NCBI GenBank assembly: GCA_003339415.1
Contig: PDHQ01000088.1
Coordinates: forward strand, 1-64,000
Direction of reading: 5' to 3'
From: Ophiocordyceps camponoti-saundersi (nom. inval.)
Taxonomy: Eukaryota; Ascomycota; Sordariomycetes; Hypocreales; Ophiocordycipitaceae
DNA length: 64,000 nt
The position numbers and the translations under genes are program-made. The notes under the pieces are model-generated. The model was not told the DNA's origin and ran no database searches. It saw only the letters and a program-made list of their open reading frames with translations. Positions 1 through 64,000 of this stretch are shown in pieces. The stretch's first letter is position 1, and every line of letters begins with the position of its first letter.

Positions 1-117
1 CTATAAAAAACTAAAGAAACTTAGCTTATTAAAAGATAATTAAGCTATTTTACTTAAAGTTATAAGCTTTAGTAAAATAAGAAAGCTTTATTATTAAGAA
101 AAAACTAAAAGAAGCTA

Positions 118-386
118 AAGTTTTAAAGGTTTAAAACTATAGAAAGGGGAAGAAGCGAATAATATAGAAAAACTTTAGAAAGGGGAAAGAAAAAGAAAAC
201 TATACCTTACCTTTCTAAAGCTTTAAAAAGAAAAGCAAGCTATATTATTTCTTCGAAAAAGAAAATCTTATAAAGAAAATTACTTTTAAAGCTATAAGAA
301 GTAATTAACTATATAAGTACTTATACCCTATATTATTCTTAGTTTTTACTTTAAGTTTTAAAGGTTTAAAACTATAGAAAGGGGAA
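118..386. repeat. Exact 34-nt direct repeat pair
   Basis: A 34-nt sequence at 118-151 recurs identically at 353-386. It starts AAGTTTTAAAGG and ends AGAAAGGGGAA. A shorter related piece (CTTTAGAAAGGGGAA) lies near 171. The copies are 235 bp apart and show no mutations between them, although the surroundings are heavily RIP-mutated. Confidence 0.75.
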
Positions 387-798
387 CGTATAATAAATCG
401 GCTATAAGTACTTATATACTTATCCGATTACTAAGCAAGCTACTTAGTAAAATCCGCGATAAATTCTTATATAAGTAGAAAATATTACTTATATTAGTAA
501 GCTACCTAAATAAGGTATAAAATACTAATATTTAAATATTTAAGTATTTCGTATATATACTTAATAAAGGTATTTTAATTACCTAAGCGGATTTCCTATT
601 TAGGAAATCTTATATAATATATATTTAATAATACCTTAGTATCTTATAAGTACTAGGTACTTATATTTATTAAGCTTTAAAACGTATAAAAAAGTATTAA
701 AACTTTAAAGTAACTTTTCTTAATACTTAAGAAAAGTATATAGCTTTAATAAGCGTAGCCGAGCCTAGCTAAGCTTAGCCGAACTACCCTATACCTAA

Positions 799-843
799 CC
801 GGAGATACCGGAGATACCGGAGTTACCGGAGATACCGGAGATA
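799..843. repeat. 9-bp minisatellite (CCGGAGATA)n
   Basis: Five near-perfect tandem copies of a 9-bp unit, CCGGAGATA, one copy reading CCGGAGTTA. It is GC-richer than everything around it. The unit holds no CpA and no TpG, so it offers no preferred RIP target, which may be why it stands out. Confidence 0.75.
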
Positions 844-1559
844 AGCAGACTTAACGATAAGCGTAATAATCGGGAAATTATATAGCGATCGAAAGAGAGA
901 TAAGTTTCTACGCTTTTATTCGCTACGGAAAAGCGGGGTAAAAGCGGGGTAGATAAGAAAACGGAATTTTACTTACTATAAGAAGCGAGGTAAAAGTAGG
1001 TTTTAGTTTCTAAAAGCTTCTAATAGCTTCTATAGAATTAATAAGCGAAGGAAGGAAAAGGACTATATAAGGAGGCTTTCCCTCCCTCTCTTTCCTTTCC
1101 TTTTTCTTCTTCCTTCCTTAAGCTTTTAATTCTAGGTCTCCCTTACCTTAGAATTAGTAATTAATAATAAATATTCTTTTAGCTTACTAATTATCTTTTC
1201 TTTTATTAATTATTAATTATCTCTTCCTTTATTAATAAGCGTAAGAAGTAATATTTAATACTTATTATTCTTATTAATAGAAAAAGCTTCCTATCGCCTT
1301 AAAAGAGTCTAAAGTAAAAACCCCCCTTCTTACTAACCTTAGTACTAACCTCGTATAGTAAGGCTTAGCTAGAATTAAGGGCTTTATTTAGTAGTAAGGT
1401 TAGGAGGAAGGAAATACGAACCCTTATCCCTTTTAGTATTTATTTACTTATCTTATCTTAGATAAGAAGATAAAAAATAAAAAGGGTAGGGTCCGTAATA
1501 ATATCCCTATATAAGATAGAAAAGAACTTATATATAATTAAAACTTAAACTATAACTAA

Positions 1560-4500
1560 TTTTAAAACGTATATTTAGAGCCTCTAATTAAACTTTTAAG
1601 TAATTAAAGAGACTTATCTCGGAGACGCCTAACTTTATAATAAAATAAGATATCGGCAAAAACTAAACTATAATAATAGCTACCTTTTCTTAAAATATTA
1701 TTAGTATAATTATATTATAAAAGTAGCATATAGAGATAGCGTAACTATAAGCGTAAATTATAAAACTCTAAGGTTAATTAACTTAGAAAAATTAAAATTT
1801 AAATATAAAAAAAACTTATTAAGAAATATTAATTATATTTAGTATAAATAAAAAGATATTTATCCTAACCGGAAAGACCGCTTAGGATATTTTTACGCTA
1901 GTAGCCCCGGTAAGATAGCTAAACCCCTCTTATTTTAATTTTACGAAAATTCGCTATAAGAAAGTAAGTAAGTTTTTAGGTAAAAAGGAGGATTTTAGTA
2001 CTTTCCTTATAAACCTAAAAAATAAGATAAGGTCTAATAAGATAACTTTTTAAGATAAGTAAGACTAAATAAGTATATTATTCCGCGCGTTAAAAGGGAA
2101 AGCTCGTAAATTTTTAGAAACCCGATATAACTTAGAGGAACGCCCCTTTTCTAAATTAGCTAAAATAATCTAATATTTAAAGTTTACTTACGGAAATCTT
2201 AATAAATTTACTAAAGCTACGGACTAACTTTATAAATTAAACTTTTTATTAATAAGTAAGTAGGAAATTTAGAAATTCCTTATAAAGTTTAATTACCTTA
2301 TAGCTAAAACTTAAGTTCCTTTAGCTTAAATTAAGTATACGCTTTAAGATTATCTACCCGCTAATTTTAACCTAAATTTTCTTATAAAAGCTAAAGATTT
2401 ATATATAATATATAAGGAATTCTATAAGTATATAAAAAACGCTATATTTTACTAAAAAAAGGAGTTAACTTACCGGAAGTTTTTTTATAAAAGCTAAATA
2501 AATAAAAAGGTTACCTTAGAAAAATAAAAGAAGATTATAATTATAATTATAACCTTTTACTAAAAAGGCTAAGCTTTTAGTAAAAGTAAGAAGAAAGTTT
2601 ATTAGGAAAATAATACCTATTTTATTTATAAAAAGAAAAGCTATATAGCTAAAAATTACCCTAACTAATAAAAGATAGGGAGAGTCCGTAAAGTTTAAAC
2701 GCCTTTACCTAACTCTATTTAGTTAGATAACTCTAATTCGGGAAAAAAGTAAGATTATTATAAAGCTCCTTAATAATCTTAAAAATATCGCGCGTAAGAT
2801 AGAAAATAAGAGAGTTATTTACTATTAATAGTTAAGTTTAAATTAATAATATAGCTTTTTATACCTTTACCTTATATAATATTAGAGTAAACGCTTATTT
2901 CCTAGTTAGTTATTATTTCGTAAAGTAAGTAGTAAAGCGCTTAAGCGCTAAGCTTATCCCTATTTATCTTATTCCTTTTATTAATTTCTAAAGCTATTAA
3001 GCTAGCTTAGTTTATAAGTACCTAATCGTTACCTTAATAATCGATAAATAATATTTTCTATAAGAAATCTACTAGGTAACTAACTACGCTTAGAATTTTT
3101 TTATTAGCTTATTTTAGATAACGGAGAAAAGGTTATTACTTAATTATATAGCTCGGAAATTAGTTTAGCTAAATAACTTACCCGCTCTCGCTAAGTACTT
3201 GCCCTTAATCCTATTACCTAAAAAGCCCTTTTTTAATAAAAATCTAAACTTAGCTATCTAAGCGGATACTAAGCGCTAGAACCGCTTTCTTTATTAAGAT
3301 AAGCGTAAGTATTAGATCCTCTAACGCTTATAAAAAAAAAGGACTTTATATAGCTTATAAAGGAAAAAAAGCTAGCTTAAACCTTAACTAAAAATAACTA
3401 AAATACCGATAATATTAATAAAAATACTTTAAGAGAGTAACTTATCCGCTAAGTTTAATAAGACTCTTATTATATATAATAGGAAAAAATAACCTTATTA
3501 ATACCTTAGATATTTATAAAATTAGAAGATAATAATAATAACCTAATTATAATTATAAAGCTAAGCTTAGCTAGCTATATATATATAGGATAGGAAATCC
3601 TATTCCTTTAAGGTAAAAAACCTAAATATATTACTTATATATATAATATAATTCCTCTAGCTTTTATATATTTTAAAAGATTTTTTAATAAGAAGGAAGC
3701 TTATATTTTAGCTTATCTTTAGCCTAGCTATAATATAACTTTAAAACTTAAGAAGCTCCTAAACTTAGTAGGACCCCTTTCTTATAGAACGTTAGTAAAA
3801 TACTTACTTTTAGAAAAGGAGACTATTAACTACTTACTTAAAGTTAGTTTTATTAAGCTAGATATTAGCCCTTACGCCGCCTCTATTCTCTTCGCCTCGA
3901 AGCCGTATTTAATAGCCTAACGCTTTTATATTAATTACTAATAAATAAACGACTACTTAAAAAGTCAGATTTTACCCGCTCCCTCCTTAGAAGGTATTAT
4001 ATTTAGCTACTAGGAGGTAAAATAGTTCTTAAAGATTAATATTATTTAAGCGTTTTACTATCTCTATTTTAACCCTAACTCTAAGTACTTTACGGCTTTC
4101 TATATAAAGTTTAGTACGTTCTATTAGCTTATTTTTCTATTTAGCTTTAAAGTAAAATTTACGTAATTTTAAAACTTTATTAATATTTAACTTTATAATC
4201 TTCTTAACCGCTATATAAATACGTACGCTAATAATATATTAATTTACTTAAATAGCGAAAAAGAGGAATATTAAAAAAAGTGCTAAAAAGTAATTTAGCG
4301 CTTATATTAAGCGAACTTATAAAGGGATATCTAAAAATTAAAGTTTAATATTATTAAAGTTAACTACCTTAGTATAATATTATACGCAGGCTAAAAAATA
4401 AGCGTAAACTTTTATAAAATATAAGTAATCTAAAACTAAAAATTTAAAGATTTCTAAAACCGTAAAGCTATCTATTTATTTATAAGATTATATAACTTTA

Positions 4501-6780
4501 TCTAAATCTTTTACTATTATATTAATATTACCGCGGAACCCCTTAACTATTTTTTAAAAAAAGATATTATTTTTAAGCTTAGATTAAAATAAAAGGAGGC
4601 TTTTAATAAGATAAAGGAACTAGCTACGTAAGCCCTAGTACTTACTTTCTTTTATCCTAAACTCCTAACTTAGCTTAAAACTAACGCCTCTTAGAACGCT
4701 ACCGCCGGTATATTTTAATAATAGTAAAATAACTAAGCGTAGAGGCTAATAAGCTTCTTCTTAAAAATAATAAACTTAGCTAAATATACGTACTTAATTT
4801 AAAACCGTAAATTTCTTATTATTATATAAAGCCTTAAGTACTTTTACTTAAAATTACTTAGTTAGAAGTTTAATATAATTATAGATTATAAAGCCTTAGT
4901 TTATTTTATAATAAAAAGACTACTCTCTATTTACTAAGTTTAATAATTTAATTTCCTAGCTTAGTTTAATATTTATTTCTTATATTAACTTAGCTAGTTA
5001 AATATAGCTACCGATACCCTTTTACGTAAGATAGCTAAGCTTTTAACTATAAAAGCTTATAAAAAAAGGAAAAGATGCTTATAATAATTCCTCCGGAAAG
5101 CCTTAGATTTAAAATCCTAACTTTAACTTTTATAGTTACCTTAGTCCGCTTTAGAGAAAACTCTGCCCTATTAGGAGCGGAGTTAGTATAACTAATCTAA
5201 AAAGAAAACGTAAGCTAAGATCTTAGATTTTACGGTAACCTCTTAGTTATTCTTAAATAAGATAATTAGAAAAGGCTTTTCCTTTATATTACCTTAATTC
5301 GGAATATATATAAGCTAGCTATCTTCGCTTATAGTAGCTAGAATAAAACTACTTAGATATTTTAGCGAGATTATTACTAGCTTAAAATAAAGTAAGATAT
5401 CTATTAATATATTTATAATTACTATAAGTATTAGAGGAATAAAACCTTATAAGATAAGACCTTAAGCTTACTATACTTTTTACTTATTTTAACTTTTATA
5501 TAGGAGTATATAGCTTATAATAAGAAAGCTATATTAGAAGACCGCTTTAGGTATAACTATATTTAAACTTTTATTTATAAACTAAGCTAAATTATCGCTA
5601 CGTTATTAGGTAAAAAGACTAATATAGTAAAGGTACTCGCTAGACGCTATTTTTAATATTTTTATTATCTTTTCGGTATATTAGATATATAGATTACTAA
5701 TAACGCTAGCTTATTTATTTTAAGATTTCTTAGTAAAATTAATCGGTTAATTAATATTAAGTATTACTATAATAGTACTTTATACTTATAAATATAAAAA
5801 AGCGTAAAGGTAACTAATTAGTACTTAAACTAAAGGTTACGGTTCTATACGAATAAACGTTAGGATAATTAGAGTACTTTCCTTCCTACGCTAAACTTCG
5901 CGTATAACTTCTTATAATACGCTTTAATTAATATAGCACCGCTTATAGTTACTTTTAATAAGGATATATAGAACCCCCTCTTAGTAGCTAGTCCCTTAGA
6001 TCCCTTAATTACCTTAGGCTTAATTATTATAGCTTATAAACTTATCGCCCGCGCGTAAAAAATATAATAATAAGCTTAAGCTATAGCTAAGAAAGCTCGC
6101 CGTAAGTAAAAAATATAAGTAAATAGGAAACGTCGCCTAGTAAATTTCGTAATTAGCGATAAAGTATTCTTTAGCTATAAGGGCTTCTTTATAACTATAC
6201 TTATAATACGCTTAGATATATAATAATTAGGACCTTTTACGGTTATCGAGGAATAAAGCTATAGCTATATTTTTAACTTATTAGATAGCTATTAGATAAT
6301 AAACTTATTTTATACTAACCGCTTTCGGAAAGCTGCTATAAATCCGCTATTAAAGTAAGAGATATCTCCCGCTAAGCTAGAAGATATTAATAGTATATTA
6401 AAATAGGAAGTTAAGTAAATCCTTTAATCTTAGGTTATTAGATAGCGTTATTAGTTAGAATATTAAGTCCGCTAATATAGTTATAATTTAGATAAGATAT
6501 AGTACTTAGCTAGGAATTTCCGTTATATATTTATAGCCCTTAAGGAATTCTATAACTATTTCCTAGATACCGCTAGTTCGCTTATTAATTTTTAATATTA
6601 AGTTAAAGCTACTATTATAAATTATAAGTATTAGAACGATAACTAAGATAATATAGCTATTTCCCTAAATACTTAGCTATATAGTTACTATTACTAGTTT
6701 TAATAAGTATATTAAGACCTTTATTAAAAGGTAATATTATACGCTAGTAATTATAAGGATTTCTTTTAGATATTTTACGG
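1560..6780 (+). mobile_element. Dead Ty3/gypsy chromovirus
   Basis: Degenerate gag-pol readable in the + direction despite many stops. A Gag zinc knuckle fossil is at 2,618-2,659. A reverse transcriptase follows at about 3,780-4,560, with its active-site box at 4,224-4,250 reading Y-A-N-N-I-L-I-Y, where both catalytic Asp are Asn. An integrase-like region lies at about 5,400-5,900, and a chromodomain-like stretch (LEYxVR...Y...ARNFRY) at about 6,410-6,565. The order RT, integrase, chromodomain is that of Ty3/gypsy chromoviruses. The ends are uncertain because no LTR pair was found. All changes seen are of the C-to-T or G-to-A kind, consistent with RIP. Confidence 0.75.
2618..2659 (+). pseudogene. 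Fossil CCHC zinc knuckle, all four ligands now Tyr
   Basis: The codons read Y-x2-Y-x4-Y-x4-Y with the rest typical of a retroelement Gag knuckle (KKKS, IAKN, P). TGT or TGC to TAT or TAC (Cys to Tyr) and CAT or CAC to TAT or TAC (His to Tyr) are exactly the transitions RIP makes. Reading this as a former C-x2-C-x4-H-x4-C knuckle is inference, but the spacing is exact. Confidence 0.7.
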
Positions 6781-6929
6781 TGATTTCTAAGGATTTCTAA
6801 TTATAGTTACGTAACCTCGGAAACCTTATTATAAAATCCTTAGGAAAATCTTAGTAGGAAATTACCCGGAAATAAAGTTAACTTTTTACTAGGATTTCCT
6901 ACTAAGATTTCCCCTTACCCTCTCCTATC
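6781..6929. repeat. Inverted repeat in RIP-mutated DNA
   Basis: AAATCTTAGTAGGAAAT near 6,848-6,865 is followed after about 40 nt by its reverse complement ATTTCCTACTAAGATTT near 6,893-6,911. A third related piece (TACTAAGATTTCGCC) lies near 6,957. It could be the edge of an LTR or a small inverted-repeat element; it does not encode a protein. Confidence 0.55.
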
Positions 6930-7853
6930 TCTACTAGCACGTGCCTTTATATACTTTACTAAGATTTCGCCTATAGGAGTTTTCCTCTTTTCTTTCCCTT
7001 CTCCTTAGCTTAGAATCTTTATTTATAATACTAATATTATTATTTAGTTAACGTATTTTACGGCCGTAATATTTATTATAAATTATATAAAGTTAAATAG
7101 CGTAAAATAAAGCTATTTTAAAAAGCTTAGGCTTTAATCGCCTCGCTTTTAAACTTCTATATATTATTAAAAGCTATTATAGCTACGGGAATCCCTCCTA
7201 AAAAGGTATTAACTTATTATTTCTAACCGCGAAGAAAATTATAAGCTTGCCTTTTTAAGGTAATAGCTATTATTTAATAAAATCTTATAAAAGCGTTAAT
7301 TCCGTGTAAAAAATAGCAGGTACTGCTATTATTAAGCGGATTATACTCGATAATATCCTAAAAAATAATATTAAGGAATCTTAAAAGCTTAGCTAGCGAA
7401 TCCTTACTAATTATAATATTTACCTTAGTAAATTAATAAGCCTTATATAAGAAGCTTTTAACAGTCTTTTTATTAATTAAAATCCTTACTTTCTAATAAG
7501 CTAAAGTTACCTTATCTTTACTAATATATATAAAGCGCTCGTATATAATAGTAAAATTAGCTTTTAAGCCTTTCCTTAGTAATTTATATAGTAAAGTAGC
7601 GAATACCTCGATTACGGTTTAATTACTACTCGTAGCGGCTATATTAATAACTTAAAGTTAATTATTAAGGCGGTAAATATACTTTTTAGTACTTCTTATA
7701 ATAAGGAAATTTATTTTAAAGTTAATAATAACGCCCTTTTCTTTTAAAACGCTTATACTTATTAAATTCGCTTAAATATTAGGATAATAAAAAGCTTATA
7801 ATAAGATTATCGAATTACTATTAGGTAAGTTTATCTTAACTTTACTCTTTTTT
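6930..7853 (-). pseudogene. Copia-like Pol fragment, left part, split by insertion
   Basis: On the - strand a RIP-damaged frame resembling the protease/pre-integrase part of a Ty1/copia polyprotein is readable: INLPNSNSI, then AFYYPNI, then ANLISISVLKEKGVIINFK at about 7,690-7,782. Stops inside are TAA where CAA is expected. The fragment ends abruptly where the + strand copia element begins at 7,854, and its upstream part seems to continue at 14,106. It is therefore an older element interrupted by the younger one. Confidence 0.55.
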
Positions 7854-8591
7854 TATAAGAGTAAATATAAAAAATACAGCTATAATAGGCTTATATAATT
7901 ATTTATAAATACTTTAAGTAAGTTTTATAAGGCAATATTTATATTATATTAAAGCCCTTTCAAAACGCTATATAATATATATTTTCTTATCTTAATCGGA
8001 TAAGAAATAAGCCTATAATATAGCCTGAGATATATAGTATAAAAGAGGAATAAGCTATATATACTAAGGTGCATAGGGGCCCACTACAGCGCACGCACAT
8101 GCCCCACAACGCCTGTCGCATAGGCCCTATAGCGCCTGTCACATAGCGCTTATAGGGTCTCACGTATAGCGCTTACAGGGCCCAAGCGTACGCGGGCCTA
8201 AGCGCGCGTATAAGCCTCGATCGTGTGCATCACATATAAGTCTTACCGTAAATCCTCGATCTTCTAAGTTAAATAATAAAAGAAGGAAAATACCTATAAA
8301 TAAGGGGAAAGGAAGGTCTTATAGCTACGTTAGAGTACTATATCCGAGGACTTAGAAGTATCTTAGAAAGTACCTTCGTTACTGAGAAATTGTCTATAAA
8401 AGAAGGAGGGTTTTCCCACCTACTTATATAGTATTATCATCTCACACTTACAATTCAATTACCTTTCCTGCCTCTAATTCTTCATCTTTTTCCTCCATTT
8501 AACTATCACGTGATACCTCTCTTCTCACTCTATTACGTGATATTTTTTCCTAATCCGTTACTATTTATTTCCACTATGTATAACCTTTTGA
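7854..8591 (+). repeat. 5' LTR of the copia element
   Basis: Aligns without gaps to 13,368-14,105. The differences I checked are all transitions at CpA/TpG sites, in both directions between the copies, so each LTR was mutated independently. It starts TATAAGAG, which fits TGTAAGAG after TpG-to-TpA. A central part (about 8,070-8,230) keeps more GC than the right copy. Confidence 0.85.
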
Positions 8592-8605
8592 GGTTATAAG
8601 CCCGG
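8592..8605 (+). other. Primer binding site, half-tRNA type
   Basis: GGTTATAAGCCC directly inside the 5' LTR. It matches the complement of the initiator-tRNA-Met anticodon arm (GGTTATGAGCCC) except for one G-to-A that RIP would produce. Drosophila copia and relatives prime from the anticodon half of initiator tRNA-Met rather than its 3' end. The tRNA assignment is inference from this short match. Confidence 0.55.
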
Positions 8606-8639
8606 GTTCAGCTTACTGACTCGGGATACCTTTATATTT

Positions 8640-11273
8640 TAATCCTCTTTTTCACCCCCTTCCTCTTAAATTTTCACACCTCAAATTACCTCTTTCGAAT
8701 CCTCTTTTTCGGCGCTTTTCAGCTATCAGACCTACTTTTCTTCAAAAAAATTCCCTCATCGACCAATTATAGGCAACGCTAAAAAATACCTTTTTGCTAA
8801 ACTTTCAGGCTTAGCTAACTATATATACTAGGCTTTAAGAATAGACTCTCTTTTAATTAGGGAGAAGCTTTAGGGGGCTCTAGGCACTATAGCTTATAAT
8901 AAAATAGAGGAGGCTTTAGCCCTTATAAGGCTTTAGCTTAAAGATAGGCCCCTCACCTAGATAATATACCTTCGCTTTATAATAGAGGCCTAGGATAAAC
9001 TTAAGGACCTTTATAACCCCGTTTCCTTTATAAGTAATTTCCTTTTAACTAAGGAATTGCTAGAGATAGGTAAGGTAACGCCTTATAATATAGAGGACTA
9101 CCTAAATCGTATGAAAGCTATTTAGGAAAAGCTTAAGGTAAGGGATATTATAATCTCGGAAATAGTCCTTATAACGTAGGTTTTAAATAACCTTTTAGAG
9201 CCTTTCTAAGGCTTTATAACGTATATAACGCAGGACCTACGTAATAACGAAGGATCTTATAACCTAGGCAAGTTATTTGCTAATATACTAGATGAAGCTA
9301 AACGCTATAAGTCTAATAACCCGGAGGAAGAGGCTTAAGCCTTTTTAGCTACGAAGAAACCTTAGAAAAAATAGAAAAAGGCTTTTAAATATGCCTACTA
9401 TAAACTCCCCGGGCACTTCGATAAGGACTGCTATTTCCTTTACCCGGAAAAGGCCCCTAAAAGCTTTAAGCCTAAGGAAAATAGGGTAATAAAGAAGCCC
9501 TTAAAGAAGCCTTTACGGAAAAGCCACGGTACCTTCGGTTCTTTAGATATAAAGCCTACTAAAGCCGATAAACCGAAGAAAATCTTTATAATAATAGATA
9601 TAGATACGGCACCTATAGAAATAGATATTCCTTCGGCCCCTACGCCCGGAAGGGCAGAAGAAACAGACTCTAATGCTAAAGAAGAAGATAAATCAGAGGC
9701 TAAGGTATGCTATAATATAATAAATAACGCTATAAATAACTCTAATAATTTTATAGGAGCTTTAAAGACTTCTTATAACGCTATATAGCAAATACTGCTA
9801 AAAATATAGTCTTTATATATAGATAGCTCTTTAGATAATAAAAAATATATATATTTTATACACGATATAGGTATAATAAAGTATATTATTATAGATAAAG
9901 CTTTATTATCTAATTATAAAGATATAAATACTAGAGTTAACTAGGGTAAAGTATCCTATATTAAGGTTTATAGGTCCGGGGACTTAATATTTAAATTCCC
10001 TAGCTTAGATAAAAAGTCTATATTAAAAGACTGCCTTTTTATACCCGAATTAGGCGTTAATATTATAAGCTAGTCCTATTTAAAGAAAACAATAACTATT
10101 ATAAATAATAATATACTTTCTTTATATAACTTTAAAAATAAGCTTATAGTAACTGCTATAACTAAGGGAGGCCTTTATTATTTACCTCTCCTTATATAGA
10201 AAGGAAAGAAAGTTAGGTTTTTAAGCCTAAATACTATTATAAATAATATAACTATAAATAAAAAGAATAATAAAGAGGAAAAAATAGATATATACCTCTA
10301 GCACCTTCGGCTAGGGTATTTATCCTTACGTTCTTTAATAAAAATAATAAAAAGGTATAATAATAAAGCTATTATTAGTAAGGAAGATAAAAATAAAGTT
10401 ATAAACTATAAAATCTATATAAAAGCAAAAGCTATAAATAAAATAAATAAATAAGCTTCTAGAAAAGACTATAAATACTTAGATAAAATAGTTATAGATA
10501 TCTAGGGACCTATAGGCACTCCTATATATAATAAATATAAGTACTTTATTACTTTTATAGACGTATATAGCAGAGAACTTTATATATCTCTTTTAAAAGA
10601 GAAATCTAAAGCGTTTAATAAATTCTTAGAGGTAAAAGCCTTATTAGAAAATAATAGTAATAAGACTACTATAAAAGAAATCTTCTTAGATAACGCTAAA
10701 GAATTTATATATCCTATAAAGGATTACTATATTAAAAACGGTATAAAATATAATATAAGTCCTGAAAATACCTTAGAACCTAATAGCAGAATAGAACGTA
10801 TAAACCGTACTATTTTAAATAAAGTAAGGGCTATTTTATATATAGCTAACTTACCTAAATACCTTTAGGGGGAAGCTGTTTTAGCTGCTATATATATATA
10901 TAATAGGTCTTATCACACCTCTTTAGGATATAGTCCTTTAGAAAAGAAATATAATAAGCCTTTACTACTTCTAGAATTAGATAATATAAAAGTCTTCGGC
11001 AGTATAATATATTATAAAAATAAATAACCTATAGATAAGCTAGAAATAAGAGCGTTTAAAGGTATTATAATAGGTTACTCTAAAAACGCTTATAAAATCT
11101 AGGATTTTTCTAGAAGAAAAGTTATTATTTCACGAGATATAATAATCTTAGAAAATAACTTTATAAATAATAATAACTATAAAGACCTTAATTTTAATAC
11201 TATACCTTCTTTTAATAAAATACCTAAATAAAGGGAAGAAATAAATAAAGAAGATAAAGAATAAGACTCTTTA

Positions 11274-11305
<32 letters not shown>

Positions 11306-13070
11306 GGATCTTAAGACTCGAGTCGAAATATAGCTACCTAGAAAGCCGGCAGAGTTTTATAACGAATATAAAAAATACCCCGAAATAAATACTATAATAA
11401 ATATAAACCTAGAATTAATATTATATATTCTAGAAAATATAGATCCTTTAGAGCCTAAAAATTATAAATAGGCTATAAAAAGCTTAGAAGCTGAAGAATA
11501 GAATAAATCGATGCTTCTAGAATTAGAAGAATTAATAAGATAAAAAACCTAGGAAATAATAGACCTTCCGAAGGATAGGGAGGCTTTAGGAAGCCGCTAG
11601 GTTTATAAAATAAAGAAGGATAATAATAATAATATATTAAAATATAAATCTAGATTCGTTATTTAAGGTTTTAACTAGATATAAGGATTAGATTATATAG
11701 ATACCTTTTCTATAACTGCAAGGCCTAAATTTATAAGAATTCTTTTAAATATAGCAGTTAAAAATAGCTAGCCTATTAAATAATACGATATAAAAAATGC
11801 CTTTATTTACGTAGATATAGATATAGATATCTACGTAAAATTTCTAAAAGGCTTTAAAGGTTATATAATAAAATAATATTATAATAAATAATATCCTTTA
11901 TATAAAGATAATAAGGACCTTATAATAAAATTAAAGAAAGTATTATACGGCTTAAAATAAAGTCCTAAGCTCTAGTATAATTACCTATCTAATACTCTCG
12001 AAAAAATAGGCTTTAAAGCCTTATCTATAGACGAAGGGGTTTTTATATATATAAATAAAAATATAGCTATAGCTATTTACGTAGACGACTTCCTAGTTAT
12101 AGGGGCTATGGAAAAAATAATAAATAATCTATTTAGCTAAATAGGAAAAAACCTAGCCTTATAAGACTTAGGAAATTTAGAAGACTTTCTAGGTATAAAT
12201 ATAAATATAAACAGAGCAAATAAAATACTATATATCTCTTAGGAAAAATATATAAGGAATAAAATAAAAGAGTATAATAAAGAGTTTTTAGGGACGTCTG
12301 AAATACCTTCTAAACCTAGTATTAAGCTTAAAAAAGCTACTATAGAACCTAGAAAAGATATTATTTTATAATATTAGAAGGAAATAGGCTCCCTTTTATA
12401 CCCTGCTATAAAAATAAGATCTAATATATTATATGCTATGATTTCCTATACTAGATTTGCTTTTAAGCCTAATATTATATATATAGCAGCCTTAAATATA
12501 ATCTGGAAATATTTAAATAAATACCCAGATTTAAAACTAACTTATAACTATAATATCCCTTTTAATAATAATTTTATAAGAGGTTTAATAGATACTAGCT
12601 AGGCTTCTAATTTAATAGACCGTAAATCTATATCCGGTTACTATTTTTATATATATAATAATTTAATAAGCTGGGGCTATAAGAAATAAAAATCTATAGC
12701 TTTATCTACCTGCGAAGCAGAGTTTATAGGCCTTAAAGAAGCTACTAAAGAAGCTTTATATATATAAAGGTTATTTTTAACTATAAATTAGCTATTAAAT
12801 ATAAATATAATTAATACTATACCTCCTATACTTATAGATAATTAAGTAGCTATTAAATTAGCAGAAAATCCTGAATTTTATAAAAGAACTAAGTATATAA
12901 ACTTAGCTTACTTCTTTATAAGGGATAATATAAGAAATAATAAAATATAGATATATTATATAAGGTTAGAAGATAATATAGTAGATATATTTACTAAGGA
13001 ACTACCTATTAGTAAATTTAATAAATTCCGCCGCCTTTTATTAGGCTAATAGATAATTATTCCTTATAAT
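8640..13070 (+). pseudogene. Copia gag-pol, inactivated by RIP
   Basis: One long colinear reading frame with scattered stops. A Gag region at about 8,800-9,350 is followed by a zinc knuckle at about 9,384-9,435 (Y-A-Y-Y-K-L-P-G-H-x4-C), in which two Cys have become Tyr while His and the last Cys remain. Then come protease and pre-integrase (VNIIS at about 10,050; HLRLGYLS at about 10,305) and the integrase core (about 10,480-10,830), with stop 10,503-10,505 in place of Trp in DIWGP. The reverse transcriptase (about 11,540-12,300) keeps catalytic YVDD. RNase H runs to about 13,050. A (AAT)n run sits at 11,275-11,304 between integrase and reverse transcriptase. Confidence 0.85.
11275..11304 (+). 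repeat. (AAT)n microsatellite inside copia pol
   Basis: About ten tandem AAT units encoding an Asn run between the integrase and reverse transcriptase domains. Confidence 0.85.
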
Positions 13071-13367
13071 AATAGAGGTTTTTCAAGTCTTTTACTTTGC
13101 TTTTAGACTTTTCCTCTATATAATCTAGTTATTTTCCTTTTATAAAGGTTTTTACTAGTTATATTATATATTATTAGTATTTTTCCTTCAGGGTTTTACT
13201 AATATATAATTATAATATGAAGATAGTCTTTTATCTTACTAAGGTTTTTACTATCTTATAGTTTTATTTAATTTTTCCACGCTTATAAATATTACTTTCT
13301 TATATCTTAGAAGATTAAATATAAAAATCTAATAAAGAGTATATATAATATACACTTTAAGGGAGGC

Positions 13368-14105
13368 TATAAGAGTAAATATAAAAAATATAGCTATAAT
13401 AGGCTTATATAATTATTTATAAATACTTTAAGTAAGTTTTATAAGGTAATATTTATATTATATTAAAGCCCTTTTAAAACGCTATATAATATATATTTTC
13501 TTATCTTAATCGGATAAGAAATAAGCCTATAATATAGCCTAAGATATATAGTATAAAAGAGGAATAAGCTATACACACTAAGGTGCACAGGGGCCTACTA
13601 TAGCGCACGCATATACCCTATAACGCCTATCGCATAGGCCCTATAGCGCCTATTATATAGCGCTTATAAGGTCTCACGTATAGCGCTTACAGGGCCTAAG
13701 CGTACGCGGGCCTAAGCGCGCGCATAAGCCTCGATCGTATACATCACACACAAGTCTCACCGCAAATCCTCGATCTTCTAAGTTAAATAACAAAAGAAGG
13801 AAAATACCTATAAACAAGGGGAAAGGAAGGTCTTATAGCTACGTTAGAGTACTATATCCGAGGACTTAGAAGTATCTTAGAAAGTACCTTCGTTACTAAG
13901 AAATTGTCTATAAAAGAAGGAGGGTTTTCCCACCTACTTATATAGTATTATTATCTCATACTTATAATTTAATTACCTTTCCTGCCTCTAATTCTTTATC
14001 TTTTTCCTCTATTTAACTATCACGTGATACCTCTCTTCTCACTCTATTACGTAATATTTTTTCCTAATCCGTTACTATTTATTTCTACTATATATAACCT
14101 TTTAA
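13368..14105 (+). repeat. 3' LTR of the copia element
   Basis: Gap-free copy of 7,854-8,591, preceded by the purine-rich AAGGGAGG tract expected just before a 3' LTR. Compared with the left copy it has lost more CpA in the GC-rich centre (about 13,590-13,700) but kept more in the stretch after 13,730. Confidence 0.85.
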
Positions 14106-15490
14106 TTTTCTAAGGCTAAAAATCTCCGCTATTAGTAGCGCGGAAAAAGTTAATAATAATATTCTTATAAATTTCGATAAATTACTTTAAATTATTAAAA
14201 ATATAGCTTTTAGCTTTAAAATTATATATAATATTATTTTATTTAACGCTATAGCTAGTAGCTATTAGTTTATATATTTATTTAGCTTTCGTAATAGCTT
14301 TTAATATTATAATTTATTTCTATTAATACTAATCTTTTAGGGGTAAGCGTAGCTTTAAATATAACTTCTAATAATTTTTTTCCTTATAAAGCTTACTACC
14401 CTTAAGAATAAAATATTTATAATTAAAATATTATCTTTTTTAGCTTTTTTAAGCGGGAGAAAAGGCTTTACTATTATAATTTCCGTAGCTATAGCTTTTA
14501 CCGCGGCCTTAACCTTTTTCTTAGCCGTTATCTTACTTTTTATTTTACTTTTTTATATTCTAATTTACGGAAAAGATATCTTTTTTCTTATTATTAATAA
14601 GCTTAATATAATTCTAAAAGAAACTTAAGACCTTATCTTTTATCGGAGGCTTCTATTTAGCTAATTTATATATTTAATTTTTATATTAAAAAAATATAAT
14701 AATTTTAATAGCGTTAATTATAGCGCTAATAAACTATTCCTTATAAAGTTCTTTTATTATAATATAAAGTTAATTTTATAAAAAATTAAAGTATTTTATA
14801 AAAATACTAAATATTATAAAATTCTCCGCTTTTATAATATATATTTCCTTTATAATTAACGAGAAAATAATTTTTAAAGCTATATTATATTTTTTTTAAT
14901 AGCTATAAAAATTTAATATATTAATTAATTTAAATTCTAGCTATTATTATAAATTCTAAAAATTATTATAAGCTTATAATAATATATAATAAAATAATAA
15001 TAATAAATTTCCTTATTTTACTATTTTTTTATAATTTTAATATTTATATTTATAAATTTATTATTATTAAGCTTATTAATATATTAAAATAATCGAAATT
15101 ACTTAATCGCTATTCTAATTAATATCTCCTAATATTATTAATTTTCTTAGCTTTTTAGCTTTTTTATACTTATTAAAATCGCTCCTATTTTTATATTTTT
15201 TAATAAGGTTATCGTAATTTTTTTTATAGCTTAAATAAGCTCCTTATTACTTAAATAAGTAATATTTTCCTTAGTAAAGCTTATCTTAGCTTTTTTTAGC
15301 TAAAATAATCTTTTATAAACTAAGTTAAGTATATTACTTATTTAAAATAATAGCGTTAGTAATATAGTAATATTTATTATAGCTAAGCGGATCTTAAATA
15401 GGATCTCTTATAAAGAATATTAATTATTATTATAAAAAACGCGTAATTTAGCGCGATAGGTATATAACTTATTAAGGCACGTACTCTATT
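14106..15490 (-). pseudogene. Copia-like fragment, right part of the interrupted element
   Basis: Continuation of the fragment at 6,930-7,853 beyond the inserted copia element. Closing up the insertion across the possible 5-bp target duplication brings together an LEK/SKVKINLP-type reading frame on the - strand. Further from the junction the sequence is too damaged for me to recognise domains. From about 14,640 to 15,480 I see only AT-rich DNA with no readable protein. Confidence 0.4.
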
Positions 15491-15836
15491 ATAGATCGGG
15501 TAGTAATATTACTAATAATAAGTCTAACTCTAGTAGCCCCTCTATACTAATTTAGTATGGCTAATATACTGACCTAACCGGGCTTAAGCCCTAAGTAGGG
15601 CATAGCCTAGACACAGGGTGTGTCACACATAACACTAGGTGAGGACGACATATTAGGGGACCTAGGAGGCGATCTATCCGTAGTAGCGGACGCAAACCCT
15701 CAACTCAAGCATATATAGTATGTATATATGTATATACATACGGATAGAGTCAGAATATAATTCGAACGATGAAAAGTATAATACATACACCGAGGTATGC
15801 ATGTAATGTATATATATACGGACGTAGCTAAATAGG
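15491..15836. other. Unmutated non-coding islet between dead elements
   Basis: From about 15,540 the base composition returns to near normal, with CpA and TpG present, up to the left end of the next element. No open frame of note. It contains a GGGCTTAAGCCC palindrome (about 15,571) and alternating TATGTATATATG/ATACATAC runs (15,718-15,742). It may be unique intergenic DNA left between two insertions. Confidence 0.55.
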
Positions 15837-16038
15837 AGATAAACAGCCGAGTCACCTAACTGTCAGATATGGCCTTATATGGCCATAAAACAGCACGATA
15901 AAAGGAAACCTATATATAGGCAGAAAAGCAAGGTTAATTATATATAAACTAGAAAAGCCTAAGCTATCTATCTATATCTAAAGTATAAGAGTTACACCTA
16001 TATAACTAAGTTAGGTTAAGTAACCTATACCTACTATT
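15837..16038 (-). repeat. 3' terminal repeat (LTR) of the minus-strand gypsy element
   Basis: Aligns without gaps to 24,766-24,967 (constant offset 8,929). The outer left half is unmutated (for example GTCACCTAACTGTCAG), whereas the inner right half carries C-to-T and G-to-A changes. Confidence 0.85.
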
Positions 16039-18050
16039 ATATTTACTACTATATAGAGATAGTTTAAGGTATTTATCCCCTTCTAAGACTAAGGAAAGAA
16101 AAAGAAAATAATAAAAAGAAGAAGAAAAGGAAAGAATATATATAAATTAAGCCTTAGACGATAATCCCTTTACCCTTAACTATACTTTATTAAGGCTTAC
16201 CTTAATTTTACTATACCTAGTATCTACTTTACTACCTACTACCGCTATATTCGCCTCTAAAAGCGTTAAGTAGTTTAAATTATCTTTAGTTAACGTAATT
16301 AGCGTATCTATCTTATCTTTTATAGTTTTTAGTCTATTAAGGGCTTATATAGGAAAGCTCGAGTTACTAGTTATATTAAGTATCTCTTAGGCGTAAGCTA
16401 ATAATTTATAAACGTAGGTCGTGGTCCGCCTTAGGTTTAATTATACTTAGCTAAATAGACTCTTAAGTAAGGACTCGATAAGATAGTCGCCTAAATCGAC
16501 ACTCTCTAATATAGGTGCCCGTCTCCTATATCTTTTCTTTACCTAACTTCCTACTATAATAAGAGGCTTAGTAATAGTAAGGTTTACTAAGTTAGAAGTC
16601 GTAAGCTAAGGAGTAGCTTAGGGAGTTATCTATATTATAGGTTACGGATTAAGTTTATTCTAAGCTACGATCTTAGGGTATAATACTTAAGTTATAATAT
16701 ATATTTCCTTTAAGGTAAGGCCTAGGGCTAGTACTTAGGTAATAGGGCCCGGTAATAGTAGTTATCTTTAAGCTATTATCGGCTATTTTAGCGCTAAGTA
16801 TTTCTTAGGCCTTTTCCCGGAAAGCTTCCCTCTAAGGGGCCAGACTATTACTAGTCTTTCCTTCGTAATACGTAAAGATTAAGATATAGACTTATTCTAT
16901 TCGTTAATCTAATAATAGGTTCGTTAATATATTACCCTTAGGATAGACCGATAGAGATACTTAAGGTCCCTTAAAGATATATTCTTAGCCGTAATTTCTA
17001 ATCGTCTAAGGTATCCTAGCTTAGACGCTAGTTTAGGGAAGTTAGTTAGCGGGTTAATAATATTTACGTTAAAGAAGTTAGTAATAATATTAAATATTTA
17101 GACTAGGTATATAAGTATAAGAGGGAATATTAGAGGGTATTAGGTTATTATAATATCCTCGATCCCCTATATTTCCTTTATCTTTACCTTAAGCTAGGTA
17201 AGCTTTTAAGGCTATTATATAAATCTTATTATAAGCTATACGATCTACTATCTTATTATAGCTTAACTATATAAGGTATTACTTATTACCACGATAGTAG
17301 CCGACGATAGCTTTATAAAAGCCGAATACGAAAGTTATATCTATTCTAGTAAGTGCTTTTTAACTAGGTAATATTTAGCTTACCTAAAAGCTACCTTAGC
17401 TTTAATAAAGAAAGTAGTAATTATAAGTTTAACTTTTAACTAGACGAGGTCCTTAGTATTAGGTATATCTAGGTAATCGAGTATCGTTTATAGGTTAAGC
17501 TATACCTTAAGGCGTTTATAGACTATCTTTCTATTTATCGCCTTATTAGCGACTTATCTTAGGCTCTTAAGTAGCTAGTATAGGTTTTAAAGCCTCTTAT
17601 ATATCGTAATATCGCCCTCTCTAAGGCTTATAATAAAGGGGATAAGGCTACTAAGGTTTATATAAGGGGGGATAGCTACGGGTACGAGATTTCTATCGGA
17701 AATAAGGTTATCGCCTATATCTATATTATCCTATATTAGTATATTAAAAAGCTCTTAATTTATAAGATCTAGTATAATATTAGTCGCCTATAGTAGTACG
17801 TTAATAAGCGTCTAGGAAGTTATATCTACTAAGTATATAACTATAAGTTAAAGCTATCTAAGTATATTATAGTAAGAGGAAACCTCGACGGTAAGATAAG
17901 TTAAAGTAAATATAGTAGATATAAGAGAAAAAGGGTATATAAGAAAGAAAAGAGAAGAGAGAAATAACCGAAAGAGAAAATACTTAAGTTTAGGTTAGTA
18001 AGGCGAAAAAGTAAGTCCCTTTAAAATCGTCGTAAGCTAGCTAGTATAGC
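16039..18050 (-). pseudogene. Unassigned region between integrase and 3' LTR
   Basis: About 2 kb inside the gypsy element, downstream of integrase in the element's direction. The - strand reads as protein-like segments (for example DNIDIGDNLISDRNLVPVAI at about 17,660-17,725) interrupted by TAG and TAA. I do not recognise the domain. It could be an additional element ORF or captured sequence. Confidence 0.4.
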
Positions 18051-21000
18051 CGGTATCTACTAGTTATCGCTTCTTAAGTATTTAGGCCGTATAAGGAAGT
18101 ACTTTAATAAGTCCTAGTAAAAGGTTAAGTTTACTATACTTTTAATTATAGTGCTATTTATATAGCGAATTATCTATAAGACTTTTCTTACTTACTAGTC
18201 TAGCCTAAAGGGGCTAACTTAGGTCGGCTATAGCTTAGTAAGTTTACCTTCCCTAGCTACGTATATAAGATTACCTAGCTTAAATCTAGCTATCCTAACT
18301 ATTTCCTAGTAATATCTGCGGCCTTTAGCTTTTAGTTTAAACTTAGCCTTTACTAGGCCCCTCTAGTTAGAGGCTTTAGTAATATAACGTAGAACTAAAT
18401 TAGCATATCGACCTCCTATAAGCTATTCTACCTTCTTACTAGCTTTAAGAGCCTTAAAAACTTCTAGGGATAAGGTAAGGGGTAATAACCTATCTTACTA
18501 TATACTATATAAAATCTCGGATAGCGAGAAACTAAGTATTCGAACTATCCTATAATTTAGCTATCTTATAACCTTCGATAAGTAATTTAACTAAGATAAT
18601 TCCTTAAGCCTAGCTCGATTTAGGACTTATAAGAAGATCCGATTTATAACTTCGACGAGGCTAATATTTCGGTAAGACTTAGATAAGGCTAAGATATAGG
18701 TAACGCGTTAAGCTTTTAGGAAGGTAGCTATTTCTCTAAACGAGAAAGCAGATCTAGGGTCTAAATATATAGCTATAAGCATAAGGGCTACGAAGTCTAT
18801 CTAGCTTCGTAGTTAAACTAAGGTTTCTAATATACCTACTATCCGGTACGCTATTAACTAAGCAAACTTTAAGAAATAGTCGATAATAACTAGCACGAAC
18901 TTAGCGCTATTACTAATAGTAGGGAACGGCTTAATATAATTTATACTAATAACTTAGAACGGGGCGCTAATAATAATAAGCTAATCTAGTAACTTAAGCA
19001 CGCGAGGTATAAAGAATAAATACTTAGTATAGCTTTTTACGTAAGCTATAATATCTTAAGCTATATCTAGCTAGAAGATATAAGTAAAAAGTCGTCTATA
19101 TATTAGCTTTAGGCTAAAATATCCTACTTTATTATAAGCTTATCTTAGTGCTTTAAGCACCTTATCCGGTAAAAGGTAACGCTACTAATTTTTAGATAAG
19201 TGGCGATATAAGAGGATATGCCGCTTAGGGTATTATCGAAAAGATAAGGCCTATCGTTTTACTCGTGCTAATCTAATCCGGTCCTAAGGATTAGTTAATC
19301 TTCCCTTAGTTAGCTATCTAACTAATTCCCTATATTAGGTATTTTAAGCAAATCTAGCTAAAAATATAGAGGTATTAGGCTATCTTAGAGTAACTATTAT
19401 TAGTATAAGTTCCTTAGGTAACTTTTATCTTATCTACTACTATAATAACTTAAAGGCGTCCTATTATAGCTAAGATAGCTTAGGCAGGGCTTGCTTAGAC
19501 TTATCTACTAGTAATATCTTAATCTTATTACCCCTTAAATATTTAAGCAAGTCCTTAAAGCTAGTTTTTCTATTTTTCTATCTCTATAAGCCCTTACTTA
19601 GGTTAAAGTAGCCGAAATCTATAATATCTAGAATATTATAATTATTAAACGGGAATAAAGTTTATAATAAGCTATCTACTATAATATTTCTATCTCTAGA
19701 AATATATTCGAGGATAATATTAAGCTACCTTAGCTTTATTACTTACCTAGTATAGATGCCCTTATATCCTTCTACCCTTAGAAACTAGGTTAAAGGTAGG
19801 TAATCGGTGAAGATTACTAATAGCTAGATAGTATAAAAGAAGTGCTTATATCGTCGGCAAAACTCGATAATAGTATAAAGTTCCCTCTTATACGTCCCGT
19901 AATTCCGCTAGGTTTTTATAAGTAAGAAGGAATTATAGAGAATAGGCACTTTAACTTTATCTCTTTCCTATAATATAACGTAGCCTACGCTATACTTCGA
20001 TACGTTAGTATAGACCCGTACCGGCTTATTAAGCTTAGGGCTATATATTACTATTATAGCTTTAGCTATAGATTTTAAGATCGTAAAAGAGAGGGCTTTA
20101 TATAGGCCCTAAATAAAAGGCATATTCCCGGTAAGTTTAGTTAGAGGTTTAGAAAGCTCCGTATAATTAGTAATCTATTTTCGATATAAGCCTATAGCCC
20201 CTAGGAAAGCTTAAACCTATCGCTAGTTTACCGGCATAAGCTAGTCCTTAATCTTCTATAGCTAGCTAGGCTTTATCGTAATTTAACCTCCTATATAATA
20301 TACTTATCTAATAGTAAGGATATTTGTTATTCCTAGGAAGACCTTCTTAAAACTTAACCGGAGGAGAGCTTATAGTAATCGTAGTAGGAAGTAGTCCCTA
20401 ATAAACTACTACTACTCCTTAAAGCTTATATACTTAGTAAAGATATCGTTAATATAGTTATTTAGGGGTGCGATATAATTACTTTCTAAAAATACTACTA
20501 GCAGCGATAGCTCGGGCAAAAGTTTAGGTATAGCCCTAAAAGCTAATTTTATTATCTTAGTAAAGCTATAGGCCGCTAACTAGGTTCCTTATAAAAGTCT
20601 TATTAGTTATAATTAAGAAAAACCTAAGATTTAGAATACTAGAATATAACGAAGCTTAGGGGCTATAAGTATAGCCTAGTAGCTATACTTTAAATTAAAT
20701 ATACTAAATAAACCGATCCTAAAGTCTAAAAATCGGTTATAAAGTTCTAATAGTAGGGGAATTATAGTGCCTAGTAAGTTTTTATTTACGTTATAGTAAT
20801 TTATCGTTAGCCTCTACTTAGCTTAAGGATTAGATTTATCTTTAATAACTATAACGGGTTTAGCTAACTACTAGCTTAGTTTACCGTTAGCTACTATTAT
20901 ATACTTATAGATCCCGGAGTTAATATTTTTACGAATAATCTTCTCTATCTAATACCGCTATAGAGTATTCTATCTTCTTTTTTAACTACGGTATTATAGT

Positions 21001-24000
21001 TTTATCCTAGGTATAATCTTTAGGTAATATAGGAAGAGGTCTGTTAGTAATATATCCCTCGTATTTTAACCCTCGAAGTTACGATACGTATAAAACGTAT
21101 ATATAATCTCCTCCCTTAAGTATCCTAAAACTAGGGGTCCGAGCGTAATATTATATAAGTCGAATTACTTTATAACTAAATCTCTATTAATAGTTTAGTC
21201 GATATCTTATCGCTAGACTCTTCTCTATATCGGGAATAGGGATACCGGGGGTTCTATTACCTAGGGACTTAGCTAATACTATCTATCTAGCCTCTAATAC
21301 CGCTTAATATTAGAGGTAACCTCTAAGCTAGCTATCGCTCCCTTAATTATAAGAGGCTTAGGTAGTAGCTATTTAAAGTAAAATAAAGCTAGTATAAAAT
21401 AATCTTAAAATTTAGCTTTAATACTTATATTATCTCTCCTTATTAGTTAAGGTATATAATAAATTAGAGAGGTAACTAGGTTAAAGTAAAAATATTTAAA
21501 AGATAATATAGAGATATAAGCCTCCTATAAATATAGTTTAGTAATATACCTAAGTTATTATTAATATTTTAGTTTAAAGATTCTACGTTAGATATATAGT
21601 TAGTATTAGAGCTATCTATATCTAAGTTTATATCCTCTCCTAAGGATAAGGAAAAATCTAAAGGTATTCCGATAAACTTCTTTAGTAAAGGCGGCGTATT
21701 AGGAGCGAGTATAATCTTCTACTAATTAGTAAAAGCTATAACTAGGCCCTCTAGTATAATTAGTTTATCCCCCTTAGAAGTCCTGCCGATCTTAATAATA
21801 TCCTCCCGTATATCGATAATAGCTCCGATATCGAATAACTATAGGAGTCTTAGGATAATAGGGACGTTATCTAAAGCTATAAACTTATTTTTAGGCTTAA
21901 TAATAGCCTAAACTTCCCTATCGATACCCTATATAAGAACTTAAAAGATAGTAAAATCTTAAATTAGCTACCTTCCTATATTAGCAGTTATTATAAGTAA
22001 CCCTTAGAACCCTATATTACTTAGGGGCTTAGTTTTAATATTATATCTACGAATAAAGTTAAGGTTAAGAAGGTTTACCTAGGATCCTTAATTAGCTAGA
22101 GTAATAGTAAGGGATAGCTTAAAGGATATACGCCTATTTAGTCTATTAAATATAATAGTATATAGGACTCTAAACTACCTAGTAAAGTTCTCTTATTATA
22201 ATCTAGTATTTACCGTAGATCGGTTAAATTTAGTAGTATTACTATTTACTATTATTACCTTAGCTTTAAGTTTAGCCTTAGCTTTGCCTTTTCCTTTCTT
22301 TATCTTAGTTAGAGCTTATCGCTTACGTGATAATAGGTATCGGAACTACTTAGCGCCCTCCGAACTTACCTACTAGAAGTTAACTAGGTTAATTAGTATA
22401 ATAAAGTATTTTACTAGCTTAACCTAATTAATATTACCTATATTATCTCTAGCTTATACCTTTACTAATCCTTTTAGAGCTTATCGAGATATATATAGCT
22501 TATTAAAAAATCCTATACCTAGGTCTTTTATAACCTTAGCTAGTTTCTTATAACGAAGTATAGCCTTAGGATTTAAAGCTAGTTTAAAGGTTTCTTCGAT
22601 AATATCTAAGCGTAAGGATCGGCGCTTAATAAGATAACGGTTATCTAAGCCTACTACTATAATAATTACTATAAGTGCCTCTCGGACGATCTTATTAAGT
22701 TTAACCTTATTATTCTTTACTAATATAATCTAGTTTAACTTATTTACTAGGCTTTCCTCTAGATTTAACTTATCTATTATAGTAGTAGGGGTTACTTAGG
22801 TAGTAGGAGTGGTATTTCCCCGGTCTAAGCCTAACTTTAGTAAGACTATATTTAAGTAGATTTTACTAGATAAATTACCCGTTAACTTACCTAGTATATT
22901 ATATAGCTACTAGATTAGTTCTTAAGTTAAGGATTATTCTAAGTAATTATTAGACTTAATACTAACCTAGTATACCGGAATCTGCTATATTAGCGCTAGC
23001 GGCGGGATAGCCGGACCCCTAATACCTAGGGTATTAGTAGACTTACTAAAGATAAGCCCCTTAAGGATATCTTTCTCCTAAGCTTATAGACCTTTATAAA
23101 ATAGAGTAGGATAATTTAATACCTTATAGCCCGCTTCCCTATATTAAATATATATAAGTTAATCCTAAGGAAAAGAAAAGGTACTATTAACGTAGATATT
23201 TAATAAATTCTTAGCGTTATAACCTATTATAGTAAAACTTACCTACTTAGGTGCCTAATATCCCGTTATCTTAGGAGGCCTAAAGTTACCTTATCCTTAA
23301 CCTTAACCTCGATTAACTCTATTAAGTTTATTCTAATAGTTAGGTCTCGCTATAATAGGCGTTATAGATAGTATTATTTTATAAGTATCTTACTAAGGAG
23401 TATATTTAATAAGGGATATCTTAGTAGAGTTAGAAGCTATAAGTACCGCTTATTATTCTTATACTTAACCTTAAAGATCCTATCTTAGGGTAAAGCCTAA
23501 GCGCTATCTTACTAGTACGTTAAGTAGATACCTAAACTTCTCTTAGAAAAGATCCCTTATTATAGCTATAATAGCTACCTACTCTCGAACTTAGTAATTA
23601 GCTTATTTAGCTACTTAGATCTCTATAAAAGCTTAAATAATATCCTAAGCTTCTATTAAGCTAATTAAGGTAGTAGCCTATTATAATATAGTAATATAAC
23701 GTAACTCTTAATTAGTAATATTAGAAATAAACTTATAAATTATTATATTTAAGAATATACTCTCGAGAGCTAATAATAAGAGGCTACCCCGAATAAAATC
23801 CCTAGTACTAACTAATCGAAGCGTTTAGCGGGTCTTATAGTAGTAGGCCTAGAGAGACTCGCCTAGGCTTTAGCTAAACTATACTAATATTCGTAGCTAT
23901 TATAGAATATAACTAAAAGTAAACTTTTCTTCTAAAATTATCTATAATAGATAAAGGTTATTAAGCGTAGCTTTACCTATCCTTATACGCTTATAGATAT

Positions 24001-24765
24001 CGTAAAGTATAGTATCGCTATCTATAAAATCTATAGCCTTACTTATTAGGTTAATATTTATAACCCTAATCTTCTTATTATAGTATTTAGTAGCTTTATT
24101 AAGCTTAGTAAACGCTAGGTTAATAGCTTTTAGCTATTAGTAAGTATTATTATTACCCCCGAACTTACCTATATCCCTATTAGTAAGGGTTTTAATAACT
24201 TAGCTATAGCTATTTAAAGATAAGGGCCTATCTATATCTAGGCTCCGGTCTAGGTTTAAGATATCCTTAGCTATTTAGAAATAAGTATTAGAGAATAAGG
24301 GCTACTATCTAAGTTAGAAGGCTATAATAAATTTAGATAATATAGGGAATAGATTAGGATTAATAAGAACTAATATAGGGCTCGAATAAGAAGAAGATAT
24401 TAGATATAATAACTTTAGTATATAGTCTTAATATCTTTAGTATATATAAAAAAGAGAGAAAAGAAAAGAGGGGAGAAAGGAGAGAAGGGGATAGGTTAGG
24501 TATTTAGTCTAAGTAAGAGCTATCTATATCTATAAGCTAAGAGGTAGGAGGCTAGAACTATTAGGCCCTTATAAGTTAGGAAAGGGAAGAACTAAGTAAA
24601 GAAGGTTAGGTCTTAGTTAGAGAGAAGGTCTAGGAGGAAAAGGGGGTAAAGATAAGGCTTTTAGTAATATTAGTTAAAAGGCTAAGTTAGTTAGTTATAT
24701 AGATCTAGTTTATAGAAAGTAAGGCGGTCGGCGCTAAGGGCTATAAGCCCCCTATCTCGGTTATT

Positions 24766-24967
24766 AGATAAATAGCTAAGTTACCTAACTATTAGATATA
24801 GCCTTATATAGCTATAAAATAGCACGATAAAAGGAAACCTATATATAGGCAGAAAAGCAAGGTTAATTATATATAAACTAGAAAAGCCTAAGCTATCTGT
24901 CTATGTCTAAAATATAAGAGTCACACCTGTGTGACTAAGTTAGGTCAGGTGACCCGTGCCTGCCATC
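24766..24967 (-). repeat. 5' terminal repeat (LTR) of the minus-strand gypsy element
   Basis: Partner of 15,837-16,038. Here the inner left half is RIP-mutated and the outer right half (from about 24,897) is intact. The intact part contains the palindrome TCACACCTGTGTGA and the near-palindrome GGTCAGGTGACC. The transition to normal composition of the gene island happens inside this repeat. Confidence 0.85.
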
Positions 24968-24973
24968 AATAGG

Positions 24974-25465
24974 TAGGTAGGCACGTTTATACGGATACAC
25001 ATGTTAATTGAAGCTATACCTGGCTTCTAGTAGCACACAGTCACACACACACGTGCAGCGGCCGTCGAGAGGGGTTTTTTCTTTTTTTTTTTTGCCGTCT
25101 TTCTGCGGGGTCTCTCTGACAGCGATGAAGCTCTAACGCGGGACTAGGCACCATTCCACCTTGAGCCGTTAGTAGAGCAGCACCACCATCTCCGAATACC
25201 GGATCTCTCTCCTCTTTTTTCCTTTAGCCCCTCTCTCTCTCACTGTCTGCCAGACTCTTCTTTTCTTCAGCGGTTACATATATTTTGCCCCCCATCCATC
25301 TGCCCTTTTTCTCACTCTTCTCCCACCTCTCTCTGTGTCTCTCCATCTCATCGTCGTCTTCGTCATCATCATCGTCACCAGCTTCTTCTTCTTCACTCCC
25401 ATCTCCCTCGAATCAATTTCCCATCACTTCTACCTCTCCCAACTCCCCCCCCCCCTTCTCAAACC
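24974..25465 (+). promoter_or_regulatory. Upstream region of adenosylhomocysteinase
   Basis: Normal composition, strongly pyrimidine-rich from about 25,200 to 25,455 (CTCTCT, TCTTCTTC, CCCCCCC), typical of promoters and leaders of highly expressed ascomycete genes. No TATA box is obvious. An ORF starting at 25,285 is CT-repeat artefact. Confidence 0.5.
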
Positions 25466-26871
25466 ATGACTGCCCCCGCCCAAAAGTTCAAGGTGGCCGA
25501 CCTCTCCCTGGCTGCCTTCGGCCGCAAGGAGATCGAGCTCGCCGAAAATGAGATGCCCGGCCTCATGGCAACGCGGGCCAAGTATGCCGATGACCAGCCG
25601 CTCAAGGGCGCCCGCATCGCCGGTTGTCTGCACATGACCATCCAGACGGCCGTCCTGATCGAGACGCTCACCTCTCTCGGTGCCGAGGTTACGTGGACCA
25701 GCTGCAACATCTTCAGCACCCAGGATCACGCTGCCGCCGCCATCGCTGCCGCCGGCGTACCCGTCTTCGCATGGAAGGGCGAGACCGAGGACGAGTACAA
25801 TTGGTGCCTGGAGCAGCAGCTGGTCGCTTTCAAGGACGGCAAGAGTCTCAACCTGATCCTCGACGACGGAGGCGATCTGACGCAGCTCGTCCACTCCAAA
25901 CACCCCGAGATGCTCAAGGACTGCTATGGCGTCTCTGAGGAGACGACGACCGGCGTCCACCACCTGTACCGCATGCTCAAGCAGAAGAAGCTCCTGGTAC
26001 CCGCCATCAACGTCAATGACTCGGTCACAAAGTCCAAGTTTGACAACCTGTACGGCTGCCGCGAATCGCTCGTCGACGGCATCAAGCGCGCCACCGATGT
26101 CATGATTGCCGGAAAGACGGCCGTCGTCGCTGGCTTCGGCGATGTCGGCAAGGGCTGTGCCATGGCCCTGCACGGCATGGGCGCCCGCGTCATCGTTACC
26201 GAGATTGACCCCATCAACGCCCTCCAGGCCGCCGTCGCCGGCTACCAGGTCACGACGATGGAAAAGGCCGCCCCGATTGGCCAGATCTTCGTCACCACCA
26301 CCGGCTGTCGCGACATCCTGACCGGCAAGCACTTTGAGGCCATGCCCAACGATGCCATCGTCTGCAGTAAGTAGAGAGGCCCGTCCGACCGGCGGCAGAA
26401 GACTAATATCGCGACTCGATAGACATCGGCCATTTCGACATTGAGATTGACGTGGCCTGGCTGAAGAAGAATGCCAAGTCGGTCGACAACATCAAGCCCC
26501 AGGTCGACCGCTTCCTCATGCCCTCGGGCCGCCACATCATCCTGCTGGCCGAGGGTCGTCTCGTCAACCTCGGATGCGCCACCGGCCACTCATCCTTTGT
26601 CATGTCGTGCTCCTTCACGAACCAGGTCCTGGCCCAGATCATGCTCTACAAGAGCGGCGACGAGGCATGGAGCAAAAAGTACATCGAGTTTGCCAAGGCC
26701 GGCAAGTTCGACGTCGGCGTCTATGTCCTGCCCAAGATCCTGGACGAGGAAGTGGCCCGACTGCATCTCGACCACGTTCAGGCCGAGCTCACGACCCTGA
26801 CCAAGACCCAGGCCGAGTATCTGGGCCTGACGGTCGAGGGTCCCTTCAAGAGCGAGATTTACCGCTACTAA
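25466..26871 (+). CDS. SAH1: Adenosylhomocysteinase (SAH hydrolase)
   Basis: Hydrolyses S-adenosylhomocysteine to adenosine and homocysteine in the cytosol, relieving product inhibition of all SAM-dependent methyltransferases. Exons 25,466-26,366 and 26,423-26,871; the 56-nt intron is GTAAGT...GACTAAT...TAG. The predicted protein is 449 aa, the usual fungal length. Visible are the N-terminal substrate domain ([29 protein letters not shown]), the Rossmann NAD loop AGFGDVGKG (about residues 221-229), [13 protein letters not shown], a GHFDIEID segment just after the intron and the family C-terminus FKSEIYRY, whose Lys and Tyr reach the partner subunit's NAD site. The start fits the conserved N-terminus and follows a pyrimidine leader. 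It is the first gene to the right of the dead gypsy element. Confidence 0.97.
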
Positions 26872-27482
26872 TAACTCTGTTGTCTCGTCATTCCATGGTA
26901 ACGAGATCAACGGTATCGTTTTCTACTTCCTTGAGAGCGACGGAGATTTGCATTCAACCGCAAGATGGTGAGTCCAGGTGGGATGAAGGGGAGAGGAGTT
27001 GGGTTTGGGTTTTTTTTTTTCAAAAAAAAAATGACGAGCTTCTTCAACGAACAAGGACAGCGCCGGCTTTTTTTTTGTCCTTTCCGAGTTTTCAACAATT
27101 GATTCCCAAAGGCTGGCAGTTCGGTGATGCATGGAAAAGGGGAGAACAGCGTCTGCAGGCTCGTCAACCGTAGCCGAGGATAGATGAATGATGTGATTCT
27201 AAAGGTGTCAAAAGAGGTAAAAAAAAAATTGATCATCTATTTTACAAGGTAGAAAAAGCGCCTGACAAACAAGGAAAAACCCGCTATATGATGGCCCGTA
27301 CCACTCGGTATATCGTACACGGCTCTGTGTGCGGCTGGGTTGGTGACGGTTGGTTGGCGACGCAGGAGAAGGGTCAAAGGCGTCATGGTGGTTTTGCTGC
27401 TTGTTGCTGTTGATGCGTAGGTGGTGAAGGGGAGGGACCGGATGAGCTTCACGAAGAAAGGGGGGGGAAAAAACCGGGGTTC
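26872..27482. other. Convergent intergenic region
   Basis: 3' flanks of the + strand SAH hydrolase and the - strand dehydrogenase. It contains A/T homopolymer runs (27,009-27,029; 27,219-27,227) and no credible gene. Confidence 0.6.
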
Positions 27483-29050
27483 TCAGGCCATGTCCTTTTG
27501 CTCGGGGACGATGCTCTTGAGCCTAGACTCCTGAACGGCGAGACGGACGTTGGCAATGGTCCACTCCTCCATCTTGGTCTGGGTCTCGACGGTCCAGGTG
27601 CCCATATGGGGGACGAGGAGGACGTTTTGGTTGTTGAGGAGGCCGGGATGGATCTCGGGCTCGTTCTCGTAGACGTCGAGGCCGACGCTGGCGACGCGGC
27701 CGGAGTCGAGGGCTTTGACGAGGGCGGCTTCGTCGATGACGGCGCCGCGGGCGGTGTTTACGATGACGATGCCCGGTTTCATCATTTCGAATTGGGGGGT
27801 TGAGATGGCGTGACGGGTCTTGGCCTGGTTATGTCGTAGGGGGAAATCGTCAACAAAGGAGCCCGGTAAGGGTAGACGGTTATGTTTAAAGGGGAGGGTA
27901 GAGTAGAGAAAAAACTGACGTTGAGCGGAAGGTTGAGACTGAGGACGTGGCTCTCCCTCAACAAGGTCTCGAAATCGACATATTCGGCGCCGTCCTCGAG
28001 AGAGGGGTCGAGTCGGGAACGGTTATGATAACGGACGGTCATGCCAAAGGCCCGGGCCTTGGTAGCGACGTTGCGACCGATGCCGCCCATGCCGAGGATG
28101 CCGAGCACCTTGTTGCGGGGGTCGTGGCCTAGGGCGGGGGGGGCCTGGGCGCCGCGCCAGGAGCCGGAACGTAGGGAGGCCATGGAGACGGGGAGGTTGC
28201 GGAGGGCGCCGAGGAGGAGCCATATGGTTAGGTCGGCGGTTGCGTCGTCGACGGCGGTGGGCGTGTTGGAGACGCGGATTTTGCGGGCGGTGCAGGCGGA
28301 GATGTCGACTTGATCGTAGCCGGCGCCTGGAGATTGGGGGGGGAGAAGAGAGAGAGAGGGTTTCAGTGAGTTTTGTTTCTTGGTTTCTATCTTGGAGGAT
28401 GAAGATGTAGATGGAGATGGAGATGGAGATGGATAGAGGAAGGCGGGTATACATGAAGGAGGATAGGTGTGTGTATAGAAATAAATGTGTGTGTGCGCAT
28501 ATGTATGTAAATATATATATGTATATATATAACATGCATAAATAGACGGCAAAGAGAGGAAGGCGAGTGTGCTTGTATACATGTACGAAGACGAGAAAGG
28601 CAGAAAGAGAGAGAGAGAGAGACGAACCGTTATGACAAACAAACTTGAGACTCCGCGGTAGGGCGTCAAGCAAAGGACCGTCGATACGACCAGTGATGGA
28701 GACGGAGTCGAAAGTGCGATAGGCGACGGAAACGCCATCGAATCTACCGGTCTTGCATTCGGCTATGAAGTCATCACGGGAGGAGGACTCTGGTACGATG
28801 ATGTCGGCGATGTCGGTGATGGTAGCCCAAGCATCATGGGCGCTGGAAAGGGGGGGGGGGGGGAAAGGGTCAGCCTGGTGTTTCTTATCGCTTTTCTCTG
28901 AGAGATGAGGTGAAAAAGCTGCATCTTGAGAAGCAATGTGTATGTAGGTATGTATGTGTGTGTGTAGATAGGCGGGGGGAGGGTCGGGAGAGGGAAGGGA
29001 TCGCACAGCTCGACTTGTCCTAGTTGCAGGACCTTGGGTTTGGCAGCCAT
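27483..29050 (-). CDS. D-isomer 2-hydroxyacid dehydrogenase / glyoxylate reductase
   Basis: NAD(P)H-dependent reduction of 2-oxoacids such as glyoxylate or hydroxypyruvate; related to yeast Gor1. Exons (in transcript order) 29,050-29,007, 28,842-28,628, 28,326-27,920 and 27,824-27,483; 335 aa. Introns are 164, 301 and 95 nt, all GT-AG. It shows CHNGAGYDQ, TAVDDATAD, the Rossmann loop GMGGIG (about residues 160-165), catalytic Arg248 in TARGA, the acidic DVYENEP segment and catalytic His295 in PHMGT. The chosen start (MAAKPKV) fits homologues. An in-frame ATG at 29,128 would add 26 residues rich in Arg and Ser that look like a mitochondrial presequence. The 301-nt intron is long for this genome and full of GATGGA and TATA repeats. 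The exact substrate cannot be told from sequence. Confidence 0.9.
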
Positions 29051-29278
29051 CTGTATTTGCGTTGTAGTTGTTGACGAGGAAGAGAGTTGACGAGATATAG
29101 AGAGAAGACGGGTAGAAGCAGGGTTCATAAGAGGGGGGTGGGGGGGGGTGAGAAGTAGGAGAGGGGGGGGGGGGGGGAAGTTGGAAGTGGTAGCTTTACT
29201 AAACACTGGAAAAAGAAAAGAAGAAAAGAAGAAGGAAAGAAGGAAAAAAAGAAGAAGAAAAAGAAGCTCTAGCGGTTA

Positions 29279-29309
29279 TACATACATACATACATACATA
29301 CATACATAC
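29279..29309. repeat. (CATA)n microsatellite
   Basis: About seven tandem CATA units. Similar runs recur at 30,215-30,298 and 39,240-39,275. Confidence 0.8.
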
Positions 29310-30254
29310 CGGCAAGCAGGCTGCAGGGCTTAAAAAAGGCTACACTACATATTACACAGTCAGTATACGGAGAGATACCTGGTTAGGCAGAGCTTTAGAG
29401 GTACGAATTAGAGGTAGGCAAGTAAGCGAGCAAGTAAAAAAAGCCAGGGCTCTCGCTCCTCGGTTTTCTCGGGTATTGAACAAGCGATTGGGAAAGAAAA
29501 ATGGGCGGGGGGCGAGGAAGAGGAACCCCATCGAAACGCACGACTCGCGGCGTGGGGTTCCGATGGTTCATTGATGTTCGATTATCACTTGGGAAAATGC
29601 CGTCGTCTACTGTACGGAGTGTACCTACAGATACTGATCATGTGAATGTATGGGCGTGGATGCCAATTACGACGACGACGACTCGTTGAAAAGGGGGACG
29701 AGGGGGGGGGTATCACTCTGACTCTTACTTGTCACCTCTCTCCCCTTACTACCTACAACCTACCTACCTACACTAACATACTACTCCTTCACCCACTCAC
29801 TACAGACTACGACCCCAAAGATGACGCAAAACGAGTCAACCAAGCTTGTCTAAAGCCGTCTCAAAGGGGAAATCCCCGGCGGGTTCAACTCCCTTTCTTT
29901 CCTCTCTTTTCCTTTCCCCGTATCTTCGGACCGGCCGTCGTTTGACATGGGATCCTTTTTTTTTATTCTCACCGAGTATCCGTAGCAAAAAATATCACTA
30001 CCTACCTAAAGCCTGCTGCACCTCGCGAGTCGGACAGTCCATCAGTCGACTTGACTCGAAAAGCCAATAATAAAGACGAGGAGAGGAGAAACAAAATCCG
30101 CGGTGGCGGTCGCGGCGGCGGCGGCGGCGGCGGCGGCGAGGCCGGCACCCCGGGGTACAGGAGACCGACGGGAGCAAACTTTCGGCATAACCCTATTTCA
30201 GTCTCCCCCCTTGCACACACATGCATGCATACATACATATATACAGCATACATA

Positions 30255-30299
30255 TCCGTACATACATACATACAATGTATGTATCCGTACATACATACG
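30255..30299. repeat. CATA-rich inverted and direct repeat
   Basis: ATACATAC (30,266-30,273) and GTATGTAT (30,277-30,284) form an 8-bp stem with a 3-nt loop. TCCGTACATACATAC occurs twice around it. It lies 10-50 bp beyond the stop of the - strand gene and so in its 3' UTR, where it could fold or act in 3' end formation. Confidence 0.6.
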
Positions 30300-30309
30300 C
30301 CCTTCAAGC

Positions 30310-31117
30310 TCACATGAGCAGTCGCCACGCACCAAGCAACAAGGCAGCAAAGCCAGTACAAACACCCATAAGCCACTGCAAAGTCTGAAACTTGACAAGC
30401 TCCAACTTCTCCCTCAAGGCCGCGACCTCCTGCTCAATCTTCGTCTCCGTCTCTTTAATCTTAAGCTCCTGACCGACGGCCTCCTCCCGAATCCGTCCCT
30501 TTTCCAGGTTGAGGTCCAGCCTGACGCTGGCCTGCGTCCGGGATATCTCGTCTCGCAGCCGGCTGCTCAGCTTGGCGATGTCGTTGGTCAGTCGCTCGTG
30601 GGCGCTGCGCGTCGTGTTGGATTCGCTGCTGTCGGCTGAGAGGAGCTCGGATCGGAGTTTGGCGAAGTCGACTTTTTGTGTGTAGGTTGCTTTGGCTGCT
30701 TCTTCGCGTAGGACCATTGTTCGGGTAAGGTTTTGGATGCTGGGGTTTGAACTTGCTTTAGCCTTGTGTTTTCTTTTTGTCTCCTTGATGTTTTTTCGTT
30801 TGGTTCTTTGCTGAAACATGGGGGGAGGGGAGAGTGAAGCTCAATCTGCTCTCTTCTTACCTCTCCTCAATGACGTCGTTGAGCACCTTCATCATCGCAA
30901 CGGACTGCTCCTCTGTGAATCCCTCGCTCTGCAATCGCCGCACGAATTTCAGCGTGTCAAAGTGGTGGTCGCGTCTTCGCGACGTGCTGGCGTGAAACCC
31001 TCGATGTTGCTGGCCTTGTCGCATCGCCGTCCATATTCGAGGTGTCGTCCTTGGCGTGACTGTGCCCCAGCTTAGTTGCGGTAGGAGGAAACGCGGTGGC
31101 ATTGCGACGGAAGCCAT
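30310..31117 (-). CDS. FMP32: Mitochondrial coiled-coil protein, DUF1640 (Fmp32/MCUR1-like)
   Basis: Family of mitochondrial inner-membrane proteins that includes yeast Fmp32 and animal MCUR1/CCDC90, linked to cytochrome oxidase assembly and calcium-uniporter regulation. Exons 31,117-30,861 and 30,739-30,310; one 121-nt intron (GTAAGA...CAG); 228 aa. An Arg-rich N-terminus with GFHASTSRRRDHH looks like a mitochondrial presequence. Then come HFDTLKFVRRLQSEGFTEEQSVAMMKVL, a long coiled coil (about residues 85-200, with VDFAKLRSELLSADSSE and LEKGRIREE) and a C-terminal membrane segment (WLMGVCTGFAALLLGAW). A second Met five codons downstream of the first is an alternative start. Family assignment is firm; the precise role in this fungus is not known. 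Confidence 0.92.
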
Positions 31118-32031
31118 TTTTTGTCTCCTTCTTGATTCTTCACTCTCTCCTCTCTCCTCTCTCCTCTCTCTTTCTCTCTGCTCTGGATGGCTGATGCTGG
31201 GAAAGCGCTCGTTGAGGTGGAAGGGGTCTGTTTTCCCTGTGAGACGCAGTTCGGAGAGTGAGGACGGATGCCATCGGCCCGGCCCGACGTGGAGGCACAC
31301 GTCTCTGCTTACAAAGCCTTGCCTTTGGCCTTGAAGTGAAGGTCACCATGAGAGGGGGCATCACTCTATCGACTTGCTTTAAGCTGTTAATTAGGTATCT
31401 ACTGCATACTGTACATGTTCTGGATTGAATACAGGTAGGAATTCTCACAAGCTGCCTGTTCTACCAGCGTTCTCACGCACCCGTGATTCCTTCGAAAGGT
31501 GTTCGTACGGATTACGGATATGCATGTAAATATGTACATCTGTACAGTACGGGTTCAATCTACACACATTGTATTTACTCCCCGTCCCTGGTAACGCCAT
31601 TCAGGTTCACGTGTTTGGATGTCACAGTATCCCAGAGAAGCTACCTCTTGACTCCATCGAGATGGAATTTACAAGACGAATACAATGCCTGTGCTAATAC
31701 GAGCCACATCGTGGCCATCGGCAATTGAAAAGATGGTGGGCATAATATGCCTAATATGGGCTACATGCAGCGAGGTTGGGCAGCATGTCGAGGGATGGTC
31801 TCTAGGGTAGCAGGTTGAGTAGAAGCCAGGTACATACAAAATCGCATTCCTATTACACGTTGAAGCTTGAGACGATTTAAACTTAAAGAGAAGATTAAGA
31901 GAATCTTAAGAGCATCACATTCATCTTCCCCACGGTTGAATGCTTGCCTACCAAGGTAGCTTCACATAGTCGAGCTACAACTAAATGCTTCATCGAGAAT
32001 CCTCTTATCGTGGCCGGAAGATCGGGCACCC
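31118..32031. promoter_or_regulatory. Divergent intergenic region
   Basis: Between two divergently transcribed genes. CT-rich just upstream of the - strand gene (31,140-31,185). Nothing else recognisable; the short ORFs show no conserved sequence. Confidence 0.5.
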
Positions 32032-32541
32032 ATGAACCGGCCTCGCAACCGGCAAGGCAGAAGCGGAGGTCGCCCAGCTCAGCAGACGAGCTCCTCGGTG
32101 CCGACAAAGGAGCAGGTGGTGCCCGGCGCGAACGTCTTCATCGTTCTCAAACAAGACCAAGCCACCGGGCGCGAGACAGCTGGGACGGTCCAGGAAATAC
32201 TCACGCGCGGCGATCACCCCCGCGGCATCAAGGTGCGCCTCCGCGACGGCCGCGTGGGCCGGGTCCGACGCATGGGGTCCGCCGCCGCCGGGTCGCGCAC
32301 GGGGACGCCAAGAGAGGCTGGCGGGTCGCACACGTGGACGCCAAGAGAGGCCGCGGACGCCGAGGAAAGAGCCATGCCTCGGGATAGGACCCTGGCTGAT
32401 TTCTTGCCTGCTTCTCCGTCTGTTACGTCGTCTTCGTCGTCGGTTTCTCATGGAGCTGTTGTCGCTTGTCCAGTATGCGATACCTTTCGAGGTGACGAGG
32501 CGGCGGTGACGCATCATGTCGAACGGGACCACTTTTCTTGA
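32032..32541 (+). CDS. YwbE-like (DUF2196) protein with C-terminal C2H2 finger
   Basis: Small protein of 169 aa without introns. Residues about 26-82 (VVPGANVFIVLKQDQATGRET, then LTRGDHPRGIKVRLRDGRVGRV) match the bacterial YwbE/DUF2196 family, whose function is unknown. A linker follows with two copies of an 11-residue unit ending TPRE, from a 33-bp tandem duplication (32,290-32,355), then a Ser-rich stretch. The C-terminus has Cys146, Cys149, His162 and His167, that is C-x2-C-x12-H-x4-H, a canonical C2H2 spacing that also fits ubiquitin-binding UBZ fingers. A role in ubiquitin or nucleic-acid binding is only inference. The start is the first ATG in frame before the conserved domain. Confidence 0.8.
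   Translation: MNRPRNRQGRSGGRPAQQTSSSVPTKEQVVPGANVFIVLKQDQATGRETAGTVQEILTRGDHPRGIKVRLRDGRVGRVRRMGSAAAGSRTGTPREAGGSHTWTPREAADAEERAMPRDRTLADFLPASPSVTSSSSSVSHGAVVACPVCDTFRGDEAAVTHHVERDHFS
32290..32355 (+). repeat. 33-bp tandem duplication inside the YwbE-like gene
   Basis: Two adjacent 33-nt copies beginning GGGTCGC at 32,290 and 32,323, differing at a few positions, adding 11 codons in frame between the YwbE domain and the zinc finger. Confidence 0.8.
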
Positions 32542-33576
32542 CGACTTCGATCGGGATGAGGTTCGTCCATCTTGAGTGTCCGAGGAGCGTTTTACGTTTC
32601 ATTATCAGCTCGAGCTTGGATATGTCCGAATTTCTCTCTCTCTCTCTCTCAATGTGTATGTATGTACATGCAGCCTCAGGTGAGCCGATCGAGTCTCGAG
32701 AGTTGTGGACTGAGGTTTTGAATCAAAGCTCTGCAGCAGGACTGGAGTCTTTTTTGTGGTCTAGGTATTCGTTGTCTTGGGTTTTATGATTTATATCCTC
32801 ATTTCAGGCTGTGCCGTTCGCACGTACCTACCTACCTAGGTAAGGGACGTTCGGCAGAAAGAAACGCAGTTTAAGCCAACTATTCACAGCAAGAGCAAAA
32901 GGTTAATTTGACCTTGTCTCGTGGTTCGATACGGTAGTTGAGAATAGGTTGAATAAGGTGCCAAGGATAGACGGCGGGCAGGTTGGTAGCCTGATGTTAA
33001 TTCACGCCGTTTACGCTTACTGTTCCATTCCGATAGTTCGGATATCCGTAGTCTCGCGAATAGCTTACATAATACAAGCAGAGCTGGCGCATCTTCTTTT
33101 CTCCGCATCCCGTACGCAACGGGATTGGCGTACAACGCCCGCCAGCTGCCAGCTGCCTGCCACGAGGGAAGGAACAGATTGTCACGACCAAATCTTGCAT
33201 CTCTGGATTCTTTATTTTACCCTCTTCTTTCACTCTCACAAGGCCCTTCTCCTTCTGCACCTACCTCGTATTTTTTCCCTCGTCACCTTCCTGCCACCGG
33301 CAGCCTGCAGCTCACAGAGGCTGCACCGCGGCTCTTTCCTTCGTGCCTTCCGACCAGGCGTGTTTTGCAACTCCCCTTAGGCTGCGCATCTCATTTTCGC
33401 ACGGCGCTGCTGCCCTTTTTCTTCTTCCCTTCACCCCCCCCGGAGCTCGAGCTTTCCACAACCTCGCTCCTTCATCACCGCCCATTCTTCTGCTCACGGC
33501 TGGCCTCTCTTTGTGCCGTCTCGCGGAGGCATCTCCATTCAGATCCGTCTGAAACAGCAGGGTCAGTCTCGGCGCC
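32542..33576 (+). promoter_or_regulatory. Upstream region of clathrin heavy chain
   Basis: About 1 kb without a credible gene. It contains a (TC)n run (32,635-32,651), a TACCTACCTACCTAGGTA motif (32,825-32,842) of a kind repeated through the island, and a pyrimidine-rich leader (33,200-33,560) before the clathrin ATG. Confidence 0.5.
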
Positions 33577-36500
33577 ATGGCGCCCTTGCCCATCAAGTTC
33601 GAGGAGCGGGTTCAGCTCGCAAACGTCGGTGTCGACCCGCAAGCCATAGGCTTCAACTCTTGCGTGAGTCCTTGAATATTACCCCGTCACTCGTCTGCCT
33701 ACTGACAGCCTCTGTAGACACTCGAGTCCGACACGTTCGTGTGCATTCGAGAGAAAAAGAGCGAGGCGGCCCAATCCGAAGTTGTCATCGTCGAGCTCAA
33801 AAACCACAACAATGTCACACGCCGCGCCATCAAGGCGGACAACGCCATCATGCACTGGTCTCGCCAGGTCATTGCACTCAAGGCTCAGTCGCGGACCCTG
33901 CAAATTTTCGACCTCGAGCAGAAGAAAAAGCTCAAGTCATGCACCATGAGCGAGGATGTCCAGTTCTGGAAGTGGATCAGCGAAACTACACTGGGTCTCG
34001 TCACCACGTCCAACGTCTATCACTGGGACGTCTTCGACGAAGCTCAGGACGCGCCGTCAAAAATCTTTGAGCGCAATGCCAACCTCAATGTAGGTTTTTT
34101 TCCCTTGACCGCGACCCCCCTACCCCCTCGACTCTGCTAACCTCTGGCTCGCAGGGTTGTCAAATCATCAACTACCGCGCCAACGACGATGGCACGTGGA
34201 TGGTGGTCGTCGGCATATCTTCTCAGGCCGGTCGTGTCGTCGGAGCTATGCAGCTGTATTCCAAAGAACGTGGCATTAGTCAGGCCATCGAGGGTCATGC
34301 TGCTGCATTTGGCTCTCTCAGGCTCCAGGGCGCTCCCCAGGATTCCAAGCTCTTCAGCTTCGCCATGCGCGCCGCTACCGGCGCCGCAAAGCTTCACATC
34401 GTCGAGGTTGCCCACGCCCAGCCCAACCCCGTGTTCCAGAAAAGGGCTGTCGATGTCTACTTCCCGCCCGAGGCCCCGAATGATTTCCCCGTCGCTCTGC
34501 AGATTTCTCAAAAGTATGGTGTCATCTTCATGGTGACAAAGTACGGCTACATTCACCTCTACGACCTCGAGACCGGCACCCTCATCTTCATGAACCGAAT
34601 CTCGAGCGAAACCATCTTTACCAGCTGCCTCGACGATGCCTCTTCGGGCCTTCTGGGTATCAACCGCAAGGGCCAAGTTCTATTCGTCACTATCGATGAG
34701 ACTACCATCATCCCGTACCTCCTCGAAAACCCGGCAAACACTGAGATCGCCATCAAGCTTGCATCGAGAGGCGGCCTCCCTGGTGCCGACAGCCTCTACG
34801 CGAAGCAGTTTGACCAGCTCTTCAACGCTGGAAACTACATGGAAGCCGCCAAGATTGCGGCTAACTCGCCCCGCGGCTTCTTGCGCACTACCGAGACCAT
34901 CGACAAGTTCAAGCGCCTGCCCTCGAATCCAGGCCAGATGGCCTTCACCCTTCAGTACTTTGGCTTGCTCCTCGACAAGGGCGCCCTCAATCGCCAGGAG
35001 ACCATCGAGCTCGCCCAGCCCGTGCTCCAGCAAAACCGCAAGCACCTTCTGGAGAAGTGGCTCAAGGAGGGCAAGTTGGATTGCTCGGAGCAGCTCGGCG
35101 ACATGGTGCGGCCGTACGACGTCAACATGGCCCTGACCATCTACCTCAAGGCCAACGTGCCCCAAAAGGTCGTTGCTGGCCTCGCGGAAACGGGACAGTT
35201 CGATAAGATCCTGCCCTACGCATCTCAGACCGGCTACCAGCCAGATTACGTCTCTCTCCTCCAGCACCTGATCCGTACGAACCCTGAAAAGGGTGGCGAG
35301 TTCGCGACCGCCCTTGCAAACAGCGATCAGGGTCCGCTGGTCGACTTCGAGCGCGTCCTCGACATCTTCCAGTCACAGGGCATGATTCAGCAGGCCACGG
35401 CCTTTCTGCTCGACGCCCTCAAAGAGAACAGGCCGGAGCACGCCCGCCTTCAGACGCGCCTCCTTGAGATGAACCTCTCGCACGCGCCTCAGGTGGCTGA
35501 TGCCATCCTCGGTAACGACATGTTCACGCACTTCGACAGGCCCCGCATCGCTCAGATGTGCGAGAACGCAGGCCTCATGCAGAGGGCCCTGGAGCTGCAC
35601 GAGGACCCCGAGGCCGTCAAGCGCGTCGTCGTCAACATACCCGGCAGCACCAACTTCAACTCGGAATGGCTCACCAACTTCTTCGGTAAGCTGTCCGTGG
35701 AGCAGTCTCTCGACTGCCTCGACGCGATGATGAAGCACAATATTCGTCAGAACCTGCAAGCGGTGGTCAACATTGCCACGAAGTATTCGGAGCTTCTGGG
35801 CCCTGTCCGACTGATTGAACTTTTCGAGAAGTATAAAACGGCTGAGGGTCTCTTTTACTACCTTGGCAGCATCATCAACCTCACCGACGACCCTGATGTG
35901 CACTTCAAGTACATCGAGTCCGCCACGGTGTCGCAGCAGTTCAACGAAGTGGAGCGCGTTTGCCGGGACAGCCACTCCTACAACCCGGAGAAGGTCAAGA
36001 ATTTCCTCAAGGAGGCCAGGCTGCCGGAGAAGCTACCGCTTATCATTGTGTGCGATCGTTTCGACTTCGTTCACGACCTGATACTCTACCTCTTCCAGGC
36101 TCAGGACTTCAAGGCCATCGAGTCCTACGTCCAGCGTATCAATCCTTCCAGGACGCCCCCCGTCATCGGTGGCCTCCTCGACGTCGACTGCGACGAGAGC
36201 ATCATCAAGCAGTTGCTAGGAACGGTGAACGCCCAGCTCATCAACATCGACGAGCTGGTGGCCGAGGTCGAGTCGCGCAACCGTCTCAAGCTGTTGCTGC
36301 CGTTCCTCGAGTCCGCTCTGCAGACCGGCGCCCAGCCGCAGGCGGTGTACAACGCGTTGGCCAAGATCTACATCGACTCCAACAACAATCCCGAGAAGTT
36401 CCTCAAGGAGAACGACCAGTACGATCCACTGACCGTAGGCAAGTACTGCGAGAAGCGGGATCCGAACCTGGCCTTCATCGCCTACTCCAAGGGCCAGAAC

Positions 36501-38859
36501 GACCTGGAGCTCGTCAACATCACCAATGAGAACTCCATGTACAGAGCACAGGCCCGCTACCTGCTGGAACGGTCCGATGCCGACCTCTGGCGTTTCGTCC
36601 TCAGCGAGGACAACATTCACCGACGTTCCGTCGTCGACCAAGTCATCGCCACCGCCGTGCCCGAGTCCACCGACCCGGCCAAGGTGTCGGTCGCCGTTTC
36701 CGCCTTTCTCGAGAACGACTTACCCTTGGAGCTTATTGAGCTCCTCGAGAAGATCGTTCTGGAGCCATCGCCCTTCAGCGACAATGAGAACCTGCAGAAC
36801 CTTCTCATGTTCACGGCAGCAAAAGCTGACAAGGCCAGGGTTATGGACTACATCCACAAGCTGGACGCGTATAACGCCGAAGACATCGCCACGTCGTGCA
36901 TTGAAGTCGGTCTCTTCGAGGAGGCATTCGAGATCTATAAAAAGGCAGATAATAAGACGGCGGCTGTTGACGTTCTCGTGGAACACGTTGTGAGTATTGA
37001 CCGGTCACAGGCATATGCAGAGGAGGTCGACCTGCCCGAGGTCTGGAGCCGGGTGGCGAAGGCGCAACTCGACGGCCTCAGAGTCTCGGACGCCATCGAC
37101 TCGTACATCAAGGCGGACGACCCCCGGAACCACGAGGAGGTCATCGAGATCGCCACCTCGGCGGGCAAGAACGAGGAGCTCGTCAGGTACCTGCGCATGG
37201 CCCGCAAGACGATGCGCGAGCCGGCCGTGGACACGGCGCTGGCCTTTTGCTACGCCCGTCTGGACCAGCTGCCGGATCTCGAGGACTTTTTGCGGGGCAT
37301 CAACGTGGCCAACGTGGAGGAATCTGGAGACAAGGCCTACGAGGAGGGCCTGTTCGAGGCGTCCAAGATCTTTTACACCAGCATTTCCAACTGGGCCAAG
37401 CTTGCGACGACGCTGGTGCACCTGGATGACTTCCAGGCCGCTGTCGACTGCGCGCGCAAGGCCAACAACATCAAGGTGTGGAAGCAGGTGCACGAGGCAT
37501 GCGTGGGGAAGAGGGAGTTCCGGCTGGCCCAGATCTGCGGCTTGAACCTGATTGTGGATGCGGAACAGTTGCAGACGCTGGTCAAGGATTACGAGCGCAA
37601 CGGGTACTTTGACGAGCTCATCAACCTTCTGGAGCAGGGCCTCGGCCTCGAGCGAGCGCACATGGGCATGTTTACGGAGCTGGGCATCGCCCTCTCCAAG
37701 TACCACCCGGAGCGCCTCATGGAGCACATCAAGCTGTTCTGGTCGAGGATGAACATGCCCAAGATGATCCGCGCCTGCGAGGAAGCCAACCTCTGGCCTG
37801 AGTTGGTCTTTTGCTACTGTCACTATGACGAATTCGACAACGCGGCACTTGCCGTTATCGAACGGCCGGAGAATTCTTGGGAGCACCAGCAGTTCAAAGA
37901 AATCCTGGTCAAGGTGGCCAACCTCGAGATCTATTATCGCGGCATCCGCTTCTACGTGGAGCAGCATCCGTCACTGCTGACGGACCTGTTGGCGGCTCTG
38001 ACGCCGCGCATCGACGTCAACCGCGTGGTCAAGATGTTCCAGAAGAACGACAGCTTGCCGCTGATCAAGCCGTTCCTCCTCAACGTGCAGTCGCAGAACA
38101 AACGCATCGTTAACGAAGCGGTCAACGACTTGCTCATCGAGGAAGAAGACCACAAGACGCTGCGCGATTCGGTGCAAAACTACGACAACTACGACGCCGT
38201 CGGGCTGGCGGGTCGGCTGGAGAAGCACGAGCTCATCTTCTTCCGCCAGATCGCAGCCAGCATCTACCGCAAGAACAAGCGTTGGGAGAAGTCGATCACG
38301 TTGTCGAAGCAGGACAAGCTCTTCAAGGACGCCATCGAGACGGCGGCGACATCGGGCAAGGCGGAGGTGGTGGAAGATCTTCTTCGATATGTAAGTCGTC
38401 TTCATGTATTCGGGCTGGCCAAGGACGTGCTAACATGAAGAGCAGTTTGTCGACATCGGCCACCGAGAATGCTACACAGGCATGCTGTACGCCTGCAACG
38501 ATCTCATCCGACCGGACGTGGTGCTGGAGTTGTCGTGGCGCAACGGGCTCATGGACTTTAGCATGCCGTACATGGTCAACATGCTGGCGCAACAGACTAG
38601 GGAGATCGCCTTGCTCAAGGCTGACAACGAAGCGCGGAAGTCCAAGGAAAAGGAGCAAGAGACGACGGAGGACAGCAAGCCGATCCTGGGCGGATCTCGG
38701 CTAATGATAACGGCCGGGCCGACAGGCGGCATGAGCGGTGGTGGCATGGGCGGTGGCATGAGCGGCGGCATGGGCGGCGGCATGGGCGGCGGAATGGCGC
38801 CGATGCCGTACGGCCAGACGAACGGCTTCGCTCCGCAACCCACGGGCTACGGTTACTAG
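33577..38859 (+). CDS. CHC1: Clathrin heavy chain
   Basis: Triskelion leg of clathrin coats acting in endocytosis and trans-Golgi/endosome traffic. Exons 33,577-33,663, 33,718-34,089, 34,155-38,390 and 38,446-38,859; introns of 54, 65 and 55 nt, all GT-AG; 1,702 aa against about 1,680 in other fungi. Visible are the N-terminal propeller (MAPLPIKFEERVQL, NVGVDPQAIGF, ESDTFVCIREK), the linker (AKQFDQLFNAGNYMEAAKIAANSPRG) and repeated heavy-chain helical legs from about residue 530 (VEQSLDCLDAMM, ELINLLEQGLGLERAHMGMFTELGIALSKY). The trimerisation region and a Gly/Met-rich tail typical of fungi follow (GGGMGGGM..., ending QPTGYGY). The third exon is open for 1,412 codons. Confidence 0.98.
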
Positions 38860-39377
38860 ATGCAAGTACCCGTGTGGGCCTGGATCCCTTCGTGTTCTGA
38901 CTCGACGAGTGCGACATTCGCCAAAAGTCCAGTGCAGGGGCAAGGGTGGCCGACATCAGCGGACAAAGTAGCCGCGTCGCCGTGGACGGAGGGCGACTCG
39001 GGGATCTTGCTCTAGCTGGCTCGTGGGACCGTGTTTTTTTCTTTTTGCATCTTTTGATACCGTGAGTGAGGCGAGGGAACGGATCGAAGGGGGAGATTGG
39101 GGCGATATGCGGAGACAGCCCTTTATTTGCAGTGAGGACGGTGGAAAAGCGCAAGCAGGAGAGAGAGAGCTGAGGGAGGGCGACTGTACGATGTGTGCTT
39201 TTCTACGGTTCTCGTGGACTCGATTTGCTCATTGTGTATGTTGTGTATGTATGTAGATACATAGATATACATACAGTGCTACCGCGGATGTGAAGATGAC
39301 GATGATGACGCTGCTGTTGACCATGTATGTGACGGCGTAGTAGAGACGATTGGGAGGCGGCGAAGAGAGGGAAGCGA
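38860..39377. other. Convergent intergenic region
   Basis: 3' flanks of clathrin heavy chain and of the DapB gene. A TATGTATGTAGATACAT microsatellite-like run lies at 39,238-39,273. No gene seen. Confidence 0.55.
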
Positions 39378-42324
39378 TTAGGAAGAGGAAGAGGAGGAAG
39401 AAGAGGTGGAGGAGAGAGAGGACGATGAGTGTTCTAGACTACGAGGGATGGGTTTAGGGTTTTTGACCTTGAGCCACTCGCCGTTGAAGGCGTTGATGAG
39501 CCAGGTGGTTAGTTCTTTTTGCACATGTTAGCTGAGGATGAGAGGTGGAGAGGTGGAGAGGTGGAGAGAAGAGGGGGAGAAGGTTTGAGAGAGAGAGAGA
39601 GAGGGGAGAGAGGAGAGGAGAAGACGAACTGTCATAGACGATACGATTGGCGCTATGAAAGGTGATGCTATGATCACTGTCGGGAAAGACGTGGACGTCG
39701 TAATTCTCGACGCCGGCGCGGTCCAAGCCGTCGAGCAGACGGAGCGAATTCTGGAAGTGGACGTTGTCGTCCGCCGTGCCGTGCATGACGAGGAAGCGAG
39801 CGCACTGAGCGAGGGCGGAGGCGTTGCTCACGGTCGAGGCGTCGTATCCCGCCCTGTTGTCCTGGGGCAGACGCATGTAGCGCTCCGTGTAGATGGAGTC
39901 GTACAGACGCCAGTCCGTGACGGGGGCGACGGCGAGGCCGTACGAGAACGTCCTTCCCGCGTCCTGCTCGAGCGTCTTGAGGGTTTGGAAGCCGCCGTAG
40001 GACCAGCCCCAGATGGCGAGGCGGGAGGGGTCCACCTCTGACGAGTGCTGGGACGCGTAGCGCGAGGCGAAGGATGATAGGTCCTGGGCTTCGATGACGC
40101 CTAGGCGTGAGCGGACGGGGACGCGGTGGGGGCGGCCTCGGAAGCCGGTTCCTCGGGGGTCGACGGTGACGACGATGTAGCCTAGTGAGGAGGCGACGTA
40201 GGACTGGAAGTCGACTGCGAAGCGGTGCGTTACCGATTGGGAGCCCGGGCCGGAGTATTGATGGAAGAGAACGGGGAGTCGGCGGTGGGTGGCGTGTTGA
40301 TGTTGTTTGTTGTTGAAGAAGGTGGAGGGAGGACGGCGCTCGAGGTAGGAGAGGGAGAGGCCGTTGCCCATGTCCATGAATCCTCGGCGGAGACGGGGAA
40401 GGGCGTGGTCGCGGACACGAGAGGCGAGTAAGGAGTTGTCCTCTACGACGAAGCCTTCGGCGGGCACGAGGTCGGCGTCGTGTCGACTGGCCGAGGGCGT
40501 GGACACCACCCGCTGGTTGGGCACGTCCGGACCGAGGTACGAGACGAGGGCGAAGCCTGCTCCGGCCGAGAAGGAAGCGTCGTAATAGGCCTCGTCGTCG
40601 ACGGGCGTCAGCGGCTCGAGGCCGGAACCATCGAGGAGGTGGACGGAGTAGACGTGACGCTGCGTCGGACCCTGACGGGCGGCGACGAAGTAGACCAGGT
40701 TGTTGACCAGGTCGACGGCGGCCGGTGCCGAGTCGACCTCCCAAGGGCCCGACGTCAGCATCGTCGTCGGCTCGGCCGCGTCGAGGGGGGAGAAGTAGGC
40801 GAGGTGTTCGAAGCCCTGGTGGATGACGGTGTCGACGTAGCCGTCCAGCGGCCTGCCTCTCTCTGCGTCGGCCGGGACGAAGGCCGTCCGGCGGGAGAGG
40901 TCGAGCCAGCCTCCGTCGATGGCGGCGGCGTCGACTTCGTAGACGACGCGAGCCGTGCGATTGGCCACGTCGAAGAGCACCGTCTGCTGGTGATCGCCGA
41001 CTCTGTTGGTCTGCTTGATCAGGACGCGACCACTTCCAGCCCAGAGGACGTGGCCGACGATGCGGTCGTCGTCGGGAAAGGCGTCGGCTTTCGGCATCGG
41101 GAAGGCGACGAGCTTGGTCGTGTCGTAGAAGAGCACGTCGACGATCGGGTTGCGCGAACCGGGTTTCGGATATTTGATATGACGCGTCTCCGGGTAGGCC
41201 TCGTCGCCGGGCGCGGGCGATGTGCCGCTGGGGCGATGGAGGTAGTAGTCGATGGGAAAGGTGCGGACGGCCGTCTCGTTGGTACGGAGGAAGGCTAGAT
41301 AGCGACCGTCGGAAGACCACCAGGTGGCGGTGCGGTCGGACAACACCTCCTCTTCGTATACCCAATCCGGCACGCCGTAAAAGTATTCGGGTCCGCCGTC
41401 GGCGGTGACGCGGTCGGGGGCCGAGTCGTTTTCGAGGCGTCGCACGTAGAGGTCGTTATCGAGAGTAAAGGACAGAGCGTCGCTGGAGGGGCTCCAGGTC
41501 GCGAGCTGGACGCGAGCCGTGTCATTGTGCGGAACGAGAGGCTGGACGCGGCCCGAATCGACGTCGAGGATGAAGTAGACGGCCGTGAAGGAGTGACGCC
41601 AGAGCTTCTCCCTGTCGACGGCCAAGAGCACCTTTGTCAGGTCAGGGCTGGGCTCGAGCCAGTCCGGGCTGTAGCGCGTGCCCTTGTAGGTGAAGATGGG
41701 TGACTTCATCAGGGTGCGTGGACCATGTCCTGCCTCGTCGCCGCCCCAAGAACGCACGTCCTCGACAACGAGATAGTCCTTTCCGTTCGCGCCCTCCTCC
41801 AACAGCAGGCCGTCGCGACCGTCCGGACCGGCGATCCAGCTTATGGAGCGCGAGCGTGGGGACCAGAATCCGGTGAGCACCTGATCGAGGGAGACTGGAT
41901 CCTTGTTGGCGAACGCAGCATCTGCGTCGGCGCCGCCTCCTTCTCCTCCTCCTCCACCACCAACGACGTGCTTATACGAGCCGGTGGCGAAGAGGGCGAG
42001 GGCGACGAGCCACAGCGTGACGACGGCCGAAACGACGGCGATAATCCCGCGACGAAGACGACGATCCATTGGTTTGAAGCCGCGTCGTCGATCGGGATCA
42101 ATGGCGGCGGCGGAGGTAGAAGCGAGGAAAGGTCCCGCCTCGTCATTCACCGCGTCACGATGAAGACCTTCCTCAACGTCGTCGTCATGATCTTCATCAT
42201 TCGCGTCCCGAGGCGATGACGACTTTCGCATCGCTATCGGCTTCTCCATCTCTTCCTGTAGCCTATCGAAGACGAGGCTGGTGGTGGAAACGGACGAGAG
42301 CGAGTCGTCGACTTCGACCGCCAT
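39378..42324 (-). CDS. dapB: Vacuolar dipeptidyl aminopeptidase (DPP4 family, S9B)
   Basis: Type II membrane serine protease removing N-terminal X-Pro or X-Ala dipeptides, DapB/Dap2-like and probably in the vacuole membrane. Exons 42,324-39,630 and 39,514-39,378; 943 aa. An acidic cytosolic tail is followed by a membrane anchor at about residues 94-116 ([19 protein letters not shown]) and a propeller with the substrate Glu pair in DWVYEEEV. The hydrolase domain has catalytic Ser775 (GWSYGG), Asp852 (GTADDN) and His885 (SDHSI). The 115-nt intron near the 3' end is inferred because the first frame diverges after NRIVYD, while the family continuation [16 protein letters not shown] lies beyond an AAAAAG acceptor only about 13 nt after a GCTAAC branch site. 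The protein ends in a Ser-rich tail. The start chosen (MAVEVDD) drops a leader-like extension beginning at 42,447. Confidence 0.92.
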
Positions 42325-43236
42325 TGCGAGAACTTGAAGAGTATTCCGATGGCGAGGATGGCTTCTGAACAAGCCTTTCCATCTGCTAGTGAAGTGAGGC
42401 GAGGGAGTGAGGGAATTAAGAAGGAAAGGGAACAGGGTTAGAGCCAAGAGGAGGAGAAAGGAGGAGAAAGGAGGAGGAGGTGGAGGAAGTCTATAGAGGT
42501 AGGTAAGGAAGTGTGCGTACAGTAGTATGCAGGTAGGAAAGTATGTACTCCGTAGAGGAAGGAAGGAAGGAGGGTTGGTCGAGCCAACGTCTCAGCCTCG
42601 CCGTAGTCTCAAGCCTCAGCTTCTGTCGAGTCAAAGACACAAGCAGTTGCGCCACGACGTTTCGATCCCTTACCTACAAGGGGGGGGGGGGGGAAACTTA
42701 TGTTGGGAACATGAAGTCAGTCAATCCCGTTTTTTTAAACGCGTGACAATCATTCCATTCGCATCACCCTTTACATACCTATGTACATACATATATCCTA
42801 TCAAGCCTCAATGCCTCATCTTCCCTCTTGAGCTCTTTGTTGGGGTAGTGTGTTGCCCTTGCCGGGGACTGCCTGCAGGTCAAACGCGGGTACGTTCGGA
42901 TACGTGCAGCTTCTCGAAAGGATACCCACAAAAAAAAATCAAATTACATAATAAGCAAGAAGCCCCCGATGCCACTCACGTGATTAATCACCAATCTTTA
43001 TCAATCTCGGCACCTACCCTCCGTACTCAGTACCTACCTCCTTAGTAATTATCCGCTTTTCGCTGTCTCTTGTCGTCATATGCCTTCTCCTCCACCACCT
43101 CTTCCTCCTCTTCCTCCACCTCCTACATCGCCCACCTCGTCAGCAAAATTTCGCCACCTCGGCCATCATCACACTCGCCTTTCGCAACCCAATTTTCCCA
43201 TCAACGCACGACGAAAGTAGAATCCTCACCGTCGCG
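42325..43236. promoter_or_regulatory. Divergent promoter region of dapB and ISU1
   Basis: About 900 bp between divergent starts. Poly-G run at 42,680-42,693, ACATACATATAT at 42,785-42,796 and a CTCCTCCAC-rich leader (43,085-43,135) before ISU1. No gene seen. Confidence 0.5.
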
Positions 43237-43960
43237 ATGCTTCCTTTGCGAGCGCCATTCCGCGCCATCCGCGCCACACCTTCGCTGGTAACCCGACTGT
43301 CGCCCGCTCCTCGCTTCTACCACGATAAAGATATGTTTCCTCCCGGTCTCTCCCCTTCTCGCTCGCCGCTAACATCGATTCTTTCCTTGCTCTGCACTCA
43401 TCGACCACTATAGCCGTCCTCGAAATCCGGGCTCCCTGGATAAGTCCGATCCCTCGGTCGGTACCGGCCTTGTCGGCGCTCCGGCTTGTGGCGATGTCAT
43501 GAAGCTCCAGATCAAGGTCGACGATAAGACGGGGACAATCACCGATGCGAAATTCAAGACTTTCGGATGCGGTTCTGCAATTGCCAGCTCTAGCTATCTG
43601 ACTACCTTGGTCAAGGGCATGCGACGTGAGTCTCATCCCTCCCCCCCCCTCTCTCTATTCATCGCCGTCAAATCCGTCAATTTTCCTCGACTGACTCGAA
43701 TCTCCCGCAGTTGAAGAGGCATCCAAGATTCGCAACGTCGACATCTCTAAGGAGCTGTGTCTCCCCCCTGTCAAACGTTCGTCTCAATCCTCCCCATGTC
43801 TCCTCCAGATCTGACAAAGCCCCTCTTAGTTCATTGCTCTATGCTCGCCGAGGACGCCATCCGAGCAGCTATCGCAGACTACCAGGGCAAGAACCCCAAT
43901 TCCATATCCAACCTTGCCGGAACCGCCCGCACCCTCGACAAGCAGGCCGCTTCTGCCTAA
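43237..43960 (+). CDS. ISU1: Iron-sulfur cluster scaffold ISU1 (IscU type)
   Basis: Mitochondrial matrix scaffold on which Fe-S clusters are assembled from Nfs1 sulfur and handed on by the Hsp70 Ssq1/Jac1 system. Exons 43,237-43,330, 43,398-43,625, 43,711-43,776 and 43,830-43,960; 519 nt, 172 aa. An Arg-rich presequence (MLPLRAPFRAIRA...) leads into YHDK then VIDHYSRPRN. Cluster ligands are Cys62 (GAPACGD, with Asp64), Cys89 (FGCGS) and Cys132 (LHCSM). LPPVK (125-129) is the Hsp70 recognition site. The last two introns are GT-AG (85 and 53 nt). The first (43,331-43,397) has no AG that would keep the conserved VIDHYS and is read as AT-AC. The neighbour on the left is divergent dapB. Confidence 0.93.
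43331..43397 (+). other. AT-AC intron in ISU1
   Basis: 67-nt intron starting ATATGT after AAAG and ending TCTGCAC. A perfect fungal branch site GCTAAC (branch A at 43,372) is followed by a pyrimidine-rich tract and lies 25 nt from the 3' end. Splicing here joins codons for HDK to VIDHYSRPRN, exactly the family sequence. The donor differs from fungal GTATGT only at the first base and the acceptor from CAG only at the last. It does not have the U12 donor ATATCCTT, so it looks like a U2-type AT-AC intron. Confidence 0.8.
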
Positions 43961-44486
43961 TGCCCCATGTCCTCAAACGCCACCGTCAACGACAGTTGCC
44001 TTTCACAAACTGGGAAGACTGAGACGAGAAAAAAAAATATCAGCTGACGATTGAAGGGGCGGGTGCTTACGGTTTCACAAGATTGGTCTCGGTCGGCTTG
44101 TTGCATCCCTGAATAGTTCTTTTCCCCCTCTCTGTCTTCTGTCTCAAAGGTTTCTTTCCTTCTCCTTTATCAGTTCACCTCGACTCAGGAGTTACCGCCA
44201 GCGCAATTTGAAACGGTCTTTGACCTTTGACGAACGCCGAAACTGTCGACGTATATCTTTGTGAATAAATTAGCTACGACGCTTCAAGACTTTCTCTCTG
44301 TCTCTGTGCTTGTCTCCTCTCTCTCTCTCTCTCTCTCTCATTGTTTCTGTTATAAATGCCGGTGAGTCGTTCCTCGACAATTATCCCATGTCCAAGCCGT
44401 CATCTCATGATATGATGCCATGATTGTCGTGAAACTGACTGGAAAAACAAGTAGAGAGAAGACAGGAAAAAAAAAATAGAATGCAC
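43961..44486. other. Convergent intergenic region
   Basis: 3' flanks of ISU1 and of the Zn2Cys6 gene. (TC)n run at 44,318-44,339, AATAAATT near 44,264 and poly-A tracts. No gene seen. Confidence 0.55.
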
Positions 44487-46869
44487 TCATCCCGAGGACG
44501 TCGATGACCGGACCCCTCTCGCCCTCTCCGGCTCACCCGCCTCCTTTACCGCCTCTCGGCCATCGCTCATCCAAGCGTCAAAGGCCTCCCGGCTATCCGT
44601 CACCGGCAGTCGCTCCGCCACGGCCCGCTGCGTGCCGGCGTAACGGTGCAACCTGTCGCCGAAGCTGAGCCGCTCCGCCAAGATAGCCTTCTTCTCGCGT
44701 TTTTGCCGTAAACAGCAGAAGCACATGTAAAGCCTATGGCAGAGTGTCGTGTCCGTCTTCATCCGCTTCTCGAGCCGATCCATTTCCGCCTTGCGCGAGG
44801 CTGAAGCCGGCTGAAGGGACAGCTCGGCGTGGCGGCGAAAGTCGAGGCTCACGCCCCAGCGTATGGTGAAGAGGTGCTCGGCCAGGCAATCCAGCTCCTG
44901 CCATGACATGTGCTGATGTTTTGGCAGCAGCTTGTGGAGCTGCGATAGGGCAGCCAGCTCGACTTGCCGGCCAAAGGTGAGTGATAGGACGTGGGCGACA
45001 AGAAGGCTGGTACGGTCGTTATCGTTGTCCGGGTTGAGACAGCGTTCAGTACGGTTATTACAATGGACGAGCCTAAATGTCGTTTCGCTGCACCTGTCGT
45101 CGAAGATGGCGAGCGCACCGAGGGCGTCTTTGGCGAAGCCGTCTCCCGTCCGGACGCAGGCCTCCCACTCTTTCTTGTTCTGTTGCTCTCGGACGAAGGA
45201 TTGGATCGAATACGAAGGCGGCAAGTTGCTGCTGGCCTCTGTCAGATATCGGTGGCATTGCGCGAGGTCCAGATCATAGAGGAGCTGTTTATCCCGCACC
45301 GCCCGGATTACAGTCGGCCGGCCCAGCCTCTCGACATGCTTCAGCAACTGGCCAAAGTCGATGACTCGCCACTTGCCATCTTGAAGCAGAGGACGGCAGA
45401 TGCTGTGATTCTCTGTGCCTTCACGTCAGCGTAAATGCCCAGTCGATACAGGAGAAAGACAGCATTACCCGTAAACCGGGTGCTCTCAGTGTTTTTAAAG
45501 TAAAAGACGGTGCAGGATTCTGTCGTCTCCTGATCCTGGCATTTCTTGCACCAGTCGGTGCCCTCTACCGGGCGGCACTATCGACCATTTAGTCACGCAT
45601 CGTCTTCGAAAGAGTGATCATACGTACGGCGATGCCACTGAGCTTACACCGAACGCACACAGAGCGCTGGTCTCTCCTATTCTTTGCACTCAGCCTGACA
45701 TCAGGCGACAGGGACCGATATCTTTTGCCCCTCGGGCCTGAGGAAAACGAGTCAATCGGTCGAGGACTCGCGTTCATGTCTTCGCTCCTCAGAGAAGGGG
45801 TCGGGGGCTGTCGGCACCGTTTCGCGTTATGTTTGGGCAGCAGCGGCCGGTTGCTTTGGGTGCTGTTCGTCCTGGCCATGGAGTTGGCCACGTACCTTGG
45901 CGGCCCTTTGCTGCGCGAGGACGGTTGCGAGATGTAGGTGGAATACGAATGTGAGGAGCCCGTCTCGGATGGGTTGTATGAGTTTATTGACGGTCCTTGA
46001 CTGTAGAACGGCTGATCTGTCATGCCCCATGTCGGAAGGAACCCGGCGAGAGAGCCTGCAGAAGATGCTCCCATAGCGGGCTGCTGGACTGGATCGAACA
46101 TTAGCAGTTGACGAGCCGCCTCGGTGGAGGGCTGGGTCATGGTCGGGCTGTAAGGTGTGAAGGCCTGAGCATTGGGGCGGAGGGATGAGGAGGTGCGTCC
46201 TTGTGCTCCACGAGGCGCCTGGACACCTCTGTAACGCTGCTCATAGACGGCTTGGTTCGCAGTCGAGGTCGAACTCCAGATGGCCGAAGCGTCCCATCCA
46301 TACCCCATAAATGGGGGAACGTCATACGACAAGCCCGGAAAGCTACTGTGAAAAAAGGGGAAGCCTAGAGCCGGGGGCACGGAGGGGACAGTCACTGGCG
46401 AGGGCGAGATGAGATGGGTCGTTGTGTTGAGCTGCTGCCAGGCCATGTATGGATCATTGGTCCACAACCACGGCTCGTCGGCCACGATAGCGTTGAGAGG
46501 CAGTTCTCCGTACAGAGGGCCGGTGAAACGAGTTGGCGGCTGAGACGCCGCCGGGCCGGGGCTGTTGGAGCTGCCGTTGAAGGCGGTGTCGACAAGGTCG
46601 AGAACGCCCCGGGCTCTGTTCTGCGAGAGAGCAGAAGTTGCCAGAGAGCCATCGACGTCGGCATCACCCTCTATGACACTGTTGATGGCACAGAGTCAGC
46701 GTCGGCGGTCAAGAGAAAGGGGGTAAAGCACGGACAGAGGTAGCGCGTTGACGCAGTCGGTCGGGGTCGGCGTAGTAGAGACGGGGGCTTCTTCATGTTC
46801 AGCAGCTCCATTGCCCGCTACCATGAAACTGACCAAGGACGGGTTGATGTGGGCTCCTAGACCATCCAT
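44487..46869 (-). CDS. Zn2Cys6 transcription regulator with internal zinc cluster
   Basis: Exons 46,869-46,736, 46,678-45,628, 45,577-45,469 and 45,412-44,487; introns of 57, 50 and 56 nt, GT-AG with CTGAC/CTAA branch sites; 739 aa. The zinc cluster sits in the middle of the protein: Cys386-x2-Cys389-x6-Cys396-x8-Cys405-x2-Cys408-x8-Cys417, the spacing of fungal binuclear clusters. A 50-nt intron separates the second spacer from Cys396. The first 380 residues are Ser/Pro/Gln-rich and look disordered (MADEP-like segment, many SSS and QPP), with a basic patch RGKRYR and KNRRDQR just before the cluster. The C-terminal 320 residues are helical (ALSQLHKLLPKHQHMSWQELD) with no domain I can name. 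Probably a nuclear DNA-binding regulator; target genes unknown. Confidence 0.82.
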
Positions 46870-48341
46870 GGCGAATCACAGAGGGGTGATGAGTGGATGA
46901 CAATATGTGAGGTGAGGGTAGAAGGGGGCAGGGGAAAGGAGGTAAAGAGTAGTCGACGAGGCTGAAGTTGCGACGAAGCCGTGACGAACGAGATCGTCAG
47001 CCGTCTCTGTTTGCTTTCTGGAGATGAACAACAACAAGACGGTGATGGCTACCGAGGGAAGGGACGTCAAGTTGACGTGGACGGGCGAAGACCCCTGAAT
47101 GGCGGCGATCAATCAGAGGACTGTCTCGTCATTCATGAGCATCAAGAGACTTCAGACTCGTCTTCCGAAGGCCCGGACCGAAGCGTCCCCGCCGGATGGA
47201 CTGCAGAGTTGGAGGGCCTCCAGGAGGCTATGATTGGGGTAAGCAAAGCCACAGGCTGAGGCGGGGGAGCTTGCCTTGTTATACGAGAGGGAGACTGGGG
47301 GTCGCAGACTTGGGCCGCCTTGCTGTTCCCCCGGTGGCCAACCAGCATGACCTGTGGTGGTGTTCGGTATGTAGGGGTTGATGGGCCATTAACAACTGGC
47401 TGACGCCGAGTTGCGTCAAACATTGCCACAGGAAAGCGACGGGGGGCTCGGTACTGTCTGTTGGAGAGTCTATGGAGACTATATCTTTCCCTTGCTTTCT
47501 TTTTCCGTATGCTCAATGGAGATGTTTGTGCAGGAAAGGCAGGGGTCGATGATTGGACCACGGAGCTGACGAACCGTGCCATTGTGTATTGGGCTCGGAC
47601 TTGAGGTTGTCAAGACTAAAGAGGTGTAACTTGATGTGTGTGTGTCTGGATGAGATGACAGCGAGGCCCAGTGCTGCATCAAGAGTTCAAGAGCACTACT
47701 GAGAGACGGGATGGCACAATCTCGACAAGGCTGCAGACGGTGAAGCGGAGGGCCGGGTCGGTAACGGCTGGAAAGGGGCGCATCGATACGCCACTAGGCC
47801 ACACACCGAGAGAGAGGAACGAGCCAGGGGTTGGCGGTGGCCTGCGCATGCGAGGCGCAGTGGCGACGGATGGCGCAATCGTGTGCGGATGGATGTTGCT
47901 TACTTGATCCCATTCGAGGTATCATGGTAGGTTGGATGAAATTGAGGGAGGCGAGAGAGGGAAAGGTCAAGACTGAAGGAGAAAGGGTAGAGGATACTCA
48001 GAGGGCAAGGTCACGAGATCAGACGTCTTGGTTCGTACTATGGATGGAGGTAGTCGATTAGACCCAACGCCCTGGAAGGCAGGAGTCTGACGGAATGCAA
48101 GTACGGAAAGAGGTAAGTGCAGTAGAGAGGTAGGTAGGTAGTCAGTTGGTGGTGGTAGGCAAGACTGTCAGACCGTCGGGGAGCACCAGAGACTCACTCA
48201 CGTGCGAGCGGATTGAAATCTTCTCTTCAATTGAACGATGCTTCTCTCTGCCATTGAGCGAGGCTCTAGACAGTCCAAGGCAAGTCATTGATTAGGTACC
48301 TAGGTGTGAGCGAATGAAGGGTGGGAAGAAGGACGAACTGA
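46870..48341. promoter_or_regulatory. Divergent intergenic region, 1.5 kb
   Basis: Lies between the starts of the Zn2Cys6 gene and the YbjQ gene. Normal composition; a 146-codon open stretch on - (47,142-47,582) shows no family resemblance, so I do not call it. An AGGTAGGTAGGTAG run lies near 48,127. Probably long leaders and promoters of both genes. Confidence 0.45.
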
Positions 48342-48506
48342 CGGACGAGATACAAATACAAACAGCAACAGCGACATCATCATCATCAGCAGGAGGAGCA
48401 GCATCAGCAGCACCATCAGCATCAGCAACAGCAGCATCAGCAGGAGCAGCAGCAGCAGCATCAGCATCAGCATCAGCATCAGCATCAGCACCATCAACAA
48501 TCCACG
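48342..48506 (+). repeat. (CAG/CAT)n repeat, in frame ahead of YbjQ start
   Basis: Mixed CAG, CAT, CAA and GAG trinucleotides from about 48,363 to 48,500. Read in the frame of the following gene they give a Gln/His-rich stretch of about 50 codons. It is open back to a TGA at 48,339 but has no ATG, so by normal rules it is 5' leader. Confidence 0.75.
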
Positions 48507-49058
48507 ATGCCGACCTCAGGAAAATCCAAAGCATCGCCGGAAGACGTCGCGTACGTACCGCCGCAACTATCCGACTTGCATTGCTTTACCGAGACGGAAG
48601 GTGTCATCACGACCAGTAAGTGATCGGATCTCGGCAATCGTTTTGTTATTATGGCTCCAGACCCTTTTCCCCCTGCCCTGCTCCGCTCACCTCGGACCAT
48701 CGTCATAGCCATGATGGACCTGCCAGGATACCGCGTGGTACGTGTGCTGGGAACGGTCTACGGCATCAGCGTGCGATCGAGAAACGTGGCCGCCAGCTTT
48801 GGCATGGTGATGAAGAGCCTGGCTGGTGGCGAGTTGCGCTGGTTCACCTCGATGCTGTATTCGTGTCGTAACGACTCGATGAGCCGTGTGGTCGACGAGT
48901 GCAAGCGCCGCGGGGGCAATGCAATCATCTGCCTGCGCTTTGACGCCGGCGACATGGGTCACTTTGCTCAGACGGCTGCATACGGCACGGCCTGCGTGGT
49001 GGAAAAGGTCGACGATACTGTCAGGTCGCCGCCCCAGCTGGAGGGCGCAGCTGCTTGA
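48507..49058 (+). CDS. YbjQ / UPF0145 family protein
   Basis: Small protein of the YbjQ (UPF0145, PF01906) family, widespread in bacteria and of unknown function, forming a pentameric fold in solved structures. Exons 48,507-48,615 and 48,709-49,058 with a 93-nt GTAAGT...TAG intron; 152 aa. A short N-terminal extension (MPTSGKSKASPEDVAYVPP) precedes the family core: LPGYRVVRVLGTVYGISVRSRN, then FGMVMKSLAGGEL, YSCRNDSMSRVVDECKRRGGNAIICLRFD and a final AYGTACVVE. Splice phase is 1 and restores a Thr codon. It is one of two bacterial-type small families in this island, the other being the YwbE-like gene. The intron argues against recent transfer. Confidence 0.85.
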
Positions 49059-49923
49059 TGAAATTGTGTACAGGGCCCATGGTCACATTACCTGTGTTAT
49101 ATTTCCAGGCTTGTTTCTCTCCCGCCTTGGTTCCCCGCCCTCCACGCGGATGGGTTGTGTGTGTGACCCGGCTTGGCGGGGCTGCTGTTGTTTGTTAGAC
49201 ATTCACATTACTCTCATGTTATGACGTTCTCTTGGATTGATTATATGGGCTGGAAAGGAGGGAGGCAGACAGGCAGGCAATTCATACATACGAGGGCGTT
49301 TAAGCAACCCGAGCATATCCGTACACAATGCCTACCCACTACCTACCTACCTACCTACCTACTGTATAAACATGTATGTATGCAAGTAGGCACGTACGGA
49401 TATGCATGCGTGCCATGCTTACTAGGACTCATGGCTCCAGCCGGATCGGACGGAAGCGTCAACAAGCACTACAACCGTATGCATGCACCTAAGTAAGTTG
49501 TAACGCCAATATTGGTAGCGAGTATCCGTAGATGACCAAGAACGGTAGTTGAGCTTACAGTTTTACCTGCCTTCTTCTATCCCATCGCCTACCTAGGTAT
49601 CTACCGATTACTTCCACCTCGTTCTGTAGACGTACAAAGGAAAGGCATAAAGGCGCCTCGCATCAACCGACGACGCCCCTGAAGCGAGACGCCCATAGAA
49701 ATGGCCTTGGCGACGACGTTGGCTTGAACCAACAGCCGCGATCTCCCCCCTCCCCCCCCCCCTCCCCGGTCCCTGGAGCTTATGGGGGATGTCGATGGGG
49801 TAATAAAGACGGCTCCTGTTCCGCCGTGTCCGTCGTAGGCGTGTGTGTGCATGTTATAAACCAGACCCTCTGCCCAGCTCAGCTGATATCCGTCAGAATC
49901 CCCCATCCCATGTATCCCGTTCA
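49059..49923. other. Intergenic region between YbjQ and trehalase genes
   Basis: Contains (CTAC)n at 49,337-49,361, ATGTATGCAAGTAGGCACGTAC microsatellite-like DNA to 49,400 and a C-rich stretch (49,745-49,770). No credible gene. Confidence 0.55.
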
Positions 49924-52088
49924 ATGGCCTTGATCAGACTCATCATCGCCGGCTTGGCCTCTACAGCCTCCGTGTCGGCCACGTATTACAATGGCAGCAT
50001 CGTTGCCCCGTGCGACTCGCTCATCTACTGCTACGGCGAGATGCTCAAGGCCATTGAGTTAGCACGACCATTCGTCGACTCCAAGACATTCGTCGACATG
50101 TAAGTCTTGAATGAAGTCCTCATGAAAGTCCTCATATGAGAGACAAAAGAAAGGAAGCAGAGAGAGAGAGAGAGAGACAAAAAACTCAATGTCTCAGGCC
50201 AGCAAAGAAGCCCCTCGACGAGATCCAAGCCGCCTTCGACAAGCTACCCAAGCCATTACGCAACGACACGGCCCTAAACGACTTCCTATCCGCCAACTTC
50301 GCCGACGCCAACGGCGACTTGCTCCCCGTCCCAGCCGAGACCCTCCCCACCGACGCCGTCTTCGTCCCGCGCGTAGCCGACGTCGTCGTCCGCGAGTTCG
50401 TCGAAAAGGTCATCGCCATATGGCCCGATCTCACGCGCGTAGCCGCCAGCAATGACTCGGAAGTGGCGGAAGATAGCCTCATTCGCGTGGCGCGTCCTTT
50501 CGTCGTCGCCGGCGGTCGATTTCGGGAGCCTTACTATTGGGACTCGTATTGGATTCTTGAGGGTTTACTGCGTACTCGTGGCGCGTTTACGGCTGTTGCT
50601 CGTGACATGATTGATAACTTCCTTGATCTCGTTCATCAGTTTGGCTTCATCCCTAATGGAGCTCGCGTCTACTATCTGGATCGGTCTCAGCCTCCGATGC
50701 TGACGCAAATGGTTCGTCTCTACCTTGACTTTCAGCCCGACGACGATAAGCTCCTCCGCCGAGCCTTACCGCTTCTCATCCGCGAGCACGAGTTCTGGCA
50801 GCGTAACAGGTCGGTCGAGGTCGGTGAATACCATCTAAACCGGTACGCCGTCGCCAACAACCAGCCTCGTCCGGAGTCATACCGTGAAGACTACGAAACC
50901 GTCTCCAACAGCTCCGGTCTCGACGAAGCCCGTCAGGCAGCCTTGTATGGCGACCTCGCCGGCGCGGCCGAGTCCGGCTGGGACTTTTCTTCGCGCTGGG
51001 GTGCGAGAGAGGCCGGAGCCGACAACGGGTTTCCCCTTCGTTCGCTCGATACGGCTTCCGTCATCCCCGTGTGTCTCAACTCGATTCTCTACGCCAATGA
51101 GCGATCTCTCGCCAACTTCTCCCGCCGTCTGGGCGATGAAGACGCCGCCGATGAATGGGATGCCCGCGCCGAGGACCGAGCCCGCGCCATGCACGCCCTG
51201 ATGTGGAACGAGACGCACTTCTCCTACTTCGACTACAACCTGACGTCGGCGGAGCAAATCGTCTTCGTCCCCGCCGACTCGGACGCCGACGCCATCGACA
51301 CCGACAAGGCGCCCGCCGGCCAGCAGGTCTTCTTCCACGCCGGCCAGCTCTACCCGTGGTGGACCGGCGCCGCCCCGGAAGAGCTTCGTCGTCCCGAAGC
51401 CGTGCTCCGCGCATACGCCCGCGTCGCCCGTTACCTGGACCTCCTCCCCGGTGGCATCCCCGCTACGAATTACCAGACGGGCCAGCAGTGGGATCAGCCT
51501 AACGTGTGGCCGCCGCTGATGCACATCATGATGCAGGGTTTGATGAATTCTGTGCCTGGGGGAAAGAGTGACGAGTACACAGCGGGGGCCGAGGCCGAGG
51601 ACAAGGGCAAGGATGAGGTGAAGGACAAGCACGAGCACGATGCCGAAAATGACATCAAGCACTCCTCCTCCTCCTCCTCCTCCTCCTCTCAAGTCCACGC
51701 CCTAGCCCTCAGACTAGCCCAGCGCTACGTCGACTCAACATTCTGCACCTGGTACGCAACGGGCGGATCAACGTCCCAAACGCCCAAGATATCCGGCCTC
51801 CCCGCCTCAGACAAGGGCATCATGTTCGAAAAGTACGCCGACAACTCGACCAACTCGGCCGGCGGAGGGGGAGAGTACGAGGTCGTCGAGGGTTTCGGCT
51901 GGTCCAATGGCGTGCTCATCTGGGCCGCCGACGTGTTTGCCTCTGAGCTTCGTAGGCCTGATTGTGGTGACGTCGAGCCTGTGCCCCCTTCTTCCCCTTC
52001 CTCCTCGTCCGTCGACAAAAGGGCGGCTGTGTATCTTCATCCCGCCGATGGGAGGAGGGTTACTTCTTTGGGGAGACGTCGAGAGTAA
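49924..52088 (+). CDS. tre-1: Secreted trehalase, GH37
   Basis: Hydrolyses alpha,alpha-trehalose to two glucose. Exons 49,924-50,099 and 50,198-52,088; a 98-nt GTAAGT...CAG intron with an (AG)n run; 688 aa. A signal peptide (MALIRLIIAGLASTASVSA) points to secretion or the cell wall, like the GH37 enzyme of Neurospora. Trehalase signature 1 is at about residues 162-175 (GGRFREPYYWDSYW), the catalytic acid region ESGWDFSSRW at about 315-324, signature 2 (QQWDQPNVWPP) at about 487-497 and the C-terminal GGGGEY with GFGWSNG. Between about residues 514 and 556 there is an insertion of Asp, Glu, Lys and His followed by about ten Ser, not part of the usual fold. The last 60 residues are Ser/Pro-rich. 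Confidence 0.95.
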
Positions 52089-52327
52089 ACTTGATTCTCT
52101 CATCTTCCTTGTATATTATTAGTTTCAGGAAAAAATCGTGAACCCTCTTCTTCTGCTTCTCGCAATAACATTCTCCCTTTTCGCTCTATATGGCCATTTG
52201 TTGATGCAACTTGCCAGAACTCCAGCGATGCATCTCTTCCCTAACTCGCTCGCTCAGTCTCTCTGGATCTCTCTTATATAGGTAGCCATGCACCAGAAGA
52301 AAAAAACTCGCAAAGAATTGAAGAATC

Positions 52328-55300
52328 TCACGGTTTCGGCAACGGTCGCAACGGCCCCTTACGAATCTTGTCCATGTCCGAGACATTGTACTTGAGCTTG
52401 ACGCCCATGGCAGCGAGTTCCACGTCCAAGAATCGCAAGGCGCCCGGGATGGCGACCAAGGTAGTATCGTCACCGCCCGCCCAGGAGACACCCTGACCGT
52501 CCTCCCATATCTCACCTTCGACTTTCGTTAGGTCAACGCCCTCTTTGAGACGGACGGCGCAGCTCCGACAGCGAAAGACGCTTGGTTGGGCTCGTTGGCG
52601 GCTGTCGATGGCGAAGCGCGGGACGACCGGCTGGACGGAGAGGAAGGATCCGCATCGGCGGCAGATCCAAGATGGGCAATAGTCGGAGCAGTTGAAGAGT
52701 CTGTCCTGGAGTAGGAAAGCGGTGCCGTGGGCTAGGAGGGCGTCTCGTTCCATCTCGCCTACGCGAATACCTCCGCCTCTCTGTCTGCCGTGGACCGGCT
52801 GCATTGTCGTCGGTTCGACGGGGCCTATGGTCCGGATCTGGTACTTGTCGTTGACCATATGACGCAGACGCTGATAATAGACGAGGCCTACGAAGATGTC
52901 GGCGCCGAGCTCCTCGCCCGTGATGCCCGAGTACATGGGCTCGTTGCCGTGATAGTTGAAGCCTGCCTTGATCAGCTGCTTGCCGAAGTAGTCGGTCGCC
53001 GTGTTGTCTTCTTCGTCGAATTGAAAGGGCGTCGAGTCCTGAGCCAGACCGTGGAGGGCGCCGGCCTTGCCCGCCAGCGACTCGATGAACATGCCGATAG
53101 TCATGCGCGAGGGAAAGGCGTGCGGGTTGATGATGATGTCCGGCTGCATGCCCGACTCGGAAAAGGGCATGTCGATCGTCGGCCACTTCCGGGAGCAGAC
53201 TCCCTTTTGGCCGTGTCGCGATGAGAACTTGTCGCCGACGACGGGTCCGCGGGGGATACGGAGCTTGATGGATACCGTCTGCAGCAGCTCATCGCCCGTC
53301 TCGGCCCCGAGCAACCGCACCTCCTCAACGAAACACGTTTCCTCATCCGTGTAACGCTTGAATCGGGTCACGCCGTCCAGGTTGGTCAGCTTGCCGTGGA
53401 AGTCGGTTGTGACGCTATGGTAGGCGCATATGACGTCGCCGGATCTCAGCATCCGCCCGACATGCGGCAGACCGTCCTTATCGAGCATCCCCTGGCTCTC
53501 AGCGGAGACGAAGCTGTCGGGCGCGAAACCAATGACATGGGCCACTGTTCTGATGGTCGTCCTCCGCTTAGTGTCCTTGAGAGTGATGAATTTCGTTTTG
53601 TAGATGGTTCCGTAACCGAAGCCCCTCTCGTCTGCCGACTGATTGATGATCATAGCGTCGTCCATGTCGTAGCCGGTGTAGGACATGACGGCGACGACGG
53701 CGTTGGTGCCGTTCGGGAAGTTGTCGAAGCCGTAGGTGTTGTGAAGCGGCGGCCGCACCACCGGCGTCTGGCCCGTCAGCAGCATGTATAATTTCTCATC
53801 AGACCGGCCACGCAGTGCCGTTGCGGGCGTGCCCATGGTCTGCTTGCCCATCTGACATTGATACATGTTCCGGGGTGACTGGTTGAAATCAGAAAAAGGC
53901 GTCATGTTGGCCAGGATTGACAGAATGTTGGTCGGCGCAAACTCGACGTGTGTCGACTCGCCCGATTCGATCTCGTGAGGCACCACTGCTATCGACATGT
54001 ACGGCTGCTCGAACGAGCCGACGAAGTCCTCAGCCTGCAGCGGCAGGTACTTGACTGGCCTCACGAGCCGCGAGGGCCGCGAGCTCATGAACATGCCGGG
54101 ATACGTGCCCCCGTTGGACGGCGGCACGTAACCGATTTCCAGCTGCAGCGGTATATCGTTCGTGCCCTCAACCTTCCAGTGACGGAAGCAATGCGCCATA
54201 CGTCGACACTCGACCGGGCTGCACCAGCCGAGAACCTTGCCGTCGAGCATCACCACCACGCTCTCCTGCGTCGAGGCCGTCGAGGTCTCGACAACGCCGA
54301 GCTCCGCTACCAATCCCGGAAGTGCCGAGACGTCGAGAGGTTCCGTCATGATGTGACACTTGTGTGCCAAGTGATTCAGCAGTCCGCAGGGCGCGCCGTC
54401 AGGCGTGTGGACGGGACAAAGGAAGCCCCACGACTCCGGCAAGAGTTTCCGCGGCGCCGTCGTCTTAAGCTGGGCGAAGAAGGCACCTCGATGTACCGAA
54501 CGGAAATGACTTAGGAAACGCAGAAAGTTAAGCTTTTCAGCAACAACAGTGAAGCCAGACGTTTGCTGCAGGTCAAGGCCCGACCGACTCGTCATGTTGC
54601 CGGTCGACAAGAAGTACTCGAGGCCTTTTCCAATGTCCTCGCCGGCTGAGGCAAAGATCTTGGTCGGGAATAGCGTATTAAACTCGCCCGATGTAAAGCA
54701 CACGTCACGATTCTTCTGCAGCGAGGAGCGAACGGCGATGTCGAGAAAGTCATCTAGCCGCTCCTTGAGAATCTGGCCGTAAAGAAAGCCGCCAAGCAAG
54801 AGTTCCTGATTTTGGACGGCGTCTGGGTTATCAACGGCGCACTCTCCGTCGGCCAGGGCGTACAGCTTCCGCAGCATGAAAAGAAGCAGGCGAAACTTAT
54901 CCTCGTTCTGGCTGTCCGTCACGTCCACGTTGCCAAGATGAACGAGGACTACCTTGCGTAGAAATTCGGTTCCAGCTTCGTAGTCCGACATCGTGGTGGG
55001 GATACCCAAGTTCTTTCGGAACTTGTTTCCCAAGTGTGCTCGCGCGGCAAATCTTCCCTTGAGGCCGTAGATCTTGTACGTTCGCAACAGGATTTCAACT
55101 CGATCTGCGAGGAAAATGTTGTCGTGGGAACTGCAGCCAAGGGGTCCAATAATGCCCTCGTAGATTTCACGGTCGTTGGTGTCCAAGAGGGCCTTGAGTA
55201 TCATCATGATGGGGACAAGGTATTCATACTTTCGCCACGCGAAGCGAAATATGACATTTCCGTCGTTGAGATAGTGCAACACGTTGGTCTGCGGCGTTTC

Positions 55301-56069
55301 GTCAGGACGCACCGACCGAATGATGATTCCATGGTGACTGTACTCCGGCGTGCGTTTGAAGGCTTCTCGTTCAATGGCCAAGGGAAAGTTTCTCTTATTT
55401 ATCTGAAGTAGCCGGATGAACTTTTCGACACCATTGACGATGAAGTACCCGCCCAGCTCTTCCGACTCCTCTTTACGCCGGACTAGCAGCGCGGGCGAGT
55501 TATTCTCCAAGTGGCAGTGATTAGACTATTGAAAGGCGTGAGCAGATACACGCGACGGCGGAGGAGTCGATGGCAATTCATACCTTGACCATGATGGGTA
55601 ACTGACCCAGGGTTCGCTCAAACTCGATGGCTTTACCATGATTGACATCGTATTCAAATTTGACGCAAAGCTTTCCTCTGTAAGTAGCGTGACGTAGCCT
55701 ACATTCGGATGGAAGGATCTTTCTGCTGATCCCCTTCGTGCATTGAGCCAACTTGTTGGAGGACGGGAGGCGGGGCTTTTCCAGAGTCACGTCCTTGATA
55801 CGTATTCTGAGCTTGTTGCGCTCATCAAGCGCCATGGTCTCGTTCCCATCGAGATATGTCTTGTAGCCAATATCTGCAATGGCATGGGCCAATAAGCCCG
55901 GGCTGCCATCGGTGGGAAACAGGCGATTAAAGGCGCGGATGTGAGGGTTGACGGCTTCTTGAAGAGCCGGATAGGCGCTGTGATCGGTCGGTGGCTGTTG
56001 GAAGAGTTTTTGTCGGCGCAGGGTATCATATTGATGGTCCCACTCCGTCTCCGTAGGCGGAGAGGGCAT
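52328..56069 (-). CDS. RPA2: RNA polymerase I second-largest subunit (RPA135)
   Basis: Forms the active centre of Pol I with the largest subunit and makes pre-rRNA in the nucleolus. Exons 56,069-55,584 and 55,525-52,328; a 58-nt GTATGA...TAG intron; 1,227 aa, normal for the family. Visible are WDHQYDTLRRQKLF near the N-terminus, GNSPALLV-like and EESEELGGYFIVNGVEK after the intron, and LQQTSGFTVVAEKLNF with PESWGFLCPVHTPDG. The GYDMDDAMIINQS active-site segment is at about residue 775, GDKFSSRHGQKG at about 922 and a C-terminal zinc ribbon (CPSWICRRCG ... CRSCAV) at about 1,105-1,150. An upstream in-frame ATG at 56,147 would add 26 residues with no family match. The start codon is only about 200 bp from the AT-rich RIP block. 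Confidence 0.97.
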
Positions 56070-56459
56070 CGTGTCGGCCAGGCGAGGTCGTGTCTCGGTG
56101 TGAGAGCAGTTTTGCGATGCGCCGAGCCCAGATGTATGTAAGACCATGGGCGGGGGAAAGGAAGTGAATGGAATTTTGGCGGACGAATAAGTGGGATAAA
56201 AAAAATCACCAAACAAGGTGGGTGTGGCCGTAGGCCACGTGCGTATGCACGTGACACGCCTATCTATATATATATTAGCTTAGCTCGAGCTATGCAGGGC
56301 TCTCTCTATATAATATAAGATTATTACGTCCTACGCTTATCGTACTACTATATAGTTAGTAGCAATTCTACTTATCGTTCGCCCCGGGGGAGCCCCTATT
56401 CCCTTATTTCTGCCCGTCTCTTCCTACTAAATATAACTATACTTATTATATATTAGCTA
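56070..56459. promoter_or_regulatory. RPA2 upstream region and right edge of the gene island
   Basis: Normal composition up to about 56,265 (GCACGTGACACGCC), then TATATATATATTAG and mixed DNA. A partly spared, GC-containing stretch (56,340-56,430, including GCCCCGGGGGAGCCCC) comes before fully RIP-mutated sequence. The spared stretch may be the outer part of an LTR; no matching second copy was found. Confidence 0.5.
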
Positions 56460-59400
56460 TTAAGGTATATAAAGTACTAATAGCTATTAATAGCCTTATA
56501 TTATTATTACTAAATATACTATAATTATAAGCTTATTAATTATAATTATTATTTAATAGCTTATTATAATATAGTATTATATTTTATAATATTATTAACG
56601 AAGAGGATTAAATAAATATTATATATATTTTTATTATATTCCTCGAATTAAACCTTAATTACTAGCTAATTAAGTAAGCGACCTTCCTTATAATATTAAG
56701 ATAAGTAATTATATTTTAGAAAAAATAAGCTTAGTATTTATTTTATAATATCTTTCCTTATAATATACTAGCTTAATATTTATAAATATTAAGTATAATT
56801 ATTAATAATATACTCTAAAATATAATTAAGGCTATAGACCTTACTTAAGCTTACTTATTATTATTTACCTTCTCCTTATTTTATTTATAGCTATCGGAAA
56901 AACTTAACTTATTATATTTAGAGTTACCTATATTATATCTCGTAAACGCCGTAAAATAACTTCGTATTAATATTAAATTTTAGTATACGCTATTACTATT
57001 TCTTAAATATACGTAAAAGGTAAAATAAGTTAAGATATTTATTAGCTTACTTAAAAGCTACGCTAGAGGCTTTAGATTTACCTTAAATATTACGCTTATA
57101 CCGGACTTATTAAATACCTTAAAAATATTACTTATAGCTAATCTTATTATATAGATAATTACTTATATATTTAGGGAAAATAATTAAAATATAATATCCC
57201 TAATAATAAAAGCTATCTATAATATTTATAATAACTTATAATTAACTTTAAGTATATTAGCTAAAAATATTATAATTATTTTACGCTTAACGAATATTAG
57301 CTTTTTTAACTTAAATAAGAGAGATATTACTAATATTAATATATTATTAGATAATAAGTTAATTATTTATATATATATATTTATATTTAATAATAAGCTT
57401 TAATATCTTACGAGGACTTATAGCGAGATTTTAGTATATAAAATATAAACTTAATATTTATAAAAATTAGCCCTTATCTAATATACTTAAATCTTATCTA
57501 AAAAGATATAATAGGCGCTAAAGTAAAATATTATTAAAGATATTATTACTAAGTTATATAACCGCTTTAAGCTTTATTATAGTAAAGCTATAATATAACT
57601 TAGATAAGTATACTTTAGGCTTATTAATATTTATTATAGCTAAGATACCTATATATTTATTTAATAAATTATCTATAATATTAGGACTTATAATTACGAT
57701 ACTTAAGGCTAGCTACGCGCGGCGTACTAGGTATTTAACGAAGTACTCTAAGGAGTAATAAATAAACCTAGCGAATATATAACTATTAATAACTTCTTCT
57801 AATTTATTTAAGTTAAGGATTTAGCTATCTAATAATAAGTATTAGAGAAATACCGTAATACGCTAAATATCTTATTAGTATTACGATAAGGCTAAAGCTT
57901 ATATAACGCTTTATTTTAATTCTAGCTTATTTTTAAACTTTTTAGACTAGACTAATAAGGGCTATTACTCGGTAAAAGTTAAGATAAACGCGGTTATAAG
58001 GGCTAGGGCTTTTATAATATAAACTAAAAATATAGCTATAACTTATAAGGGTATAGCTATAACTTACTATATAATTATAGCTATAAGCTTAATTTATATT
58101 ATAAAATAAATTATAGTAAAAGTAATAGCTATTATTTACTTTATAATAAAGGTAATAGCTATAGTAATAGCTATAGCTAAGGTAATTATTAAAACTTACC
58201 TTATCTTTATAATAGCTTTAATTATTAGCTCTTACCTAACTAAACGCTATACTAAAGCGGCCGTAACCTATTCTAAAAAATACCCCTACTAGCACTAATA
58301 AGATAAGCACCTTATACTAGCACGGCACTACTATTAGCCGGCGTATAATAATAAATAATATAATATAAGGGGTTTATAAAAAATACGCTTAACGCCTTAG
58401 ACTAGCACGAAAAGATAAATAAGTAGCTTAACTAGTATAAATAGCCCGAAAACTATAATAGCTACTAGAACGCTTATAGCGCCCTTAATATATATAACTA
58501 TAATAAATAAACGTATTATATAAAGATATCTAGCTTCCCTTATAACTTATAAACCGGGAAGCTATAAGATTAGATAGATACCTTACCTAAACTTAATAAT
58601 ACCGGCGATACTTATTATATTACTATTAAACCTTAATATACTTACGTATATCGTATATATAACTTCGTTATATTTAGTTATAATAAGCTCTTCCGCTACT
58701 TATAGGTATTATATATAATAAACGATAAATTATAAGTATTCTTCGCTATTATAATAAAATAAGGTTAGAAAATACCTTAGTTATTTACTTTAGTAACTAA
58801 TAGACTTTATATTTGCAAATCTAATACTATACCCCTTATAAAACTAAGGTAGTAAACCTACCTTAAGCTTTAAATCTACCTAAACCTATCCTAGCTATAT
58901 ACGATATTAGATATTTACGCTAATATAAGTTATAATATTATAATAGTAGACCGCTTATAGATTATAATATTCTATCTTAAGCTAACTATTTACTTCTAAA
59001 TATAATTATATATTATATATAATATTAGATTAAATATATATAATATAAGGGAATATATAATATTACTTATAAACTTTATTAAGTAAGATATATCCGGTAT
59101 TAATATAGTTGCTTACTTTACCGCGAAAATTATACTCGTAAATAACCTTCGCGCTAATATACTAATTAGAATAGATATCCTTAAGCTATAAGGCGTTAAT
59201 ATTATTAACTTATAAGAATATATTATCTTCTAATATTACGGTATATAGGTTCGTATAATATTATAGTAGCTAGGCCTAGCTTAGCCGTATATTTTCTATA
59301 TTACTATAAAATAAAAAATATCGATCGCCCTAAGTTTTACGTATAAAGTATAAATAACTTATTATATATTACTACCTTACGAGTATATTTTTAAGCTTAT

Positions 59401-62400
59401 CGCTATACCTAATCTTAGAAGCTATACCTTACTTACTAATAGCGATACTAAATAAGCTATTATAATAAATATAACTATTAGATATATTATACTTATAAAA
59501 TACTAGCTTATTAGCTACTTATATCGCTTAAATATAGCTATATATAAATATAAGATCTTACCGGAGAATATACTAATAGTAGCTAACCTTGCCGCTAAGG
59601 ACTTAGAAAAGCCGGAATAATACCTATTTATACCTCCTAAAAACGATAAGGTCCTAACTTATATTACGAGAGTCTCTATCTATATAAAGCTAGGTACGAA
59701 CGATACCGAACGCCTATCTTAACTCGTTATATAATATATAGATATTTTTCGCGATAAGAGATTCGCCGTATATAATAAAAATAAGATATTATAAGTATAG
59801 CTTATCCTAAACTAATATATACTTATTCTAAAAAAATATAAAGTATATCCTCTTAGACTTATAGAATAAGAAATTATATATATTACCCTTAGTAAGCTAA
59901 AAGCCGCGGGTAAGGTTTTTTATATATAGGATTAAGTGCCCTTCGCCTTACTTATATTCGTAGTTTAGTAAGGGATACCTCCTAAAAGATATATAGTTAT
60001 TAACGCTTAACTTTTTAATAGAATATACTTATAAAACTAATATCTAATATATAATTAGGATAAGATATAAGCTAAATTAGTATATATTACTTATATTATT
60101 ATAATAAATATTATAAGTTTCTATTACTAATAAAAAATATACCTAGATTTAAAATAAGGCTTTACTATTATTATAACTAATAAATAGTATATATTTAATA
60201 TACTTATTATAAGCTATTATAGCTATAATATATATATATAATAATAGGTTAACTATATCTTATATTATACTGCTATAAACGCTTATTATAATAATATCGT
60301 TATCTTATTTATCGGTATCGATTAATATTTATAAAACTTTAAACTTATCTTCTAGCGCTTTTATAACTTAAATATTAATATCGGACCTAGTAAGTTATTC
60401 GTAAGATATAATATTATTATAGTGCTTAGTTAGATATACGATAATTACGGACTATATACGCTAGAAGAGAAACTTAATACCGTACGTAAACTTCTTTTCC
60501 CTAAGTTAATAAAAGATCTAAAGTACTTTCTTAGCTTTATAAATAGCTTAAGATACTATATACTATAATACGCTATAATTATAAAATTACTATAATAATA
60601 GAAAACTAAGCTTTAGTATTATTACCGCGCTATTAAGTAAGCTAAAAATTATACTACGAAAGGCAGCATAAAGAAAATAAGGACTATAATTATTAATATC
60701 GCTATCTTATCTATAGCTAAGCTCCGCGTATTTAATAAGATAAAGATAGTACTAATAAATTATATAATACTAATATTCTTTACTATAAAGCGTATTCTTT
60801 TTATAAATTTTAATATATCTTATAATAATATCGGCGTTATAGTTTACTATATTAATAACGCTATAATTAACTTTCTTAAGATAGATAGATTAATTACGAA
60901 ATACTTACCTATTAAGTTAATATAACCGGTAGCGTTCTTATTATAATACCTCGTACTAGCTAAGAAGAAGTATTAGTTTATAAAGCTAGAAATAGTAAGA
61001 TATATATAAATACTTTCTAAATACTATATATAAATTAATATAATAAAATGCTTATTAATAATTTATTTTATAAATTATATATTTATTATATCTATATATT
61101 AATAAATAGATATTATTAATATTATAGCTAAGTTAGCTATAAACCGTAAGCTTTTAAAGGGTATAAAATATATTAGTTACTTCGATATAAGATTAATTTA
61201 TAAAAGCGGTCGCACGTATATTATTTTAGATATACTAAGTTAGCTCCTAGCCGAATACTTACCGCTATTAACTACCACGCTTAGGTAACTAAATCTCCTC
61301 CCCGATAATAAGCCCGATAATTAGATTTAAATTATAACCTTATAAGGCGATATATACTAAGCGATAATAATACTAAAACTTATACTACTAGCTACTATAT
61401 TCTATAAAATTAGCTAATTTATAATATATATAATTATTATATCTAATAATTTTAAATAGTAATTTCTAGAAAGATATTAGAATAACTTAATATATAAAAA
61501 TATCTTAGAGACGATCGCTAGTAACGATACCTTATAGCTAGTAGATAGGGCCGCCTTACTATTCTATACTAAGATAGATAATATATTTTAATACTAAACC
61601 TTTAACGCCGTACCCTAACTATATATCTTAATATTATATATATAATATATCTTTTCTATAATTTATAACGATAACTATATAAAATATAACCGCCTTATAA
61701 ACTAACTTTAGCTTTTTTTTATCCGCTATAGTTATCGCTTATTACGATAATATTTTTAAATATACCTAATATACGAAATATATTATATATAATAATATCG
61801 ATTATATAAGTTACTCTAACCGATCTAAGTACTAGTAAACTTATACGAAACTATTAGCTTTAATTTCCTACTAAGCTTACTTATATCTAATAACGGCTAC
61901 GACTTAGCTATAATTATAGTAAATTAACTATCTAAAAAGATTATTATCGAACTATACTAAAAGATAAATTCCGCTACTTAAAATAGTATTACCCTAACTA
62001 GGCGTCTCTTAAATAATAATTAGGGATTACTATAAAATATTATTATAAATAGGGATCTTAAGTTCTTATCGGTAATATAGCGTATAATATAGCGATAATA
62101 TTAAACTTAACTATCTTATTTAACTATATATTACCTATAAACTAATAGTTAAATAGAGAGATTTATCTATATTATTAAGTTCGTATTATAAATATTAATT
62201 AACTCCCTATATAACTTAGTAAAATAGCTAATAGCGGTCTTATATATTTAATTCGAACTAAATAATACTATATTAGTATTTATAAGATAAGCGCCGAACG
62301 TTATTATAAAAAAGTTTATATTTACGGGCCTTATAGCCGTACTAACGTTATTAATATTACGATAGAAAAACTTATTATCTACGCGTATAAAAGCTAGAAA

Positions 62401-62870
62401 CGCTATCGCCCTAGCTAGAATAATAGTAAAGAGATATTATAACCGCTATTATTAGTATATCTTATTTAAGATAGGCGATAAAATATATCTTTATTTATAT
62501 TATAGATACTAACTTCTATTTATAATCCTTATAAAGATTAATATTTAATATTACGGTTTATTTAAAGTTATAAAGCGCGTAGGCTGCGTAGCGTATAGAC
62601 TAGCTATTTTATAATATTAAAAAATTTACCCCGTTATAAATATAGAATAGCTAAAACTAGCTTTATTAAACCCCTTTATAAAATCTAAAATTATATTACT
62701 AACCGATATTATTAAGAAGATATTAAAACGAATTATTAGTTAATGTTTATAATATAATAAGATTAAATACTTAATACGATTTATTAGCCTCGGCTATAAA
62801 TATAATATATAGATCCCTATCGCTAAACTTAGCTTAATTACTATAACTACTTTATATAATTAGTATTATA
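56460..62870 (+). mobile_element. Dead Ty3/gypsy chromovirus, right flank
   Basis: Degenerate gag-pol on +. The reverse transcriptase active-site box at 60,284-60,301 reads YYNNIVI with both catalytic Asp now Asn. The thumb region (EEKLNTVRKLLFPK, then LKYFLSF) is at about 60,450-60,540. Integrase has NRDLKFLS at 62,046-62,070 and L-stop-TNS-stop-IERF at about 62,134-62,166, where HPQTNxQTER is expected and the stops are TAA for CAA. A chromodomain (KYLIRFISLGYKYNI-stop-IPIAKL) is at about 62,760-62,835. This order marks a chromovirus. The Gag part (about 56,900-58,600) is only weakly readable. Termini not found. Confidence 0.78.
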
Positions 62871-64000
62871 TAAAGTATAATACGTAACTATTACTAACTA
62901 GTAATATTACTATATTACTATCTTAGGCTCTTAATAGCTATTATTCTAAATCTCTTTTCCTTCTTTTTATATTTTTTTATACTTACTATACCCTCGTATC
63001 TCTAAGCCTCCCCCCCTATTATCTATAAAGTTTCCTAACTGCCTTAATAATCCCTATAACTCTCCCGCCTACGATTAGCCTCTCTTATACTTAAATCCTA
63101 TACTTAGCTTATTCTTTGCTTATATAGCGAATACTAAGCTTAAAAATAAGCCTCTATAAGTAATAATAATAATTATAAAATATAACGCTATTAAACTTAA
63201 GTCGATAAATACTAATAACGTAATTATAAATATAATAGATAAGGAGAATATAATAGCTAATATTATAGCGGATAATATAAATATCGCTACTAGTATAACT
63301 ACTATAATAACCGTAAAGCGGCTATTAAATAACTAAACCTTAATTAATTAATAAACTAAGGAGGATAATAAAAATATTTATAATAGCTTTTTAATATATA
63401 TAGTAGCTTAATATATATAACTTATTACTACTAACGATATTACGAATATTATTATTTTATCCTAAACTATTATAATATAAGCTATTATAAATATAATAAA
63501 CGTATATAGATATATCTTACTAGCTAATAGCCTTTTAATTATTAATATTAATAAAGTATAAAACTTATAAAATAACCTTAAATACGCTATTTACTATACG
63601 CGATATATTTATAACTAGTAATTATATAAATATATTAATATAAGTATTTACCTAAACTTAACTATAATAAATATTATAGATAATATATAGATAAGGTATT
63701 AGTATAATATATTACGAAATAAGTTTAGAGAAATCTATAAATAACTCTTATAAGCGGAATACTAGCGCTAGCTTAACCTTATTAAGGATAATATAGTAAT
63801 AAAATCGAATACTAGTCTTAGTAATTATCGCTATTAAGTTAAAGCTAAATACGTAATAAACCTAAATTAGATCTAATTCTTACTCGCTTATAATATCTTT
63901 CCGTAAGCTATAATAATATAAAAAGATATTATCCTTATATTATAGAAATTATAAATAAATATTTTTATTAATATCTAGCTTATTAATTATCTATTAAGCT
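62871..64000. mobile_element. RIP-mutated DNA, possibly the start of another element
   Basis: After the chromodomain come a pyrimidine-rich stretch (62,950-63,080) and, from about 63,150, a long +-strand frame with few stops (for example INTNNVIINIIDKENIIANIIADNI at about 63,210-63,290) that may be a Gag remnant. It runs off the window edge; family not determined. Confidence 0.35.

Follow-up and report, generated by a model that had tools for sequence, protein, structure and literature searches.

Animals are known to have U2-type AT-AC introns, and rare cases are known in fungi as well. Yeast introns doubly mutated to A at the first and C at the last position are said to have been studied by Parker and Siliciano in 1993; the intron described here carries the same two base changes, whereas it is natural and apparently shared by several genera rather than made in the laboratory. 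Fusarium graminearum belongs to the Hypocreales, as does Ophiocordyceps. Passages of PMC3577648 list an AT-AC intron among its non-canonical introns from RNA-seq data, and this could be the ISU1 intron or one of another gene. For yeast, a fungus without U12, passages of PMC6726248 describe the use of AT-AC junctions in SUT635 and RPL30; those junctions are alternative or lie in a noncoding RNA, whereas the ISU1 AT-AC junction is apparently the sole splice that keeps the protein whole. Among animals, the sodium-channel introns (SCN4A intron 21) resemble the ISU1 intron in their AT-AC ends, the G at +5, and their removal by the major spliceosome, but the cited part of PMC2831892 proposes that they are derived from U12-type introns, whereas the ISU1 intron is a short fungal one in a phylum reported to lack U12 splicing. 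Caenorhabditis elegans, a lineage seemingly without minor snRNAs, has at least 42 suspected real AT-AC introns that are probably U2-type (PMC3033335, in excerpt); these belong to another kingdom, whereas in ISU1 a single intron is traced across genera through protein models. AT-AC introns are rare in fungal annotations, according to passages of PMC7072748. In the accessible portions of the literature on AT-AC introns (fungi, Metarhizium, Hypocreales, Fusarium, and ISU1), no report of the ISU1 case was found; because the passages of PMC3577648 leave the F. graminearum gene unnamed, an earlier report of this intron in a relative is possible.

The window analyzed here is a 64,000-nt stretch of contig PDHQ01000088.1 from the ant-infecting fungus Ophiocordyceps camponoti-saundersi, and it contains an ISU1 gene, which serves in iron-sulfur cluster assembly, with three introns (Table 1). 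The best reading of the first of them, judged from sequence, is an old intron with A first and C last that would be removed by the major spliceosome and be common to two fungal families. The first-pass annotation had already proposed a 67-nt AT-AC intron with these ends and a GCTAAC branch site 25 nt from the end, and the sequence bears this out, the distance from the branch A to the last intron base being 25 nt.

Table 1. Coordinates of the ISU1 gene, its exons, introns, and splicing signals in the window
Feature	Position	Strand	Remark
ISU1 gene	43237-43960	+	four exons
Exon 1, coding part	43237..43330	+	mitochondrial presequence to YHDK, plus G
Intron 1, AT-AC	43331..43397	+	67 nt, phase 1; from the sequence and relatives' protein records
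Intron 1 5' splice site	43331..43336	+	ATATGT, differing from the U2 consensus GTATGT by A at +1
Intron 1 branch site	43368..43373	+	GCTAAC, branch A at 43372
Intron 1 3' splice site	43394..43397	+	GCAC, C replacing the last G
Exon 2	43398..43625	+	starts TC ATC GAC CAC TAT (VIDHY)
Intron 2	43626..43710	+	GTGAGT..GCAG
Exon 3	43711..43776	+
Intron 3	43777..43829	+	GTTCGT..TTAG
Exon 4	43830..43960	+	to the stop codon
Alternative GT-AG intron, rejected	43335..43413	+	removes VIDHYS, yields the deposited protein P0001

Joining position 43330 to position 43398 and removing the GT-AG introns 2 and 3 gives a 172-amino-acid ISU1 with a whole IscU domain. It matches the IscU equivalog model TIGR01999 (cutoff, 192.4 bits) with 210.1 bits over profile positions 1 to 122, and the sequence, the reading frame, and the protein fit one another in the window. 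A scripted search of positions 43331 to 43420 found a single AG, at 43412-43413, within the VIDHYS codons. Thus, no combination of a GT donor and an AG acceptor keeps the conserved frame with VIDHYS, and two earlier claims hold: the HDK and VIDHYS codons have no AG between them, the first one being at 43412, and a GT-AG solution has to delete conserved residues, as the intron from 43335 to 43413 does. It is very improbable that this GT-AG intron is the true one and that the fungus makes an ISU1 without VIDHYS. Such an intron is in frame, the models of Ophiocordyceps camponoti-leonardi, O. sinensis, and Purpureocillium lilacinum share the resulting YHDKDIRPRN, and the product passes the IscU cutoff, if narrowly (192.7 bits over profile positions 10 to 122). 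However, the complete IscU match is obtained only with the AT-AC splice. The residues that would be lost are part of the conserved IscU start, where solved ISU1 and ISCU chains align across YHPKVIEHY/YHKKVVDHY with the same YHxKV beginning, and their codons are conserved wherever models read them (LIDHYS and LLDHYS). Models from other genera carry unrelated inserts here instead (DKSPARPM.. and DESLFPQ..), as would be expected of gene-finder artifacts. The GT-AG intron was therefore rejected on grounds of protein conservation. Its translation is identical in every letter to P0001, the deposited protein of O. camponoti-saundersi, which is very probably a forced GT-AG solution.

The splicing signals of intron 1 are those of a U2-type intron. 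The donor has G at +5 and T at +6 and lacks both CCTT and RTATCCTT, and GCTAAC is a U2-type branch site at a U2-type distance, so that the view of the first-pass annotation that the intron is U2-type and not U12-type is well supported. That the intron is instead excised by the minor spliceosome is the least probable of the alternatives that we weighed. Its AT-AC ends would agree with this, because the minor spliceosome recognizes most AT-AC introns according to passages of PMC7072748, but the donor is ATATGT instead of ATATCCTT, the branch A is 25 nt away from the intron end, and the donors deduced in relatives vary at +3 and +4; the donor and the branch site led us to reject a U12-type identity. 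A genome search for U12, U6atac, and U6 RNAs found U6 and neither U12 nor U6atac, a result obtained without a positive control for the latter two. The cited parts of PMC10639083 and PMC2846911 report no convincing minor introns in Ascomycota and count U12 splicing as missing there, respectively.

An AT-AC motif alone is not beyond chance and is common in AT-rich DNA. A loose AT..CTAAC..AC pattern matches the window 10 times, including 8 matches within AT-rich stretches. The genome-wide scan for AT-AC introns covered two stricter patterns: the ATATGT pattern is found at four places (the ISU1 intron and three others) versus two for a reversed control, and the ATGAGT pattern is found at three places versus two. 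No clear intron was recognized among the six other matches, which were assessed by open-frame length and not by homology; the match with the longest joined frame (L018) is open for 296 amino acids even when unspliced. The ISU1 case is more than chance because it lies in a conserved reading frame and because matching ends are deduced in relatives.

Relatives were compared through 127 proteins, namely, the best 120 of 7,997 matches plus 7 new ones from another search, and their intron bases were deduced from protein models and open reading frames (ORFs) rather than from DNA; a 22-base pattern search for the DNA of relatives matched one contig of a viral collection and four contigs titled bacterial. 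Wrong gene models are informative here because the intron ends get translated in them. Nine of the 127 listed homologues read YHDKV, while 22 have HDK without YHDKV, and the residue that follows is Asp in all 22 and Gly in none. Since Asp after Lys is encoded by GAY, it would represent the last G of the exon followed by an intron that starts with A, unless the model splits that codon, as could in principle happen. Read-through of a GT intron would give Gly, and its absence points to A as the first intron base. Nineteen of these Asp-reading proteins are named models from six genera (7 from Ophiocordyceps, Hirsutella, and Purpureocillium and 12 from Metarhizium, Pochonia, and Claviceps), and three are unnamed ORFs. 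Hirsutella and Purpureocillium belong to the Ophiocordycipitaceae, and Metarhizium, Pochonia, and Claviceps belong to the Clavicipitaceae; taxonomic look-ups covered O. camponoti-saundersi and Drechmeria.

Back-translation covered 15 of the 22 proteins (P0121 and 14 others). Read straight, 11 of them have a donor compatible with ATRAGT, while P0011, P0013, P0014, and P0019 have no ATRWGT donor and can be reconciled with one only by assuming that the splice of the model falls within the following codon; several of the Asp-reading models splice one or two codons past the Asp and are weaker witnesses. The deduced donors are ATAAGT-like in Metarhizium, Pochonia, Hirsutella, and some Claviceps and ATGAGT-like in other Claviceps, so that positions +3 and +4, AT in O. 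camponoti-saundersi, would be AA or GA in relatives. All of these look like the ordinary U2 consensus with the first G changed to A.

The other end of the intron can be approached in the same way. The codon of the Val in VIDHYS is aligned in 17 proteins with PRNPGS and reads Val in 11 and Leu in 6 (P0010, P0022, P0024, P0121, P0125, and P0126). A Leu here implies that exon 2 is preceded by C, or by T in the case of a TTA or TTG codon, and not by G. Among the relatives, an ORF designated P0121 is the strongest witness for an AT-AC intron; it lies on a contig of 7,475 nt and shares its presequence with the Metarhizium humberi model. Its frame stays open across exon 1, the intron, and exon 2 (YHDK-DKWSSLSAASHQGPFFFFRSFTPFFAHIQLTCLIL-LLDHYS), the intron being 105 nt long, a multiple of three, and free of stop codons. 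Its back-translation gives the donor ATAARTGG, and its QLT is compatible with CTAAC. No AG can exist between this CTAAC-compatible branch site and the LDHYS codons; one can exist upstream, in the Gln codon, and a GT-AG splice that adds residues could make use of it. Deduced from the records of other genera, an A as the first base and a base other than G as the last one also speak against an assembly error or a decayed gene copy in O. camponoti-saundersi. The assembly is a draft of 733 contigs, which leaves room for such an error, but ISU1 is otherwise intact and a second copy was not detected; a protein search of the 45.7-Mb genome, in which three candidates were scored, detected one ISU1 locus, and only these exons matched. 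We therefore consider an error or decay highly improbable.

The first-pass annotation had read the intron as U2-type AT-AC, which stands, and as a natural double change from GTATGT...CAG, which may have been the original state. With A-first and non-G-last ends deduced in two families, the AT-AC intron does not look private to O. camponoti-saundersi; judging from the protein records, related fungi of insects and plants seem to have it too, and gene finders seem often to go wrong there. The start of IscU is garbled, shortened, or missing in at least the 22 Asp-reading proteins and in P0010, P0023, P0024, P0035, and P0070, a sign that the same annotation error has recurred at ISU1 intron 1 across relatives. 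For example, the models of Purpureocillium lilacinum (P0035) and Drechmeria (P0070) begin only beyond the intron 1 site, and that of Claviceps africana (P0023) skips it. The models P0006 (O. camponoti-leonardi) and P0011 (O. polyrhachis-furcata) also look wrong near intron 2, with extra or frame-shifted residues after KGMRR. Four named models (P0002 to P0005) have a whole start, P0003 with VIDHYS. P0003 apparently comes from the genome of PMC7341126, which, by the cited part of that paper, was annotated with transcript intron hints; the hints suggest splicing evidence, although the intron of that species could also be a GT-AG one. P0008 is an ORF on a contig of 1,166 nt; it reads YHDKVIDHYSRPRN and continues across the positions of introns 2 and 3, and it looks like a spliced transcript. 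P0002 to P0005 and P0008 could all derive from GT-AG introns.

For the phylogeny, 56 of the 127 proteins were chosen by hand, including 16 of the 22 Asp-reading ones. The Clavicipitaceae and Ophiocordycipitaceae ISU1 proteins (NPGS type) fall in a different half of the tree from the NVGS-type proteins of Cordycipitaceae, and the two types are perhaps two old paralogues with different losses. The half that contains both families (support, 92/92; not starred) also contains four proteins on a long shared branch, from Grosmannia, Thielaviopsis, Ceratocystis, and one unnamed source. The 16 Asp-reading proteins do not form one clade (eight changes); part of this scatter comes from relatives interspersed among them whose models are correct or truncated. 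A single origin of the intron ends is neither proved nor rejected by the protein tree.

Taken as a whole, the data are best explained, with a probability of about 0.9, by ISU1 intron 1 being a U2-type AT-AC intron with an A/C pair that is probably ancestral and probably trapped. We infer that the intron is indeed spliced and that U1, U6, U2, and U5 recognize it by means of its near-ideal ATATGT donor and GCTAAC branch site. Because both are good U2-type signals, recognition by U1, U6, and U2 should be ordinary, and the second step would be the unusual one, with the first A contacting the last C as G and G normally do. This step would work because A first and C last can contact each other: passages of PMC6726248, with reference to Parker and Siliciano (1993), give A/C as a known working replacement for G/G in yeast and rank AT-AC second only to GT-AG in efficiency there. 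The ancestor that Ophiocordycipitaceae and Clavicipitaceae have in common probably already carried the A/C pair, which was probably retained because reversal needs a simultaneous change of both ends. It has been proposed, in the cited part of PMC2831892, that U2-type AT-AC introns become trapped in this way, and the ISU1 intron fits this idea. This is a real intron, unusual and yet of a known kind, probably old rather than recent, and misannotated in many relatives.

A more far-reaching version, which we regard as likely, is that a compensated double change, arising once, has stayed fixed in an essential gene ever since the common ancestor of the two families, in a phylum reported to be without the minor spliceosome, as a splice-site fitness trap in which each single reversion would be harmful, and that it has been masked by gene finders that force GT-AG ends. 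If true, it would be a natural and datable splice-site fitness trap. An intron kept across two Ascomycota families would make both the contact of the first and last bases and the trapped-intron idea testable by species comparison.

It is also conceivable, if unlikely, that the AT-AC ends have been kept as a regulatory brake, with slow splicing or retention lowering ISU1 output. Retention of intron 1 in O. camponoti-saundersi leads to an early stop and a 58-codon product, and the unusual end has apparently been conserved for long, as a brake would suggest. However, the length and the open frame of the intron in the Metarhizium-like P0121 make a conserved retention-decay switch unlikely, at least as a general one, and for the same reason the earlier suggestion that inefficient splicing tunes the level of ISU1 is unsupported.

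As for the surroundings of ISU1 in the window, a 312-amino-acid open frame without a Pfam match lies on the minus strand at 44487-45425. On the other side, ISU1 is adjoined by a dipeptidyl aminopeptidase-like gene (39454-42591, minus strand), a 1,045-amino-acid open frame with DPP IV N-terminal and peptidase S9 domains. A gene island richer in GC, at approximately 24 to 56 kb, is bordered by AT-rich blocks at 1-24000 and 56000-64000, where the GC content in steps of 2 kb is 0.22 to 0.36.
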